NCBI GenBank assembly: GCA_949287505.1
Contig: CASEGX010000015.1
Location: 1-55,670, forward strand
Direction of reading: 5' to 3'
From: an uncultured Spirochaetales bacterium
Lineage (GTDB): Bacteria > Spirochaetota > Spirochaetia > Sphaerochaetales > Sphaerochaetaceae
DNA length: 55,670 nt
Below the pieces are notes generated by a model, which searched no databases, was not told the origin of the DNA, and saw only the letters and a list, made by a program, of their open reading frames with translations. Made by a program: the position numbers and the translations under genes. This document shows, piece by piece, positions 1 through 55,670 of the stretch; within the stretch, counting starts at the first letter, position 1; each line of letters opens with the position of its first letter.

Positions 1-1
1 C

Positions 2-472
2 CTGTATACTGTAGAGCGTATGATAAAGGAGACAGGGGAAGAATTCGGGGACGGTGCGCACATAGTGTATGTGAGCTCTGAGGCAGCGGAAGAAGGGACG
101 GAGCTCGGGCGTCTGATGCACGATCTCGGATGTGCGGAGCCTGAGGAAATGAGCTATACTGAGCTCAGGGAGCGAGTGAGTTACTTCAAGGGAAACGTGG
201 AGGGAATAGCAGAGATGGCCAGTGAGTTTGATGAGCTTATAAAGCGTGTCAGGGACAGCAGTCTGAAGGAAGGAGAGGAAAAAGGTCTGAGGGAAGGAGA
301 GAAGAGAGGTCATAGGATTGGCATTGAACAGGGCCTTTCAAAGGGAGCGAGGAACAATGCGATCCAAGTTGCGAGGAATATGATAGCAGATGGTTCGATT
401 CCGCTTTCAAAGGTTGCAGAGTTCTCAGGTCTTTCTCTTGGAGAGGTTGAGAGCATAAGACAGAGCATATAA
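2..472 (+). CDS. Rpn family PD-(D/E)XK nuclease / putative transposase, C-terminal part (5' end outside window)
   Basis: The frame is already open at base 2 and reads LYTVERMIKETGEEF ahead of the first ATG at 20, so this is the tail of a longer gene. The following stretch GDGAHIVYVS, a helical middle, and a Lys/Glu/Gly-rich segment of the EGEEKGLREGEKRG type are typical of the C-terminal half of Rpn (recombination-promoting nuclease) proteins, annotated as PD-(D/E)XK transposases. The nuclease core would lie upstream and cannot be checked. Rpn genes are multicopy and mobile in many gut bacteria, so this may mark a recombination-prone border beside the surface-protein genes. The 190 bp after its stop hold no recognised gene. 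Confidence 0.75.
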   Translation: MYTVERMIKETGEEFGDGAHIVYVSSEAAEEGTELGRLMHDLGCAEPEEMSYTELRERVSYFKGNVEGIAEMASEFDELIKRVRDSSLKEGEEKGLREGEKRGHRIGIEQGLSKGARNNAIQVARNMIADGSIPLSKVAEFSGLSLGEVESIRQSI

Positions 473-592
473 TGTCTGAGCTGTAGATATGGGAAACTAT
501 CCTGACCCATCTCCGGTATTATAGTCCCCATTATGCACTTGATTATTTAAACACGAGAGATATGCCATGTATCCCTCTGCCTGAGCAAGCTG

Positions 593-622
593 TTGTATAG
601 ATTAGCTTTAATCATGTATAGT
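593..622 (+). promoter_or_regulatory. Candidate promoter for the repeat-containing envelope protein
   Basis: TTGTAT at 593-598 and TATAGT at 617-622 are separated by 18 bases and lie about 40 bases before the first possible start codon at 663. This is the best sigma-70-like pair in the gap after the Rpn gene. Assignment is by eye only. Confidence 0.35.
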
Positions 623-662
623 ACTGTGGTTCGCTGTTTGACAGCTTTAGGAACATAGCATT

Positions 663-2637
663 ATGGGGAAATACAATAGAAAACCAAAGCTCCGTTCTGT
701 GACAAGAACGAGAGCCAGGAAAAGTGTGAGGAGACCAGAGCTTTCAGCAAGGTCTGTGGGGGCAGAGGATACAATGCCAATCAACGAAAAGAAGAGCAGA
801 AAGGGTGTTCTGTTAGCCGCTGTTTTGCTTCTTCTGCTTATATTCTTCGGCCTTTCGTTTGCGCTCGTAGCAAAGGATGCCGAGCCTCAGGATATCAAGG
901 AGGATTCTGCAGAGCCTGTAGTGGAACTTTCTGCTGAAGAAGCTCTACACCCCCCCGGTATCTAAAATAGCCGGCGAGGCGGATGAGCCTGTAGAGGCGG
1001 CAGCTGTTGAGCCATCTGACTTTGTAGCTGATGTAACAGAACCAGAGGAAAAAGAGGAGTCTGCGCCATTCATTCCTTTCTATCTCGATTTCAGCGTGGA
1101 GAATATTGAAGGAAGCATTGAGGCCGGAGATGGCAGTGCAGTCATCTCGTACAGCGGTGCAGATGATGAGGCGGTAAGAGCTTTCATGGAAAGCGAGAAT
1201 AAGAAGTACGGCCTCAGCAGCATTTCATACACAGTATCTTCTGGAGAGATCCGTCTGAGCTATCCTGAAGGAACAAGCTATGAGATCAGAAAAGAATGCT
1301 CCGAGACACTTGTAAGAGATCTTGAAGTATATTTTGCTTCTGTTGCAGCCGCAGCCGAACCTGAAATCATTGTTGAACCAGTTCAGGAGACCATAGAGCC
1401 TCTTCCAGCAGAACCGTTCATTCCTGTATATCTTGAATTTGATGTAGATGGTATTGAGGGCAGTATCGAAGCCGGAGATGGTGTTGCTGTGATTGCATAC
1501 AGCGGGACAGATGATGAGACGGCAAAGGCCTTTATTGAAAGCGAGAAGAGCAAGTACGGTCTTGAGTACCTTTCATACACATCAATGCCAAGCAGAGTCT
1601 ATCTGAGCTATCCTGCAGGGGTAAGCTATGATGACAGGCTTTATGGTGCAGAGACTCTTATAAGAGACCTTGAGGCATATCTTGCTTCTCTTACAGTCAT
1701 TGTTGTCCCTGCTGGTGAACCTGAAATCATTGAGGAGTCTGTAATTACAGAGTCGGATACAGAAACGGAAACCACAGCTCCATTCATTCCTGTGTATATC
1801 GAATTCAGCGTGGAAGGCATTGATGGAAGCATCAAGGCCGATGATGGATATGCGGTGATTGAATACAGCGGAGTGGACAGCACAGCGGCATCTGCATTCC
1901 TCGGAGAAGAGGCTGAGAAGTATGGCATTACAGGTGTTGAATATACAGTCTATGAGGGCAAGGCAGAGATTCTTTATGCTGAAGGACTCAGCTATGATGT
2001 GAGATTCAATGCTGCAGAGACCCTTATCAATGATATTAAGCGTAGCGTGGTATCTCCAAGCACCGTTTCATATATTCCTGCAGCGCTTGAAGAAGAGACA
2101 GAGCCTGGCGAAGAGGAAGAGAAATCAATACATTCAATCTATTTCGGTATATCCCCATGGGCATACCATTTCTATGATTTCTACAATGCGCCTGTTACCG
2201 ACAACTCCGAATTCGAGACAAAGTATGGCTTTGGTCTCAAGGCAGGCTATGAGGCAAGGATTCTCAGCTTCCTTGGAGTAGGTGTTGAGGCCGGCTACGC
2301 AGGATTCTCTCCTACAAGGTCAATAATACCTGCAGACAGCTATTACTGGAGTGTTCCGGTACTTGCAAAGGCTGCGTTCCTTATCGGGGATGAGAACTTC
2401 GATTTCCGTATCGGGGCACATGCCGGAGTAGATATCTCCAAGCTCAATGCGGATATAAACGCTTACTTTATCTGCGGAATCGATTTCGGCTTTGATTTCC
2501 ATATCACAGAGGATATCTCCATATTCTGGAGAGTCAGAAACAGCATTTCATTCCAGCCACACAGAGACATGGAAATCCTTTCCAGCAATACACTTGCAGT
2601 CGAACCTGCAATCCTCGGCATCACATATCACATCTGA
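663..2637 (+). CDS. Repeat-containing outer-membrane-type protein, split by a C7 tract (phase-variable candidate, OFF as sequenced)
   Basis: Two open frames form one protein if a single C is removed from the C7 run at 950-956. Without that, translation stops at 963-965. The downstream frame is open from the tract to 2637 and includes 140 bp before its first ATG (1096). After the signal-like segment come three repeats of roughly 95 residues at about 1066-1348, 1414-1692 and 1780-2055, each starting PFIP(F/V)Y(L/I)(D/E)F and containing GSI(E/K)A and E(T)LI(R)D, joined by acidic linkers. From about 2130 the protein becomes aromatic and glycine-rich (YFGISPWAYHFYDFY) and ends LGITYHI, like an outer-membrane beta-barrel. 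The start may be 663, or 774, which has AGAGGA four bases upstream and gives a classic signal peptide with a LLAAVLLLLLIFF core. Twelve bases separate it from the BspA gene. Function unknown; envelope location inferred. Confidence 0.72.
950..956 (+). repeat. C7 homopolymer interrupting the envelope-protein frame
   Basis: Seven consecutive C residues follow codons for Ala-Leu-His. With seven, the reading frame ends at a TAA seven bases downstream of the tract. With six (or nine) it runs on into the repeat domain. It resembles the two C9 tracts elsewhere in the window in being one base over the in-frame length, but it is shorter and so would mutate more slowly. Confidence 0.7.
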
Positions 2638-2648
2638 GGAGGGGGAAT

Positions 2649-5600
2649 ATGAAGAGAATAGCAAGATTTGCGTTATACGCGTTGATTATAGCACTGGCAG
2701 TTGCCTGTGCAGCTGACCCTGTAAGAACAGTAAACCAGCAGCTCTATCCATATCTTGTCGTAAATACATCAGGAGAGATAAGAGTCGCAAAGGGAGCCGC
2801 GCTTACAGATCTTATTATCCCGGATGATGTGTATATCGACGGGAAGAACACAGCGACAGTATTCGTCGGCTTCCAGGATGAAGCGGACAAAGTGAACCTT
2901 AAGAGCGTCACGATAGGAAGCGGAATCACGGACATCGGGGCAAATGCATTCAAGGAGGCAGAAAGCCTTGAGAGTGTCACCTTCGAGAAAGGCTCCGAGC
3001 TTGAGATGATAGGAAGCTCTGCATTCCAGAATACAGGCCTTGTGTCTGTTGTCCTTCCTGATACTCCTGTCATCATCGGAGAAAATGCTTTCACAGGCAA
3101 TGAGGCGCTTGAAAGCGTGGATCTCGGGGGAACAAAGGAAGTCGGAAAGGGAGCATTCAGTGGAAATGCATCTCTTACCAATGTTGATTTCGGCTCCGTC
3201 TCCACAATAGGCGATGAAGCGTTCATGAATACAGGTCTTTACGATGTGAAGCTTCCTGAGACTCCGGTTATCATCGGGGAGAATGCATTCAATGGCAATG
3301 AGAACCTCCAGAGCGTCGATCTCGGTGGAACAACAGAGGTCGGAAATGGTGCATTCGGTGGAAATGCATCGCTTTCTTCTGTTGATTTCGGAAGTGTATC
3401 TGTAATCGGAGATGATGCTTTCAAGAACACCGGACTTACTGAGGTTGTCCTTCCAGAGGATTCTCCTGTAACGATTGGAAAAGGCGCATTCAGCGAGAAT
3501 AATGCACTCCAGAGTGTGGATCTCGGAGGAACCACGGAAATCGGGGATGGCGCATTCGAGAACAGCAGTTCCCTTTCCAAAGTGGACTTCGGTGATACAG
3601 ACGAGATTGGGAAGAATGCCTTCAAAGGAACGGATCTCGGCCCATCGATCGTAATACCTTCAACAGTTGGTTCCATAAGTGCCGGCGCATTCCAGGATAC
3701 AGGAATCATCGATGTCACAATAAACGGTGGAAGCACAGGTGTATCAAACACTGCATTTGACAAGAACATCGTCTCTCTTGATATCCCGGCGAATATGACG
3801 GATGAGATTTCCAAGTTCGGCGATAATATAAAGACCCTCTGGGTATGGGGTGGAGGAAGCAAGGGAAATACCGTTGATGCAGCCGTCAATTCCCTCAAGA
3901 ACCTCCAGAGTGTCTATATCTACAACACAGAGACAATAGAGTCTGGTGCTTTCAATGGCCTCTCATCACTTACCAATGTAACCCTTGGCTCAGGACTTGA
4001 GACAATCGGAAAGAATGCCTTTACGGGAACCGGGGCAGCAACAGCTGAGAATCCGGTCGTTCTACCTGCAACTGTGACAGATGCCAAAGATGCGTTTGAT
4101 GCAGATGATCATGTCTCTCAGAAATTCGAAATCATCATCGGTGGTATCCATGCAGATGAGTTCACGCTTAAAGTATGGCCTGCAGGACAGGCTGATAAAA
4201 CAAACATCGCAGATCTCATAGCCGAAGCCGTTAAGAGTGTAACAGCAGGTAATAACAACAAGTACGTTGATGGTGTCACAGCACCTGCAAAAAATGATGG
4301 GAAATCCACATATCATCAGGATGAATACATGGATCTTGCTGATGTGACCATCAATGCGGTTCTTCCTGGTACTTACGAGGCTTCAGAAGGAAAGGAGCAG
4401 CAGCAGTACACGACAAGCGGTATCATCAATGTCGATGTGCTTGACAGAAGCATCGATTTCACGAAAACAGGTTCTGTTGGTCTTGTTGAGGGAAATACAA
4501 GCACATCAGTTGAAATTCCTCTTGAGTATCGCGGCGATAAGATCACCACGATTGCCGATAACGGTTTCCAGGGCAATGTCAGTGTAATCATTCCGGAAGG
4601 CAACGGTATAGAAAATATCGGAACCGGAGCGTTCCAGGGTAACACTGCATTCGACAGCGAGAACTTCGATAACCTTTTCAAAGGAAACGAAGACAACGAG
4701 AACAAGACCGTTGTAATCGGCGACGATGCATTCAATGGTGCGACAGGTATAACTGAGGAAAAAGAGGATGGTAAGCAGCACCTTGTAATTCCTGGCAATG
4801 CTGCATCCATCGGTAGCGGTGCATTCCAGAACACAGGAGCTGAGGTTATAACGATTCCACAGCCATCTGCAGGAAATACGGATCGTACCTTTGCTGAAGG
4901 CGCTTTCGGCCCATCTGACACGCTGCAGGAAGTCATCGTAGAAGGTCCTGCTTCAGGGCTTACTGGAAAGGATATCGCAGATGCTTTTGGTGCTCCGAAC
5001 AATAATGTGACGAAGCTCACGGTCCCTGCAGATGCAGTTGATACTCCTGATGAGATTGCAGCGCTTAAAGAGGCTTTTCCGTATCTTGAAGAGCTTGTCG
5101 TAACTCCAGGTACTGGATCCAATGGTACCATCTCCGGCCTTGAAGGCTGGGATTCCCTTGATAAGGTCGATCTTTCAGAGAGTGGAATCACAGAAATCGG
5201 AAATAATGCTTTCAAGGGCACTGGTGTACAGGAAGTTATCTTCCCTGACACTCTTCAGACAATCGGAGAAAGTGCATTCGAAGGCTGCGATGAGCTGATA
5301 TCAATCGGCACAGCAGATAATGATGGAAATGTCGAAGTAAGGCTTCCAGAAAGTCTTGATTCCATCGGCAATAATGCATTCAATGGTGCAGTTTCTCTTG
5401 GAAAGGAAAATGGTGACAAGACCGTTTCCGGTGGAGAGCTCAATGCAGATAGAACCGATGTTACAGGTGGTATCTTTGAAGGATTTGACGGTACTATCGG
5501 AAACGGAGCCTTTGCAGGAACAGCAATCGGACCAGAGCTGAATCTTGGTGATGTGGCATCTGTGGGAAAGGGTGCCTTTGCCGGTACGGATAAGAATAAT

Positions 5601-8600
5601 GATGGCTTCAGCGTGAAGCTTCCTACAGACTGCACGACAGACATCGACAGCTTCTTCCGTGGTGATGATGGAAAGCCTGAGTCCATATTCGTTGATGATC
5701 TTATCATCGTCGAAGGAAATAAGGACCCTGCAACAATCGGACAGCTTGCAGGAAAAGAAAATACAACTGAAGGATATGCTGACCTTGTCCTTGATAACGT
5801 CATTGTCAATAATGGTGTTTCAAACGTAGGGGAGAGCGCATTCGAAGGTGTTGGCGCAACCAGTGACAATCCACTTTCCGTCACTCTTCCTGATACAATC
5901 ACAGAAATCGGAGCAAATGCTTTCAAGGATGCTCCTCTCTCTGTTGACAATACGGGTCTTATCCAGCAGGACACGGATGGAAAGCTCATCATCAAGGACA
6001 GCAATGGAGATAGCAAGCTTCCTTCCGGCGTAACGAATATCGGAGCAGGTGCGTTCCAGAACTCCGGAGTCGTTGCAGACGAAAATGGAAACGCAATCAA
6101 TCTTGGTGAATTTATCCCAGATGATGCTAAGCTTGGCGATGATGCCCTTGCAGGCATTAATATCGGTTCATCGTTTGTCATTACAGATGACATGAACAGC
6201 CTTGATGAAATTTCGAGAGTCTATGGTGAGGACCAGACATATACAGAGGTTAAGGAACTTACTGTGCCTATTGACCTCATCAATACTGATGAAAAGGCAG
6301 CCGCCCTCAAGGATAAATTCCCGAACCTGACATCCATAACGGTGACAGGATCTGAGAACTGGCCTGCTGGCGAGTCACAGGATAAGACCATCTGCGGCAT
6401 CAGCAAATGGGGTGATACACTCACGTCGGTTGATATATCCAATAGCAATGCAGAAACAATCGGTGCCGGTGCGTTCTCAGGTCTTGATAATGTTACATCG
6501 GATAACCTCAAGCTCCCGAATACAATAACAACTGTCAAGGAGAATGCATTCAAAGGCACCGCAGCATTTGATGAGGATCACCTTGCTTCTCTTGGTAACT
6601 TAGAGACAATCGGTAACGGTGCATTTGCAAATACAGGTGTTGTTGACGAGAATAACACGCTGACAATTCCTGACAGCGTGACATCTGTGGGTACAGGCGC
6701 TTTTGCAGGTGTCGGAGGAGACTCTGCAGAGAGTGCTATAAATGTGAAATTACCATCAGATGTTTCTCAGAATATCGATGATTTCTTTACATCTGGGGAA
6801 GACCATAACAATCCTGTATTCATCGATAAGCTGACCATTACAGGTGATAACCCTGTAGGTCCTCTTGCCGGTCCTAAAGATAATTTTGCTGGTAATACAA
6901 ATCTCAGTGTCGGTGAAAAAGCAGAGCTTGTCATAAACAATATCGAGGTTTCAGGAAGTGTCACCGAGATTGCAGATAATGCCTTCAATGGCATAGGAAC
7001 AACAGGTGAAGGAACACTCACTGTAAAGCTTCCTGATTCTGTCACTTCAATTGGTGACAATGCATTTGCAAACGCCAGTTTGAAGGTTGATGCTGACGGA
7101 ATAATACTTGAAGATTCTGAAACAGATGATCCTGATAGCAACAAGCTTGTAGTCACAACTGATGAGAGTGGAAACAGTAAACTTCCTTCAGGTGTCACAA
7201 GCATCGGTGATGGTGCATTCCAGAATTCCGGTCTTGTTGCAGATAATTCAGGAAAACCGGTAGATGTCTCGGATTTCCTCAATAACAACGGAGATGGTTC
7301 AAGTATCACTAAAATAGGAGAAGACGCTTTCTCCGGAGTGAATATCGGGGACAATACAGATATTGTGATTCCTGATTCTGTCATTTCAATTGGCGACGGC
7401 GCATTTGCAGTTGTCGATGAAGAAGGCACTCCTGCTGCAGGAAAGCAGCCTGGCATAAATATAACAATCCCGGGAAATGCCATCGGAAAGCATGAGGGTG
7501 GTAGTGCTGATGATCAGGGTCTTGCTGACATTGTCCTGCCCTCTGGAGAGGAAAAACGCCCTGCATTCTTTGAGAATGTGACTGTCACTGGCGGAACTGG
7601 CGATGATGGATATACAACCGGTATACTCACAGGTTCTGCTTCTTCTGCTGGTGTAGATATCGTTATCGGAGGAAGTCTGGATTTTGGTGGAAACCTGGAA
7701 GAATTCGATGGTGATGATTTTGCATCTGTCGGTATTCCTTCCGGAGATAGCACTCTTGATGTGACCATCTCTGGAGAGCTGACTGATCTCACCGGAGATC
7801 TTTCATCAGGACCAAAGGTTGTAAATGATGATGGATCAGTTTCTGAAGAGACAGGTTCTGTATCCTTCGGAGACGGAGAAGAGGCCGTGCCTCCTGCATC
7901 TTCAATTGATGACGGTGTCTTTGAAGGAAGAGATGATATCGAAGTGCTTGTCATCCCTGCCGACATGACTCATATCGGCTCAGATGCATTCAAGAATTGT
8001 ACAAACCTGAGCGAAATCATTTTCGAGGGTCCAAGGGAAACTCCTATCACTATTGAAGACGGTGCTTTCAGTGGCTGCAGCAGTCTTGATAAGATTACAT
8101 ACCGCGAAAATGATGTGGATAAGACACCAGGTAATATCGAAAAAGGCACAGCATGGTTCCCGGAGAATACAATCGAGGGGCTCTCAGATAACGTCTTCGC
8201 AGATACAGGTTTCAAGAATGTTATCCTTTCTGATGATATAACAAGCGTTTCCGACTCTGCTTTTGATAGCGATAAGGATATCAATGTATCTGTCACCGTT
8301 CCTGTAAATGGCTTCATGAATGCAGAAAAAGGAGACAAAGATTATCCTAAATCTACAGATGTCACTTTCTCTGGTACTTGGCCTAATATGACAGATATTT
8401 CTGCGACAATTGATGGCGAGACTGTCACTGTTCCTAAGAAATATGGATATAAAGGAACATGGACAGTCGACGGTGAGTCTATCGCGATAGGAGAAGATTC
8501 TGTCTCTATTAATGGTATTACCGTCAGTGATATCGTCGCTAACAAAGGCGGAATCATCGAATGGAAGGCCAAAGAGTATGCCCTTACTGCAGGTGAAAGT

Positions 8601-10520
8601 ACGATTAATGTTACATTCGGTGATGAAATATCATGGGACAATCTTATCGGTGATATTAAGAGGACCGAAGGACATGAAATCACAGAAATCACAATTGGTA
8701 GCACCACTATAAAGAAAGGTGACTCCTTCACTCTTGAAGAGGAACTTGATGGTAATCTGAGCTTTACATTCAAAGAAGAGATTATGAAAGCAACAGTTTC
8801 CATCACAAATCCTGATGGAGAATCAACTACTGTTGATATTCAGTTTGGTGATAGCTGGGAAGAGGAACTCTCTACTGATAAGGATGTTAAATATGCTTTC
8901 GGTGATGCTGAAACAGTAAACAGTTCTGAGCTTCTTTTTGGAACAGTTACTGAAGAGCAGATTGTCAAAATCGAAGATGGTGCGACATTAAGCAGGTATT
9001 ATCCTGTAACAAAAGACGGTCAGCCTGTGTACTATAAAGAAGGATCAAGTTTGACTGGTGCATATCCATCAGACAGGTATTTCATTTCAACTGAATCTGG
9101 AAAGTCTGGATCTATCACACTTTCAGACTCTGTTCCGAAGGTTGATAATGCACCTCTTTATGTTTATGAGTATTTCACTATTACATTCGATGCAACGCAG
9201 TACGGCACTGTAAATGGCCAGCAGAGCATTAAGCGGTATTACATCAAAGATTCTTCTATAGAACCACCAACTGCTTCTTCAGGTAATAATAATCTTGAAT
9301 TCAAGCAGTGGTCGCCAACTATTGCTGTTGTTTCTAAAGATGCTACCTATACAGCTGTGTACAAATTATCTAGTTCATTGCCAGCAGGATGGCCTTCGAC
9401 AGCAGGAGAGGTTCTTATCGGTAAGAATCCAGCAACGGGAAAAGATTATACGATAGGCGATTTCCTTCCAGCAGGGACAGGAAATCTGAAGTATGCTTAC
9501 AATGTAACAAAAAAGAGTCCAGTTACTATTGATGATATCAATGCTTCAAGAAATGTTTCTACTGAAGTTCTTCTTAGTGGAACAGGCAGTATACAGTCGT
9601 ATTATGATTTGACAGGAAAAACCAATGGGGCACTCCCTGATGGTTATTATAAAGCTGGAGATAGTGTAGCGACTAATACAGGTGCAGGTTTCGATTGGTC
9701 TATCAATGGACAGACTGTTACCCCTGGAAATACTGTGACTATCACAGATCCTGCAAATATCTCAGTGACAAAAAATTATTGGAATTTTAGCATTACTTAT
9801 GGAGATCATATCTATGATATGAATGGATCTCCAACAATATTAACAGCTAGCTCGTATAAGGGTTCTGGTTATGTATACCCGAATACAATCACATATGGAG
9901 GAACATTACCTGATTTGGATAAGTTCGATTCGATTGTTTCAGAGGGAATGAGAGCCACTGGTTGGCATGTGACATATTATGGAAGTACAGGGAAGAAAAC
10001 TGCATTTAATGTAACGTCACTTCCGGTGGATATAGCTAAGGACTCTTCTGTCACAATTTGTCCTGTTTTTGAACCTAAGCTAGTGTCACTTGGTTGGATA
10101 GCACAGACAGGATCGGATGCAGCTTTAAATACAACATTTACAACTACGAGAACCAATAATGCGACATCTGCCGAATGGGGATATCCATATATTGCCGAAG
10201 GTGGACAGCTTTTCGTTTATGAAATTGGAGAATCGGAAGTAACTATCCAAATACGAAATAGCAGTGATGAAAGTAAGAATTTTACTATTGTAGTTCCTAA
10301 AGTAGATACACAGCAAAATGGATATTGGGGATGGAAGGCTTCTGCAACAGATCCAAATGCACCAGGATTCACTATTAAAAATACAGGTAGTGTCCCATAT
10401 CAGACATTCAGAAATGCCGCCCTTACAATAAGGCAGGAACTTGGTCCTGATACGGGTGCTAAAAAGTATTCATATAGTACCCTTCTTTATGCTTGGGATA
10501 GTGCAAACAGTCGTCCATGA
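2649..10520 (+). CDS. Giant BspA-like leucine-rich-repeat (LRR_5) surface lipoprotein
   Basis: The 2,623-residue product starts MKRIARFALYALIIALAVAC, a lipoprotein signal with Cys20 as the likely lipidated residue. Start and SD are clear (GGAGGGGG before ATG 2649). From about residue 70 to 1860 it is built from LRR_5/BspA units of the form (I)G..AF.....L..V.LP.., many reading IGxNAFxG or IGDGAFxN. Two higher-order duplications are visible (listed separately). The last ~700 residues lose the LRR pattern and contain InlB/Flg_new-like segments (ITFDATQYGTV...F(K)QWSP...ATYTAVYK). From about 9,000 the DNA is visibly more A/T-rich, suggesting a differently acquired C-terminal part. BspA-like proteins bind host matrix proteins or other bacteria, so adhesion is a reasonable inference. 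It probably shares a transcript with the upstream repeat protein. No homopolymer tract is present here. Confidence 0.88.
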   Translation: MKRIARFALYALIIALAVACAADPVRTVNQQLYPYLVVNTSGEIRVAKGAALTDLIIPDDVYIDGKNTATVFVGFQDEADKVNLKSVTIGSGITDIGANAFKEAESLESVTFEKGSELEMIGSSAFQNTGLVSVVLPDTPVIIGENAFTGNEALESVDLGGTKEVGKGAFSGNASLTNVDFGSVSTIGDEAFMNTGLYDVKLPETPVIIGENAFNGNENLQSVDLGGTTEVGNGAFGGNASLSSVDFGSVSVIGDDAFKNTGLTEVVLPEDSPVTIGKGAFSENNALQSVDLGGTTEIGDGAFENSSSLSKVDFGDTDEIGKNAFKGTDLGPSIVIPSTVGSISAGAFQDTGIIDVTINGGSTGVSNTAFDKNIVSLDIPANMTDEISKFGDNIKTLWVWGGGSKGNTVDAAVNSLKNLQSVYIYNTETIESGAFNGLSSLTNVTLGSGLETIGKNAFTGTGAATAENPVVLPATVTDAKDAFDADDHVSQKFEIIIGGIHADEFTLKVWPAGQADKTNIADLIAEAVKSVTAGNNNKYVDGVTAPAKNDGKSTYHQDEYMDLADVTINAVLPGTYEASEGKEQQQYTTSGIINVDVLDRSIDFTKTGSVGLVEGNTSTSVEIPLEYRGDKITTIADNGFQGNVSVIIPEGNGIENIGTGAFQGNTAFDSENFDNLFKGNEDNENKTVVIGDDAFNGATGITEEKEDGKQHLVIPGNAASIGSGAFQNTGAEVITIPQPSAGNTDRTFAEGAFGPSDTLQEVIVEGPASGLTGKDIADAFGAPNNNVTKLTVPADAVDTPDEIAALKEAFPYLEELVVTPGTGSNGTISGLEGWDSLDKVDLSESGITEIGNNAFKGTGVQEVIFPDTLQTIGESAFEGCDELISIGTADNDGNVEVRLPESLDSIGNNAFNGAVSLGKENGDKTVSGGELNADRTDVTGGIFEGFDGTIGNGAFAGTAIGPELNLGDVASVGKGAFAGTDKNNDGFSVKLPTDCTTDIDSFFRGDDGKPESIFVDDLIIVEGNKDPATIGQLAGKENTTEGYADLVLDNVIVNNGVSNVGESAFEGVGATSDNPLSVTLPDTITEIGANAFKDAPLSVDNTGLIQQDTDGKLIIKDSNGDSKLPSGVTNIGAGAFQNSGVVADENGNAINLGEFIPDDAKLGDDALAGINIGSSFVITDDMNSLDEISRVYGEDQTYTEVKELTVPIDLINTDEKAAALKDKFPNLTSITVTGSENWPAGESQDKTICGISKWGDTLTSVDISNSNAETIGAGAFSGLDNVTSDNLKLPNTITTVKENAFKGTAAFDEDHLASLGNLETIGNGAFANTGVVDENNTLTIPDSVTSVGTGAFAGVGGDSAESAINVKLPSDVSQNIDDFFTSGEDHNNPVFIDKLTITGDNPVGPLAGPKDNFAGNTNLSVGEKAELVINNIEVSGSVTEIADNAFNGIGTTGEGTLTVKLPDSVTSIGDNAFANASLKVDADGIILEDSETDDPDSNKLVVTTDESGNSKLPSGVTSIGDGAFQNSGLVADNSGKPVDVSDFLNNNGDGSSITKIGEDAFSGVNIGDNTDIVIPDSVISIGDGAFAVVDEEGTPAAGKQPGINITIPGNAIGKHEGGSADDQGLADIVLPSGEEKRPAFFENVTVTGGTGDDGYTTGILTGSASSAGVDIVIGGSLDFGGNLEEFDGDDFASVGIPSGDSTLDVTISGELTDLTGDLSSGPKVVNDDGSVSEETGSVSFGDGEEAVPPASSIDDGVFEGRDDIEVLVIPADMTHIGSDAFKNCTNLSEIIFEGPRETPITIEDGAFSGCSSLDKITYRENDVDKTPGNIEKGTAWFPENTIEGLSDNVFADTGFKNVILSDDITSVSDSAFDSDKDINVSVTVPVNGFMNAEKGDKDYPKSTDVTFSGTWPNMTDISATIDGETVTVPKKYGYKGTWTVDGESIAIGEDSVSINGITVSDIVANKGGIIEWKAKEYALTAGESTINVTFGDEISWDNLIGDIKRTEGHEITEITIGSTTIKKGDSFTLEEELDGNLSFTFKEEIMKATVSITNPDGESTTVDIQFGDSWEEELSTDKDVKYAFGDAETVNSSELLFGTVTEEQIVKIEDGATLSRYYPVTKDGQPVYYKEGSSLTGAYPSDRYFISTESGKSGSITLSDSVPKVDNAPLYVYEYFTITFDATQYGTVNGQQSIKRYYIKDSSIEPPTASSGNNNLEFKQWSPTIAVVSKDATYTAVYKLSSSLPAGWPSTAGEVLIGKNPATGKDYTIGDFLPAGTGNLKYAYNVTKKSPVTIDDINASRNVSTEVLLSGTGSIQSYYDLTGKTNGALPDGYYKAGDSVATNTGAGFDWSINGQTVTPGNTVTITDPANISVTKNYWNFSITYGDHIYDMNGSPTILTASSYKGSGYVYPNTITYGGTLPDLDKFDSIVSEGMRATGWHVTYYGSTGKKTAFNVTSLPVDIAKDSSVTICPVFEPKLVSLGWIAQTGSDAALNTTFTTTRTNNATSAEWGYPYIAEGGQLFVYEIGESEVTIQIRNSSDESKNFTIVVPKVDTQQNGYWGWKASATDPNAPGFTIKNTGSVPYQTFRNAALTIRQELGPDTGAKKYSYSTLLYAWDSANSRP
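3064..3660 (+). repeat. Three tandem ~200-bp units in the BspA-like gene
   Basis: Units beginning near 3064, 3262 and 3466 each encode about 66-68 residues of the order IG(E/K)xAFxxNxxLxSVDLGGT, then (E)(V/I)GxGAF, then VDFGxxxxIGxxAFxxT. They are diverged copies of a three-LRR block, so duplication is not very recent. Confidence 0.75.
5012..7400 (+). repeat. Two ~1.2-kb (about 414-residue) super-repeats in the BspA-like gene
   Basis: The block beginning LTVPADAVDTPDE (near 5012) is repeated from LTVPIDLINTDEK (near 6255). Landmarks recur in order: an AALK(E/D)xFP element, a G(L/I)xxW line, IGNGAFA, an IDxFF element, a G(P/Q)LAG element, and SKLPSGVT(N/S)IG(A/D)GAFQNSG. This implies a duplication of a composite module about 1,243 bp long, followed by divergence. 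Confidence 0.72.
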
Positions 10521-10525
10521 CTTAG

Positions 10526-10555
10526 ATATTAGAGGGGCGCAATCCCCTCTAATAT
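10526..10555 (+). terminator. Strong 12-bp stem-loop after the BspA-like gene
   Basis: The arm at 10526-10537 (ATATTAGAGGGG) pairs perfectly with 10544-10555 across a six-base loop. It lies directly after the stop codon. There is no run of T after it, so it may be a weak terminator, an mRNA-stabilising hairpin, or an attenuator before mscS. Confidence 0.6.
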
Positions 10556-10600
10556 AGAGTCCAGAAATCAAGGATTTATATTTTATATTGAGGAGTTTAA

Positions 10601-11476
10601 ATGCTATTACTCGAAACAACCGCAGATGTTCTTGCGGATGCAGATATCGTGTCCGTTGTTGATGATATTTCCAACGGCCTTTCAAATGGATTCCATATTC
10701 CCAAGATTGTCTTTTCAGCAATCTTTGCTGTGATCATCCTAATCGTTGCAAAGGTGTTGTGCACAATCATCAAGCACTCACTTAAGAAGCTTGCAGGACA
10801 GGGAAATGGCAAGTTCACGCTCATCATGGCTCAGCTTGTCTGGAAGCTGTGTGCCACGCTCATATGGATTATTGCCATTATTTCGGTTCTTGGAATTTTC
10901 GGAATCGATCTTACTCCTGTTCTTGCAGGTCTTGGAATCACTGGTGTTGTCTTAGGCTTTGCACTTCAGGAATCAATCAGCTCGCTTTTCTGCGGAGTGA
11001 TGATTGCTCTCAATAATCCGTTCAGGGTAGGTGACTGGGTCGATATCGGAGATATCTCTGGAACAGTAGTTGCTATGGATCTCATGTGTGTCACCCTTTC
11101 TGCCGGAGACAACAAGAAGATAACGATGAACAACAAGAATGTCTGGGGCAATACGATAGTCAATTACTCGTATATCGAGAGAAGAAGACTCGATATGACT
11201 GTCACTGTCCGCTATACAGATAATCTTGAAACTGCCAAGACCGCTATCAGAGGTCTTATCGAGAGTTATCCGGAAGTCCTCAAGGATCCAGCGGTACTCG
11301 TAGAGGTGGGTGCATACAATGACTCATCCATCTCAATCTATGTACGTCCATGGGTAAAGCCTTCAGATTACTGGCCGGTTTACTGGCGTTTCAATGCAGA
11401 GATCCTGAATACGCTCAGGGCAAATTATCTCGATATGCCGTTCAACCAGATGGATGTGCATCTGATCAACGACTGA
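10601..11476 (+). CDS. mscS: MscS-family small-conductance mechanosensitive channel
   Basis: This 291-residue inner-membrane protein has the size and layout of a short MscS channel, which opens under membrane tension to release solutes. Three membrane helices are visible at about residues 33-60, 75-100 and 105-137; the last is the pore-lining helix, rich in Gly/Ala (LAGLGITGVVLGFALQ). The MscS beta domain follows, with NPFRVGDWVDIGDISGTV and the later NTIVNYS element, then the alpha/beta C-terminal domain. GAGGAG lies upstream of ATG 10601. It seems to be a single-gene unit between two hairpins. Confidence 0.93.
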   Translation: MLLLETTADVLADADIVSVVDDISNGLSNGFHIPKIVFSAIFAVIILIVAKVLCTIIKHSLKKLAGQGNGKFTLIMAQLVWKLCATLIWIIAIISVLGIFGIDLTPVLAGLGITGVVLGFALQESISSLFCGVMIALNNPFRVGDWVDIGDISGTVVAMDLMCVTLSAGDNKKITMNNKNVWGNTIVNYSYIERRRLDMTVTVRYTDNLETAKTAIRGLIESYPEVLKDPAVLVEVGAYNDSSISIYVRPWVKPSDYWPVYWRFNAEILNTLRANYLDMPFNQMDVHLIND

Positions 11477-11496
11477 GAAAAAGTGAACTGATTCCT

Positions 11497-11538
11497 GCAG
11501 GTTAGCTTCCATCCCCATGAGCTAACCTGCTTTTTCTT
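11497..11538 (+). terminator. Rho-independent terminator of mscS
   Basis: GCAGGTTAGC at 11497-11506 pairs perfectly with 11521-11530 over a 14-base loop and is followed by TTTTTCTTTCTC. It lies 20 bases after the mscS stop, in the gap between convergent genes. Confidence 0.85.
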
Positions 11539-11543
11539 TCTCT

Positions 11544-12710
11544 TCAGAAAAACCTGCCAGACCAGAGTTTATCAAGGAAATCCTTGTATGGAAGTATAAG
11601 TATTCCGTTGTCGAGAAGCTGTGGGTACCCTTCTCTGCACACGAGAATATACTCAGCCATCAATCCTTCTTCCTTGATAGCTTTCAATCCTTTTAAATCC
11701 CTGGAAGATACATGTCTTGCAGCTTTTACTTCGACTGCTGTTTTCTCATTTATAATGAAATCCACTTCCTGGCCTCCCTGTGCATGCCAGTAAGAGAGGC
11801 CTTCCTTGTTATAGCCTGAATAATCAAGTGCGCTCCTGATTTCCATGGCAATGTAATTCTCGAAGTATCTTCCGAATTCTGCAGTGCTTTCTTCGATTGT
11901 ACTTAATCCCTGGAGCTTTCTTGTTACACCGACATCGAAAAGGTAGAATTTGCTTGAGGCGTTGGGTTTTCTGATCCTTGTTTTCCTAAATGGTGGAACT
12001 TCAAATCCAATAAGCGTATCTGCAAGTATATTGTACCACTCACGGACACTGACACCACTTATGCCAACATCGCGGGCAGTGTTTTCATAATTCATTATTT
12101 CTCCGCTTGTAGTTGCTACTGTCCTCAGAAACTCCCAGAATGGCGGTAGGTTCCTGACTTCGCGTTCAGCTTCGATTTCTTCTCTGACATATAGTCCCGT
12201 ATAATCGGAAAGGAAGCTTTCAGAATCATCACTTGTAAAAGATGGGGGAAGCATGCCTGTCCGGAAGATGCTCTCAAGCTCTCTGCCAGTATTTTTTATC
12301 TCTGGCCATACAAGTGGATGAAAATCAAGTCTTCCAGCCCGACCCCCAAGAAGATTCACACCCTGTTTCTTTAGTTTTCTGGCACTTGATCCTGTAAGGA
12401 GAAAATGTATATCGGTCTCTTCGATGAGCATATGCACTTCATTCAGCAAATCCGGAAGTCTCTGTATCTCATCGATAACGACAATGCCGCTCTTGATACC
12501 TTTGGCTCTCAGCGTGTTCCTGAGAAGGGAAGGACGCATTGAAAGCTCCCTGTAAAGTTCATTATCGAGAAGAGACCAAGCGAGGAGAGGCTGTGAAAGC
12601 TGATGCTTTATATATGATGATTTTCCTGTCTGTCTCGGTCCGAATAGGAAAAGAGATTTCTTCTCAAGCTTCTTGTTGATATCTGCAACTCTGTTTATAT
12701 ACGAATTCAT
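11544..12710 (-). CDS. AAA-type ATP-binding protein with DUF4143 domain
   Basis: The 388-residue protein has a Walker A motif (GPRQTGKSS, about residues 24-32), a Walker B with DE (GIVVIDEIQRLP, about 74-85) and the sensor-like LLTGSSARKL element of the AAA_14 family. The C-terminal half is DUF4143, ending in a restriction-endonuclease-like patch (EVDFIINEKTAVEVKA) with the spaced D/E/K expected of a PD-(D/E)XK fold. These ATPases are common and multicopy in gut anaerobes, and their cellular role is unknown; links to mobile elements or toxin-antitoxin behaviour have been suggested. It is transcribed away from the MATE gene, with repeated TTTGAAAT elements between. No good SD was seen before ATG 12710. 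Confidence 0.85.
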   Translation of the reverse strand: MNSYINRVADINKKLEKKSLFLFGPRQTGKSSYIKHQLSQPLLAWSLLDNELYRELSMRPSLLRNTLRAKGIKSGIVVIDEIQRLPDLLNEVHMLIEETDIHFLLTGSSARKLKKQGVNLLGGRAGRLDFHPLVWPEIKNTGRELESIFRTGMLPPSFTSDDSESFLSDYTGLYVREEIEAEREVRNLPPFWEFLRTVATTSGEIMNYENTARDVGISGVSVREWYNILADTLIGFEVPPFRKTRIRKPNASSKFYLFDVGVTRKLQGLSTIEESTAEFGRYFENYIAMEIRSALDYSGYNKEGLSYWHAQGGQEVDFIINEKTAVEVKAARHVSSRDLKGLKAIKEEGLMAEYILVCREGYPQLLDNGILILPYKDFLDKLWSGRFF

Positions 12711-12730
12711 AGTCAGATTCTAAAGGCAAA

Positions 12731-12795
12731 TTTGAAATAATCAAAGTGCTACTTTGAAATTTCCTGAAAATCTCTAAGTGACACTTTGAAATTTC
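12731..12795. promoter_or_regulatory. Three TTTGAAAT elements and two dyads between the divergent ATPase and MATE genes
   Basis: TTTGAAAT starts at 12731, 12753 and 12785, giving spacings of 22 and 32 bases, close to two and three helical turns. The longer repeat AAGTGnnACTTTGAAATTTC occurs at 12744-12763 and 12776-12795. Within them TCAAAGT GCT ACTTTGA (12741-12757) and AAGTG A CACTT (12776-12786) are inverted repeats. The arrangement looks like a cooperative operator; which gene it controls is unknown. Confidence 0.5.
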
Positions 12796-12878
12796 GAAGT
12801 TTTTTGTTGTTTGAAGCTATCTGCTGTTTTTCCTTTCATGCTTCCATTAAGTCTGTGTTAAGGATTAATATCGGGAAT

Positions 12879-14249
12879 GTGAAACATTTGTCTGCAGAAG
12901 AGAAATTTACCCAGATGACAGAGACACCGGTTAGGCGTCTTATCGTTACGCTTGCTGTCCCCACGGTCATAAGCAACCTCATTTCCACGCTGTATAATGC
13001 CGCTGATACATTCTTTGTCGGAATGATATCCACATCAGCATCCGCTGCAGTCGGTGTTGCACTTTCCCTGCAGGCTGTGATACAGGCTATCGGCTTTTTC
13101 TTCGGGCAGGGGAGCGGGAACAATATGTCCAGGCAGCTTGGAGCGCATCATGAGGATGTTGCAAGGACTCTGGCATCTACCGGGTTCTTCTCCGCATTCT
13201 TCCTCTCTGCAGCAATCGCAATTCCCTGCCTCATCTTCCTCGAGCCGCTGTCGGTATTCCTCGGATCTTCTGAGACAATCCTCCCATATGCAATGGATTA
13301 CATGTTCTGGATCCTGCTTGCATCTCCATTCATGGCCTCATCGCTTGTTCTTAACAACCAGCTCCGTTTTGAAGGTAATTCATTCTATTCGATGATTGGT
13401 CTTACAGCAGGGGGAATTCTTAATCTCTTTCTGGATCCGCTTCTCATCTTTGTCTTTGATATGGGCATCGCAGGTGCGGCTCTTGCAACTGCCCTCAGTC
13501 AGATCATAAGCTTTGCAATCCTTCTTGTCCTTTCCGAGAGAATAGGAACCGTGAAGCTTAGCATCAGGTCATTCAGGCCTTCGAAGAAGATGATGAAGAT
13601 GATCACAAATGGCGGTCTTCCATCGCTCTGCCGCCAGAGTGTCACAAGCGTTGCCATGATTTCTCTCAATAATGCTGCACTCCCATTCGGAGATGCTGCG
13701 ATTGCGGCCATGGCCATTGTCAATAAAATCGGGAATTTCACGAACTCCGTGCTTCTTGGGGTCGGGCAGGGATTCCAGCCGGTCTGCGGCTACAATGCCG
13801 GTGCCGGGCGTTATGAGAGAGTGAAGAAGGGTTTCTGGTTCTGCGTCAAATCGATGTCAGTGCTGCTTCTTGTCCTTGCCGTGATTGAATACATATGGGC
13901 ATCTCCTATTGTGGGTTTCTTCCGCAAAGGCGATGCTGCTGTAATAGAAATAGGCGAGATAGCACTGCGCCTCAGGTGCTTCACGCTTGTTTTCTCTTCC
14001 TGGATTACCATCAGCAACATGCTTCTTCAGACAACCGGGAAGATGTGGCGTGCCTCCATTCTCGGTTTTGCACGCCAGGGAATTATCTTGATTCCAGTTG
14101 TCTGGATACTTCCGCCGCTTATCAGGATATGGGGTATACAGATAGCACAGCCGCTTGCTGACCTCATCACATTCTGCATGTCCGTTCCAATGACAATGGG
14201 TGTCATCAGGAAGATGAATGAGAGCGTGGAAGAGGAGATGAGAGCCTAA
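12879..14249 (+). CDS. MATE-family multidrug/Na+ (or H+) antiporter
   Basis: About 456 residues with twelve hydrophobic segments in two related halves. The N-terminal signature MTETPVRRLIVTLAVPTVIS and the segment LYNAADTFFVGM are typical of bacterial MATE exporters, which extrude cationic drugs or metabolites in exchange for cations. I place the start at GTG 12879 (VKHLSAEEKFTQMTETP), because relatives usually begin a few residues before SAEEKF. The longer frame from 12786 would add a Cys/Phe-rich segment overlapping the repeat elements and lacks an SD. Its stop overlaps the convergent HPt gene by four bases. Confidence 0.9.
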   Translation: MKHLSAEEKFTQMTETPVRRLIVTLAVPTVISNLISTLYNAADTFFVGMISTSASAAVGVALSLQAVIQAIGFFFGQGSGNNMSRQLGAHHEDVARTLASTGFFSAFFLSAAIAIPCLIFLEPLSVFLGSSETILPYAMDYMFWILLASPFMASSLVLNNQLRFEGNSFYSMIGLTAGGILNLFLDPLLIFVFDMGIAGAALATALSQIISFAILLVLSERIGTVKLSIRSFRPSKKMMKMITNGGLPSLCRQSVTSVAMISLNNAALPFGDAAIAAMAIVNKIGNFTNSVLLGVGQGFQPVCGYNAGAGRYERVKKGFWFCVKSMSVLLLVLAVIEYIWASPIVGFFRKGDAAVIEIGEIALRLRCFTLVFSSWITISNMLLQTTGKMWRASILGFARQGIILIPVVWILPPLIRIWGIQIAQPLADLITFCMSVPMTMGVIRKMNESVEEEMRA

Positions 14250-14587
14250 AGCTTTTCCTCTGCCATGGCCATTAGCACATCTGTGTAAAGCGTTTCGAGG
14301 TGCTCAGCGTCCGCAGGTATCTTCTCTGCGTTGACTTCTTCCAGTCTGGAGGCTGCAGTCTTCAGTTCTCCAAGTCCCAGCTTCTCCGCGCTTTTCCTGA
14401 TCCTGTGGGATACAGTCCTTATTCCCTCGATATCCATCTTCTCGACATTTTTCCTGAGAGTCTCAAGATCCGATGAGCTCTGGAAGGCTCTAAGCGAATC
14501 CTTCAGTGCAGCCACATCGCCGCAGAAGTCCTCAATGACACTGTCATAGTCCATGCCGATCCTTTCGGCCAAACTTTTGATGCTCAT
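14246..14587 (-). CDS. Solitary HPt (histidine phosphotransfer) domain protein
   Basis: A 113-residue all-helical protein carrying VSHRIRKSAEKLGLGEL, which matches the HPt motif (a)Hx(L/I)(K/R)xxAxxLG, with His61 as the likely phosphorylated residue, then LKTAASRLEEV as in HPt helix D. The N-terminal DYDSVIEDFCGD resembles the first HPt helices. HPt proteins relay phosphate between receiver domains in hybrid kinase systems. No kinase or receiver is encoded nearby, so its partners must lie elsewhere. The ATG at 14587 is preferred, since a longer start would run through the terminator of the upstream SNF gene. No clear SD is present. Confidence 0.65.
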   Translation of the reverse strand: MSIKSLAERIGMDYDSVIEDFCGDVAALKDSLRAFQSSSDLETLRKNVEKMDIEGIRTVSHRIRKSAEKLGLGELKTAASRLEEVNAEKIPADAEHLETLYTDVLMAMAEEKL

Positions 14588-14599
14588 AGTTGGAATATC

Positions 14600-14640
14600 G
14601 AAAAAGAAACGCCTCAAGTCAATCAGACAAGAGGCGCTTT
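14600..14640 (-). terminator. Terminator of the gdhA-DUF1846-SNF operon
   Basis: On the minus strand AAGCGCCTC (14631-14639) pairs with GAGGCGTTT (about 14607-14615), with a small inner GTC/GAC helix, followed by TTTCTTTTTC. It lies between the SNF stop codon and the start of the HPt gene. Confidence 0.75.
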
Positions 14641-14657
14641 CGGTGAAAATATTGCGA

Positions 14658-16031
14658 TTAAGCGAAAACTCCGACAATTCCGTTCACACATATGAAGGCT
14701 ATGATCAGCGGAAGAATCCAGGCACAGTAGATCCTGAGAGCATTCGGTATCTTGAATCCTTCTCCCTGATTTGCCTCGGCCGTGAACTTGTCCCATCCCC
14801 ATCCATAGCGATGCGTACAGAAAATAACGTATGCAAGGCTTCCGAGCGGAAGGATTATATTCGATACGAGGAAGTCCTCACCATCGAGGATTGTCGATCC
14901 GCTTCCGATCGGCTGGATGAATGAGAGTACATTGTATCCCAGTACAGCTGGAAGAGAGAGTACGAAGAGGAGAATGAAGTTGACGACAGCAGCCTTCTTT
15001 CTCGGCCATCCTTTCATATCCATCCAGTATGCGCAGATGTTCTCAAACACGGCAATGAGCGTGGAGAGGGCTGCAAAGATCATTGCAAGGAAGAACACAG
15101 CTCCCCAGATACCGCCCATCGTCATCTGCGTGAAGACGTTTGGAAGGGATATGAAGAGAAGGGAAGGGCCGGATCCTGCTTCAACGCCGAATGCAGAGCA
15201 TGCGGGGAAGATGATGAAACCGGAAAGAAGGGCGACGGTCGTATCGAGGCAGATGATTCTTATCGATTCTCCGCCGAGCGTCCTCTTCCTGTCGAAATAT
15301 GAGCCGAAGATGGCCATTGCTCCGATTCCCAAAGAGAGCGTGAAGAACGCCTGTCCCATTGCCGCGAACACAGATTCCCCGAGTCCGTACTCATGCACGA
15401 GATTGCCGAAGTCAGGCTTCATGTAGAAAAGTATTCCTTCCTTTCCTCCAGGAAGAAGACATGAGTGGATTGCAAGTATGAACATGAGTATGAAGAGGAT
15501 GACCATCATGACTTTCGTGATCTTCTCGACTCCGTTCTTGAGTCCTATGATCACGATTCCTGCTGTCAGGAGAAGAGCCAGTGCGGTAAGGACAATCTGA
15601 AGGCCAGGAGCTGCAGTGAGCGTTGAGAAGTAGGTGCCTACAGCCTCCGTGGTGAATGATGCATTGAGGCGGCCAGAGAGGAATGAGTAGAAGTAATACA
15701 GAAGCCAGCCTGTAATGACCGAATAGTACATCAGCAGAAGATAGTTGCCTGCAACTGCCACATAGCCGACACCGTGCCATTTCGACGATGCGGGTTCAAG
15801 CTTCTTCAGAGCTCCTACGATATTCATCCTTCCCGCTCTTCCGATGGCGAATTCCATGATCATTACAGGAACACCCATGAAGACGAGGAAGAGCAGATAC
15901 ATGAGGACAAATGCCGCACCACCGTATCTTCCGGTTATGTAAGGGAACCTCCAGACATTCCCTAGTCCGATTGCACATCCTGCAGAAAGCAGGATGAATC
16001 CAAGTCGTGATGAAAGTCTTTCCCTTTCCAT
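14658..16031 (-). CDS. Neurotransmitter:sodium symporter (SNF) family amino-acid transporter
   Basis: A 457-residue inner-membrane protein of the LeuT/SNF family, which drives amino-acid uptake with sodium. The N-terminal SSRLGFILLSAGCAIGLGNVW, broken here as GCAIGLGNVWRFPY, is the diagnostic first helix with the unwound Gly-rich substrate/Na+ site. About eleven or twelve hydrophobic segments follow, a number typical of bacterial homologues. The start at 16031 is two bases after the stop of the DUF1846 gene and has AAAGGA just upstream, so translation is coupled; the longer frame would overlap that gene. As third gene behind gdhA it may import glutamate or another amino acid. Confidence 0.92.
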   Translation of the reverse strand: MERERLSSRLGFILLSAGCAIGLGNVWRFPYITGRYGGAAFVLMYLLFLVFMGVPVMIMEFAIGRAGRMNIVGALKKLEPASSKWHGVGYVAVAGNYLLLMYYSVITGWLLYYFYSFLSGRLNASFTTEAVGTYFSTLTAAPGLQIVLTALALLLTAGIVIIGLKNGVEKITKVMMVILFILMFILAIHSCLLPGGKEGILFYMKPDFGNLVHEYGLGESVFAAMGQAFFTLSLGIGAMAIFGSYFDRKRTLGGESIRIICLDTTVALLSGFIIFPACSAFGVEAGSGPSLLFISLPNVFTQMTMGGIWGAVFFLAMIFAALSTLIAVFENICAYWMDMKGWPRKKAAVVNFILLFVLSLPAVLGYNVLSFIQPIGSGSTILDGEDFLVSNIILPLGSLAYVIFCTHRYGWGWDKFTAEANQGEGFKIPNALRIYCAWILPLIIAFICVNGIVGVFA

Positions 16032-16032
16032 A

Positions 16033-17553
16033 TCAGTCCTTTTTCTTGTCCGTATTTCTTCCCGGATACTTCGGCTCGCTTGTGTATATGAGTCCAAGCT
16101 TCCTCAGTCCGGATATATCACCATTGGAAGGAACATGTGTAAGGTGCACCTCTGCATTCTTGAGAAGAGGAAGTGCCTCAAGCGCCTTTCTGGCATCCTC
16201 ATCTTCGGAGGCGCTCATTGCCAGGGCTATGAGAATCTCATCGAGATTCATGCTTACACCCTTGCCGCTGAGTATGTCCCTCTTCATCGCAGTTATGCTG
16301 TTTATGACGGATGAGGAGATGAGATCCTTCTCTTTCCTTATTCCTGTCATTGCCTTAAGCGCATTGAGAAGAAGTGCAGAGCAGGCATGAAGCGTGATGG
16401 AGTTGTGTGCAGTCACGATTCTTCCATCCGGCAGCTCTATTGCAGCTGCACAGACCGTGCCGTTCTTGCCCTTTCCTTCCTCGATTGCCTTTTCCAGCGC
16501 TTCCCGTGCAGGTTCCACAACAGATCTGTCCTCAGGCTTGAGTCCTGCTCTGTCCATTATCGCGGAGATCCTGTTCACCGTCTCCTTCTCTTCACGTCCG
16601 GATACATAATCCGTCCTGATCTGGAAATAACGCCTGATAATCTCCTGCTTTCCGGCTTCGCGGCATACATCATCATCTGTGATACCGAAGCCGACACGGT
16701 TTACACCCATGTCCGTAGGGGATTTGTATACGCATTCTCCTGTGATTCTTGTCAGGATTCTGGCAAGAAGCGGGAAAGCCTCAAGGTCCCTTGAGTAATT
16801 GACGGCGATCTTGTTGTATGCGGAGAGATGGAAATGGTCTATGAGATTGACATCTCCGATATCCGCCGTTGCAGCTTCGTATGCGATATTCACCGGGTGA
16901 TCAAGCGGGAGATTCCATACAGGGAATGTCTCGAGTTTCGAATAGGCCGGCTTCATTCCCATCTTCGCCTCATGATACATCTGGGAAAGACAGGTCGCGA
17001 GCTTCCCGGATCCTGGTCCCGGCGCTGTGACTACGACAACGGGTGCTGATACAGGTATGTATTCATTCCTGCCGTATCCCTGGTCGGAGACAACCACATC
17101 TATGTCTGCGGGGTAACCGGGAGTTGCAGGGTGTGTATATACATGTATTCCCATTCTCTCAAGCTTGTTCTTGAAGACAGTCGCTGCCACCTGATTCTCA
17201 AACCTTGTGATTACGACCTTGTCGCACTTGAGACCGTAGGAGGCGAAATCATCAATCATCTTCAGTACATCCGCATCGTAGCTGATGCCGAAATCTGAAC
17301 GGATCTTCCTTCTTTCTATGTCTCCTGCGTAGATGCATATTATGATATCCAGCTGGTCTCCCAGAGCCTGGAATACTTTCATCTTGTTGTTCTCGTCGAA
17401 GCCGGGGAGGACGCGGGAGGCGTGCTTGTCATGAAGAAGCTTGCCTCCGCATTCAATGTAAAGGTGTCCGGAAGAAGACTCCCGGACCCTTTCAAGAATG
17501 TACTTAGTCTGCTCTTCGACGTATTTATTGCTATCGAAGCCTGTCTTAAGCAT
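16033..17553 (-). CDS. DUF1846 family protein (UPF0371), function not established
   Basis: The ~506-residue protein starts MLKTGFDSNKYVEEQT and contains the family hallmarks HLYIECGGKLLHDKHASR, AGDIERRKIRSDFGISYD and GPGSGKLATCLSQMYH, the last a P-loop-like glycine-rich segment around residue 186. DUF1846 proteins are found mostly in Firmicutes and other anaerobes and have structures but no agreed function. The ATG at 17553 overlaps the TGA of gdhA (TGATG), so translation is coupled, which suggests a role linked to glutamate or nitrogen metabolism. That link is inference only. A TTG three bases upstream is a less likely start. Confidence 0.88.
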   Translation of the reverse strand: MLKTGFDSNKYVEEQTKYILERVRESSSGHLYIECGGKLLHDKHASRVLPGFDENNKMKVFQALGDQLDIIICIYAGDIERRKIRSDFGISYDADVLKMIDDFASYGLKCDKVVITRFENQVAATVFKNKLERMGIHVYTHPATPGYPADIDVVVSDQGYGRNEYIPVSAPVVVVTAPGPGSGKLATCLSQMYHEAKMGMKPAYSKLETFPVWNLPLDHPVNIAYEAATADIGDVNLIDHFHLSAYNKIAVNYSRDLEAFPLLARILTRITGECVYKSPTDMGVNRVGFGITDDDVCREAGKQEIIRRYFQIRTDYVSGREEKETVNRISAIMDRAGLKPEDRSVVEPAREALEKAIEEGKGKNGTVCAAAIELPDGRIVTAHNSITLHACSALLLNALKAMTGIRKEKDLISSSVINSITAMKRDILSGKGVSMNLDEILIALAMSASEDEDARKALEALPLLKNAEVHLTHVPSNGDISGLRKLGLIYTSEPKYPGRNTDKKKD

Positions 17554-18911
17554 CAAACATAACCCTCAGCAAGCATTGCGCGGCTGACTTTCATGAAGCC
17601 TGCGATGTTCGCGCCGTCGACGAAGTTGTTCTTTTCTGAGTATTTCTCGGCAGCATCGCTGATGTTCCTGTAGATGTTCTGCATGATGTTTCTCAGCTCG
17701 GAATCGACTCTTTCCCTGGACCACTGCATACGTGTGGAGTTCTGAGCCATCTCAAGGCCGGATACAGCTACGCCTCCTGCGTTTGCAGCCTTTGCCGGAG
17801 CAAGGAGAACACCGCCACCCATGAGAATCTTCTCGGCATCCACGGAGCAGGGCATGTTCGCACCTTCTCCCACGAGCTTGACTCCGTTCTTAACGAGGTT
17901 GCTGGCATCTGCTTCAAGAATCTCATTCTGTGTTGCACATGGGAATGCATAGTCTGCCTTGATGTTCCATACAGGATTCGGTTCTGCGGGGTTTCTCTCA
18001 ATGTACTCAACACCCTTGAAAGCCTCTGCGTATTCGCGGATGCGTCCGCGTCTTACGTTCTTGAGAGTCATAATCCATCTGAGCTTTTCCGGAGTGATTC
18101 CGCTCTCATCATAGATCATGCCGGAGGAGTCGGAGAGTGTAACGACCTTTGCTCCGAGCTCTGTGAGTTTCTCGACTGTGTACTGGGCAACGTTTCCAGA
18201 ACCCGAGACAAGACATGTCTTTCCCTCGAAATTCATGTTGTTGCCTTTGAGGATTGCCTCTGAAAGGTATACAAGACCATAACCCGTTGCTTCTGGTCTG
18301 ATGTTGGAACCGCCGAAATCGAGGCCCTTTCCTGTAAGAACGCCTGTGAACTGGTTCGTGATTCTCTTGTACTGTCCGAAAAGGTATCCGATCTCACGGC
18401 CACCGACACCGATATCTCCTGCAGGAACGTCCGTGTCAGCACCGATGTGCCTGTAAAGCTCTGTCATGAATGACTGGCAGAAGCGCATGACTTCAGCTTC
18501 TGATTTTCCTTTCGGATTGAAATCAGAGCCGCCTTTTCCACCACCCATCGGAAGTCCTGTGAGGCTGTTCTTGAAAACCTGCTCAAAGGCAAGGAACTTC
18601 ATGATTGAGAGATTCACAGACGGATGGAATCTCAGTCCTCCCTTATATGGTCCGATAGCAGATGACATCTCGACTCTGTATCCTCTGTTGATCTGAACCT
18701 TTCCCTCATCATCGATCCATGGAACACGGAACATGATGACTCTCTCTGGCTCCGTCATCCTTTCAAGAATCTTGTGATAGGTCACATCTGGCAGATCTTC
18801 GATGATCTTGTCAATCGATGCGAGGAATGTGTAGACAGCCTGCTGGAATTCCTTCTGATCAGGATCAGTCTTGAGTACGTGCTCATATACGCGCTGTGTT
18901 TCGTCATGCAT
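17553..18911 (-). CDS. gdhA: NADP-type glutamate dehydrogenase
   Basis: The 452-residue cytosolic enzyme interconverts 2-oxoglutarate plus ammonia and glutamate. PYKGGLRFHPSVNLSIMKFL, the active-site lysine region LPMGGGKGGSDFNPKGKS, and the nucleotide-binding GSGNVAQ segment are intact. Length and the hexameric small-form layout match bacterial NADP-dependent GDH used for ammonium assimilation. Start 18911 has TTAGGAG upstream. It heads a tightly overlapping leftward operon with DUF1846 and an SNF symporter, and is divergent from pfk across about 190 bp that contain a TGTTAACA palindrome near 19016. Confidence 0.96.
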   Translation of the reverse strand: MHDETQRVYEHVLKTDPDQKEFQQAVYTFLASIDKIIEDLPDVTYHKILERMTEPERVIMFRVPWIDDEGKVQINRGYRVEMSSAIGPYKGGLRFHPSVNLSIMKFLAFEQVFKNSLTGLPMGGGKGGSDFNPKGKSEAEVMRFCQSFMTELYRHIGADTDVPAGDIGVGGREIGYLFGQYKRITNQFTGVLTGKGLDFGGSNIRPEATGYGLVYLSEAILKGNNMNFEGKTCLVSGSGNVAQYTVEKLTELGAKVVTLSDSSGMIYDESGITPEKLRWIMTLKNVRRGRIREYAEAFKGVEYIERNPAEPNPVWNIKADYAFPCATQNEILEADASNLVKNGVKLVGEGANMPCSVDAEKILMGGGVLLAPAKAANAGGVAVSGLEMAQNSTRMQWSRERVDSELRNIMQNIYRNISDAAEKYSEKNNFVDGANIAGFMKVSRAMLAEGYV

Positions 18912-19102
18912 AGTATTTTCTCCTAAGGCTTGATGATAAAGACATTGAACGTGAAGGAAAAGAGCCGGAAGGCATAATGAAAAAACTTTCCTGAATTAAC
19001 CCATGCTCAATATTATGTTAACAGATTTGTGCGATTATTCTCCAGATCCGTTTCCTGCATGTCCGGATAGTGTGATAGACTCAGAATCAAACGGAGGGTT
19101 TT

Positions 19103-20173
19103 ATGAAGATTGGTTTACTTACCAGTGGTGGGGATTGCCCGGGACTCAATGCGGTTATCAGGGGCTTTGCGAAATATGTGTTCAATAATATCAAGGATGC
19201 AGAGCTTATCGGCATCTCTGAAGGTTATCTTGGCCTGATTGAGAAGGAAGCCAAGAAGATGAAGCCTTCTGATTTCTCCGGCATCTTGAATGTCGGCGGC
19301 ACGATTCTCGGTACAAAGAGAACCCCTTTCAAGAAGATGACGGAAGAGGATGAGGACGGACAGAGCCGCCTGGATATGATGAAGAAGAACTATAAGGCGC
19401 TTGGTCTGGATGTGCTTGTGACGCTTGGCGGTGCCGGAACGCATAAAACAGCCGCTCTTCTTTCTTCAGAGGGACTCAATGTCGTGGGTATTCCAAAGAC
19501 CATCGACAACGATATCTGGGGAACGGATGTCACCTTCGGCTTCCATTCCGCTGTTGATATCGCAACAGAATGCATAGACCGTATTCATACAACTGCCGCA
19601 AGCCATGGACGCACGATGCTGATTGAGCTCATGGGCAATAAGGTTGGCTGGCTCACGCTTTATTCCGGTGTCGCCGGCGGTGCTGATATCATCCTGATTC
19701 CTGAAATACCGTACAATCCTGATACAGTCGTCAAGATGGTCAAGAAACGCCTCGACTCTGGAAAGGCTTTCAATATAATCGCAATCGCGGAAGGCGCAAT
19801 GAGCCAGGCTGAGGCCAAGATGAAGAAAACAGAACGCCTCGAGTTCCGAGGGGGAAGGGCAACGGGAACAGAGAAGCTTGCATCCTACATTGAGGAGAAT
19901 GCCGGGGTGGAGACAAGGGTCGTTGTGCCGGGACACCTGCAGAGAGGAGGTGCACCATCTCCATACGACAGATTCCTTTCCACTGAGATGGGCTCATTTG
20001 CCGGTGAACTCGTAAAGAGAGGCAATTTCGGAGTCACTGTCGCAATGCGTGACAACCATGTCACATACAACAAGCTCTCTGATATTGCAGGAAAGACAAA
20101 ATCCGTACCTATCAGCGATCAGAGAATCGCAATGGCCAGGGCTATTGGAATCTATTTCGGAGACGAAGCGTGA
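19103..20173 (+). CDS. pfkA: 6-phosphofructokinase family enzyme (phosphoryl donor uncertain)
   Basis: A 356-residue PfkA-fold enzyme phosphorylating fructose 6-phosphate. GGDCPGLNAVIRG (about 9-21), PKTIDND (131-137, catalytic Asp135), the MGNKVGW element and the C-terminal PGHLQRGGAPSPYDR are intact. The donor-site signature is mixed. The loop normally GGDGS (ATP) or GGDDT (PPi) reads GGAGT at 109-113, so Gly of the ATP type is kept but the preceding Asp is Ala. The residue before TIDND is Lys132, as in PPi-type enzymes, rather than the Gly of E. coli PfkA. ATG 19103 has CGGAGGG upstream. It is translationally coupled to ppx/gppA (GTGA overlap) and to ppk1. Confidence 0.93.
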   Translation: MKIGLLTSGGDCPGLNAVIRGFAKYVFNNIKDAELIGISEGYLGLIEKEAKKMKPSDFSGILNVGGTILGTKRTPFKKMTEEDEDGQSRLDMMKKNYKALGLDVLVTLGGAGTHKTAALLSSEGLNVVGIPKTIDNDIWGTDVTFGFHSAVDIATECIDRIHTTAASHGRTMLIELMGNKVGWLTLYSGVAGGADIILIPEIPYNPDTVVKMVKKRLDSGKAFNIIAIAEGAMSQAEAKMKKTERLEFRGGRATGTEKLASYIEENAGVETRVVVPGHLQRGGAPSPYDRFLSTEMGSFAGELVKRGNFGVTVAMRDNHVTYNKLSDIAGKTKSVPISDQRIAMARAIGIYFGDEA

Positions 20174-21075
20174 AAATAGCCGTTATTGATTTCTCCAGTA
20201 CCTCCCTCTCCCTCCTTGTTGATGATGTGAGTGGCGAGATGATGACCCCGATTGTAGGAGTGAGAAGATCCGTCTCCATCCTCGGGTATCTTTCAAAGAA
20301 AGGAAAGATTTCCGAGAGGGGGATTGAAAAGGTCGTCGATTCCATAAAGTTCCTGTCCGATGCTGCCGAAAAAGTCGGAGCGGAGTCCGTGCACATCATC
20401 TCAACAGCCTCCATGAGGATAATAAAGAACTATGATGAGGTCGCAAGGGCAGTCAGAGAGGGTACGGGGCTTTCAATAACAAACCTCGATGGTCCGTCAG
20501 AGGCTTATGCCGATTACATTGCGAACAGGGAATTCTCCGCACTTGGCTCAGTGCTTCTCCTGGACATCGGAGGATACTCATCATCCCTTGTGGACATGGC
20601 TCAGGAAAGCAGGAGCCTCATGTACACTCTGGATATGGGGCCTGCCGCCCTTTTCGGCCGTTTCGATGGCATGTATCCGGAGAAGGAAGATGTAAAGAGA
20701 ATCCGCAAGAATATCGTGAAGATCCTCGAGAAAAACAGCGTCTTCCCGGGAAGGACCTTTTCCCGCATCCTGCTGACAGGAAGCAATGCGGAGGCGCTCT
20801 ATGCCGTTTACAAGGATCACTTCTCAATAATGAACCAGTCATTGCGTACAATGGAGCGGAAGAAACTTAAAAAGCTTATAAAGTATCTGGTATCATCCTC
20901 AGACAGGGCCCTTGTTCTCATCCGCAATGTGCCGGAGAAGGTTCATATGATCATTCCTGCTGCAGTGCTTGCCTGGGAGATTGCAGAGCTTTATGGTGCT
21001 GAGGAGCTCATCGTTTCGGACAAGGGCGTCAAGGATGGATATCTGAGATTATTAATGGAGGAATCAAATGTCTAA
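20170..21075 (+). CDS. Ppx/GppA family phosphatase (exopolyphosphatase-like)
   Basis: The 301-residue protein has the actin-like ATPase fold of the Ppx/GppA family: an opening VIDFSSTSLSLLV strand-turn, the STASMRIIKN element, and LLLDIGGYSSSLV for the second phosphate loop. It is about the length of short Ppx1/GppA-type enzymes without the C-terminal HD domain. Known members cleave terminal phosphate from polyphosphate or from pppGpp. Its location between pfk and polyphosphate kinase favours polyphosphate. GTG 20170 overlaps the pfk stop, and its 3' end overlaps the ppk1 start by eight bases. The Ser-rich loops differ from the usual DxGSxS pattern, so activity should not be assumed. Confidence 0.82.
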   Translation: MKIAVIDFSSTSLSLLVDDVSGEMMTPIVGVRRSVSILGYLSKKGKISERGIEKVVDSIKFLSDAAEKVGAESVHIISTASMRIIKNYDEVARAVREGTGLSITNLDGPSEAYADYIANREFSALGSVLLLDIGGYSSSLVDMAQESRSLMYTLDMGPAALFGRFDGMYPEKEDVKRIRKNIVKILEKNSVFPGRTFSRILLTGSNAEALYAVYKDHFSIMNQSLRTMERKKLKKLIKYLVSSSDRALVLIRNVPEKVHMIIPAAVLAWEIAELYGAEELIVSDKGVKDGYLRLLMEESNV

Positions 21076-23128
21076 GGAATCACCGGCGGCGATAAGGCCA
21101 CCATACATAAACAGGGAGTATTCGTGGCTCCAGTTCGATAAACGGGTGCTTGATCAGGCCCGTGACAGCTCCAATCCTCTTCTTGAGCGATGCCGCTTCC
21201 TTTCGATATTCATCTCCAATCTTGATGAATTCGTGAGGGTCCGCCTCGGATCCCTGCTGAATCTGGAACTGCATTCTCCGACGTATATCGACAACAAGAC
21301 CGGCATGAGTGCCAGGGACCAGATTGACATGATACTTTCCCTCCTGCCAGGCCTTTACAAGAAAGCAGACGAGACATTTTCACGCCTCAGAAAGGAACTT
21401 AAGAGTGCCGGTGTGGATATCCTCATGAGCGATACGATCTCGGAGACGCAGAAGACAAAGGCATTCAACTACTTCCAGGAAAGCATGATGCCGTTTCTCT
21501 CTCCGCTGGTGCTTGATGCAAAGCATCCCATGATCCGCTTTGAGAACCAGAGGCTCTATCTTGTCCTCCGCCTCGAGCGTGACGGACGCGAGATGTTCGG
21601 TGTTGTGTCAATGGGACGGAGAATACAGGATCTTGTCAGGATAGGAGGCGGGAAGAAGGTGCATCTCATTCCTTCCGAAGTCCTTCTCTATCTTTTCGGA
21701 GATCTTCTTTTCCCAGGCTCTGCCGTGAAGGAGAAATCGCTTCTCCGTGTCACACGCAATGCAGATTTCGAGGCATCCGTGGAAGATGCGGACATCGAAT
21801 ATGATTTTGATTTCTCAAAGCTCATCAGGAACAAGGTCGAGAGCAGGGGTTCTCTTGCTGCAGTCCGCCTCGAGATGAACACCCCGTCCGAGAACCTGAG
21901 GCAGTTTCTTGTAAAGCATCTTGGGATAAAGAAGAACCAGGTGTTCATCGTCAATGGTTGTTTTTCTTACAAGTACATGTATCAGCTTGATGATTTCTTC
22001 CCTCTGGAGAAGCGTTCTGCACTTCGCTATCCTGCATTCAAGGGAAGCGTTCCTGCCGGTCTTCAGCGAGGGGGAATGATTGATACCGTTCTCAGGCGTG
22101 ATGTTTTTCTTGCATATCCTTTCCAGACCATGGATCCGCTTCTGTGGCTTCTTGAGGAGTGTGCTGATGACCCCAGGGTCTCAAATATAAAGATCACGAT
22201 ATACAGGCTTGCAAAGAACTCCCGTGTTGTCGCGGCACTTGTACGCGCTGCGGAGAACGGGAAGGATGTCTCTGTGGTCATGGAGCTCTGTGCACGTTTT
22301 GATGAGGAATCGAATCTCAGCTACGCGGAGCAGCTCCAGGAAGCGGGGTGCACGGTCTTCTATGGCATGGAGAATTACAAAGTGCATTCGAAGATCATCT
22401 CCATCGTTCTCCAGGATAAGGGAGAGGTGAGGTATATCACGCACCTGGGAACAGGAAATTACAACGAAAGCACTGCCAAACAGTATACGGACCTGAATAT
22501 CATCACCTCCGATAAAGATATCGGACTGGATGGTGTGGCATTCTTCCGCAACCTCGCAACTCTCAATCTCGATACACAGTACCGCCGCCTTCTTGTCGCT
22601 CCGTCGACGCTTAAGAAAGGTATTCTTGCCGCGATGGACAAGGAGATTGAGAAAGGAAAGGATGGCTCCATAACATGCAAGATGAATTCGCTTTCCGACA
22701 AGGATATGATTGACAAGCTCGTGGAGGCATCGAAGGCCGGAGTTAGAGTCAGGCTCCTCATCAGAGGCATATCATGTCTTTTGCCAGGAGTTCCGGGCCT
22801 TACGGACAATATCTCGATACTCAGCATTGTCGGACGCTTTCTGGAACACTCCAGAATTTACAGCTTCAGCTCCGGTGAGATGTACATCTCCTCTGCTGAC
22901 CTTATGACAAGGAACATTGACAGAAGGGTGGAGATAGCAACGCCTGTTCTCGATCCGAAGATCAAGGATACGATTCTGAAGATGCTGGATATCATGTTCC
23001 GCGACAACGTTAAAGGACGCATGCTTCTCGGTGACGGACGATATGCGGCAGTTCCTGAAAGCGATACCCATACCGATTCCCAGGACAGATTCCTTGAGCT
23101 CTTCAGAGGTGGAAAGTCCTACCTCTGA
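21068..23128 (+). CDS. ppk1: Polyphosphate kinase 1
   Basis: The 686-residue enzyme polymerises ATP gamma-phosphate into polyphosphate, reversibly. The N-terminal domain starts with NREYSWLQFDKRVLDQA, a standard PPK1 opening. The phospholipase-D-like catalytic halves carry the two histidines: NYKVHSKI with the autophosphorylated His, then THLGTGNYNE, and later FLEHSRIYSF. GGAGG precedes ATG 21068 inside the end of ppx/gppA. Synthesis and breakdown of polyphosphate are thus translated from one message together with a glycolytic kinase, suggesting an energy- or phosphate-storage unit. Confidence 0.96.
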   Translation: MSKESPAAIRPPYINREYSWLQFDKRVLDQARDSSNPLLERCRFLSIFISNLDEFVRVRLGSLLNLELHSPTYIDNKTGMSARDQIDMILSLLPGLYKKADETFSRLRKELKSAGVDILMSDTISETQKTKAFNYFQESMMPFLSPLVLDAKHPMIRFENQRLYLVLRLERDGREMFGVVSMGRRIQDLVRIGGGKKVHLIPSEVLLYLFGDLLFPGSAVKEKSLLRVTRNADFEASVEDADIEYDFDFSKLIRNKVESRGSLAAVRLEMNTPSENLRQFLVKHLGIKKNQVFIVNGCFSYKYMYQLDDFFPLEKRSALRYPAFKGSVPAGLQRGGMIDTVLRRDVFLAYPFQTMDPLLWLLEECADDPRVSNIKITIYRLAKNSRVVAALVRAAENGKDVSVVMELCARFDEESNLSYAEQLQEAGCTVFYGMENYKVHSKIISIVLQDKGEVRYITHLGTGNYNESTAKQYTDLNIITSDKDIGLDGVAFFRNLATLNLDTQYRRLLVAPSTLKKGILAAMDKEIEKGKDGSITCKMNSLSDKDMIDKLVEASKAGVRVRLLIRGISCLLPGVPGLTDNISILSIVGRFLEHSRIYSFSSGEMYISSADLMTRNIDRRVEIATPVLDPKIKDTILKMLDIMFRDNVKGRMLLGDGRYAAVPESDTHTDSQDRFLELFRGGKSYL

Positions 23129-23163
23129 TTGGACTTATTCGCCTTGATTGTGTATTTTCTATA

Positions 23164-23206
23164 AGAGAGATGGTGCAGTCATATTGATTTGCAGCATTTC
23201 TCTTTT
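23164..23206 (+). terminator. Imperfect hairpin with T-run after ppk1
   Basis: The arm at 23164-23177 (AGAGAGATGGTGCA) pairs with 23190-23203 with one mismatch and one wobble, and T residues follow at 23203-23206. It lies between ppk1 and the GntR gene and probably ends the pfk-ppx-ppk transcript. Confidence 0.55.
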
Positions 23207-23233
23207 GCTCTGTTTGAATTCATGGAGGATCCG

Positions 23234-23938
23234 ATGCTGAAGAATACAATGTCCCTGGGGAGAAAACCGCTTTCTGAGCAAGTTGCAGACATTCTCATTG
23301 AGGAAGTGAAGAGTGGAAAGCTTAATCCGGGTGACCGTGTTCCTTCAGAAACTGAGCTTGGAGAGAGACTTGGGGTGAGCAGAAGCACCGTCAGGGAAGC
23401 TGTCAAACAGCTTGTCTCCAAGAACATATTCGAGATACACAGGGGAGAGGGTACCTTTGTATGCAGCAATGTCGGGGTGAGCAGCGATCCACTGGGGTTC
23501 CAGTTTGTCTCTGACAGGAAAAAGCTCGCACTTGACCTCTGTGAGATCAGAAGCATCATCGAACCATGGATTGTCAGGAAGGCCGCAGAGAATGCCACGG
23601 AGGAAGACATAAGGCAGATGGAGAAGCTCTGCTGTGATGTCGAGGCCATGATAGCAAAAGGCAAGAATCATTCTGATCCTGACATAAAGCTTCATAAGCT
23701 CTGGGCTGAGTGCACAGGTAATTCAGTCGCTCCTAATCTCATTCCGGTCCTGCTTCAGTCGATTCCTCTTTTCATCGATGTCACAGGAGGCGCGCTTACA
23801 GAACCTACAATAACGACGCATCGCCGTATAACGGATGCAATACGCCGCCATGATCCTGCCGCTGCTGAGGAAGCGATGAGAGACCATATCGCGTTCAACA
23901 GACAGGCGATAGAGAGACTTCCTGTCCAGGATTTCTGA
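23234..23938 (+). CDS. GntR-family (FadR/FCD-type) transcriptional regulator
   Basis: A 234-residue regulator with an N-terminal winged helix (PLSEQVADILIEEV, then VPSETELGERLGVSRSTVRE) and a helical FCD effector domain containing the metal/acid-binding pattern (His residues in the IKLHKLW and DHIAFNR regions). FCD members usually respond to sugar acids or other organic acids. ATG 23234 is chosen because GGAGGA lies five bases upstream; the in-frame starts at 23189 and 23222 are less well placed. It precedes the sugar-acid gene cluster by about 200 bp, and a 15-bp palindrome upstream of that cluster is a likely binding site. Confidence 0.92.
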   Translation: MLKNTMSLGRKPLSEQVADILIEEVKSGKLNPGDRVPSETELGERLGVSRSTVREAVKQLVSKNIFEIHRGEGTFVCSNVGVSSDPLGFQFVSDRKKLALDLCEIRSIIEPWIVRKAAENATEEDIRQMEKLCCDVEAMIAKGKNHSDPDIKLHKLWAECTGNSVAPNLIPVLLQSIPLFIDVTGGALTEPTITTHRRITDAIRRHDPAAAEEAMRDHIAFNRQAIERLPVQDF

Positions 23939-24065
23939 AAGACAAAGCTCTGCTTATAACAGAATCAATCTTCGAATATGTGACCCGATCCTGATACGAC
24001 AAGGGCTCTGAGCTTTTGTATCCATCAGCCGGAAAATCTAAAAAACAATATTTTTCTTTTTTTTG

Positions 24066-24093
24066 TTGCATTCCTCCAGTTTGCTGGTATCAT
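24066..24093 (+). promoter_or_regulatory. Candidate promoter of the sugar-acid operon
   Basis: TTGCAT at 24066-24071 and TATCAT at 24088-24093 are 16 bases apart, with a T-rich tract just upstream. Initiation near 24100 would put the adjacent palindrome at about +4 to +18. Confidence 0.4.
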
Positions 24094-24103
24094 TGATGTG
24101 ATA

Positions 24104-24118
24104 AGACATCAGATGTCT
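24104..24118. promoter_or_regulatory. 15-bp perfect palindrome, candidate GntR operator
   Basis: AGACATC A GATGTCT is a perfect dyad just after the candidate promoter and before the SD (GGAGG) of the dehydratase gene. Position and symmetry suit repression by the GntR-type regulator encoded immediately upstream. The assignment is inferred from context. Confidence 0.55.
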
Positions 24119-24143
24119 GCTGTCTAACCTCTGGAGGTTTATT

Positions 24144-25874
24144 GTGAACAAAGAGTCACTCATAAGTGAGGAAATCAGGAAAATCGCACCTGAAATGGAT
24201 CCGCTTCGCCTTGGAATGGGGTGGAAGACAGAAGACCTGGACAAGCCGAAGATTCTAATTGAAAGCACATTCGGAGACAGTCATCCGGGTTCAAGCCATC
24301 TTCTCAGTTTGGTGAATAAAGCCGCAGAGGGAGTGTCGGAGGCTGGAGGAAAGGCCGCAAGATACTTTGTAACCGATATCTGTGACGGACAGGCTCAGGG
24401 ACACGATGGAATAAACTATTCGCTCCCATCACGCGACATGATTGCGAACATAGTGGAGATCCATAACAATGCAACGCCTTTTGATGCAGGAGTCTTCATT
24501 GCTTCCTGCGACAAGGGCCTTCCGGGTCTTCTCATGGGAATAGGCAGGACAAATCTTCCTTCTGTCGTAGTCCCCGGCGGTGTAATGGCCGCAGGACCTG
24601 ATCTCCTGACGCTCGAGATGATCGGCAAATACAATGCAGAGTGCGCAAGAGGCGAGATTACAGAGAAGCAGTTTGATTATTACAAGCATAATGCATGTCC
24701 GACATGCGGAGCATGCTCCTTCATGGGAACGGCATGCACAATGCAGGTCATGGCAGAAGCCCTTGGTCTTGCACTTCCCGGAACTGCGCTTCTTCCTGCA
24801 GTCTCTGATCTTCTGATGAAGAGCGCGGAGAATGCCGGTAAGGCGGCAATGGCTCTTGCACTTTCCGGCAAGAAGGCCAGGGATATTGTGACTCTCAAGA
24901 GCTTTGAGAATGCGATAATGGTGCATGCCGCAATCTCCGGATCTACAAATGCCATACTTCATCTGCCTGCAATAGCACATGATTTCGGTATCTCAATAGA
25001 TGCTGAGACCTTCGAGAGAATACACAAGAATGCACATTATCTTCTCAATGTACGCCCAGCAGGATTCTGGCCTGCGGAGTATGTGTTCTATGCAGGAGGT
25101 GTTCCTGCAATCATGGAAGAGATAAAGCACATGCTGCATCTGGATGTGATGACAGTCACTGGAAAGACACTCGGAGAGAATCTTGAGGATATCAAGAAGA
25201 GTGATTATTACAGCATCTGCGAGGAGTACAGAAGCAAAAAAGGCGTCAGGAAGGAAGACATACTCCGTCCTTATGACAATCCGATCGGAGACGAGGGAAC
25301 GATTGCTATTCTCAAAGGAAACCTTGCTCCGGAAGGCGCTATCGTCAAGCATTCTGCAGTTCCGAAGGAGATGTTCCACGCACTTCTCCGCGCCCGTCCT
25401 TTCAATTCTGAAGAGGAAGCTATCGCTGCAGTCCTTTCCCATGATATCAAACCAGGCGATGCCGTGATCGTAAGGTATGAGGGACCGAAAGGCTCTGGAA
25501 TGCCTGAGCTTTTCTATACGACCGAGGCCATTTCCTCAGACCCTGAGCTTGGAAAGAGCATCGCACTGATAACAGATGGAAGATTCTCCGGAGCATCGAA
25601 GGGGCCTGCAATAGGTCATGTAAGTCCTGAAGCGGCGGACGGAGGGCCTATCGCCCTTGTAGAGGAAGGCGATCTCATTGAGCTTGACATCCATAACCGT
25701 AAGCTTGCTGTTGTGGGAATCGGAGGAAAGAGACTTCCTGAAGATGAGATTGAGAGAGTATTCAGCGAGAGACGGGCACATCTTGTACCGTTCAAGTCGA
25801 AATACCCAGGCGGTGTTCTGAAGATTTACTCAGAGCATGCTGTGAGCCCGATGAAGGGCGGATACATGGAATAA
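24144..25874 (+). CDS. IlvD/Edd family dehydratase (probable sugar-acid dehydratase)
   Basis: The 576-residue Fe-S dehydratase family includes dihydroxy-acid, phosphogluconate, arabinonate and xylonate dehydratases. SCDKGLPG (Cys122), ACPTCGACSFMGTACTM (Cys185-198, with Cys191 at the usual ligand position) and DGRFSGASKGPAIGHVSPEA are intact. The first Fe-S cysteine, usually in a PCNxHL motif, is absent: the stretch reads HPGSSHL (47-53) with Gly at that position. Cys80 in ICDGQAQGHDG lies in a neighbouring conserved loop. Start GTG 24144 has CTGGAGG seven bases upstream. Operon context (oxidoreductase, isomerases, GntP permease) favours an aldonate or hexuronate-derived substrate over branched-chain amino-acid synthesis. 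Confidence 0.88.
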   Translation: MNKESLISEEIRKIAPEMDPLRLGMGWKTEDLDKPKILIESTFGDSHPGSSHLLSLVNKAAEGVSEAGGKAARYFVTDICDGQAQGHDGINYSLPSRDMIANIVEIHNNATPFDAGVFIASCDKGLPGLLMGIGRTNLPSVVVPGGVMAAGPDLLTLEMIGKYNAECARGEITEKQFDYYKHNACPTCGACSFMGTACTMQVMAEALGLALPGTALLPAVSDLLMKSAENAGKAAMALALSGKKARDIVTLKSFENAIMVHAAISGSTNAILHLPAIAHDFGISIDAETFERIHKNAHYLLNVRPAGFWPAEYVFYAGGVPAIMEEIKHMLHLDVMTVTGKTLGENLEDIKKSDYYSICEEYRSKKGVRKEDILRPYDNPIGDEGTIAILKGNLAPEGAIVKHSAVPKEMFHALLRARPFNSEEEAIAAVLSHDIKPGDAVIVRYEGPKGSGMPELFYTTEAISSDPELGKSIALITDGRFSGASKGPAIGHVSPEAADGGPIALVEEGDLIELDIHNRKLAVVGIGGKRLPEDEIERVFSERRAHLVPFKSKYPGGVLKIYSEHAVSPMKGGYME

Positions 25875-25885
25875 GGAGATTAGAG

Positions 25886-26971
25886 ATGTCTGAGAAGCTA
25901 AAGACAGGACTTGTAGGCTGTGGGAAGGTCGGAGATTTCCATGCTCTTGCATTTTCCCAGCTGGAGGAGAGCCAGTTCACTGCTGTCTGTGATTCAAGCA
26001 GGGAGAGGGCAGAGGCTTTTGCAGCTAAATATGGTGTGAAGGCATATACCGATGTTGATGAGATGTGCCGCAAGGAGAAACTTGACGTGGTGAGTATCTG
26101 CACTCCTCATCCGTTACATGCATCTCCCGCTGTCGCTGCAGCTTCATGTGGTGCCAACGTCATCATCGAGAAACCTCTTGCCTCCCGCCTTGCAGACTGC
26201 GATGCGATCATAAAGGCAGGAGAGGAGAACCATGTGGTCATCGGAACGATGGTACAGCGCAGATTCTACAGGCCATGCATGCGCATCAGAAAAGCAATAG
26301 ATGATGGTAAGATAGGTCGTCCCGTTCTCGGTATGGTTCAGATGTTTGGATGGAGGGACAAGGCATACTATGATTCCGATCCATGGCGTGGAACATGGGC
26401 AGGTGAGGGCGGTGGAGTGCTTGTGAATCAGGCACCGCATCAGCTGGATCTCCTCTTGTGGTATATGGGAGAGGTTGAAGAGGTATATGGTGTATGGCGC
26501 AATCTCAACCATCCCTATATCGAAGTTGAGGATACTGCCGTTGCTGTAATAAAGTTCAGAAACGGAGGCCTTGGCAACGTCATAGTCAGCAACAGCCAGA
26601 ATCCTGCACTCTATGGCAAGGTTCACATCTTCGGCGAAAATGGTGCCTCTGTCGGTGTTCAGACTGACGGTGGTGCGATGTTCATTGCCGGAATGTCCGG
26701 TATAACAGAACCTCCTGTGAATGATCTCTGGACTGTAAAGGGTGAAGAGGAGATGCTTTCCACATGGAAGAAGGAAGACAGCGATTTCTTCAACAGTGTC
26801 GATTCAATACATTACTATCACAAGGTGCAGATAGAGGATTTCCTCAAAGCTGTCCTCAATGGGACAAAACCGCTTGTCGATGGTTATGACGGACGCCGCA
26901 CAGTAGAACTGATAGAAGCCATCTACAGGGCAACTGAGAGCGGTGAACCTGTTAAGTTCCCTATAAAGTGA
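25886..26971 (+). CDS. Gfo/Idh/MocA family NAD(P)-dependent oxidoreductase
   Basis: A 361-residue two-domain dehydrogenase. The Rossmann motif GCGKVG is at about 10-15, the catalytic-lysine motif EKPL near residue 95, and the C-terminal beta-sheet domain contains the GGGVLVNQAPHQLDLLLW helix with the usual catalytic His. Family members oxidise or reduce sugars, inositols and sugar acids; the substrate cannot be named. It begins 11 bases after the dehydratase with AAGGAG and is co-transcribed. Confidence 0.92.
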   Translation: MSEKLKTGLVGCGKVGDFHALAFSQLEESQFTAVCDSSRERAEAFAAKYGVKAYTDVDEMCRKEKLDVVSICTPHPLHASPAVAAASCGANVIIEKPLASRLADCDAIIKAGEENHVVIGTMVQRRFYRPCMRIRKAIDDGKIGRPVLGMVQMFGWRDKAYYDSDPWRGTWAGEGGGVLVNQAPHQLDLLLWYMGEVEEVYGVWRNLNHPYIEVEDTAVAVIKFRNGGLGNVIVSNSQNPALYGKVHIFGENGASVGVQTDGGAMFIAGMSGITEPPVNDLWTVKGEEEMLSTWKKEDSDFFNSVDSIHYYHKVQIEDFLKAVLNGTKPLVDGYDGRRTVELIEAIYRATESGEPVKFPIK

Positions 26972-26978
26972 GGCTGAT

Positions 26979-27851
26979 ATGATGACTATTTCATACAATG
27001 AAGCCTGTGCAAAGAACTGCTCTACTCTGGAGAAAGACCTTGAGCTGACAGAGAAAGCTGGTTTTGACTGGATAGAGATCCGTCTCGATATGCTTCGTGA
27101 GTATCTCAAGAAACATACGCTTGATGATCTGAAGGCATTCTTCTCGACAAGCAGGATAAAGCCTCATGCATTCAATGCAATCTATCTTTATCCGGAGTTC
27201 CTTTCAGATCACGATGATGAAGCAAAGCGTGATGCGCTTCTCGATGAGTTCCTGCTCTGCTGCATCGCGGGAAAAGCCATCGGTTCACACTACATAATAA
27301 TCGTGCCGCCACTGCAGAGGAATCCTGCCGGCGGACCTTATGTGGGAAGCTGGGATGACACGTATGCAAACTGTGTCAGGATTCTCAGAGAGCTTTCCGA
27401 TTTTGCTTTGCCATATGACATGAAGCTCTGCTTTGAGCTTGTCGGTTTCAACCGCTCCAGTGTCAGAAGCATAGAGAGAGCGGATGCAATCGTAAGAGCC
27501 GTGGACAGAGATAATGTCGGATTCGTGTTTGATTCATACAACATCTATCTCAATGGTGGCCTGAATGACTTCTCGGCACTTAAGAAAGTACAGGCAGAGA
27601 AGATATTCGCAGTCCACCTCATGAGTGGAGACGATGTTCCGGAAGAGGAGATGGGTCAGGATAAGAGATGTTTTTGCGGAAGCGGGGTTGTGGACACAGC
27701 AGCTTTCCTGAAAACACTTGATTCAATCGGCTACAAGGGAATGGTTTCTGTTGAGACCTTCCGCCCGGAATATTGGGAGAAGACCCCGGAATGGGTCATT
27801 GAAAACGCATACAGGACAACTGCTGAGGCTGTAAAAAGCGCTCTGTCCTGA
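26979..27851 (+). CDS. TIM-barrel sugar isomerase/epimerase (AP endonuclease 2 family), first copy
   Basis: A 290-residue xylose-isomerase-like TIM barrel. The four metal ligands expected in this family are visible in order: Glu in LCFELVGFNR, Asp in GFVFDSYNI, His in IFAVHLMSGDD and Glu in MVSVETFRPE. Members interconvert ketoses, inositol derivatives or 3-dehydro acids. It follows the oxidoreductase by seven bases. Function within a sugar-acid pathway is inferred from neighbours. Confidence 0.88.
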   Translation: MMTISYNEACAKNCSTLEKDLELTEKAGFDWIEIRLDMLREYLKKHTLDDLKAFFSTSRIKPHAFNAIYLYPEFLSDHDDEAKRDALLDEFLLCCIAGKAIGSHYIIIVPPLQRNPAGGPYVGSWDDTYANCVRILRELSDFALPYDMKLCFELVGFNRSSVRSIERADAIVRAVDRDNVGFVFDSYNIYLNGGLNDFSALKKVQAEKIFAVHLMSGDDVPEEEMGQDKRCFCGSGVVDTAAFLKTLDSIGYKGMVSVETFRPEYWEKTPEWVIENAYRTTAEAVKSALS

Positions 27852-27867
27852 GAAAAAGGAGTCTTGC

Positions 27868-27886
27868 CTTCTGCATGGTGCAGAAG
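27868..27886 (+). other. Perfect intercistronic hairpin before the permease gene
   Basis: CTTCTGCA TGG TGCAGAAG is an 8-bp perfect stem with a three-base loop between the isomerase stop and the SD of the permease. There is no T-run, so mRNA processing or differential stability is more likely than termination. Confidence 0.6.
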
Positions 27887-27910
27887 CTGAACAATTCTAA
27901 GGAGGACAAC

Positions 27911-29308
27911 ATGGATGTTGCAAGATCGGTGATTGCTTTGGCAATCGGTATGGCGGTCCTGATTGTACTGATCATGAGGACCAAGTTTCATCCAGCCCTT
28001 GCTCTGGTTACCGGTGCCTGTGTAGTAGGCGTTGTTGCTGGTGTTGAATGGGCTGCGATACCTGGGCTTATCACATCAGGATTCGGAAGTACGCTTTCTA
28101 GTATCGGTCTCGTCATAGCTTTTGGATGTATGATGGGACAGGTGATGGAGGAGTCGAATGCGGCGAAAGTCATGGCGCACACGTTTATAAAAGCGCTACG
28201 AGGAAAGAATGAGGAGATTGCTCTCGGAATCACAGGATTCCTGGTATCAATCCCTATTTTCGCTGACTCCGCTCTCATCATTCTCTCCCCGCTCATCAAG
28301 TCGATTTCACAGATCAAGAAGAAGTCCCTTACAGGTCTTGCTCTTGCAACAGCCTGCTGTCTTAACATCACACATGCCAGCGTTCCTCCTACTCCGGGTC
28401 CGCTTGCTGTTGTCGCACAGTTCGGCGATGCCATCAACCTTGGTTCCTACATTCTCTTCGGCATTGCAATGGGCCTTCCTCTTGCAGTTGTCATCATCAT
28501 TCTTTCGAAGATTGCCGGAAAGAAGTGGTACAAGGTCGTTGATGAGAATGGTGAGATTGTCGATGTGTCCGGAGACCTTGCAAAGAAATACTCCGAGGAG
28601 TCCTCAAAGGCAACAATCCCGGCCCTTGATCCTAACGAGAAGTATCCTGCTGCATGGATCTCCTTCGCACCGATTCTTATTCCTGTAATCCTCATCCTTC
28701 TTGATACAGTTACAGATATGCTCTTCCCTGGTGTAAAGAACATCGGAACAGAGCTTGTAGGATTCTTCGGTAATCCTGTCATCGCTGTATCTGTTGCTCT
28801 CCTTGTCGCTATCTACGGTCTTGCCAGAGACAAGTCCAGAAAAGAAGTTCTTGACTGCCTCGAGCGTGGCGTACAGAGCTGTGGAACCGTCATCCTCATC
28901 ACAGGAGCCGGTGGTGCTTTCGGAAACATCATCAAGTCAAGTGGAATCGGAGACGTGATCGCAACAGGTCTTGCCGGCATGAACATGCCAATCCTTCTTC
29001 TGCCGTTCCTTATGGCAGGAATCCTCAAGCTCATTCTCGGAAGCGGTACGGTTGCAATGACAACAACAGCTACGATCTGTGCACCTATCCTTCTGCAGAT
29101 GGAAGGCGTGAACTACATGTTCGCTGCATATGCTGCATGTATCGGTTCTCAGATGTTCTCCCTGCACAACGACAGCTTCTTCTGGGTTCTTACAAGAACC
29201 TTCAAGTTCGACAAGCTCGATGTTCAGGTTCTCGGATACGAGGGAATCCAGTTCATCTGGTCATGGATCGGTTTTGCACTGCTCTGCATTGTGAATTTCG
29301 TGTTCTGA
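27911..29308 (+). CDS. GntP-family permease (gluconate/organic-acid:H+ symporter)
   Basis: A 465-residue hydrophobic protein with about twelve membrane segments and GntP hallmarks: the RTKFHPALALVTGACVVG opening, the G(F)GSTLSSIGLVIAFGCMMG segment, ITGFLVSIPIFADSA, and a late Gly-rich segment with a GSGTVAMTTT motif. GntP proteins import gluconate and related hydroxy acids with protons. ATG 27911 has TAAGGAGG just upstream; an earlier ATG at 27875 lies inside the hairpin and is rejected. As the only transporter of the cluster it probably brings in the acid used by the dehydratase. Confidence 0.93.
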   Translation: MDVARSVIALAIGMAVLIVLIMRTKFHPALALVTGACVVGVVAGVEWAAIPGLITSGFGSTLSSIGLVIAFGCMMGQVMEESNAAKVMAHTFIKALRGKNEEIALGITGFLVSIPIFADSALIILSPLIKSISQIKKKSLTGLALATACCLNITHASVPPTPGPLAVVAQFGDAINLGSYILFGIAMGLPLAVVIIILSKIAGKKWYKVVDENGEIVDVSGDLAKKYSEESSKATIPALDPNEKYPAAWISFAPILIPVILILLDTVTDMLFPGVKNIGTELVGFFGNPVIAVSVALLVAIYGLARDKSRKEVLDCLERGVQSCGTVILITGAGGAFGNIIKSSGIGDVIATGLAGMNMPILLLPFLMAGILKLILGSGTVAMTTTATICAPILLQMEGVNYMFAAYAACIGSQMFSLHNDSFFWVLTRTFKFDKLDVQVLGYEGIQFIWSWIGFALLCIVNFVF

Positions 29309-29321
29309 TTTATTCGGTAAG

Positions 29322-29349
29322 TGCGGGTCCGGTAATCTCCGAGCCCGCA
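29322..29349 (+). other. G/C-rich hairpin between permease and second isomerase genes
   Basis: TGCGGG at 29322-29327 pairs with CCCGCA at 29344-29349, with a further CGG/CCG pairing inside. It has no T-run and sits just before the SD of the next gene, so partial attenuation or mRNA stabilisation is possible. Confidence 0.45.
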
Positions 29350-29365
29350 TTCAAAAGGAGAGAAA

Positions 29366-30178
29366 ATGAGATTTGGATGTTGCGGTAATCTGGCTTCTGT
29401 GGTTCCTGGAGGAACTGGAATAGAGATCGTGAAGCCGGCTGCCGAGTTCGGATACGATTATGTAGAAATGCCCCTTGCTGAGATGACAGCCCTTAGCGAC
29501 TCTTCCTTTTCGGAGCTGAAGGATACCATCTCATCAAGCGGAATACGTTGCGAGGTGTGCAACAATCTCTTTCCCGCTTCCGTGCGCCTCACAGGTCCGG
29601 ATGCTGATTTCGGAAAGATTGAGGAATATGCACACAGGGCTTTTGGCAGAGCCGCGGAGCTTGGTGTTGAGACTGTAGTGTTCGGCTCTGGCGGTGCGAA
29701 GATGGTTCCAGCGGGATTCCCGATGGATGAGGCATATAAGCAGGTTGTGAGGATCTCGAAGCTTATCGCTCCGATAGCTGCAAAGCATGGAATCACGATT
29801 GTAATCGAGCCCATCCGCAAGCCTGAATGCAATATCATCAATACATTCGAGGAAGGCGTGAAGCTTGCTGATACAGTTGCAGAGGATAATGTGAAGGTCC
29901 TTGTCGACTTCTTCCATCTCGAATGGGAGCATGAGTCTCCTTCACATATAGTGAAGTACGGAAAGGATTATCTTCGTCATATTCATTTTGCCCGTCCGCT
30001 GGAGGGTGGGGACAGAATCTATCCAGAGAGTGCTGATGAGTATCCTTATAAGGAATTCGTGGATGCTGTCAAAGAGTGTGGATACAATCTCAGAGTAAGT
30101 CTTGAAGCTGGATGCCGCCCGGATTTTGCGACACAGGCGCCTAAGGCTTTGAGTTTCTTGAGGGAAATGTTCAGATGA
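29366..30178 (+). CDS. TIM-barrel sugar phosphate isomerase/epimerase, second copy
   Basis: A 270-residue TIM barrel of the same superfamily as the gene at 26979 but clearly diverged. Metal ligands are visible as Glu in IVIEPIRKPE, Asp in VLVDFFHLEW, His in LRHIHFARP and Glu in RVSLEAGCRP. AAAGGAG precedes ATG 29366. Its stop overlaps the next gene (ATGA). Two different barrels in one operon suggest consecutive isomerisation or epimerisation steps. The substrate is unknown. Confidence 0.88.
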   Translation: MRFGCCGNLASVVPGGTGIEIVKPAAEFGYDYVEMPLAEMTALSDSSFSELKDTISSSGIRCEVCNNLFPASVRLTGPDADFGKIEEYAHRAFGRAAELGVETVVFGSGGAKMVPAGFPMDEAYKQVVRISKLIAPIAAKHGITIVIEPIRKPECNIINTFEEGVKLADTVAEDNVKVLVDFFHLEWEHESPSHIVKYGKDYLRHIHFARPLEGGDRIYPESADEYPYKEFVDAVKECGYNLRVSLEAGCRPDFATQAPKALSFLREMFR

Positions 30179-31053
30179 TTGATGCCCAAGCTGCTTTCAG
30201 GATGATTGAGAGAAAAAGGAAGAGCCTTTTTGCGGCATATGTTGTCACCATGTGCCTTGCGCTCTGCAGCCTTGCATGTCTTTTCCTTTTCCGTAACCTC
30301 TTCTTTCCTTCCCTTGCCGCTACACTGCTGTTCTATCTGATTGCAGTCCTGCCGCTTGATAAGGCCTATAACAGGGAGTTCATACGTGATAACTTCCTGC
30401 TTGGAACTGCGGAGGGCAGGGATGGTGCGACGGTTGATGAGAAAGGACATATCTCAGACGAGGAGATAGTTTCCTCCGGGCTTTTCCCTCTTCCTTCATC
30501 CGGAAAGCGAAGGGCAGTGACTGGTCTCAGCCTCTCTGTTCCTGTTGATGGTGAGATGATATCCATAAGGGAGATTCTTTCCTATTACAGGCTTCCGGAA
30601 GGCTCTGATAAACACAAAGTCGCAATAATAAAAGGAATATGGATCAGTGTCCCTCTCAAACATGGCTGTGGGATAGAAGCCGGTGTCATCCGTAAGAATG
30701 CGCTTCATCCTGCTGTCCGGGAGGATTTCTACAGCGCCGAAGGCTTTATTCTTGAAGATGGGGAAGATGACTGGGATGGATGTCTTTTTTTCGCAGACGG
30801 AAAGAAATCAATGGAAAGACTTCATGCATTGCTTCCCGATGTGTATGGACTGTATCAGGCATGTTTGTCAAAATCCGGCTCAATGATGTTCCGTGTCAGC
30901 AATAATCGCCTATACCTCCTTGATTATGGCCGTTCACTGGATTTTGATGCTCCTGTCAGGAAAGGCCTTGATATCTCAGTCCTGACAAGTAACAGAGTCA
31001 CTGAATTCCAGAAGCTTCTGGAGCTTTCTGAGACGATTCAGAAGAAAAACTGA
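30175..31053 (+). CDS. Uncharacterised two-helix membrane protein coupled to the sugar-acid operon
   Basis: I do not recognise this 292-residue protein with certainty. A charged N-terminus (MIDAQAAFRMIERKRKS) is followed by two closely spaced membrane helices at about 19-41 and 43-60, then a soluble domain of about 230 residues that should lie in the cytoplasm if both termini are inside. The domain contains RAVTGLSLSVPVDGEM and later RNALHPAVREDFYSAEGF. The layout recalls DUF3137-type proteins, but that is a shape resemblance only. Its start overlaps the isomerase stop by four bases (ATGA), so it is translated with a catabolic operon despite looking non-metabolic. Confidence 0.6.
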   Translation: MIDAQAAFRMIERKRKSLFAAYVVTMCLALCSLACLFLFRNLFFPSLAATLLFYLIAVLPLDKAYNREFIRDNFLLGTAEGRDGATVDEKGHISDEEIVSSGLFPLPSSGKRRAVTGLSLSVPVDGEMISIREILSYYRLPEGSDKHKVAIIKGIWISVPLKHGCGIEAGVIRKNALHPAVREDFYSAEGFILEDGEDDWDGCLFFADGKKSMERLHALLPDVYGLYQACLSKSGSMMFRVSNNRLYLLDYGRSLDFDAPVRKGLDISVLTSNRVTEFQKLLELSETIQKKN

Positions 31054-31068
31054 AAACATGATCCTTAT

Positions 31069-31107
31069 ACACAGGGGCTGCTTCGAACAGCCCCTGTGTT
31101 TGTTTCA
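31069..31107 (+). terminator. Strong terminator between convergent genes
   Basis: ACACAGGGGCTG at 31069-31080 pairs perfectly with 31088-31099 over a seven-base loop and is followed by TTGTTTC. It ends the sugar-acid operon. The symmetric stem may also help end the convergent lipoprotein transcript, whose stop is at 31105. Confidence 0.85.
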
Positions 31108-33283
31108 GGACTCAGGATACCAGGCTGAAACCCTTATATCCGTCTCTCCTGTGTCCCTGTTCCTTGTGAGGCGGAATATCCTTCCTTCAACTGTTATATC
31201 ATGGCCATCCCAGGCCGCGGATTCTGAGAATTCAAGCTGCCCAATGCCTCCTCCGATTGCCGGAATTCCATGGAAAGTGCCGTTTTCTATCACAAGGCCA
31301 CCCCATGCGGTATTCGGCCCGATGATTCCTGCAGTTCCGAGATCCGTGTATGAGTCGCCATTGTCATCATCGATACTCACACTCGATGCATCCTCTCTGG
31401 AAGGGGAGTTGTAGACAGCACCGAACAGCCGTCCGCTGTATCCGAAGTACGAAGTGTAGGTGTTGTCACCAGAGATTATTTCTTCTTCCGCCATTTCTCC
31501 TGTTGTTATCGGCGCCTTTCCCGCGGAGCAGGCGATGACAGCATTCTTTCCCTGAAGATTTCCTGCGATGCCTCCCGCGTACTTCTCACCGTGAACAGAG
31601 GCAGTGTTTATCGCACCTCTTACTGTGATATTGTTCATTGATCCTGCGATGCCACCTGCAGAGGAGGCAGATGTCACCTCGCCGCTGTTCTTTGCGCCGT
31701 TTATAACGAAATTCGTTCCATACCCGATTATTCCGCCAGTGTCCTGTGTTCCCCTGACTGTTCCACTGTTTACCGCAACAGACATCGAATAATGCTTGTT
31801 TTCCTCATCTGTACCTGAAGCGTAGCCGACAATGCCTCCTGTGAATCTCTTTCCATCAACAGTGCCGGAATTCCCGACATTCTCGATTGTGATATTATTC
31901 GAGGCATAACCGAGGATTCCTCCGTTTCCATCATTGCCGTCGGATACTGTTCCTGTATTCGTGCAATCCTCTATGACAGTGCTTGCAGTCGCATTGTTTA
32001 TTGCGGCGATACCTCCGACCTTCTTCTCGCCGGATATTGAGCCGGCATTGCTGCAGCCGGAGATGGTGGCAGAACCGCTTCCATATATTCTGGCAATGAT
32101 TCCTGCTGCAGCCTGTGCACCATGGACAGAGGCTTTATTGTGGCAGTTCGTTATTGCTGAGACTCCTCCTTCCTCATCCATTGTCGCACCGATGATTCCT
32201 CCTGCGGTGTCTCCGTTGTCAGTAACACTTCCGCTTTCAAGCGTAAGATTGCTGATGGAAGCATTTGCGATGACTCCGAAAAGTCCGGAAACGCTGTTGT
32301 CAGTCTCTTCCATCTGGTTGATGAAGAGGTTGCTTATTGTATGGTCCTGGCCGTCAAAGGAACCTCTGAAATATCTGGAAGAGGCGGTCCCGTCTCTTGT
32401 AGGAGCTCCGATAGGAGTCCATTCAAGATTGTTCAGATCGATATCTGCGGCGAGGAGGATCTTCTTCCCTGTGAAATCCGTTTCATCCTCAACGAGCTTT
32501 GCAAGACCTGCAAGCTGCTCTGCCGTCTTCAGTGTGTACTCTGTCTTTGCCGCATCGTACCAGGTGGTGTCTGCGTTCCCGTTCCAGGGTGTCTCTATGA
32601 CAATGGGATTCCTGTTGCCGTCGACTGTAATCGATACACCGCCATTGATTGTGACTTCATCCTCATCCGGAACACTTTCGAACTTCACGCTTATTGCTGC
32701 AGAAGCGGCATCCTCTGTATATGTGAGCTTGAAGCTGCCATCATCTGTCCTGCCGCTTATAGCCTCGGCATCTACGGTGTATGTCCTGCTGTTCCTGCCG
32801 CTTCCCTGAGTGAATTCAAGCCTGTTAACTTCAGCAGTATATTCGTTGAGAGTGGCAGTATGGATGTCCCCGTCTACAATGACTGACCCAGTGAAAATGA
32901 ATACGATTGATCCGTTGTCTATCGAATCTATGGCAGTTCCGATAAGCCCTTTCCCACGGTAGCCGTCTGAAAAGCTTACAATGGCCTTGAGTGCAGTGTC
33001 TTCGATTGCTGTTATGGAAAAGCTTCTTGTTGCTGTTCTTGCTGCCGTTTCCCACTTGACGGACATTCCTTCGGGAGGAGCCCCAAGCTCGGAAACGATT
33101 CCAGGAATATTCAGTGCTTCTGCAACTTCCTCGTCTGACAGTCTCTCTGGACGATCAGTGTCTGGGAAGAATGGTGGATACCCCCCCCCAGTACGTCTCA
33201 TTCTGGCATCCTGTCGCTAAAAATAGGCTGCACAGAATGGTCAGCAGCATTATGCTGATGGATATGAAATTCTTCCTTTTCAT
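31105..33283 (-). CDS. GLUG-repeat surface lipoprotein with a coding G9 tract (phase-variable candidate, OFF as sequenced)
   Basis: The main frame opens only near 33201 and lacks a signal peptide, but an ATG at 33281-33283 with AAAAAGGA upstream encodes MKRKNFISISIMLLTILCSL followed by FLATGC, a spirochaete-type lipobox with Cys26. Six residues later comes the G9 run (33181-33189). With nine G the signal sequence runs out of frame; with eight (or eleven) it joins the 31105 frame as ...NETYWGG-YPPFF, giving about 725 residues. After a ~220-residue Ig-like or beta-rich part, the body consists of GLUG-type repeats (GGI(I/A)G...., S/N.G.V.G) from about residue 300 to 630, as in many gut and oral surface proteins. 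Surface display and adhesion are inferred. No homopolymer other than the G-tract breaks it. Confidence 0.82.
33181..33189 (-). repeat. C9 (coding-strand G9) tract just after the lipobox of the GLUG lipoprotein
   Basis: Nine C on the plus strand read as G9 in the gene. The tract begins six codons after the lipidated Cys and is followed by TAT. Thirty-one codons plus one base precede it, so 8 or 11 G keep the frame and 9 breaks it. Homopolymers of this length are hypermutable by slipped-strand mispairing in many bacteria. Confidence 0.88.
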
Positions 33284-33373
33284 ATTAACTTCCTTTTTGA
33301 AAACAATATCATGATTTTCTGCAGTTTACATGGAATTAACATCGGAACAGGGAAAAATATCTCAGAAAATAAC

Positions 33374-33411
33374 TTTAAAGAAAAAGACGCTCCGGCAGAA
33401 CCGGAACGTCT
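33374..33411 (-). terminator. Terminator of the argR-pgi operon
   Basis: On the minus strand AGACGTTCCGG (33401-33411) pairs with CCGGAGCGTCT (33385-33395), eleven pairs with one wobble and a five-base loop, followed by TTTTTCTTT. It lies directly after the pgi stop. Confidence 0.88.
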
Positions 33412-33434
33412 TTCATGATCTTTGTCGGAGTTTC

Positions 33435-35012
33435 TCAGATCAGAAGATCTGCATATGCTTTCAGAAGTTCATCTCCCTCGCATCCTGCAAGGACTTTCTT
33501 CGCAAGAACCTTGCCAAGCTGCACTCCTTCCTGATCGAAGGAATTGAGATTCCAGATGAAGCCCTGGAACATCACCTTGTTCTCATAGTGGGCAAGAAGC
33601 GCACCAAGGGAAGAAGGTGTGAGTTCGTCGCCGTAGATGAGGGATGATGGCCTGTTCCCATCGAATTCCTTGTTTGGGTTATCATCATCCTTGCCGCGTG
33701 CAAATGCCGCAATCTGCGCAGAGAGATTTGCATTGAGCTTTGTCTGGCTGTATGAACCGGCGGTAATGATGTCGTTGCCGTACTGGCATTTCCTGAAGCC
33801 GATGAACTGGAGAGGAATGATATCCGTTCCCTGATGCAGCAGCTGGTAGAATGAGTGCTGTCCGTTCGTTCCGGGTTCACCGAAGATGACAGGACCTGTA
33901 GGATAGGAGATCTTCTCGCCATTTCTGTTGACATGCTTTCCGTTTGATTCCATATCAAGCTGCTGGAGATGTGCAGGGAAGCGGGAGAGCGCCTGTGAGT
34001 AGGGGAGTATCGCAGTGGAAGGATAGCCCATCACATTCCTCAGATAGAAACCTGCCAGTGCATCCATCAGTGCGCCGTTTCTGGTTATGTCCGTCTCCGT
34101 TGAAAGCACATCCTCTTCATGTGCGCCGCTTAGAAGTGCACTGAACGTATCAAAACCATAAGCAAGAGAGAGCACGACACCACCGACTGCTGATGTCGAT
34201 GAATAACGTCCACCGATGTAGTCATCCATGAAGAATGCCGCAAGCATCGACTCATCCTTTGCCAGCGGGGATGTCTTGCTGGTTACGGCAACCATGTGCT
34301 TGGAAGGTACGAGCCCTTCGATGGGGGAGCTCTTGAGTGTTTCCAGCACGAGGTCGCGGTTCGTGAGGGTTTCCTGAGTAGTGCCGCTCTTGGAGACAAG
34401 GATAAAGAGCGTTGTCTCGAAATCGAGGCGTCTGATGACGGCTGCGGCATCGTCGGGGTCGACATTGGAGATGAATTCACCCCTGAGCTGCTTTATTCCC
34501 TTTCCATCTGCCCAGCCCTTGAGTGCAAGATACAGTGCTCTTGGTCCGAGATCTGAGCCGCCGATACCGATCTGGCAGACAGTGGTGAACTTCTTTCCGG
34601 TGGATCCCTTGATACGGCCTTCCCTCACATCCTCGGAGAATTTCCTTATCTTGTCGAGTTCTCCCTTGTAGAACTCATCCTTATCCTCTCCGTCGGCCTC
34701 AATCTTCTTTCCCAGTACATTGCCTCTTGTGAGATGATGGAGAACGAGACGTTTCTCTCCTGTATTCATCATCACTCCGGAAAGGATTTCCTTGTACTTC
34801 CCGACAAGTTCCATTTCATCTGAAAGCTTCTGGAGGGCTTTTACGGTATCATCTGAAAGCGGCATGGCTGCCCAGTTGTATCTGAGACCGCCACCAAGCG
34901 CTATGTCATGTGTCTTTACACGTTCCGGTGTCAGGAGTTCCTTCACCGTGCTTTTCTTTCCATCAAGAAGGGCTTTGTAGCTCTGGGTTTTATCAAGGTT
35001 GATGTATTCCAT
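33435..35012 (-). CDS. pgi: Glucose-6-phosphate isomerase
   Basis: A 525-residue cytosolic isomerase of glucose 6-phosphate and fructose 6-phosphate. QIGIGGSDLGPRALYLAL, the SKSGTTQETLTN phosphate-binding loop, GGRYSSTSAVG with the conserved Arg, and the signature-2-like FGEPGTNGQHSFYQLLHQGT are all present. The length suits the family. Only three bases separate its start from the argR stop, so it appears to be transcribed from the argR promoter, which is unusual for a glycolytic gene. Confidence 0.96.
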   Translation of the reverse strand: MEYINLDKTQSYKALLDGKKSTVKELLTPERVKTHDIALGGGLRYNWAAMPLSDDTVKALQKLSDEMELVGKYKEILSGVMMNTGEKRLVLHHLTRGNVLGKKIEADGEDKDEFYKGELDKIRKFSEDVREGRIKGSTGKKFTTVCQIGIGGSDLGPRALYLALKGWADGKGIKQLRGEFISNVDPDDAAAVIRRLDFETTLFILVSKSGTTQETLTNRDLVLETLKSSPIEGLVPSKHMVAVTSKTSPLAKDESMLAAFFMDDYIGGRYSSTSAVGGVVLSLAYGFDTFSALLSGAHEEDVLSTETDITRNGALMDALAGFYLRNVMGYPSTAILPYSQALSRFPAHLQQLDMESNGKHVNRNGEKISYPTGPVIFGEPGTNGQHSFYQLLHQGTDIIPLQFIGFRKCQYGNDIITAGSYSQTKLNANLSAQIAAFARGKDDDNPNKEFDGNRPSSLIYGDELTPSSLGALLAHYENKVMFQGFIWNLNSFDQEGVQLGKVLAKKVLAGCEGDELLKAYADLLI

Positions 35013-35015
35013 AAA

Positions 35016-35486
35016 TCACTCCTTTATCTCCGGAATCCTTGCATTGAAGCTTTCCAGAAGATCCTCTTTTGTCATTCCCTCGCGGAGAATGACGAATATT
35101 GTGTCATCACCTGCAACGGTTCCGAGGATTTCAGGGAGCGCAAGCACATCAAGGGCAAAGCCCACACTGTTAGCATGTCCCGGTCTTGTCTTAATCACCC
35201 CGAAGTTTCCAGAGAACTCGATGGATATTATACCTCTTCTTACGTCCTGTATGTAGCTTTTCTCAGATTCGCTGACAAGGTCGCTTTCTGGCAATGTGTA
35301 ATAGTATCCGGACCAGCCATCGGAAATCTTTCCGACTTTGAGCATCTTAAGGTCTCTTGAGAGCGTTGCCTGGGTAACGTTGTATCCTTCTTTTTTCAGA
35401 AGTTCCAGGAGAGTGTCCTGATTATCTATCCTGTTGTTCCTGATCAGCTCCTTGACGACGGTAAGTCTGTTATGTCTTTCTTTCAT
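35016..35486 (-). CDS. argR: Arginine repressor ArgR/AhrC
   Basis: The 156-residue regulator has an N-terminal winged helix (MKERHNRLTVVKELIRNN, then YNVTQATLSRDLKMLKV) and a C-terminal oligomerisation/arginine-binding domain with GTVAGDDTIFVI, the Asp pair that contacts arginine. In other bacteria, hexamers with bound arginine repress arginine synthesis and activate catabolism. Start 35486 has CGGAGG five bases upstream. Direct TATGCAT-type repeats overlap its own transcription start, so autorepression is likely. No arginine genes are nearby. Confidence 0.95.
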   Translation of the reverse strand: MKERHNRLTVVKELIRNNRIDNQDTLLELLKKEGYNVTQATLSRDLKMLKVGKISDGWSGYYYTLPESDLVSESEKSYIQDVRRGIISIEFSGNFGVIKTRPGHANSVGFALDVLALPEILGTVAGDDTIFVILREGMTKEDLLESFNARIPEIKE

Positions 35487-35498
35487 TAATCCTCCGGA

Positions 35499-35525
35499 AT
35501 GCATAAGTATGCATAATCTATGCAA
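35499..35525 (-). promoter_or_regulatory. Candidate ARG boxes in the argR leader
   Basis: ATGCATA occurs at 35499-35505 and 35509-35515 and ATGCA at 35520-35524, spaced 10 and 11 bases apart, giving overlapping dyads of the TGCAT-type half-sites also seen in ArgR operators of other bacteria. They lie between the -10 element and the SD, covering the probable start of transcription. Confidence 0.6.
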
Positions 35526-35553
35526 TAGTACCGCTTTGAAGCAGTGGTTGCAA
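35525..35553 (-). promoter_or_regulatory. Promoter of argR-pgi
   Basis: On the minus strand TTGCAA (35548-35553) and TACTAT (35525-35530) are exactly 17 bases apart, followed at once by the candidate ARG boxes. This is one of the better sigma-70-like promoters in the window. Confidence 0.6.
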
Positions 35554-35681
35554 TGATTATTTTGTGCGGCAAATGTATGGAATTGCAGAACAATACCTTA
35601 TTCTGTACGTATTAATGAATAAGGGTGTCCAAGAACCGTCAATCATATTATGATGCATTTAATCTGATTCAAGGGGTCAAT

Positions 35682-36227
35682 ATGGCTGTTCTTATTGTGA
35701 TTATCATTGCTTTGATCTTAATTGTCTGGTGCATTTCCACCTACAATTCGCTTGTAAGACTCAGAAACAAGGGCGATGAGGCGGCCTCTGGTATCGATGC
35801 TCATCTGAAAGAGCGGTCAGATCTCATTCCCAACCTTGTTGAGACTGTCAAAGGCTATGCCGGGCATGAAAGCAGTGTCCTGGAGAATGTCATAGAGGCA
35901 AGAAGCAGGGCATCTTCTCTTTCCGGAAGTGAAAGGACAAAGGCTGAAGGAGAGCTTTCCGGGGCGCTTTCAAGGCTTTTTGCTGTTGCAGAGAATTATC
36001 CTGAGCTGAAAGCCAATCAGAATTTCCTGGATCTGCAGAATCAGCTTGCACGCATCGAGGAAACGCTTGCGAATGCAAGGAAGTACTACAATGCCGTTGT
36101 CCGTGAATACAACGACAAGACGATGATGTTCCCTTCATCGGTTATTGCCTCGCTGTTCCATTTCCAGAAACGTGAGTACATAGAGATAGATGAAAGCGAC
36201 AGGGAAAGAGCTGAGGTGAAGTTCTGA
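35682..36227 (+). CDS. lemA: LemA family protein
   Basis: A 181-residue protein with one N-terminal membrane helix (about 2-22) and a helical-bundle periplasmic domain. It shows YNSLVRLRNKGDEAASGIDAHLKERSDLIPNLVETVKGYAGHE, which spans the two standard LemA signatures (KGDEAAS and RSDLIPNLV), and the late NARKYYNAVVREYN. Its biochemical role is unsettled. ATG 35682 is preferred, because an upstream GTG at 35625 would add an unrelated polar segment before the helix. It overlaps the DUF2207 gene by one base, and the pair is widely co-encoded. Confidence 0.92.
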   Translation: MAVLIVIIIALILIVWCISTYNSLVRLRNKGDEAASGIDAHLKERSDLIPNLVETVKGYAGHESSVLENVIEARSRASSLSGSERTKAEGELSGALSRLFAVAENYPELKANQNFLDLQNQLARIEETLANARKYYNAVVREYNDKTMMFPSSVIASLFHFQKREYIEIDESDRERAEVKF

Positions 36228-38059
36228 TGAGAAAGCTCTTTCTCATTGCCTTTTTCCTTCTTCTGATTATTCCTCTCTATGCCGAGGCCTTCATACTGGA
36301 CTATTACTCCGTCATCATGAACGTCGATGATGAGCGTTCAATGACCATAAAAGAGGATTTCTCGCTTGAATATACAGTCCCATCCCACGGGTTTTACAGG
36401 GATATACAGTACAGATTCCGAGACGGAGTGACTGCTGATGTGGATATACTCTGGACTTCGGAGGATGTGCTTGAGGAGGATAATGGGGAATATATCTCCG
36501 TGCGTTTCGGAGACCCGGACAAGCGCGTGATAGGCGGTCCTTATGAGTATGATATGAAATACACATACTCCTTAGGCGCGGATCCCTATCCCGATTATGA
36601 TGAGATTTATTACAACATAGTCTCTTCTGGTGCGTGGGATACGGTGATTGAACGCCTCGTGTTCTCGGTGACTCTTCCACATCCTGTGTCCCGTGACCGC
36701 ATCTGGCTGACTGCCGGCCCATATGGATCTGAAATGGAGATACCGTTCAACCTCTCAGAGGACGGATGCACGATAAGCGGCCGCTATTCAGGACTTCCTG
36801 CAGGATATAGCGTGACGCTGAGAGTGGAGATGGAAGAGGGGTATTTCAGTGAGGCTGTTCCCCGGTTCAATTTCCGCACACTAAGCTTCTGGCTGTCTCT
36901 CTCGCTCTCTGTCATGGTGGCTGCTCTAGTTCTGTTTGTCTGGTGGCGCTGGGGAAGGGATGAGAAGCTTGTCTTTCCTGTGTCGTACAATCCTCCGGAG
37001 GGGCTGACTCCGATGGATGCTGCTTTCATCTATAAAGGTGCTGCTGACAACAGCGCAGTCTCTGCCATGCTCATCTACTGGGCAGACAAGGGCATTATAG
37101 AAATAACTGACAATGGAGATGATGACTTTGTCTTCACGCGTCTTTCGGATATCCCGGAAGGGGCAGGGGATGCTGAAAAAAGGCTTTTCAATGCTTTCTT
37201 CGCATCCAGTGACTCTGTGGATACGAAAAGCCTGAGGATCCTTGGGTTTGCCTCAAAGCTTCAGGGCGTGCGAAAGGCTGAAAGTGAGTATTTCACAGGG
37301 GAGCGCAGCCTCTCTTCTCCTTCTTCTGTCCGTCTGAGAAAGCGTGTGATGCTTCTTTTGATAATCCCTGTGATTCTTCACGCCTTCATCTCGACACTCA
37401 CACTTCCTCTTTTCATGTCAGTCTTTGTATTGTTTCCATCCCTGATGGCCTATCTTGTGCTTCGGTCACAAGCAGGGGCAATAGAGAGGAAGATGAGGGG
37501 AAGCGGATTCCGTTTCTCCTATATTGCAGCTCCTTCTGCCTTCCTTCTTTTCATCTGGTTTTTCATTGTGTCAGCACTCTCTCCGTATGATCTGACATAT
37601 ACAAGGACAGTCATTGAGACTGCTGTCTTTCTCATATCTCTCATGGTCTCCATGCTTGCCTCAGCTTCCATAGACCGCAGAAGCGAGTATGCGGATAAAG
37701 TTCTCTCCTCCGTACTTGGTTACAGGGAATTCATCGAGAAGGTCGAGAAGGACAGGATTGAGAAACTCTCAAAGGAAGATCCACAGTTTTTCTATCATGT
37801 TCTCTCGTATGCCATGGCTCTGGACACAGAGGATGAATGGGTGAGGGCTTTCAGCGGTATGTATGTTGAACCTGCCCGCTGGTATCATGGAGACGATGTT
37901 GCGGATATCTACATTCTTTCCTCGTTCTCAAGGCGCTGGAATCATGCATACTCCTCTGTGATTGCTCCTCAGCCACGTGGAGGCGGGGCAAGGACCACAA
38001 GGGGCAGTTCCGGATTCTCAGGAGGAGGATTTTCAGGAGGTGGAGGAAGAAGCTGGTGA
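36227..38059 (+). CDS. DUF2207 membrane protein with Gly-rich C-terminus
   Basis: A 610-residue protein. The signal peptide (MRKLFLIAFFLLLIIPLYAEA) leads into an extracytoplasmic DUF2207 domain of about 200 residues (YSVIMNVDDERSMTIKEDF, HGFYRDIQYRF), then a membrane helix near 217-240, a cytoplasmic part with MDAAFIYKG and winged-helix-like character, two or three more helices near 380-480, and a tail ending GGGFSGGGGRSW. The tail resembles that of TPM-domain proteins, which are the other frequent LemA partner. The start TGATGA overlaps the lemA stop. Function is unknown; an envelope-maintenance complex with LemA is a reasonable guess. Confidence 0.88.
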   Translation: MRKLFLIAFFLLLIIPLYAEAFILDYYSVIMNVDDERSMTIKEDFSLEYTVPSHGFYRDIQYRFRDGVTADVDILWTSEDVLEEDNGEYISVRFGDPDKRVIGGPYEYDMKYTYSLGADPYPDYDEIYYNIVSSGAWDTVIERLVFSVTLPHPVSRDRIWLTAGPYGSEMEIPFNLSEDGCTISGRYSGLPAGYSVTLRVEMEEGYFSEAVPRFNFRTLSFWLSLSLSVMVAALVLFVWWRWGRDEKLVFPVSYNPPEGLTPMDAAFIYKGAADNSAVSAMLIYWADKGIIEITDNGDDDFVFTRLSDIPEGAGDAEKRLFNAFFASSDSVDTKSLRILGFASKLQGVRKAESEYFTGERSLSSPSSVRLRKRVMLLLIIPVILHAFISTLTLPLFMSVFVLFPSLMAYLVLRSQAGAIERKMRGSGFRFSYIAAPSAFLLFIWFFIVSALSPYDLTYTRTVIETAVFLISLMVSMLASASIDRRSEYADKVLSSVLGYREFIEKVEKDRIEKLSKEDPQFFYHVLSYAMALDTEDEWVRAFSGMYVEPARWYHGDDVADIYILSSFSRRWNHAYSSVIAPQPRGGGARTTRGSSGFSGGGFSGGGGRSW

Positions 38060-38652
38060 ATGACGGACTGTATATGATCCTCGCATTGCTTTATGTCTCT
38101 GCGGTGCTGTCTCTCTCTGCTGTGGCTCTCCGCAAGGGATTCTGGAGTTCAGAAGAGGCCAGAAAAGGGGTGCATGTCCTCGTATCCTTTTCTGTTTTCC
38201 TGATTGCATACTGCATCTCTTCTCCTTTCCTCCGTCTTGCCGGGCCCATGATTTTCATAGTCATGAACGGCTTCATCGGATATAAAACCGGATCAAGGAT
38301 GACGGGGCTTGTCCTCTATCCTCTTTCACTTCTCATTCTCACATCCGCCATGAATCTTGGCTTTCTCTCTCCTCGTTCCCTTGTCGCTGCGTCTCTCACA
38401 ATGGGGCTTGGAGATGGGGCTGCAGCTGTTGCCGGAATGAGGATGGGGGAGCACAGGCTTGGCAGAAAGACGCTTGAAGGCTCTGAAGCGATGTTTGCAG
38501 TGACATTCCTTGTTTTCCTGCTTTCAGGAGAAAACTGGTCAATGTCGTTTATGGCAGCTGCGGTCATAGCAGCCGCGGAGGCTCTGTCCCCGCATGGCCT
38601 TGATAATCTCATTGTTCCATTGATTGCAGCGGTATTTGCGGAGGTGATATGA
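38056..38652 (+). CDS. SEC59/DGK1/VTE5-like CTP-dependent lipid or isoprenoid-alcohol kinase
   Basis: A 198-residue polytopic membrane protein with about six helices. The motif EEARKGVHVLVS near residue 35 and GDGAAAVAGMRMGEHRLGRK, followed by TLEGS (about 118-145), match the dolichol/phytol/diacylglycerol CTP-kinase family rather than CdsA. VTE5 in plants phosphorylates phytol, while DGK1 and SEC59 act on diacylglycerol and dolichol. It starts at GTG overlapping the DUF2207 stop and overlaps the DUF92 gene (ATGA), so the two kinase-like proteins should be made together. Confidence 0.78.
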   Translation: MNDGLYMILALLYVSAVLSLSAVALRKGFWSSEEARKGVHVLVSFSVFLIAYCISSPFLRLAGPMIFIVMNGFIGYKTGSRMTGLVLYPLSLLILTSAMNLGFLSPRSLVAASLTMGLGDGAAAVAGMRMGEHRLGRKTLEGSEAMFAVTFLVFLLSGENWSMSFMAAAVIAAAEALSPHGLDNLIVPLIAAVFAEVI

Positions 38653-39473
38653 AATCCTGGACGGGCATTCTTGATTCCCTCTTCTTCTCGTTGCACCTTG
38701 GGTGGAGAGTGGCTGTCATTCTCGTGTTGATGGCTGTTATGGTCGTCATTGCAAGGAAAAGGCATTTCCTGACACTCTCAGGTGCTTTCACTGCCGCTCT
38801 GCTAGGCTTTGTGGTGATGTACATCGGAGGAGTGTCTGCAATTGTCCTTCTGCTTTTCTTCTTCCTATCATCGTCCGTTATCAGCAAGCTTGTCCGGAGT
38901 GATTGTAGCATCGCTGCGAAGGGAAGCGAAAGGGACATGATGCAGGTAATTGCCAATGGCCTTCCTGCAGCGCTCTCCCTCATTCTCTTCCGCCTCTCCC
39001 CATATCCTGATGCATTCCTTGCCGCGTTTGCAGCCGCACTTGCGGAAGCGGAAGCCGATACACTTTCCGGAGAGATCGGGAGATTAAGCCATCGTGATCC
39101 GGTGTCAATAATCACACTCACACGTGTTCCCAAAGGTATTTCAGGCGGAATAACAATACTCGGCCTTGTGTCTGGCGCACTTGCTTCCTTCCTTGTATCG
39201 CTTCTCTTCCTGGGGACCTTCGGCTGTTCTCTGGTGGCTTTCCTCACTGTTGCAGCTTCCGGTTTTCTTGGTTCGGTTCTCGATTCCTTTCTGGGCGCGA
39301 CAGTGCAGGTCCATTACAGGCGTAAGGATGGAAGCATAACGGAAAAAAGCGAGGAAAATGGTGAAAGGAATGAAAGGGCCAGAGGAATCAGATGGATGGA
39401 TAACGATATGGTCAATCTTCTCTCCGGATTCTTCTCCGTGGCCCTTTCCTCTTCATTTATGCTGCTTTTCTGA
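38649..39473 (+). CDS. DUF92 / VTE6-like membrane protein (putative isoprenyl-phosphate kinase)
   Basis: A 274-residue polytopic protein with DUF92 hallmarks: the LSGAFTAALLGFVVMYIGG segment, AALAEAEADTLSGEIGRL (with the conserved Glu/Asp cluster), LTRVPKGISGGITILGLV, and SGFLGSVLDSFLGATVQ. In plants the DUF92 protein VTE6 converts phytyl phosphate to phytyl diphosphate, the step after VTE5. Bacterial members are little studied. The four-base overlap with the VTE5-like gene supports a two-step salvage of an isoprenoid alcohol to its diphosphate. The C-terminus ends in a further helix after a charged loop (about 220-250). Confidence 0.82.
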   Translation: MKSWTGILDSLFFSLHLGWRVAVILVLMAVMVVIARKRHFLTLSGAFTAALLGFVVMYIGGVSAIVLLLFFFLSSSVISKLVRSDCSIAAKGSERDMMQVIANGLPAALSLILFRLSPYPDAFLAAFAAALAEAEADTLSGEIGRLSHRDPVSIITLTRVPKGISGGITILGLVSGALASFLVSLLFLGTFGCSLVAFLTVAASGFLGSVLDSFLGATVQVHYRRKDGSITEKSEENGERNERARGIRWMDNDMVNLLSGFFSVALSSSFMLLF

Positions 39474-39474
39474 T

Positions 39475-39955
39475 TCACATAGGAACAACAATGTTCTCGT
39501 AGAGCTTTCCATTGATGGTAAGCGTTACTTTGTCATTTCCTTCAGAGCTCAGATTCGTCGGGAAGAAGCCGTCGATGGAGAATGTATGGCCTCCGATTGA
39601 GATAATGACGTTCTGTATGTCATATCCGAATTTTGAATAATCAACCACAAGCTTTCCGTCCAGTACGATATCAAGGCCATAGACCTCAGCTGTTCCATTT
39701 TCGATTGTAATTACTTCGCCGTCCGCAGGCTTTCCCTCAAAATTTGCTGCCTGTGATACTGCGTTGTAGAAGAAGTATACGATTGCACTTGGATCAAGTA
39801 CGTGCCCATCGATTTCCGTCTCTCCGACTATTCCCGTGATCTCTTCCGGAGTGGATGGCTCCTCTCCTTTGTTATCAATACCCCCCCCCGTTGGGACTGC
39901 ATGCGATGCCGAAGAACATCATGGCTGCCAACAAAACAATAAAGAGTTTTTTCAT
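39475..39955 (-). CDS. Small lipoprotein with a coding G9 tract (phase-variable candidate, OFF as sequenced)
   Basis: ATG at 39953-39955 with AAGGAG upstream begins MKKLFIVLLAAMMFFGIAC, a lipoprotein signal with Cys19, then SPN and the G9 run. As sequenced it continues GGGY and stops (26 residues). With eight G the frame continues GGGIDNKGEEPSTPEE and stays open for about 135 further codons to TGA at 39475-39477, ending NIVVPM, for about 159 residues in total. The mature part is acidic and beta-rich (INGKLYENIVV, DGKLVVDYSKFGYD); I recognise no domain. It is convergent with the DUF92 gene, one base from its stop, and upstream of groEL on the other strand. The open frame after the tract supports a real gene rather than a decayed one. 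Confidence 0.75.
39881..39889 (-). repeat. C9 (coding-strand G9) tract four codons after the lipidated Cys of the small lipoprotein
   Basis: Twenty-two codons precede the tract, ending Cys-Ser-Pro-Asn. G8 or G11 gives the full protein and G9 gives a TGA five bases downstream. The downstream context TAT is the same as at the GLUG lipoprotein tract. Confidence 0.88.
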
Positions 39956-40071
39956 TTGTTTCTCCTTTTCTATAGGGATATATGTAAAACCTACATGAAT
40001 CAATGATGGAAAGACTGCATTTGGGAAATTTTCCGTTTGTGCGATGAATCAAAAGGAAAAATAAATCTGAC

Positions 40072-40100
40072 TTGCCGACTTTGTCCTTTGTATATATCTT
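40072..40100 (+). promoter_or_regulatory. Candidate groEL promoter
   Basis: TTGCCG at 40072-40077 and TATCTT at 40095-40100 are 17 bases apart. No CIRCE inverted repeat is visible between here and the start codon, so HrcA control is not indicated. Confidence 0.4.
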
Positions 40101-40151
40101 ATCTGTTGGCAGCAATCTGCTATTCGAAAAATATAAGGAGATACATAGATT

Positions 40152-41783
40152 ATGGCAAAGCAGCTTCAGTTCAATGAAGAGGCTAGGAAGTCTCTGGTAA
40201 ATGGTGTTGAGAAGATATCCAAGGCAGTAATGACTACACTTGGTCCAAAGGGAAGACTTGTTCTTCTTGATAAGAAGTATGGTGCTCCTACAGTGACAAA
40301 GGACGGTGTTTCCGTTGCTCGTGAGATTGAGCTTGAGGATCCGTTCGAGAACATGGGTGCACAGCTTCTGAAGGAAGTCGCGGCAAAGACAAATGACGTT
40401 GCCGGAGATGGAACAACAACAGCTACTGTCCTTGCATGGTCAATCACCAAGGAAGGAATGAAGAGTGTTGCTGCTGGTGTAAGCCCGATGGGAATCAAGA
40501 AGGGTATCGATAAGGCTGTCGAGGATACCGTTGACTGCATCAAGGGACAGGCCAAGATGATCCAGGATAAGGAAGAGATTGCACAGGTCGCTTCAATCTC
40601 TGCAAATAACGATAGAACAATCGGCGATGAGATTGCAAATGCAATGGACAAGGTAGGCAAGGATGGAGTCATCACTGTCGAGGAGTCCAAGACAATCGAG
40701 ACAACAGTTGATTTCGTTGAGGGTATGCAGTTCGACCGCGGATACCTTTCCGCATATTTCTGCAACAACAGAGATACCATGACTGCTGTTCTCGACAACC
40801 CGTACATTCTCATCTATGACAAGAAGATTTCTGCAATGAAGGATCTTCTCCCTGTTCTTGAGAAGGTAGCACAGTCCGGCAAGCCGCTTCTTATCATCGC
40901 AGAGGATGTCGATGGCGAAGCTCTTGCAACACTCGTTCTCAACGCAGTCCGCGGCACACTCTCAGTTGTCGCAGTGAAAGCACCGGGATTCGGTGACAGA
41001 AGAAAGGCAATGCTTGAGGATATCGCTATTCTCACAGGTGGTCAGGTAATCACAGAAGAGCTTGGAATGAAGCTTGAGAATGCAGATATCTCAATGCTCG
41101 GAAGAGCAAAGAACATCAAGGTCGAGAAGGAGAATACTACAATCATCAATGGTGCAGGTTCTTCCGATGCTATCCGCGACAGGATCGCACAGATCAAGAT
41201 GCAGATTGAGGATTGCACATCCGACTATGACAGAGAGAAGCTCCAGGAGAGACTTGCAAAGCTTGCAGGTGGTGTTGCTGTTGTTAACGTTGGTGCAGCT
41301 ACAGAAGTTGAGCTCAAGGAGAAGAAGCACAGAGTAGAGGATGCTCTCAGTGCAACACGTGCAGCTATCGAAGAGGGTGTCATCCCTGGTGGTGGAGTTG
41401 CTCTTGTTCAGGCTGTCAACGAGCTTCAGAAGAAGGACCTTTCTGCACTCACAGAGGAAGAGAAGGTTGGTTACAGGATTGTCATCCGCGCACTTGAGGA
41501 GCCTATCAGACAGATTGCAGAGAATGCAGGTGTTGATGGATCCATCATCGCAGATACATGTAAGAAGGAGAAGAAGGGTGTTGGTTTCGATGCCAATGCA
41601 ATGAAGTGGGTCAATATGGTAGAGAGCGGTATCATCGATCCTGTGAAGGTCACAAGATCTGCTCTTCAGAATGCAGCTTCAATTGCTTCCCTCATTCTCA
41701 CAACAGAATGTGCAGTTACAGATATCCCTGCTCCAGAACCGGCAGCACCAGCTAACCCGGGTATGGGCGGCGGAATGATGTAA
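40152..41783 (+). CDS. groEL: Chaperonin GroEL (Hsp60)
   Basis: A 543-residue chaperonin subunit forming the folding cage. It has [19 protein letters not shown], the ATP-site motifs TLGPKGR and [32 protein letters not shown], and a Gly/Met-rich tail ending GMGGGMM. TAAGGAG precedes ATG 40152. Codon choice is strongly biased, as expected for a highly expressed gene. It stands alone: groES is not upstream or downstream, unlike in most bacteria. Confidence 0.98.
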
Positions 41784-41801
41784 TAGAGAATACTCATACT
41801 G

Positions 41802-41831
41802 GCGGCAGGGCAGCAGCTTTGCCGCTTTTTT
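41802..41831 (+). terminator. Terminator of groEL
   Basis: GCGGCA (41802-41807) pairs with TGCCGC (41820-41825), extended inward by wobble pairs, and is followed by a run of six T. Confidence 0.85.
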
Positions 41832-41934
41832 GTCTGAGAATACAGACTGCCGTCACACAATGCCTTATCGTGTTGACTGCGGTTTGTCTCTGATGTTACC
41901 TTCTGTGTAATACGTACTGAGAGGTTTAGAAGAA

Positions 41935-42321
41935 ATGCAGGGTCAGATGACTACAACAATCATCACATTCGTACTTATAATCCTTATTTTCTATTTCCTT
42001 ATCATCAGACCTCAGAAGAAGAGGGATAAGGAGACAAAGGCAATGCTCGCAGCAATGAAGAAAGGCGACAGGGTTGTCACCATCGGAGGAATCCATGGGA
42101 CAATCATCACAGTCAAGGATCAGACTGTCGTCGTCAAAGTCGATGATGCGGCACGTATCGAGTTCTCAAAGAGTGCCATCTCCACGGTAACCAGCAAGGA
42201 TGCTGCAAAGACAGCTCCTAAGAAGACTGAGGAAAAGGCTGAGGAGAAGAAGGCAGAAGAGAAGGGTGGAGAGGCCGGAAGCATCGGTGTTGATTCCGCT
42301 TCTGACAAGAAGGACGAATAA
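41935..42321 (+). CDS. yajC: Preprotein translocase subunit YajC
   Basis: A 128-residue Sec-accessory membrane protein. One helix at about 6-25 (IITFVLIILIFYFLIIRPQK, ending in the diagnostic RPQKKRDKE) is followed by MKKGDRVVTIGGIHGTI, the standard YajC domain, and then a Lys/Glu-rich tail of about 45 residues (PKKTEEKAEEKKAEEK) longer than in E. coli. YajC associates with SecDF. No secD or secF follows here, so the gene is separated from its usual partners. Confidence 0.95.
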   Translation: MQGQMTTTIITFVLIILIFYFLIIRPQKKRDKETKAMLAAMKKGDRVVTIGGIHGTIITVKDQTVVVKVDDAARIEFSKSAISTVTSKDAAKTAPKKTEEKAEEKKAEEKGGEAGSIGVDSASDKKDE

Positions 42322-42326
42322 TCTGA

Positions 42327-42382
42327 GAAGGCTTCATGCCTTCGCATCCAGGGGCAGGTCTTCGTATCTTGCCCCATTTTTT
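42327..42382 (+). terminator. Two hairpins and T-run after yajC
   Basis: GAAGGC/GCCTTC (42327-42343) is followed by GGGGCA (42351-42356) pairing with TGCCCC (42370-42375) and then TTTTTT at about 42377-42382. The second hairpin is a typical intrinsic terminator. Confidence 0.82.
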
Positions 42383-42394
42383 GTTTCCCGATAA

Positions 42395-43225
42395 ATGAAA
42401 GTAATAGTTCCTGAAATTTATGGTTTCTGCAGCGGGGTCCGTGAAGCCATTCATAAAGCAGAGAAAGCGATGGAAAGTGCTTCAGAGAAGGGGATTCCGT
42501 GCTATTTCTATGGTGCTATAGTGCATAACAGGGAAGTGATGGATTCCTTTGTGAAGCGGGGTGCTATCCTCATAAATGATCCGGATGAAGCCAAGGCCCC
42601 TGGCCTTGTTGTAATCAGGGCGCATGGGATAACAGACCGTGAGAGGGCAGTGTTCCTTGAAAAGGGCCTTACGGTTGCCGATGCAACCTGTCCCGTGGTT
42701 TTAAGAAGTCAGTCTCTTCTGCGTTCCTCTGATAAACCTGTTGTTGTGATAGGCTATGCCGGACACAGTGAGGTCGTGTCACTTCTCGGTTCCGCATCCT
42801 GTGCTGCCCTTGTTGAGACTCCGTGCGATGTGGAGAGACTCAGTACAGCTCTGTACTATAACGCTGTTGTACAGACGACATTTTCCCTTCCAGAGCTTGA
42901 GGCAATAAAGGCAAAGGCTCTTCAGACAGGGGTTTCCATTACAATACTCAACACGATATGCAGAGCTTCAATGGACCGTCGCGCTTCATTATCTGCTATA
43001 ATGGACTCCGTGGATGCTCTCATCGTCGCAGGTGACAGCGCCTCAAGAAACACCCTTGAGCTATGGAATGAGGCAAAGCGTACAGGAAAACCTTCATTCC
43101 TTGTATCCGGAGAGGAGGATATTCCTGATACTGTCTTCTCTCTCCAGACTGTCGGATTGACAGCTGGTGCTTCCTGTCCGGATACTCTCATAGAGGGAAT
43201 AAGAAGGAGATTAGAGGATGCCTGA
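42395..43225 (+). CDS. ispH: 4-hydroxy-3-methylbut-2-enyl diphosphate reductase
   Basis: The 276-residue Fe-S enzyme makes IPP and DMAPP in the last step of the MEP pathway. The three cluster cysteines are visible in FCSGVR (about 12), DATCPVV (about 97) and NTICRAS (about 190), and substrate-binding His residues in AIVHNREV, IRAHGI and YAGHSEV. Its length is that of a stand-alone IspH without the S1 domain fusion seen in some Clostridia. It overlaps rex by eight bases, linking isoprenoid synthesis to the redox regulator on one transcript. Confidence 0.96.
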   Translation: MKVIVPEIYGFCSGVREAIHKAEKAMESASEKGIPCYFYGAIVHNREVMDSFVKRGAILINDPDEAKAPGLVVIRAHGITDRERAVFLEKGLTVADATCPVVLRSQSLLRSSDKPVVVIGYAGHSEVVSLLGSASCAALVETPCDVERLSTALYYNAVVQTTFSLPELEAIKAKALQTGVSITILNTICRASMDRRASLSAIMDSVDALIVAGDSASRNTLELWNEAKRTGKPSFLVSGEEDIPDTVFSLQTVGLTAGASCPDTLIEGIRRRLEDA

Positions 43226-43883
43226 TTCAAGAATACCGATACCATCTGTACGCCGTTTCCCGTCATATCTGCGGATTCTGATGCAGCAGCGGGATGCCGG
43301 GCACAGGACAATAAGCGCCACACAGCTTGCAGATGAGCTTGGCCTTACTTCAATCCAGGTGAGAAAGGATCTTGCAAGTACCGGAATAGAAGGGCGTCCG
43401 AAGATCGGGTTTCTTATTGAGGAGCTCATTGCCTCCATTACCCATGCCCTCGGGTGGGATAACCTCACTGAGGCGCTTATCATAGGGGCCGGAAATCTTG
43501 GCTCTGCGCTTGCTGCGTATGATGGATTCTCGGCATACGGCCTTCGTATTGTTGCGATCTTCGATAAGGACCCAAACAAGATCGGGAAGAAAATAGGGGA
43601 CCTGACAATCCTTCCGGTAGACAGTATCAACCAGTATATAAAGAACAACAGGGTCACTATTGCCGTGATCGCTGTTCCTGCTAATCAGGCGCAGGCTACT
43701 GCGGACATGCTCGTGAAATGCGGTATTCGCGGTATCTGGAATTTTGCACCGAAGAACCTGAAAGTGCCTGAGGACGTTGTGATGCAGCGTACGGATCTTG
43801 CCGCATCCTTTGCGGTCCTTTCCGTGCTGCTGAGAAGGAAATACAGAGAAGAGACTGACCAGGTTGAATCTGAACTGGAATAA
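43218..43883 (+). CDS. rex: Redox-sensing transcriptional repressor Rex
   Basis: A 221-residue NADH/NAD+-sensing repressor. The N-terminal winged helix (ISATQLADELGLTSIQVRKD, then the wing with GRPKIGF) is followed by a Rossmann domain with GAGNLGSAL and the Rex hallmark DKDPNKIG. In anaerobes Rex controls fermentation and hydrogenase genes, which fits the operon starting 260 bp downstream. No classic Rex operator was found in that gap, however. Confidence 0.96.
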   Translation: MPDSRIPIPSVRRFPSYLRILMQQRDAGHRTISATQLADELGLTSIQVRKDLASTGIEGRPKIGFLIEELIASITHALGWDNLTEALIIGAGNLGSALAAYDGFSAYGLRIVAIFDKDPNKIGKKIGDLTILPVDSINQYIKNNRVTIAVIAVPANQAQATADMLVKCGIRGIWNFAPKNLKVPEDVVMQRTDLAASFAVLSVLLRRKYREETDQVESELE

Positions 43884-43939
43884 TCTCTTTCATTTCCATG
43901 CTCTTTGCTTTTCTTTCAGCTGCAGAGGCGCTACGAAGC

Positions 43940-43954
43940 TGCAAATCATTTGCA
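43940..43954. promoter_or_regulatory. 15-bp perfect palindrome downstream of rex
   Basis: TGCAAAT C ATTTGCA is a perfect dyad about 140 bases before the -35 of the hydrogenase operon. It has no T-run and is not a terminator. It could be an operator for an unknown regulator. Confidence 0.4.
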
Positions 43955-44092
43955 TTCAGTGCGGTTGATGCTCTTTTATCTGTGCATTGTGGATAATAAT
44001 ATTACAGTATTCACATTAACTCGAAGTTTGTTGTTCTTTAGTGCACGATTATGCGGTTTTATATCGCTAATTCCTGTCTGCTAATCATTTTA

Positions 44093-44121
44093 TTGACTTC
44101 CATTTAAATCTCGGATAGTCT
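44093..44121 (+). promoter_or_regulatory. Promoter of the hydrogenase/H2-sensing operon
   Basis: TTGACT at 44093-44098 and TAGTCT at 44116-44121 are 17 bases apart. The start codon of the first gene is at 44144 after TAGGAGAG, so the leader is short. Confidence 0.6.
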
Positions 44122-44143
44122 CTTATATGACTTAGGAGAGTTT

Positions 44144-44401
44144 ATGGCGGAAAAGGAGAAGCTCAGAGTCGAGCTCTGTATGGGATCAAGCTGTTTTGCA
44201 AGAGGTAACAGTGTCACCCTCATGAGCCTGGAGGAGTTCGCGGAGCAGAATGGATTGTCGGACAGAATAGAGCTTGAGGGGCATCTCTGTCTTGGAAAGT
44301 GCAATAGCGGACCTCATATAAGAATCGGTGATAAGGAATACTCCGGTGTCACGGACCCAGATGCAGTCATAGATCTGGTCAGAAAAGCTCTGGAGGTGTG
44401 A
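44144..44401 (+). CDS. Thioredoxin-like [2Fe-2S] ferredoxin, first copy
   Basis: An 85-residue protein with the four cysteines of the NuoE/HydC-type [2Fe-2S] domain: C-x4-C in LCMGSSCF (about 12-17) and C-x3-C in HLCLGKCNSG (about 49-53). Such small proteins pass electrons to or from hydrogenases and NADH dehydrogenases. It is the first gene of the operon and is separated from the sensory hydrogenase by one base. Confidence 0.88.
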   Translation: MAEKEKLRVELCMGSSCFARGNSVTLMSLEEFAEQNGLSDRIELEGHLCLGKCNSGPHIRIGDKEYSGVTDPDAVIDLVRKALEV

Positions 44402-44402
44402 G

Positions 44403-46190
44403 ATGCAGAACCCGATTTACACCGAAGTCACGAGCTGCCGTGATTGTTATAAATGCGTCAGGTCCTGTCCTGTCAAGGCGATACAGATAAAGGAAGGACA
44501 TGCCATGATCATCAAGGACCTCTGTATTTACTGCGGCCGGTGCGTGCATGTCTGCCCCAACAGCGCAAAGAAGGTCAGGGAAGACAAGGACCGCGTCAAG
44601 CTTGCCATCGCATCCGGGCGTAAGGTGATCTGTTCTCTCGCGCCATCATACGCATCTGAATTCAAGGGTCTTGAAAGAGAAATACTCACCGCGCTCAAGA
44701 AGCTGGGTTTTGCAGCAATCTCGGAGACCGCAATAGGTGCAACCCTTGTCTCCGAGGCTCTCGATATCTATTCCAGAGAGCATGATGGAACAGCTCCTTT
44801 CATCGGTACGGCCTGTCCTTCCGTGGTTGAGCTTGTGCGTAAATACTATCCTGCAGATGTGGATAAGCTTGCACCGGTTCCATCCCCTCTGCAGACGCAT
44901 GCGGCATATCTCAGGCATCTTTATAATGAGGATTTTGCCATAGCCTTCATCGGTCCATGCATCGCAAAGAAGGTCGAGGCCGATACGACTCCGGGTTATC
45001 CAGATTTCGCAATCACGTTCAAGGAGCTCAGAGCATGGCTGGACGAGGAGGGGATAGATCTCTCTGAAATCGAGGCAGAGGATGTGGATTTCATTCCTGC
45101 AAAGGCCGGCACGGCGACGATATATCCTGTCGAAGGGGGACAGATTGCCACATCGAAAGTATGGAGCGGCAATGCATTCTCCTCAGATGCGCTTGCCTTC
45201 TCCGGAATAGATCAGGTCATGTCAGCGCTCAGCGATGATACGTTCCCTCTTCCTTTCCTGGAGCTTCTTGCCTGCGAGGGCGGGTGTATCAACGGCCCGG
45301 CGTCAAATGACAGGATCTCGATGGCTGCAAGGAAGAAGGCGGCCTCAGAGCATACTACCAAGCGCCTTGATGAGGTAGAGCTTTTCACCGGCGACAAGGA
45401 ATTTGCAGAGCTTCTGCTTGAGAAAGGGTATGGAATTCTTCATAACCCCGGTCCAAAGGCAGAGTCAAATGGCCGCGGGAAGCATACTGAGGATGAGATA
45501 AAGAGAGCTCTCGTCGATCTTGGCAAGCTCACGAAAGCTGATGAGCTGAACTGTGGTGGCTGTGGATACAATACCTGCCGCGACATGGCGATTGCCTATC
45601 TCGATGGCATGGCCGAGATTGAGATGTGCGTTACCAAGATGCGCAAGGAAGCGGAGAGCAAGGTCGATGTGCTTCTCCGCAACATACCTACAGGTGTTGT
45701 CATCGTCGATTCGGATCTGAATATCGCGGACTGCAATGTGCATTTCCTTGAGTTCTTCGGCGATATGGAGGAGAGCTTCCTGGACCAGAGCATATTGCAG
45801 ATGGTCAAAGGCCTGCCTCTTGAGAGATTCGTGCCGTTTGCGGACAAATTCCGCGATCAGTTCTATCTCTCGCATCCCGGACAGTACAGAGTGCATTTCA
45901 AGGATAAGTACCTTCGTGTCACGTTCTTCCTTGTAGAGTCAAAGAGACTCCTGGGTGCTATGTTCGAGGATATAACGACGCCTACAATCAGAAGGGAGAC
46001 GGTCGTAAAGAAGGCAGAGGATGTCATTCAGAAATCCCTTGAGACGGTTCAGCAGATAGCTTCTCTTCTGGGAGAGAATGCCGCAGAGACGGAGATTATG
46101 CTCAATTCTCTCATCGATGCATTCAGCGTGCATGGAACGGGAGAGGGGGAGAGTGATTTCCGGCAGGATGAGGATGGGGATCTGTCATGA
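44403..46190 (+). CDS. hydS: Sensory [FeFe]-hydrogenase with PAS domain (HydS-like, group C)
   Basis: A 595-residue multidomain protein. Two [4Fe-4S] ferredoxin motifs (Cys12/15/18/22 and 41/44/47/51) lead into the H-cluster domain, with Cys138 in GTACPSV, Cys186 in IGPCIAKK and Cys291/295 in ACEGGCINGP. A further CysX2CysX4Cys cluster (Cys384/387/392, Cys409) precedes a PAS domain (about 420-530) and a short C-terminal helix. The usual TSCCP motif reads TACP, so the ligand cysteine is kept while the proton-transfer cysteine is Ala, as known for sensory HydS proteins. There is no kinase domain. The ATGA overlap with the next gene, a SpoIIE-type phosphatase, suggests that phosphatase is the output partner. 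Confidence 0.88.
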   Translation: MQNPIYTEVTSCRDCYKCVRSCPVKAIQIKEGHAMIIKDLCIYCGRCVHVCPNSAKKVREDKDRVKLAIASGRKVICSLAPSYASEFKGLEREILTALKKLGFAAISETAIGATLVSEALDIYSREHDGTAPFIGTACPSVVELVRKYYPADVDKLAPVPSPLQTHAAYLRHLYNEDFAIAFIGPCIAKKVEADTTPGYPDFAITFKELRAWLDEEGIDLSEIEAEDVDFIPAKAGTATIYPVEGGQIATSKVWSGNAFSSDALAFSGIDQVMSALSDDTFPLPFLELLACEGGCINGPASNDRISMAARKKAASEHTTKRLDEVELFTGDKEFAELLLEKGYGILHNPGPKAESNGRGKHTEDEIKRALVDLGKLTKADELNCGGCGYNTCRDMAIAYLDGMAEIEMCVTKMRKEAESKVDVLLRNIPTGVVIVDSDLNIADCNVHFLEFFGDMEESFLDQSILQMVKGLPLERFVPFADKFRDQFYLSHPGQYRVHFKDKYLRVTFFLVESKRLLGAMFEDITTPTIRRETVVKKAEDVIQKSLETVQQIASLLGENAAETEIMLNSLIDAFSVHGTGEGESDFRQDEDGDLS

Positions 46191-47383
46191 ATAATATCTT
46201 CATAGATGTGGATTACGCACAGATCTATAAACACGGGCAGAAAATCGGAGGCGATGTCTTCCTTCTTTCCCGCAATCCTGAGAATAACCAGATAGTCTCC
46301 ACGCTTTCCGATGGACTTGGAAGCGGGGTCAAGGCAAATGTGCTCGCTTCTCTTACAGCGCATATGGCACACCGTCTCTCATTCTCTCCGATAGATCTCA
46401 GCCACTCAGCGAAGATTATCATGGATACGCTTCCAGTGTGTAAGGAACGCAAGATAAGCTACTCCACGTTCACTATTGCAGACATCCGCTACAAGGAGGA
46501 CATGGAAGACATCGAGGTTAATCTCGTTGAGTATGACAATCCATCATCGCTGCGCTTCTCCGGCCCTGATCCTGTTTCCTGGGAAAGAAGCCGCACGGAG
46601 CTGCAGAGAGAGGGAGCATTCAAGAAGGAGATTATTGCCCACTCGGTCTTCAAGCTCGGATTCGGGGACCGTCTGGTGATGTTCTCCGATGGGGTTACGC
46701 AGTCCGGGCTCGGCAAAAGCCTTCCTCTTGGATGGAGGCTTGATGGAGTCCGTAAGTTCATCTCCGAGGAAATCAGAAAGGATGAGGATATCTCATCGCG
46801 TGATCTTTCCCGTGCGATAGTCCAGAAAGCATGCTCTCTTGACGGACTTGCCGCAAAAGATGATATAACCTGCGTTGTAGTGTACATCAGGAAGCCACGT
46901 CGTCTCCTCATCGTAACCGGTCCTCCTTTCACAAAGGAAGCGGACGAGATTCTCGGAGAGAAGATAAAGGCATTCGATGGCAAGAAGATCGTCTCTGGAG
47001 GAACGACTGCCCAGATTGTCTCCCGCCTTTTCGGAAAGAAGCTGACACTGGATCTTTCATCCTGGTCGAAGGACGTTCCGCCAGCATCCAAGATGGAAGG
47101 CATCAATCTGGTCACTGAGGGCATGCTCACCCTTTCAAAGGTCGCGACAATCCTTGAGAAGAAGATCAATCCGGCGGATCTGCCGAATGATCCTGCGAAG
47201 AAATTCGTCGAGATGCTTTTAAACAGCGATCAGGTGCATTTCATAGTGGGAACAAAGATAAATGAAGCTCATCAGGATCCGAACATCCCTGTTGAGATCG
47301 GTATTCGAAGAACAATAATCGGGCGTCTTAGAACGGCGCTTGAGGAAATATATCTGAAGGAAACTTCACAGGAATATCTATAG
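46187..47383 (+). CDS. SpoIIE-type PP2C phosphatase with extra C-terminal domain
   Basis: A 398-residue protein. The N-terminal ~235 residues have PPM/SpoIIE phosphatase metal-binding motifs: STLSDGLGSGVKA (Asp42), DRLVMFSDGV (Asp168) and AAKDDITCVVV (Asp225/226). Such enzymes dephosphorylate serine or threonine on partner proteins. From about 238 to 398 a second domain begins RRLLIVTGPPFTKEADEI and includes DGKKIVSGGTTAQIVSRLFG; I do not recognise it, though it is found with this phosphatase in hydrogenase loci by my recollection. It overlaps hydS by four bases and lies 11 bases before the next ferredoxin gene. Confidence 0.85.
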   Translation: MNNIFIDVDYAQIYKHGQKIGGDVFLLSRNPENNQIVSTLSDGLGSGVKANVLASLTAHMAHRLSFSPIDLSHSAKIIMDTLPVCKERKISYSTFTIADIRYKEDMEDIEVNLVEYDNPSSLRFSGPDPVSWERSRTELQREGAFKKEIIAHSVFKLGFGDRLVMFSDGVTQSGLGKSLPLGWRLDGVRKFISEEIRKDEDISSRDLSRAIVQKACSLDGLAAKDDITCVVVYIRKPRRLLIVTGPPFTKEADEILGEKIKAFDGKKIVSGGTTAQIVSRLFGKKLTLDLSSWSKDVPPASKMEGINLVTEGMLTLSKVATILEKKINPADLPNDPAKKFVEMLLNSDQVHFIVGTKINEAHQDPNIPVEIGIRRTIIGRLRTALEEIYLKETSQEYL

Positions 47384-47394
47384 GAGGATATCAA

Positions 47395-47655
47395 ATGAAG
47401 AAGTCAAAGGTGAAAGTCAGAATCTGCCTTGGAACCGCCTGTTTTGTACAGGGAGGCGCAGACCTCCTTCTGTACAATGATTTCGTTGATCCTGCAATCC
47501 TTGCAGAGTGCGAGATCGAAGGCTGCTCCTGTCTTGATGAATGCAAGGTAGGAAACGGAAGCGCACCATATGTGTCAATCAATGACAAGATTTACAGCGG
47601 AGTAAATCAGGACATGTTCTGTAAGCTCCTTGCGGAGGCTGTGAAGAATGCTTGA
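47395..47655 (+). CDS. Thioredoxin-like [2Fe-2S] ferredoxin, second copy
   Basis: An 86-residue paralogue of the first small ferredoxin. C-x4-C appears in ICLGTACF (about 11-16) and C-x3-C in SCLDECKVGNG, with two further cysteines in the ECEIEGC segment. GGAGGA is upstream of ATG 47395. It overlaps the catalytic-type hydrogenase gene by eight bases, so each hydrogenase in this operon has its own small ferredoxin immediately upstream. Confidence 0.88.
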   Translation: MKKSKVKVRICLGTACFVQGGADLLLYNDFVDPAILAECEIEGCSCLDECKVGNGSAPYVSINDKIYSGVNQDMFCKLLAEAVKNA

Positions 47656-49102
47656 GCTGAATAATCAGTATACTCTTATGAAGAGGAAGATCGATACTGA
47701 AGTGCTCAAGTGCTTCTTTAACGACACCCTCGTCGAGCAGGCTGATAGGCTCCCTTTTGAGATCATACCTAAGACACGCACGCCTTTCCGCTGCTGTATT
47801 TACAAAGAAAGGGCAATGGTCCGTTACAGGATCATGGCTCTTTCCGGTATAAACATCGAGAGAGATGATGATGAGGAAAAGCCGCTTTCTGCGTACATGC
47901 AGGAAGTGCTCGATGAGGATAAGCCGCCTCTACCGCTTCTGACAACCATCATCACAGGCTGCTCTGGATGCCCGAAATCACAGTACAGGATCAGTGACGG
48001 ATGCCGTGGGTGTTTTGCACGCCCCTGTATGTCGAACTGCCCTAAGGATGCCATTGTCTTCATCAACGGACAGGCACATATCCAGGAAGATAGATGTATC
48101 AGATGCGGAAAATGCATGGAGGTATGTCCGTTCCATGCTGTCGTGCATATTCCTGTTCCCTGTGAAGAGGCATGCCCTGTCGATGCCGTGACAAAGAATG
48201 AAGAAGGATTTGTTGAGATCGAGCATGACAAGTGCATCGGATGCGGCAAGTGTGTACGCTCCTGTCCTTTCGGAGCGATTGTAGAGCGTTCGGGCCTTTT
48301 CCCTGTCCTGAAGATGATCAAGAAGGGTGAGAAGGTCGTTGCAATGGTTGCTCCTGCTATCGATGGACAGTTCCCAGGCACGCTTGAGCAGGTGAAGACT
48401 GCTATGAAGAAGGCCGGATTCTATGATGTTGTCGAAGTCGCTGAAGGCGCGGAGATCACATCGGAGAACGAGGCGGAAGAGCTTCATGAGAAGATCACGG
48501 AAGGCAAGGGCTTCATGACGACTTCATGCTGTGCAGCTTATATGGAACTGATCTACAAGCATATTCCTTATCTCAAGGACAGGCATTCGACATCTCTATC
48601 CCCTATGGGTTACACAGTGAATATCATCAAGGAAAGATATCCTGATGCCAAGATGGTATTCGTCGGTCCTTGTCTTGCAAAGAAAGCAGAGGTGGCAAGA
48701 AGATATAAGGATATCAGCGGTGTTATAACATTCGCAGAGCTTGCTTCCATATTCGTTGCAAAAGGTATCGATGTCCGCGAGATGGAGGCTGAGTCTCTTG
48801 GAGACACCGAATCCTTCCAGGATTGCCGCGAGTTTGCTGTCTCTCAGGGCGTTGCAAACTGCGTAATGCGCCGCTTCAAGAAAGATGGCGTGAATGCACG
48901 TGTGCTCCCGATCGATGGTCTGGATAAGAAGACTGTACGGTTGATGAAGACCTGGGAGAAGAGAGCGCCGGAGGCGGATCTTGTAGAGGTCATGGCCTGT
49001 GAAGGCGGATGTCTTGCAGGACCTGGTACGATCGTGAAACCGGCACTTGCCATGAAACTCAGGAACGGTGCAAAAACAGCAGCAAGGCCAGCTGCGAAAT
49101 AA
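47648..49102 (+). CDS. [FeFe]-hydrogenase, group B-like catalytic type
   Basis: A 484-residue protein. After a ~100-residue N-terminal segment with CC pairs it has Fe-S motifs (CSGC near 105-108; CRGC...C...C at 119-131; CIRCGKCMEVC at 150-160; CIGCGKCVRSC at 196-206), then the H-cluster domain: TSCCAAYME (Cys294 proton-transfer and Cys295 ligand positions), GPCLAKKAE (Cys342) and MACEGGCLAGPG (Cys451/455). TSCC followed by Ala-Ala-Tyr instead of Pro-x-Trp and the GPC motif point to group B, whose members occur in anaerobes and whose direction of catalysis is unclear. The C-terminal tail (KTAARPAAK) is not conserved. Confidence 0.9.
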   Translation: MLELNNQYTLMKRKIDTEVLKCFFNDTLVEQADRLPFEIIPKTRTPFRCCIYKERAMVRYRIMALSGINIERDDDEEKPLSAYMQEVLDEDKPPLPLLTTIITGCSGCPKSQYRISDGCRGCFARPCMSNCPKDAIVFINGQAHIQEDRCIRCGKCMEVCPFHAVVHIPVPCEEACPVDAVTKNEEGFVEIEHDKCIGCGKCVRSCPFGAIVERSGLFPVLKMIKKGEKVVAMVAPAIDGQFPGTLEQVKTAMKKAGFYDVVEVAEGAEITSENEAEELHEKITEGKGFMTTSCCAAYMELIYKHIPYLKDRHSTSLSPMGYTVNIIKERYPDAKMVFVGPCLAKKAEVARRYKDISGVITFAELASIFVAKGIDVREMEAESLGDTESFQDCREFAVSQGVANCVMRRFKKDGVNARVLPIDGLDKKTVRLMKTWEKRAPEADLVEVMACEGGCLAGPGTIVKPALAMKLRNGAKTAARPAAK

Positions 49103-49106
49103 TCCT

Positions 49107-49131
49107 CATCCGGCTGCGGCCGGATGTTTTT
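49107..49131 (+). terminator. Terminator of the hydrogenase operon
   Basis: CATCCGGC at 49107-49114 pairs perfectly with 49119-49126 over a TGCG loop and is followed by TTTTT. The SD of the next gene starts directly afterwards. Confidence 0.85.
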
Positions 49132-49141
49132 CGGAGGGCAT

Positions 49142-50143
49142 ATGAGAATACAGTATCAGGAACTATGTGACACACTTTCTTCCATTCTCGAGAAAAGAGG
49201 CATGTCACATTCCGATGCAGTACTCTCTGCCCATCTTTTTGCTGATGCCTCCAGAGATGGTGTATATACCCATGGTCTTAACAGATTCCCCCTTTATGTC
49301 TCTTATATCGACAGGGGCTTCATTGATGTCTCAGCCAGAGCGGAGCTTGAAAGCCGCGTGGGGCTCATTGAACGCTGGAAGGGAAACAAGGGGCCTGGGA
49401 ATATAAATGCACACATGGCGATGCAGCGCGCCATAGAGCTTTCGCATGAGAGTGCGATAGGAGTTGTCGCGCTTCGTGACAACAATCACTGGATGAGGGC
49501 CGGTAACTATGGCCTTCAGGCTGCAGAAAATGGATGCATCGGCATTCTCTGGACAAATGCGATGCCGAATATGCCTGCATGGGGCGCATCCGATGCCCGT
49601 ATTGGCAATAACCCTTTGGTGATTGCCGTTCCATACAAGGATACTCCTGTCCTTGTCGATATCGCCATGTCTATGTTCAGCTATGGAAAACTTGAGCGCT
49701 ATGCCATGGAAGGAAGGGAATGTCCGGTTGATGGCGGTTTTGATGAAAAGGGCAATCTTACAAAGGACCCTGTTGCCATAGCAAGGACACGGAGGCTTCT
49801 TCCGATGGGGTACTGGAAGGGCTCAGGGCTTGCAATCGCTCTCGATCTCGTTGCTTCTCTTGTATCCGGAGGAAGAACTACGAAGGATATCGGAGAGCTT
49901 GAAGTTGAGACAGGAGTTTCCCAGTTTTTCATGGCAATCGACCTCTCTCTTTTCCCCGACAGGGATGAAATGGAAAGGAAAATAGGCGAGACTCTTGAGT
50001 TTATTGACTCCTCAGATCCTGTAAAGGAGAGCGTGAAGGTCCATTATCCTGGAGAAGGTATGAGAAGAATCCGGGAGGAGAGCATGAAGCTCGGTGTTTA
50101 TGCTGACGAGAGCGTATGGGAGAAGATCTCAGGCCTCATCTGA
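49142..50143 (+). CDS. YiaK-type malate/L-lactate dehydrogenase family oxidoreductase
   Basis: A 333-residue NAD(P)H-dependent reductase of the Ldh_2 family, closest by motif to YiaK (2,3-diketo-L-gulonate reductase). Visible are DGVYTHGLNRFPLYV near residue 39, the cofactor-site DNNHWMRAGNYG, IGNNPLVIAVP, and PMGYWKGSGLAIALDL. The start is ATG 49142, five bases after GGAGGG. An earlier in-frame ATG at 49124 lies inside the terminator stem and is not used. It may be an ascorbate- or ketogulonate-related enzyme, but no pathway partners are adjacent. Confidence 0.9.
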   Translation: MRIQYQELCDTLSSILEKRGMSHSDAVLSAHLFADASRDGVYTHGLNRFPLYVSYIDRGFIDVSARAELESRVGLIERWKGNKGPGNINAHMAMQRAIELSHESAIGVVALRDNNHWMRAGNYGLQAAENGCIGILWTNAMPNMPAWGASDARIGNNPLVIAVPYKDTPVLVDIAMSMFSYGKLERYAMEGRECPVDGGFDEKGNLTKDPVAIARTRRLLPMGYWKGSGLAIALDLVASLVSGGRTTKDIGELEVETGVSQFFMAIDLSLFPDRDEMERKIGETLEFIDSSDPVKESVKVHYPGEGMRRIREESMKLGVYADESVWEKISGLI

Positions 50144-50765
50144 TCTTGGTATAGTTGCATTCGTCTGAGAATGGGCAGTCCTGGCACTCCGGAGTTTTCC
50201 TGCACCGCATCTTCCCATGGTCGAGCATGAGCCAGTGAAAGAATCCATCTATCTCGGCATTCTCTCTAAGTGTTGATCTGAAAAATGCCTTTCTTTCATC
50301 GTCGCTCCTGAAATCCAGCCCGAGGCGTGAGAGAAAGCGGCGTGTATAGGCATCTATTATGAAAGAGGAACGGTGAAATGCGTATACAAGAATCACGTCA
50401 GCGCTTTCTTCCCCGATTCCCTTTATATCCATCAACTCCTTCCTTATTGCCTCTGTGCTCATTGTCCTGATCGTCTCTTTTCTTTCCTCAAACCATGCAG
50501 TGAGTGCTTTTATGGTCCTTGCCTTTGCTTTAAAAAAACCGCATGGGCGTATCATGTCCTCAAGCTTTTCAAGTGAAATGAGAGAGATGTATGAAGGCGT
50601 CATTCTGCTGCCGATTGCCGCTGTTGTTTTCTCCACATTATTCCATGCAGTGTTCTGCACAAGGACTGCCTGGAAAAGCACTGTGTATGGATCCTCGGAC
50701 CACCATCGCGGAGGTCCATAGGCAGTCAGAAGTCTCTGGTATATCTCAAGCGCTGTTAAAGGCAT
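50136..50765 (-). CDS. HhH-GPD DNA glycosylase, endonuclease III / MagIII-like
   Basis: A 209-residue base-excision-repair protein. The helix-hairpin-helix reads MDIKGIGEESADVILVYAF and the catalytic Asp is in FIIDAYTRR (Asp138). The Lys of endonuclease III (LPGVGRKTA) is Glu120 here, so lyase activity is not expected. The IKGIGxESAD pattern resembles Helicobacter MagIII, a 3-methyladenine glycosylase. A C-terminal C-x5-C-x2-C-x5-C set (Cys188/194/197/203) should bind a [4Fe-4S] cluster. It starts inside the end of mutM, so the two are translated together. Its stop overlaps the convergent dehydrogenase by eight bases. A TTG at 50771 is an alternative start. Confidence 0.85.
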   Translation of the reverse strand: MPLTALEIYQRLLTAYGPPRWWSEDPYTVLFQAVLVQNTAWNNVEKTTAAIGSRMTPSYISLISLEKLEDMIRPCGFFKAKARTIKALTAWFEERKETIRTMSTEAIRKELMDIKGIGEESADVILVYAFHRSSFIIDAYTRRFLSRLGLDFRSDDERKAFFRSTLRENAEIDGFFHWLMLDHGKMRCRKTPECQDCPFSDECNYTKIR

Positions 50766-51580
50766 TGGCAAACAGGGCAGTATGTACTGCCTCTTCCTCC
50801 TACGACAGTGTGTTCAAGCCTTGTCCCGCAGCGCGGACATGGTTCTCCTTCGTGCCCATAGATCTGCAGGTATGGTGTATTCCTGTATTCCTTTCCCTTC
50901 GTCTGAAGGTAATCCTCGGGAGTTATCCTGTTTTTATCTATGAAATAAAGCAGTGTGGGGGCGATGGTAGAGAAAAGCCTTCGCACTTCCTCTTCGCTTA
51001 ATCTGTTTCCTGCTTTGAGCGGATTGATTGCGGCGCGGAAGAGAATCTCATCTGCATATATATTGCCGATTCCGGCTATGAAGCTCTGGTCCATCAGGCA
51101 TGTTTTCACCGCCCTCCGTGTATTATGCAGTCCTTCATATATGTAAGTCTGATTCATCTCCGGCGAAAATGGCTCAGGACCGAGTCTTGTGATTCCGCTT
51201 TTCTCCATGTCGTTTTCGTTTCTTATGAGATAGAAGCGTCCGAAACGGCGTGTGTCGGAGAACCGCAGCTCCTTCTTGTCGCTGAGTGAGAAGACAAGGT
51301 GGGTATGCTTTTCTTCCGGATGATTCTCAGGAGCCACGATCAGGCAGCCTGTCATTCTGAGATGTATGATCACATTCCCCTTGTTTGTTTTCGCTATAAG
51401 GAATTTTCCCCTTCTCTCCAGGGTGGTGAAAACAGCGCCTGTGAGGGCCTCGATGAATTCCGGTGCAGAGGAAGCTGCAATCACATCAGGATGACGCACG
51501 GAGATATTTGTGATTGTCCGTCCTGCAAGCTGCGGCATAAGCACCTGCCTTATTGTCTCAACTTCTGGTAGTTCTGGCAT
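50756..51580 (-). CDS. mutM: Formamidopyrimidine-DNA glycosylase (8-oxoguanine repair)
   Basis: A 274-residue bifunctional glycosylase/AP lyase removing 8-oxoguanine and ring-opened purines. It begins MPELPEVET, so Pro2 and Glu3 are in place once the initiator Met is removed; that fixes the start at 51580 rather than the in-frame codon at 51586. The H2TH element DQSFIAGIGNIYADEILF and the C-terminal zinc finger (CPRC and CPVC, with GGRGSTYC between) are intact. It overlaps the HhH-GPD glycosylase gene, forming a compact repair operon. It is divergent from thrS. Confidence 0.96.
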   Translation of the reverse strand: MPELPEVETIRQVLMPQLAGRTITNISVRHPDVIAASSAPEFIEALTGAVFTTLERRGKFLIAKTNKGNVIIHLRMTGCLIVAPENHPEEKHTHLVFSLSDKKELRFSDTRRFGRFYLIRNENDMEKSGITRLGPEPFSPEMNQTYIYEGLHNTRRAVKTCLMDQSFIAGIGNIYADEILFRAAINPLKAGNRLSEEEVRRLFSTIAPTLLYFIDKNRITPEDYLQTKGKEYRNTPYLQIYGHEGEPCPRCGTRLEHTVVGGRGSTYCPVCQCL

Positions 51581-51633
51581 TTTCAAATCATATTATCCTC
51601 GTGGGTAAGTCTCAAGGGATATAAGACTTTCTC

Positions 51634-51663
51634 TTGATTATCCTCCGTCCTTTGCGCTATGCT
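51634..51663 (+). promoter_or_regulatory. Promoter of the T-box/thrS transcript
   Basis: TTGATT at 51634-51639 and TATGCT at 51658-51663 are 18 bases apart. Initiation near 51670 fits the 5' end of the T-box leader. Confidence 0.5.
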
Positions 51664-51669
51664 CATGGC

Positions 51670-51925
51670 AACAGCAATGACGGAGACGAGTAACATCTGA
51701 TTCTGCCTCTGAGAGGGTGTCCGCTTCGGCGGGTGAGAGACACCTGGAGATAGGATGCGAAAACCACTCCCGAGCCGCATGGATGAAAGGAGACGAGTAT
51801 TCCATGCCGTTCCCTGCGTAAATGGATAATGAGCGTCCCCATCTGGGGGAAGCAAGGTGGAACCGCGGAGCCTTTGCAGCTTCGTCCTTGCAATTGAGCG
51901 AGGATGAGACTGGAAAGGCTTTTTC
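51670..51925 (+). promoter_or_regulatory. T-box leader (tRNA-Thr-responsive riboswitch) upstream of thrS
   Basis: The T-box sequence AAGGTGGAACCGCG is at 51854-51867. Stem I can be traced: lower helix GGAG/CTCC; specifier loop with ACGAGTA on the 5' side and GAAAACCA on the 3' side; helix CATC/GATG; AGAG motif; terminal stem GGTGTC (51716-51721)/GACACC (51739-51744) enclosing GGGTGAGA. The specifier is best read as ACC (51763-51765), a Thr codon followed by the usual purine. Stem II is GCATGGA/TCCATGC (51777-51807) with a second ACGAGTA, and a CCCC/GGGG hairpin follows. The competing terminator pairs AGCCTTT with AAAGGCT (ending 51920) before TTTTT. Uncharged tRNA-Thr should allow read-through into thrS. 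Confidence 0.93.
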
Positions 51926-51942
51926 CTTATAAGGAGAGGATT

Positions 51943-53679
51943 ATGGCAGATAATGAAAAGCTATCAATGATCAGGCATTCAATGGCCCATGTGATGGCTC
52001 AGGCAGTACTCGAGCTCTTCCCTGGAACGAAGATTGCTATCGGACCTGCTATTGAGAACGGCTTCTATTATGACTTCGATCTCCCGAGACCGCTGACGGA
52101 TGCAGATCTGGAGACAATCAGCGAGAAGATGAAGGAGATTATCGCATCCGGTGTTCCTTTCGAGAGGAAGGAAATCTCAAGAGATGAGGCTAAGGCACTT
52201 TTCAAGGATCAGCCTTATAAGCTTGAGCTTATCGATGCAATCCCTGAAGGAGATCCGATTTCCCTTTATACACAGGGTTCTTTCACCGATCTCTGCAGGG
52301 GACCGCATGTCGAGAGTACAAAGCAGCTTCACGCAGATGCATTCCGTCTTCTCAGCATTGCTGGCGCATACTGGCGCGGAAATGAAAAGAATCCGATGCT
52401 CACCCGTATCTATGGAACGGCATGGACAAATCCCAAGGAGCTCAGGCTCTATATGGATTATCTTGCAGATATAGAGAAGAGGGATCACAGAAAGCTTGGC
52501 AAAGAGCTTGATCTGTTTTCACTGCATGAGGAGGCAGGCCCTGGTCTTGTTTACTGGCATCCGCGTGGGGCAAGAATCAGGCAGGCCATAGAGGATTTCT
52601 GGAGAGCTGAGCATTACAAGAACGGCTATGAGCTTGTATACACGCCGCATGTCGGACGCAGCTGGCTCTGGGAGACATCCGGACACCTGGGATTCTATAA
52701 GGAGTCCATGTATCCTCCAATGGAGATGGATAAATCAGACTACTATGTAAAGCCGATGAACTGTCCATTCCATATCATGATTTACAAGAATACAAAGCAC
52801 AGCTACCGTGAATTCCCGTTCCGCTGGGCTGAGCTTGGAACAGTGTACAGATATGAGAAGGCCGGGGCGCTTCATGGCCTGATGAGAGTCCGTGGCTTCA
52901 CTCAGGATGATGCTCATCTTTTCGTGACTCCGGACCAGATGGATGATGAGATTATCGAGGTTCTCCGTTTCTCGATGTTCATGCTTCATTCTTTCGGATT
53001 CCAGGATATCCATGCATATATCTCAACGCGTCCAGAGCATTCTGTTGGCGATCCGGAGAAGTGGGAAGCCGCGACAGCAGCCCTGAAGAAGGCTGTAGAG
53101 AAGGAAGGCCTCAAGTATGATATCGATGAGGGCGGCGGAGCATTCTATGGCCCCAAGATCGATCTCAAGGTCAAGGATGCCATCGGACGTGAGTGGCAGC
53201 TTTCAACGGTCCAGTTCGATTTCAATCTCCCTGAGCGTTTCGATCTGACATTCGTCGATAAAGACGGAACGGAGAAGCGGCCATATATGATTCACCGCGC
53301 TCTTCTGGGTTCCCTTGAGAGATTCTTCGGAGTCCTCATCGAGCACTATGCAGGAGCTTTCCCTCCATGGCTTTCCCCTGATCAGATTGCCATCATCCCT
53401 GTTGGTGAGAATGCCTTCGAATATTCGAAGAAGCTTGAGAAGAGGCTCAAGGGCGAGGGCTTCAGAGTTGTTACGGACCTCTCTGCAGACAGGATGAATG
53501 CGAAAATCCGCAATGCTCAGAAGATGAAGACTCCTTACATGCTCATCATCGGAGAGAAAGAGATGGCTGATGACTGCGTATCCGTGCGCTACCGCGGAGG
53601 TAAGCAGGTCAACGGCGTGAAGACTGAGGATTTCATTGCTGAGGTCCGCAGGGTGATCGACGCCAAAGAACAGATCTGA
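51943..53679 (+). CDS. thrS: Threonyl-tRNA synthetase lacking the N-terminal TGS domain
   Basis: A 578-residue class II synthetase charging tRNA-Thr. It begins directly with the editing domain: MIRHSMAHVMAQAVLELFPG, with the HxxxH motif. Zinc-site residues are in MNCPFHIMIY, TQDDAHLFVT and MIHRALLGSLERFFGVLIEH, the last also class II motif 3. The anticodon-binding domain (IAIIPVGE...VVTDLS...MLIIGEKE) is complete. Most bacterial ThrRS carry a ~60-residue TGS domain first. Here the SD and ATG lie 18 bases after the T-box terminator, leaving no room for it. Confidence 0.96.
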   Translation: MADNEKLSMIRHSMAHVMAQAVLELFPGTKIAIGPAIENGFYYDFDLPRPLTDADLETISEKMKEIIASGVPFERKEISRDEAKALFKDQPYKLELIDAIPEGDPISLYTQGSFTDLCRGPHVESTKQLHADAFRLLSIAGAYWRGNEKNPMLTRIYGTAWTNPKELRLYMDYLADIEKRDHRKLGKELDLFSLHEEAGPGLVYWHPRGARIRQAIEDFWRAEHYKNGYELVYTPHVGRSWLWETSGHLGFYKESMYPPMEMDKSDYYVKPMNCPFHIMIYKNTKHSYREFPFRWAELGTVYRYEKAGALHGLMRVRGFTQDDAHLFVTPDQMDDEIIEVLRFSMFMLHSFGFQDIHAYISTRPEHSVGDPEKWEAATAALKKAVEKEGLKYDIDEGGGAFYGPKIDLKVKDAIGREWQLSTVQFDFNLPERFDLTFVDKDGTEKRPYMIHRALLGSLERFFGVLIEHYAGAFPPWLSPDQIAIIPVGENAFEYSKKLEKRLKGEGFRVVTDLSADRMNAKIRNAQKMKTPYMLIIGEKEMADDCVSVRYRGGKQVNGVKTEDFIAEVRRVIDAKEQI

Positions 53680-53685
53680 CTATGT

Positions 53686-53724
53686 TCCCCAGTGGAGCTT
53701 GATGCTTCCCTGGGGATTTTTTTT
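53686..53724 (+). terminator. Terminator of thrS
   Basis: TCCCCAG (53686-53692) pairs with CTGGGGA (53710-53716), with an inner GGAGC/GCTTCC helix, and eight T follow. It abuts the stop of the convergent cytidine deaminase gene. Confidence 0.88.
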
Positions 53725-54116
53725 CATGGCATGGTGGAGTAGGCAAATGGAAGAAGGTTCCCGGCCTTTGTTTTCATGGGGCCTCCCTGAGTCTGGATAA
53801 TCATCCTGCATTCCGGCATATAGTCATGAAGGATCTGCCTGCAGTTCCCGCAGGGAGGTATGATTTCCTCTCCGTCTCTTCCCCTGACTGCGACAATTGT
53901 CTCGAATTCCCGTTCTCCGTTGGTTATAGCGGTTCCGAGTGCTATTTGCTCTGCACAGGCGCCATGGATGGAATAGATGTTGACACCCGTGTATATTCTC
54001 CCGTTTTTGCATCTGAGGGCAGCTCCTACTGTATGGAGCTCTCCATCATAATTGTTTTTCACCGCTTTCCTTGCTTCTTCAATCAGCTTGAGATCTTTTT
54101 CCGATAGTTTCCTCAT
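53724..54116 (-). CDS. cdd: Cytidine deaminase-like zinc hydrolase
   Basis: A 130-residue homotetrameric-type deaminase. The zinc/catalytic motifs HGACAEQIALG (Cys and Glu) and PPCGNCRQIL (two Cys) are intact, and HTVGAALRCKNGRIYTGVNI is the usual N-terminal half. The family includes cytidine and blasticidin-S deaminases; nucleoside salvage is most likely. I choose ATG 54116 (MRKLSEKDLKL), which matches the family length. TATAAT lies nine bases upstream on the minus strand, which would give a nearly leaderless message. The alternative ATG 54173 would add 19 residues. Confidence 0.88.
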   Translation of the reverse strand: MRKLSEKDLKLIEEARKAVKNNYDGELHTVGAALRCKNGRIYTGVNIYSIHGACAEQIALGTAITNGEREFETIVAVRGRDGEEIIPPCGNCRQILHDYMPECRMIIQTQGGPMKTKAGNLLPFAYSTMP

Positions 54117-54231
54117 ATTCTGCTGATTATATCTTATCCATGTCTCAACTATTAAGCTTGATGCAGTTTCCATCCTAAGCTACCTTGAATGATAATTGAT
54201 GAAACTTTACCTTATCTGATGAGGAAGTATT

Positions 54232-54828
54232 ATGAATGTACCTAACAGATTGACAGTTCTCAGGCTTATCATGGTGCCTGTCTTTTTCATATCATTCTCG
54301 ATTTCGCTTCTTTCATTTCCATCAGCTCATGTGATTTCCGCAGTGATGATGTTCATCTGCTATGCAGTTGCAGAGCTCTCGGATCTTCTCGATGGAAAGA
54401 TTGCAAGGAAGTACAACCTTGTTACAGACCTCGGAAAGGTCATGGATCCGTTTGCGGATACGCTTTCGCATCTCACGTTCTTCGTCTGCTTCATGTACAG
54501 AGGTATCATGCCTGTATGGGCCTTCATCATAATAATGTGGAGGGAATTCTCCATACTTTTCATGCGTATGCTCATGATGCGTGCTGGTAAGGCAATGCCT
54601 GCGAATATATGGGGAAAGAGCAAGACGGTGCTTTATGCGATTGCTTCCATCTTCTCGATTGTTTACATCGTTGTCTCTGCATTCTTTGCAGCAGGAGGAT
54701 GGAATGACGTTTATGAGACCGTTCTCTACGTGCTCTTCTCGCTTTCAGCCATCGCATCGCTTCTCAGCTTCATTACATATCTTCTTTCGGTCCTCAGGTC
54801 CGGAGCATTGAGTGGTATGACAAGATGA
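54232..54828 (+). CDS. pgsA: CDP-alcohol phosphatidyltransferase (phosphatidylglycerophosphate synthase-like)
   Basis: A 198-residue membrane enzyme with about five helices. It carries the CDP-alcohol signature D-G-x2-A-R-x8-G-x3-D-x3-D in LDGKIARKYN...DLGKVMDPFAD (about 53-75). MNVPNRLTVLRLIMVPVF is the standard PgsA opening, so joining CDP-diacylglycerol to glycerol 3-phosphate is the likely reaction. It overlaps the next gene by four bases (ATGA). Confidence 0.9.
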   Translation: MNVPNRLTVLRLIMVPVFFISFSISLLSFPSAHVISAVMMFICYAVAELSDLLDGKIARKYNLVTDLGKVMDPFADTLSHLTFFVCFMYRGIMPVWAFIIIMWREFSILFMRMLMMRAGKAMPANIWGKSKTVLYAIASIFSIVYIVVSAFFAAGGWNDVYETVLYVLFSLSAIASLLSFITYLLSVLRSGALSGMTR

Positions 54829-55610
54829 GTGACAGCGGTGAGAAAGGTATTCCTTTTGTAGATTTCACAGAAGAGGAGAGAGAAAATGTTGAGATTGTCG
54901 TCTCCGATGTGGATGATACGATAACAAAGAACGGGAAGCTCTATCCGAATGCACTTCAGAGCCTCTGGAAACTCAAGAGAATGGGGAAGATGATAGTCCT
55001 TCTCACAGGTGGCTCTGCAGGATGGGCTGATGTTTATATAAGACAGTGGCCGGTTGATGCCGTGATTGCAGAGAGTGGAGCTCTCATCCTTGCCCATGGC
55101 AAAGGTGGCGGCATTGTCTATAAGTTCAATCCCCTTGTTGATCCTCTTTTCCAGAAAAAGAAGGAGAACCTGATGAAGCTCACAGCCGGGCTTCAGCTCT
55201 CAAGCGATCAGTACGCAAGGCTTTATGATATTGCATATGACAAGAAACAGCTGAGCCCGGAGGAGGCAAGGACACTCAAGGGGATGGTTCAGGCTGCCGG
55301 GGGACACTGGAGTGAAAGCTCAATTCATATAAACGTGAGCTTTGGTAACTTCAACAAGCGTTCCTCCCTTGTATTCTTCATGGATGCGCTTTTTGATATC
55401 AAGGCAGACAGGCTCCGCAGAAATGGCATATACCTGGGAGACAGCCTTAATGATGAGGATCTTTTCTCTTTCATGCCTCTTTCTGTGGGAATGAGAAGCG
55501 TTGAAGATAACAGGGATTCTTTTACATTCCTGCCCCGATATATTACCTCCGGGTATGGTGGAGATGGCTTTTCAGCAGTCGTCAGAAGCCTCGAGGGAGC
55601 TAATTCCTGA
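54825..55610 (+). CDS. HAD-superfamily phosphatase (Cof/SPP-like)
   Basis: A 261-residue hydrolase. HAD motif I is VSDVDDTIT (nucleophile and acid Asp at about 27/29), motif II is VLLTGG, and motif IV is GDSLNDEDLF (about 206-215). The capped layout is that of IIB-type HAD enzymes acting on sugar phosphates. Translational coupling to pgsA raises the possibility that it dephosphorylates phosphatidylglycerophosphate or another lipid intermediate, but IIB members are usually cytosolic and this is speculative. Confidence 0.82.
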   Translation: MSDSGEKGIPFVDFTEEERENVEIVVSDVDDTITKNGKLYPNALQSLWKLKRMGKMIVLLTGGSAGWADVYIRQWPVDAVIAESGALILAHGKGGGIVYKFNPLVDPLFQKKKENLMKLTAGLQLSSDQYARLYDIAYDKKQLSPEEARTLKGMVQAAGGHWSESSIHINVSFGNFNKRSSLVFFMDALFDIKADRLRRNGIYLGDSLNDEDLFSFMPLSVGMRSVEDNRDSFTFLPRYITSGYGGDGFSAVVRSLEGANS

Positions 55611-55655
55611 AAAAATAAGGAAATAAAAATTTTTCAAAAAATTGTGCGAATTTTG

Positions 55656-55661
55656 TTGACA
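55656..55661 (+). promoter_or_regulatory. Consensus -35 element at the window edge
   Basis: TTGACA lies in a strongly A/T-rich stretch after the HAD gene. The matching -10 would fall beyond base 55670. It probably belongs to the next rightward gene. Confidence 0.4.
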
Positions 55662-55670
55662 AATTAAGCA

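Follow-up and report, generated by a model that had tools for sequence, protein, structure and literature searches.

Two unrelated lipoproteins encoded in one stretch of DNA carry a run of nine guanines shortly after the cysteine predicted to be lipidated, which raises the question of what these tracts do and why they lie at this site. The stretch (the window) comprises 55,670 nucleotides from an uncultured Spirochaetales bacterium. Both G9 tracts are very probably contingency-locus switches that act by slipped-strand phase variation, and both genes are part of a set of poly-G-switched lipoproteins that spans the genus. The first gene (31105..33283, minus strand), assigned by frame reconstruction, Pfam, and its homologues, codes for a GLUG-repeat-like lipoprotein. 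From the ATG start codon (33283-33281) it reads through the lipoprotein signal peptide MKRKNFISISIMLLTILCSLFLATGC (33206..33283, minus strand, recognized from the sequence and with a lipobox classifier), which ends at Cys26 of the lipobox ATGC (Cys26 codon 33208-33206), and then through QNETY, the G9 tract (33181..33189, +6 from Cys26), and TAT. We call the body GLUG-like rather than a member of the GLUG family, since its score against the Pfam Glug profile (PF07581) was 14.5 bits, below the gathering threshold of 20.5. The second gene (39475..39955, minus strand), which gave no match in the comparison with Pfam profiles, codes for a small lipoprotein recognized through syntenic orthologues in two congeners. 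Its ATG (39955-39953) opens the signal peptide MKKLFIVLLAAMMFFGIAC (39899..39955), ending in Cys19 (codon 39901-39899); SPN follows, then the G9 tract (39881..39889, +4 from Cys19, directly after CSPN), and again TAT. This residue order is the one given for both genes in the original prediction, whose span of 33181-33283 takes in the first gene only, the second being at about 39475-39955. By the sequence rule, both products have the basic n-region, hydrophobic core, and lipobox cysteine of bacterial lipoproteins, lipidation itself being predicted.

As assembled, both genes are OFF. At G9, the GLUG-like frame stops after 42 codons and the small lipoprotein reads ...CSPNGGGY followed by a stop, so the truncation is as immediate as had been expected for an OFF state. 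In silico, G8 or G11 gives 725 or 726 amino acids for the first gene and 159 or 160 for the second; a change of one unit therefore toggles the full-length product, ON at G8/G11 and OFF at G9/G10, as in the frame switch that had been proposed. Each species is represented by one assembly, and the length of nine, coming from a metagenome-derived assembly, may reflect a consensus or an assembly error.

Neither G9 tract of the window genes is a chance run, and both are long enough for a contingency locus. The window plus related contigs (277,772 bases) contain 814, 121, 8, 1, 0, and 2 G or C runs of lengths 4, 5, 6, 7, 8, and 9, and both runs of nine are the tracts of the two window genes. At 2.29 Mb in 122 contigs and 92% completeness, the window genome contains 25 distinct tracts of G8 or longer; the genus average is about 13 per genome, so that one clone could present many surface combinations. 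Across 36 genomes of the genus, long runs are in excess, with 477 tracts of G8 or longer versus 199 of exactly G7. Other families of the same class show the usual order (1163 versus 2936 in 24 genomes).

To find which genes carry tracts, we took all 169 distinct tracts of G8 or longer from eight genomes, that of the window and those of seven congeners, and classified them by one fixed rule: a start codon with a Shine-Dalgarno sequence, a basic n-region, a hydrophobic stretch, and a lipobox cysteine, with a frame shift by one allowed. The positions and frames of the tracts, their enrichment at lipoproteins, their conservation in orthologues, and their length differences between species were all computed here. 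By this simple rule, used for signal peptides in place of a trained predictor, 122 of the 169 tracts (72%) are linked to lipoproteins, i.e., at least 122 switches in the eight genomes. They comprise 86 tracts in lipoprotein leaders and 36 within the first 60 codons of lipoprotein ORFs; a further 8 lie in other ORFs and 39 are unassigned, some of them at contig ends. Random 9-mer positions were called lipoprotein in 103 of 3000 cases (3.4%), and in three other families none of the 30 G9 tracts taken was linked to a lipoprotein. Scanning deeper brought in a few more tracts farther inside lipoprotein ORFs and one extra case after the cysteine (L261, +6, at a contig end). The window genes are not the only two of their kind, 15 genes having their tract after the cysteine. 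Not all large lipoproteins here are switched, since the window also codes (2649-10520, plus strand) for a 2623-aa BspA-type leucine-rich-repeat lipoprotein (MKRIARFALYALIIALAVAC) without a G-tract of 8 or more.

Among the 36 lipoprotein genes with a tract in the ORF, 24 are OFF and 12 ON as assembled. Since both window genes are likewise out of frame, one could see here nothing but decay, the frameshifts being ordinary pseudogene lesions in chance long G-runs. We consider this very improbable. Two-thirds OFF is the expectation for a three-state frame, the remaining third of the genes are ON, and runs of 6-7 are rare, those of 8-10 common. Moreover, the reading frame stays open for about 690 codons past the tract in the GLUG-like gene and about 135 in the small lipoprotein gene, so that in both window genes the coding sequence is maintained on both sides of the tract. 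The GLUG-like gene has homologues in three congeners (37-41% identity), with differences greatest at codon position 3; for both window genes against their homologues, differences are 0.63-0.70 at position 3 versus 0.29-0.44 at positions 1 and 2, so that both bodies are under purifying selection despite their OFF assembled alleles. The syntenic orthologues of the small lipoprotein (in genomes G023 and G009, both adjoining the same DUF92 gene) have the tract at the identical codon after CSPN, as an in-frame G8 in one (L252) and as G10 in the other (L189), against G9 in the window gene. The tract is therefore kept and its length varies between species, as in a contingency locus. The best homologues of the GLUG-like gene (L174, L166, and L158; E values of 1e-41 to 1e-56) have theirs in the n-region, ahead of the signal core; a further one (L058, from genome G028) has a tract upstream of the start. 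The site of the tract in orthologues hence gives a split answer, because one gene keeps its position and the other does not.

Relative to the lipobox cysteine, 17 in-ORF tracts fall at -24 to -10, none at -9 to +3, 15 at +4 to +14, and 3 at +15 to +40, these three at +25 to +40 (n = 35, one misassigned leader tract, L170, being left out), a distribution far from uniform (chi-square 38.3, p = 2e-8). None of the 35 tracts in the eight genomes is found in the hydrophobic core or the lipobox. Fifteen genes have the tract within about 14 residues after the cysteine, versus 5.8 expected if positions were uniform; this is a real and recurrent site, but it is one of three. The suggestion that placement after the cysteine is selected agrees with this excess and with the conserved codon in the small-lipoprotein orthologues. 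The same placement as a special design does not hold, tracts in the n-region being as many and those in promoters or leaders more than twice as many. Likewise, Gly-Gly-Gly as a tolerated linker applies in part only, since 11 of the 36 in-ORF tracts are C-runs that code for proline.

For the GLUG-like gene, the tract could also be a localization switch. The ORF 31105-33201 is open at G9, and translation from its internal ATG (33201), which has the Shine-Dalgarno-like AGGA 7 nt upstream, could give a leaderless protein of 698 aa in place of an OFF state. Such a switch is most unlikely, given that the other 14 genes with tracts after the cysteine lack a consistent out-of-frame start with a Shine-Dalgarno sequence, only the pair on L042 having one.

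The L042 pair are two neighboring paralogous lipoproteins (L042:3258 and 3901) with C9 tracts that code for proline 13-14 residues past the lipobox cysteine, and a third lipoprotein nearby (L042:13522) has a C8 tract in its n-region. Tract-bearing lipoproteins with dissimilar bodies often begin with C-[TQR]-[QN]-[YR]..., and a proline-rich stretch, P-x-PP or PP-x-F, comes no more than about 12 residues later (CTQYRFIPVFPP, CRNQYIPIPPYFF). This start after the cysteine may act in sorting or as a tether.

Leader tracts have the consensus TTGACA-N10-G(8-11)-TAGNCT, which, judged by its motifs, matches a putative -35/-10 pair with the tract in its spacer, as in tp0126 of Treponema pallidum. Of 21 genus genomes searched, most contain the pattern TTGACA-N9..11-G6+-TAGNCT, against 1 of 14 outside the genus; its reversed form gave no matches in the same search. 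The best total spacing between -35 and -10 at tp0126 is 17 nt (PMC7864442). The corresponding G7 form was not found in the genus, every promoter tract found being G8 or longer; G8 gives a spacing of 18 nt and the common G9 one of 19 nt. We infer that the promoter ON state is G8. The possibility that in-ORF tracts are hidden promoters was rejected, as the T of the -10 element is at +6 in 78 of 86 promoter-class tracts but in only 5 of 25 of the in-ORF G class.

Lipobox, short linker, G9, and TAT come in the same order in both window genes, which had suggested a shuffled cassette of lipoprotein signal plus G-tract set on unrelated bodies. For this pair the idea is refuted: their signals differ, and we found no DNA similarity between them around the tract (local score 11, reached in 74 of 300 shuffles), so the two genes have no common cassette of signal and tract. 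In addition, the closest relatives of the GLUG-like body carry an n-region tract, and, promoter-type families aside, the only clusters that in-ORF tracts form are of close paralogues or orthologues. A cassette fits better with six paralogous lipoprotein genes of the window genome (L034, L036, L043, L045, L046, and L048), which have the tract and a common promoter, leader, and signal (mean DNA identities of 73%, 69%, and 78%, respectively). Outside these parts, DNA identity among the six falls to roughly that of shuffled sequence, with 52% in the upstream flank and 52-54% in the body past codon ~75, and the protein bodies are mostly 24-34% identical over long alignments. This other lipoprotein family of the window genome is the only one with a genuine module of promoter, tract, and signal. 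As an account that includes both window genes and makes the site after the cysteine a special design, the shuffled cassette has very little probability.

The TAT after both window tracts is a genus-wide context and not the mark of a cassette. Read on the G strand, tracts usually stand in [CT]-G(8-12)-T-A, whatever their class or the orientation of the gene. TA follows 82 of 86 leader tracts, 19 of 25 G-oriented and 7 of 11 C-oriented in-ORF tracts, and 6 of 8 tracts in other ORFs (these counts are not fully independent, as some of the tracts share descent). After G4-G6 runs of the same DNA it was found in 59 of 942 cases, and its share by run length goes from 5-6% at 3-5 and 15% at 6 to 71-86% at 8-12. 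In three other families TA followed none of 30 tracts; among 30 tracts from three genomes of a second spirochaete family, 17 had TA and 11 were linked to lipoproteins. In promoter tracts TA would be part of the -10 element, which explains promoters only. A role as an immediate stop in the OFF frame was discarded, because it would need TAA, present at about one-third of in-ORF G tracts, would serve one frame, and is inapplicable to C-oriented tracts. As TA also flanks these, neither stop codons nor the -10 element accounts for it. Tentatively, and with considerable doubt, we suggest that the tracts carry their own context and were born or kept by a sequence-specific process, either slippage-prone or enzyme-recognized, rather than by random growth of G-runs. 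If the common TA flank is real, the origin of contingency tracts becomes testable.

Phase variation at these loci would begin with DNA polymerase slipping on the G-run within a population, shifting its length by one or more bases and moving the reading frame after the lipobox in or out. A cell with G8 or G11 would then make the whole lipoprotein, and one with G9 or G10 a useless short lipopeptide; in leader tracts, the change would alter the -35/-10 distance and, by analogy with T. pallidum, probably promoter activity. The three sites (promoter spacer, n-region of the signal, and first residues past the cysteine presumed to be lipidated) spare the hydrophobic core and the lipobox. Such early placement should let the ON protein absorb length steps (GGG or PPP) with export and lipidation intact, and should make OFF complete. 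As in the known systems, the products may be surface exposed and the switching may serve antigenic or adhesive diversity.

The kind of switch is already known from Treponema pallidum, Mycoplasma, and Neisseria. In the Mycoplasma bovis P68 and M. agalactiae P48-like and spma lipoproteins, a poly-G of 8-13 is found at the 5' end of the gene, and a one-base change puts signal peptide and lipobox back in frame; the spma genes have it in the 5' untranslated region, with a common leader on variable bodies (PMC2824730). The position at the 5' end of lipoprotein genes is thus similar, and the spma layout is that of the six-gene module described above. The phylum, however, is different, and here we found many genes per genome, tracts after the cysteine, and C-runs besides G-runs. 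In T. pallidum, tp0126 and tpr genes have poly-G in the promoters of surface protein genes, between -35 and -10 in tp0126, with lengths of 7-11, mostly 9 at tprL (PMC7864442). Our leader class has the same arrangement, but the targets there are outer-membrane proteins, whereas here they are lipoproteins, and about one-third of the tracts linked to them fall within the ORF. The surface lipoprotein gene hpuA of Neisseria resembles ours in its in-ORF poly-G, through which it is phase-varied, but it is a single locus (PMC3786947, PMC3783016).

The window phosphoglucose isomerase shares 88% identity with its counterpart in an uncultured 'Spirochaetaceae' metagenome assembly, with Spiro_01 and Candidatus Aphodenecus lower in the list; neither lipoprotein is present at the phosphoglucose isomerase loci fetched from relatives. 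In open papers we found no report of a large lipoprotein-directed set of poly-G switches in these spirochaetes, and nothing on Sphaerochaeta and phase variation. The present set is large, aimed specifically at lipoproteins, and found in an uncultured spirochaete genus related to Candidatus Aphodenecus and Spiro_01. Annotation can easily mistake genes switched by tracts for pseudogenes or truncated peptides, and the placement rule (promoter, n-region, or +4 to +14 after the cysteine, but not core or lipobox) provides a simple search rule for other genomes.

Some tracts belong to other kinds of genes. A PapD-type chaperone-like protein is a non-lipoprotein target of a like switch: in each of four species (L039:3355, L254:966, L263:942, and L288:947), a tract of G8-G11 precedes its called start by 36-82 bases. 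The L039 protein matches Pfam PapD_N (E value of 2e-7). Two adjoining tail-fiber/collar-like genes (L047:3145 and 4407), by eye apparently part of a prophage, have G10 and G9 near codon 23-26, in frame as assembled, and genome G004 has a near-identical gene with G10 (L279:981). The product is possibly a phase-variable phage tail protein.
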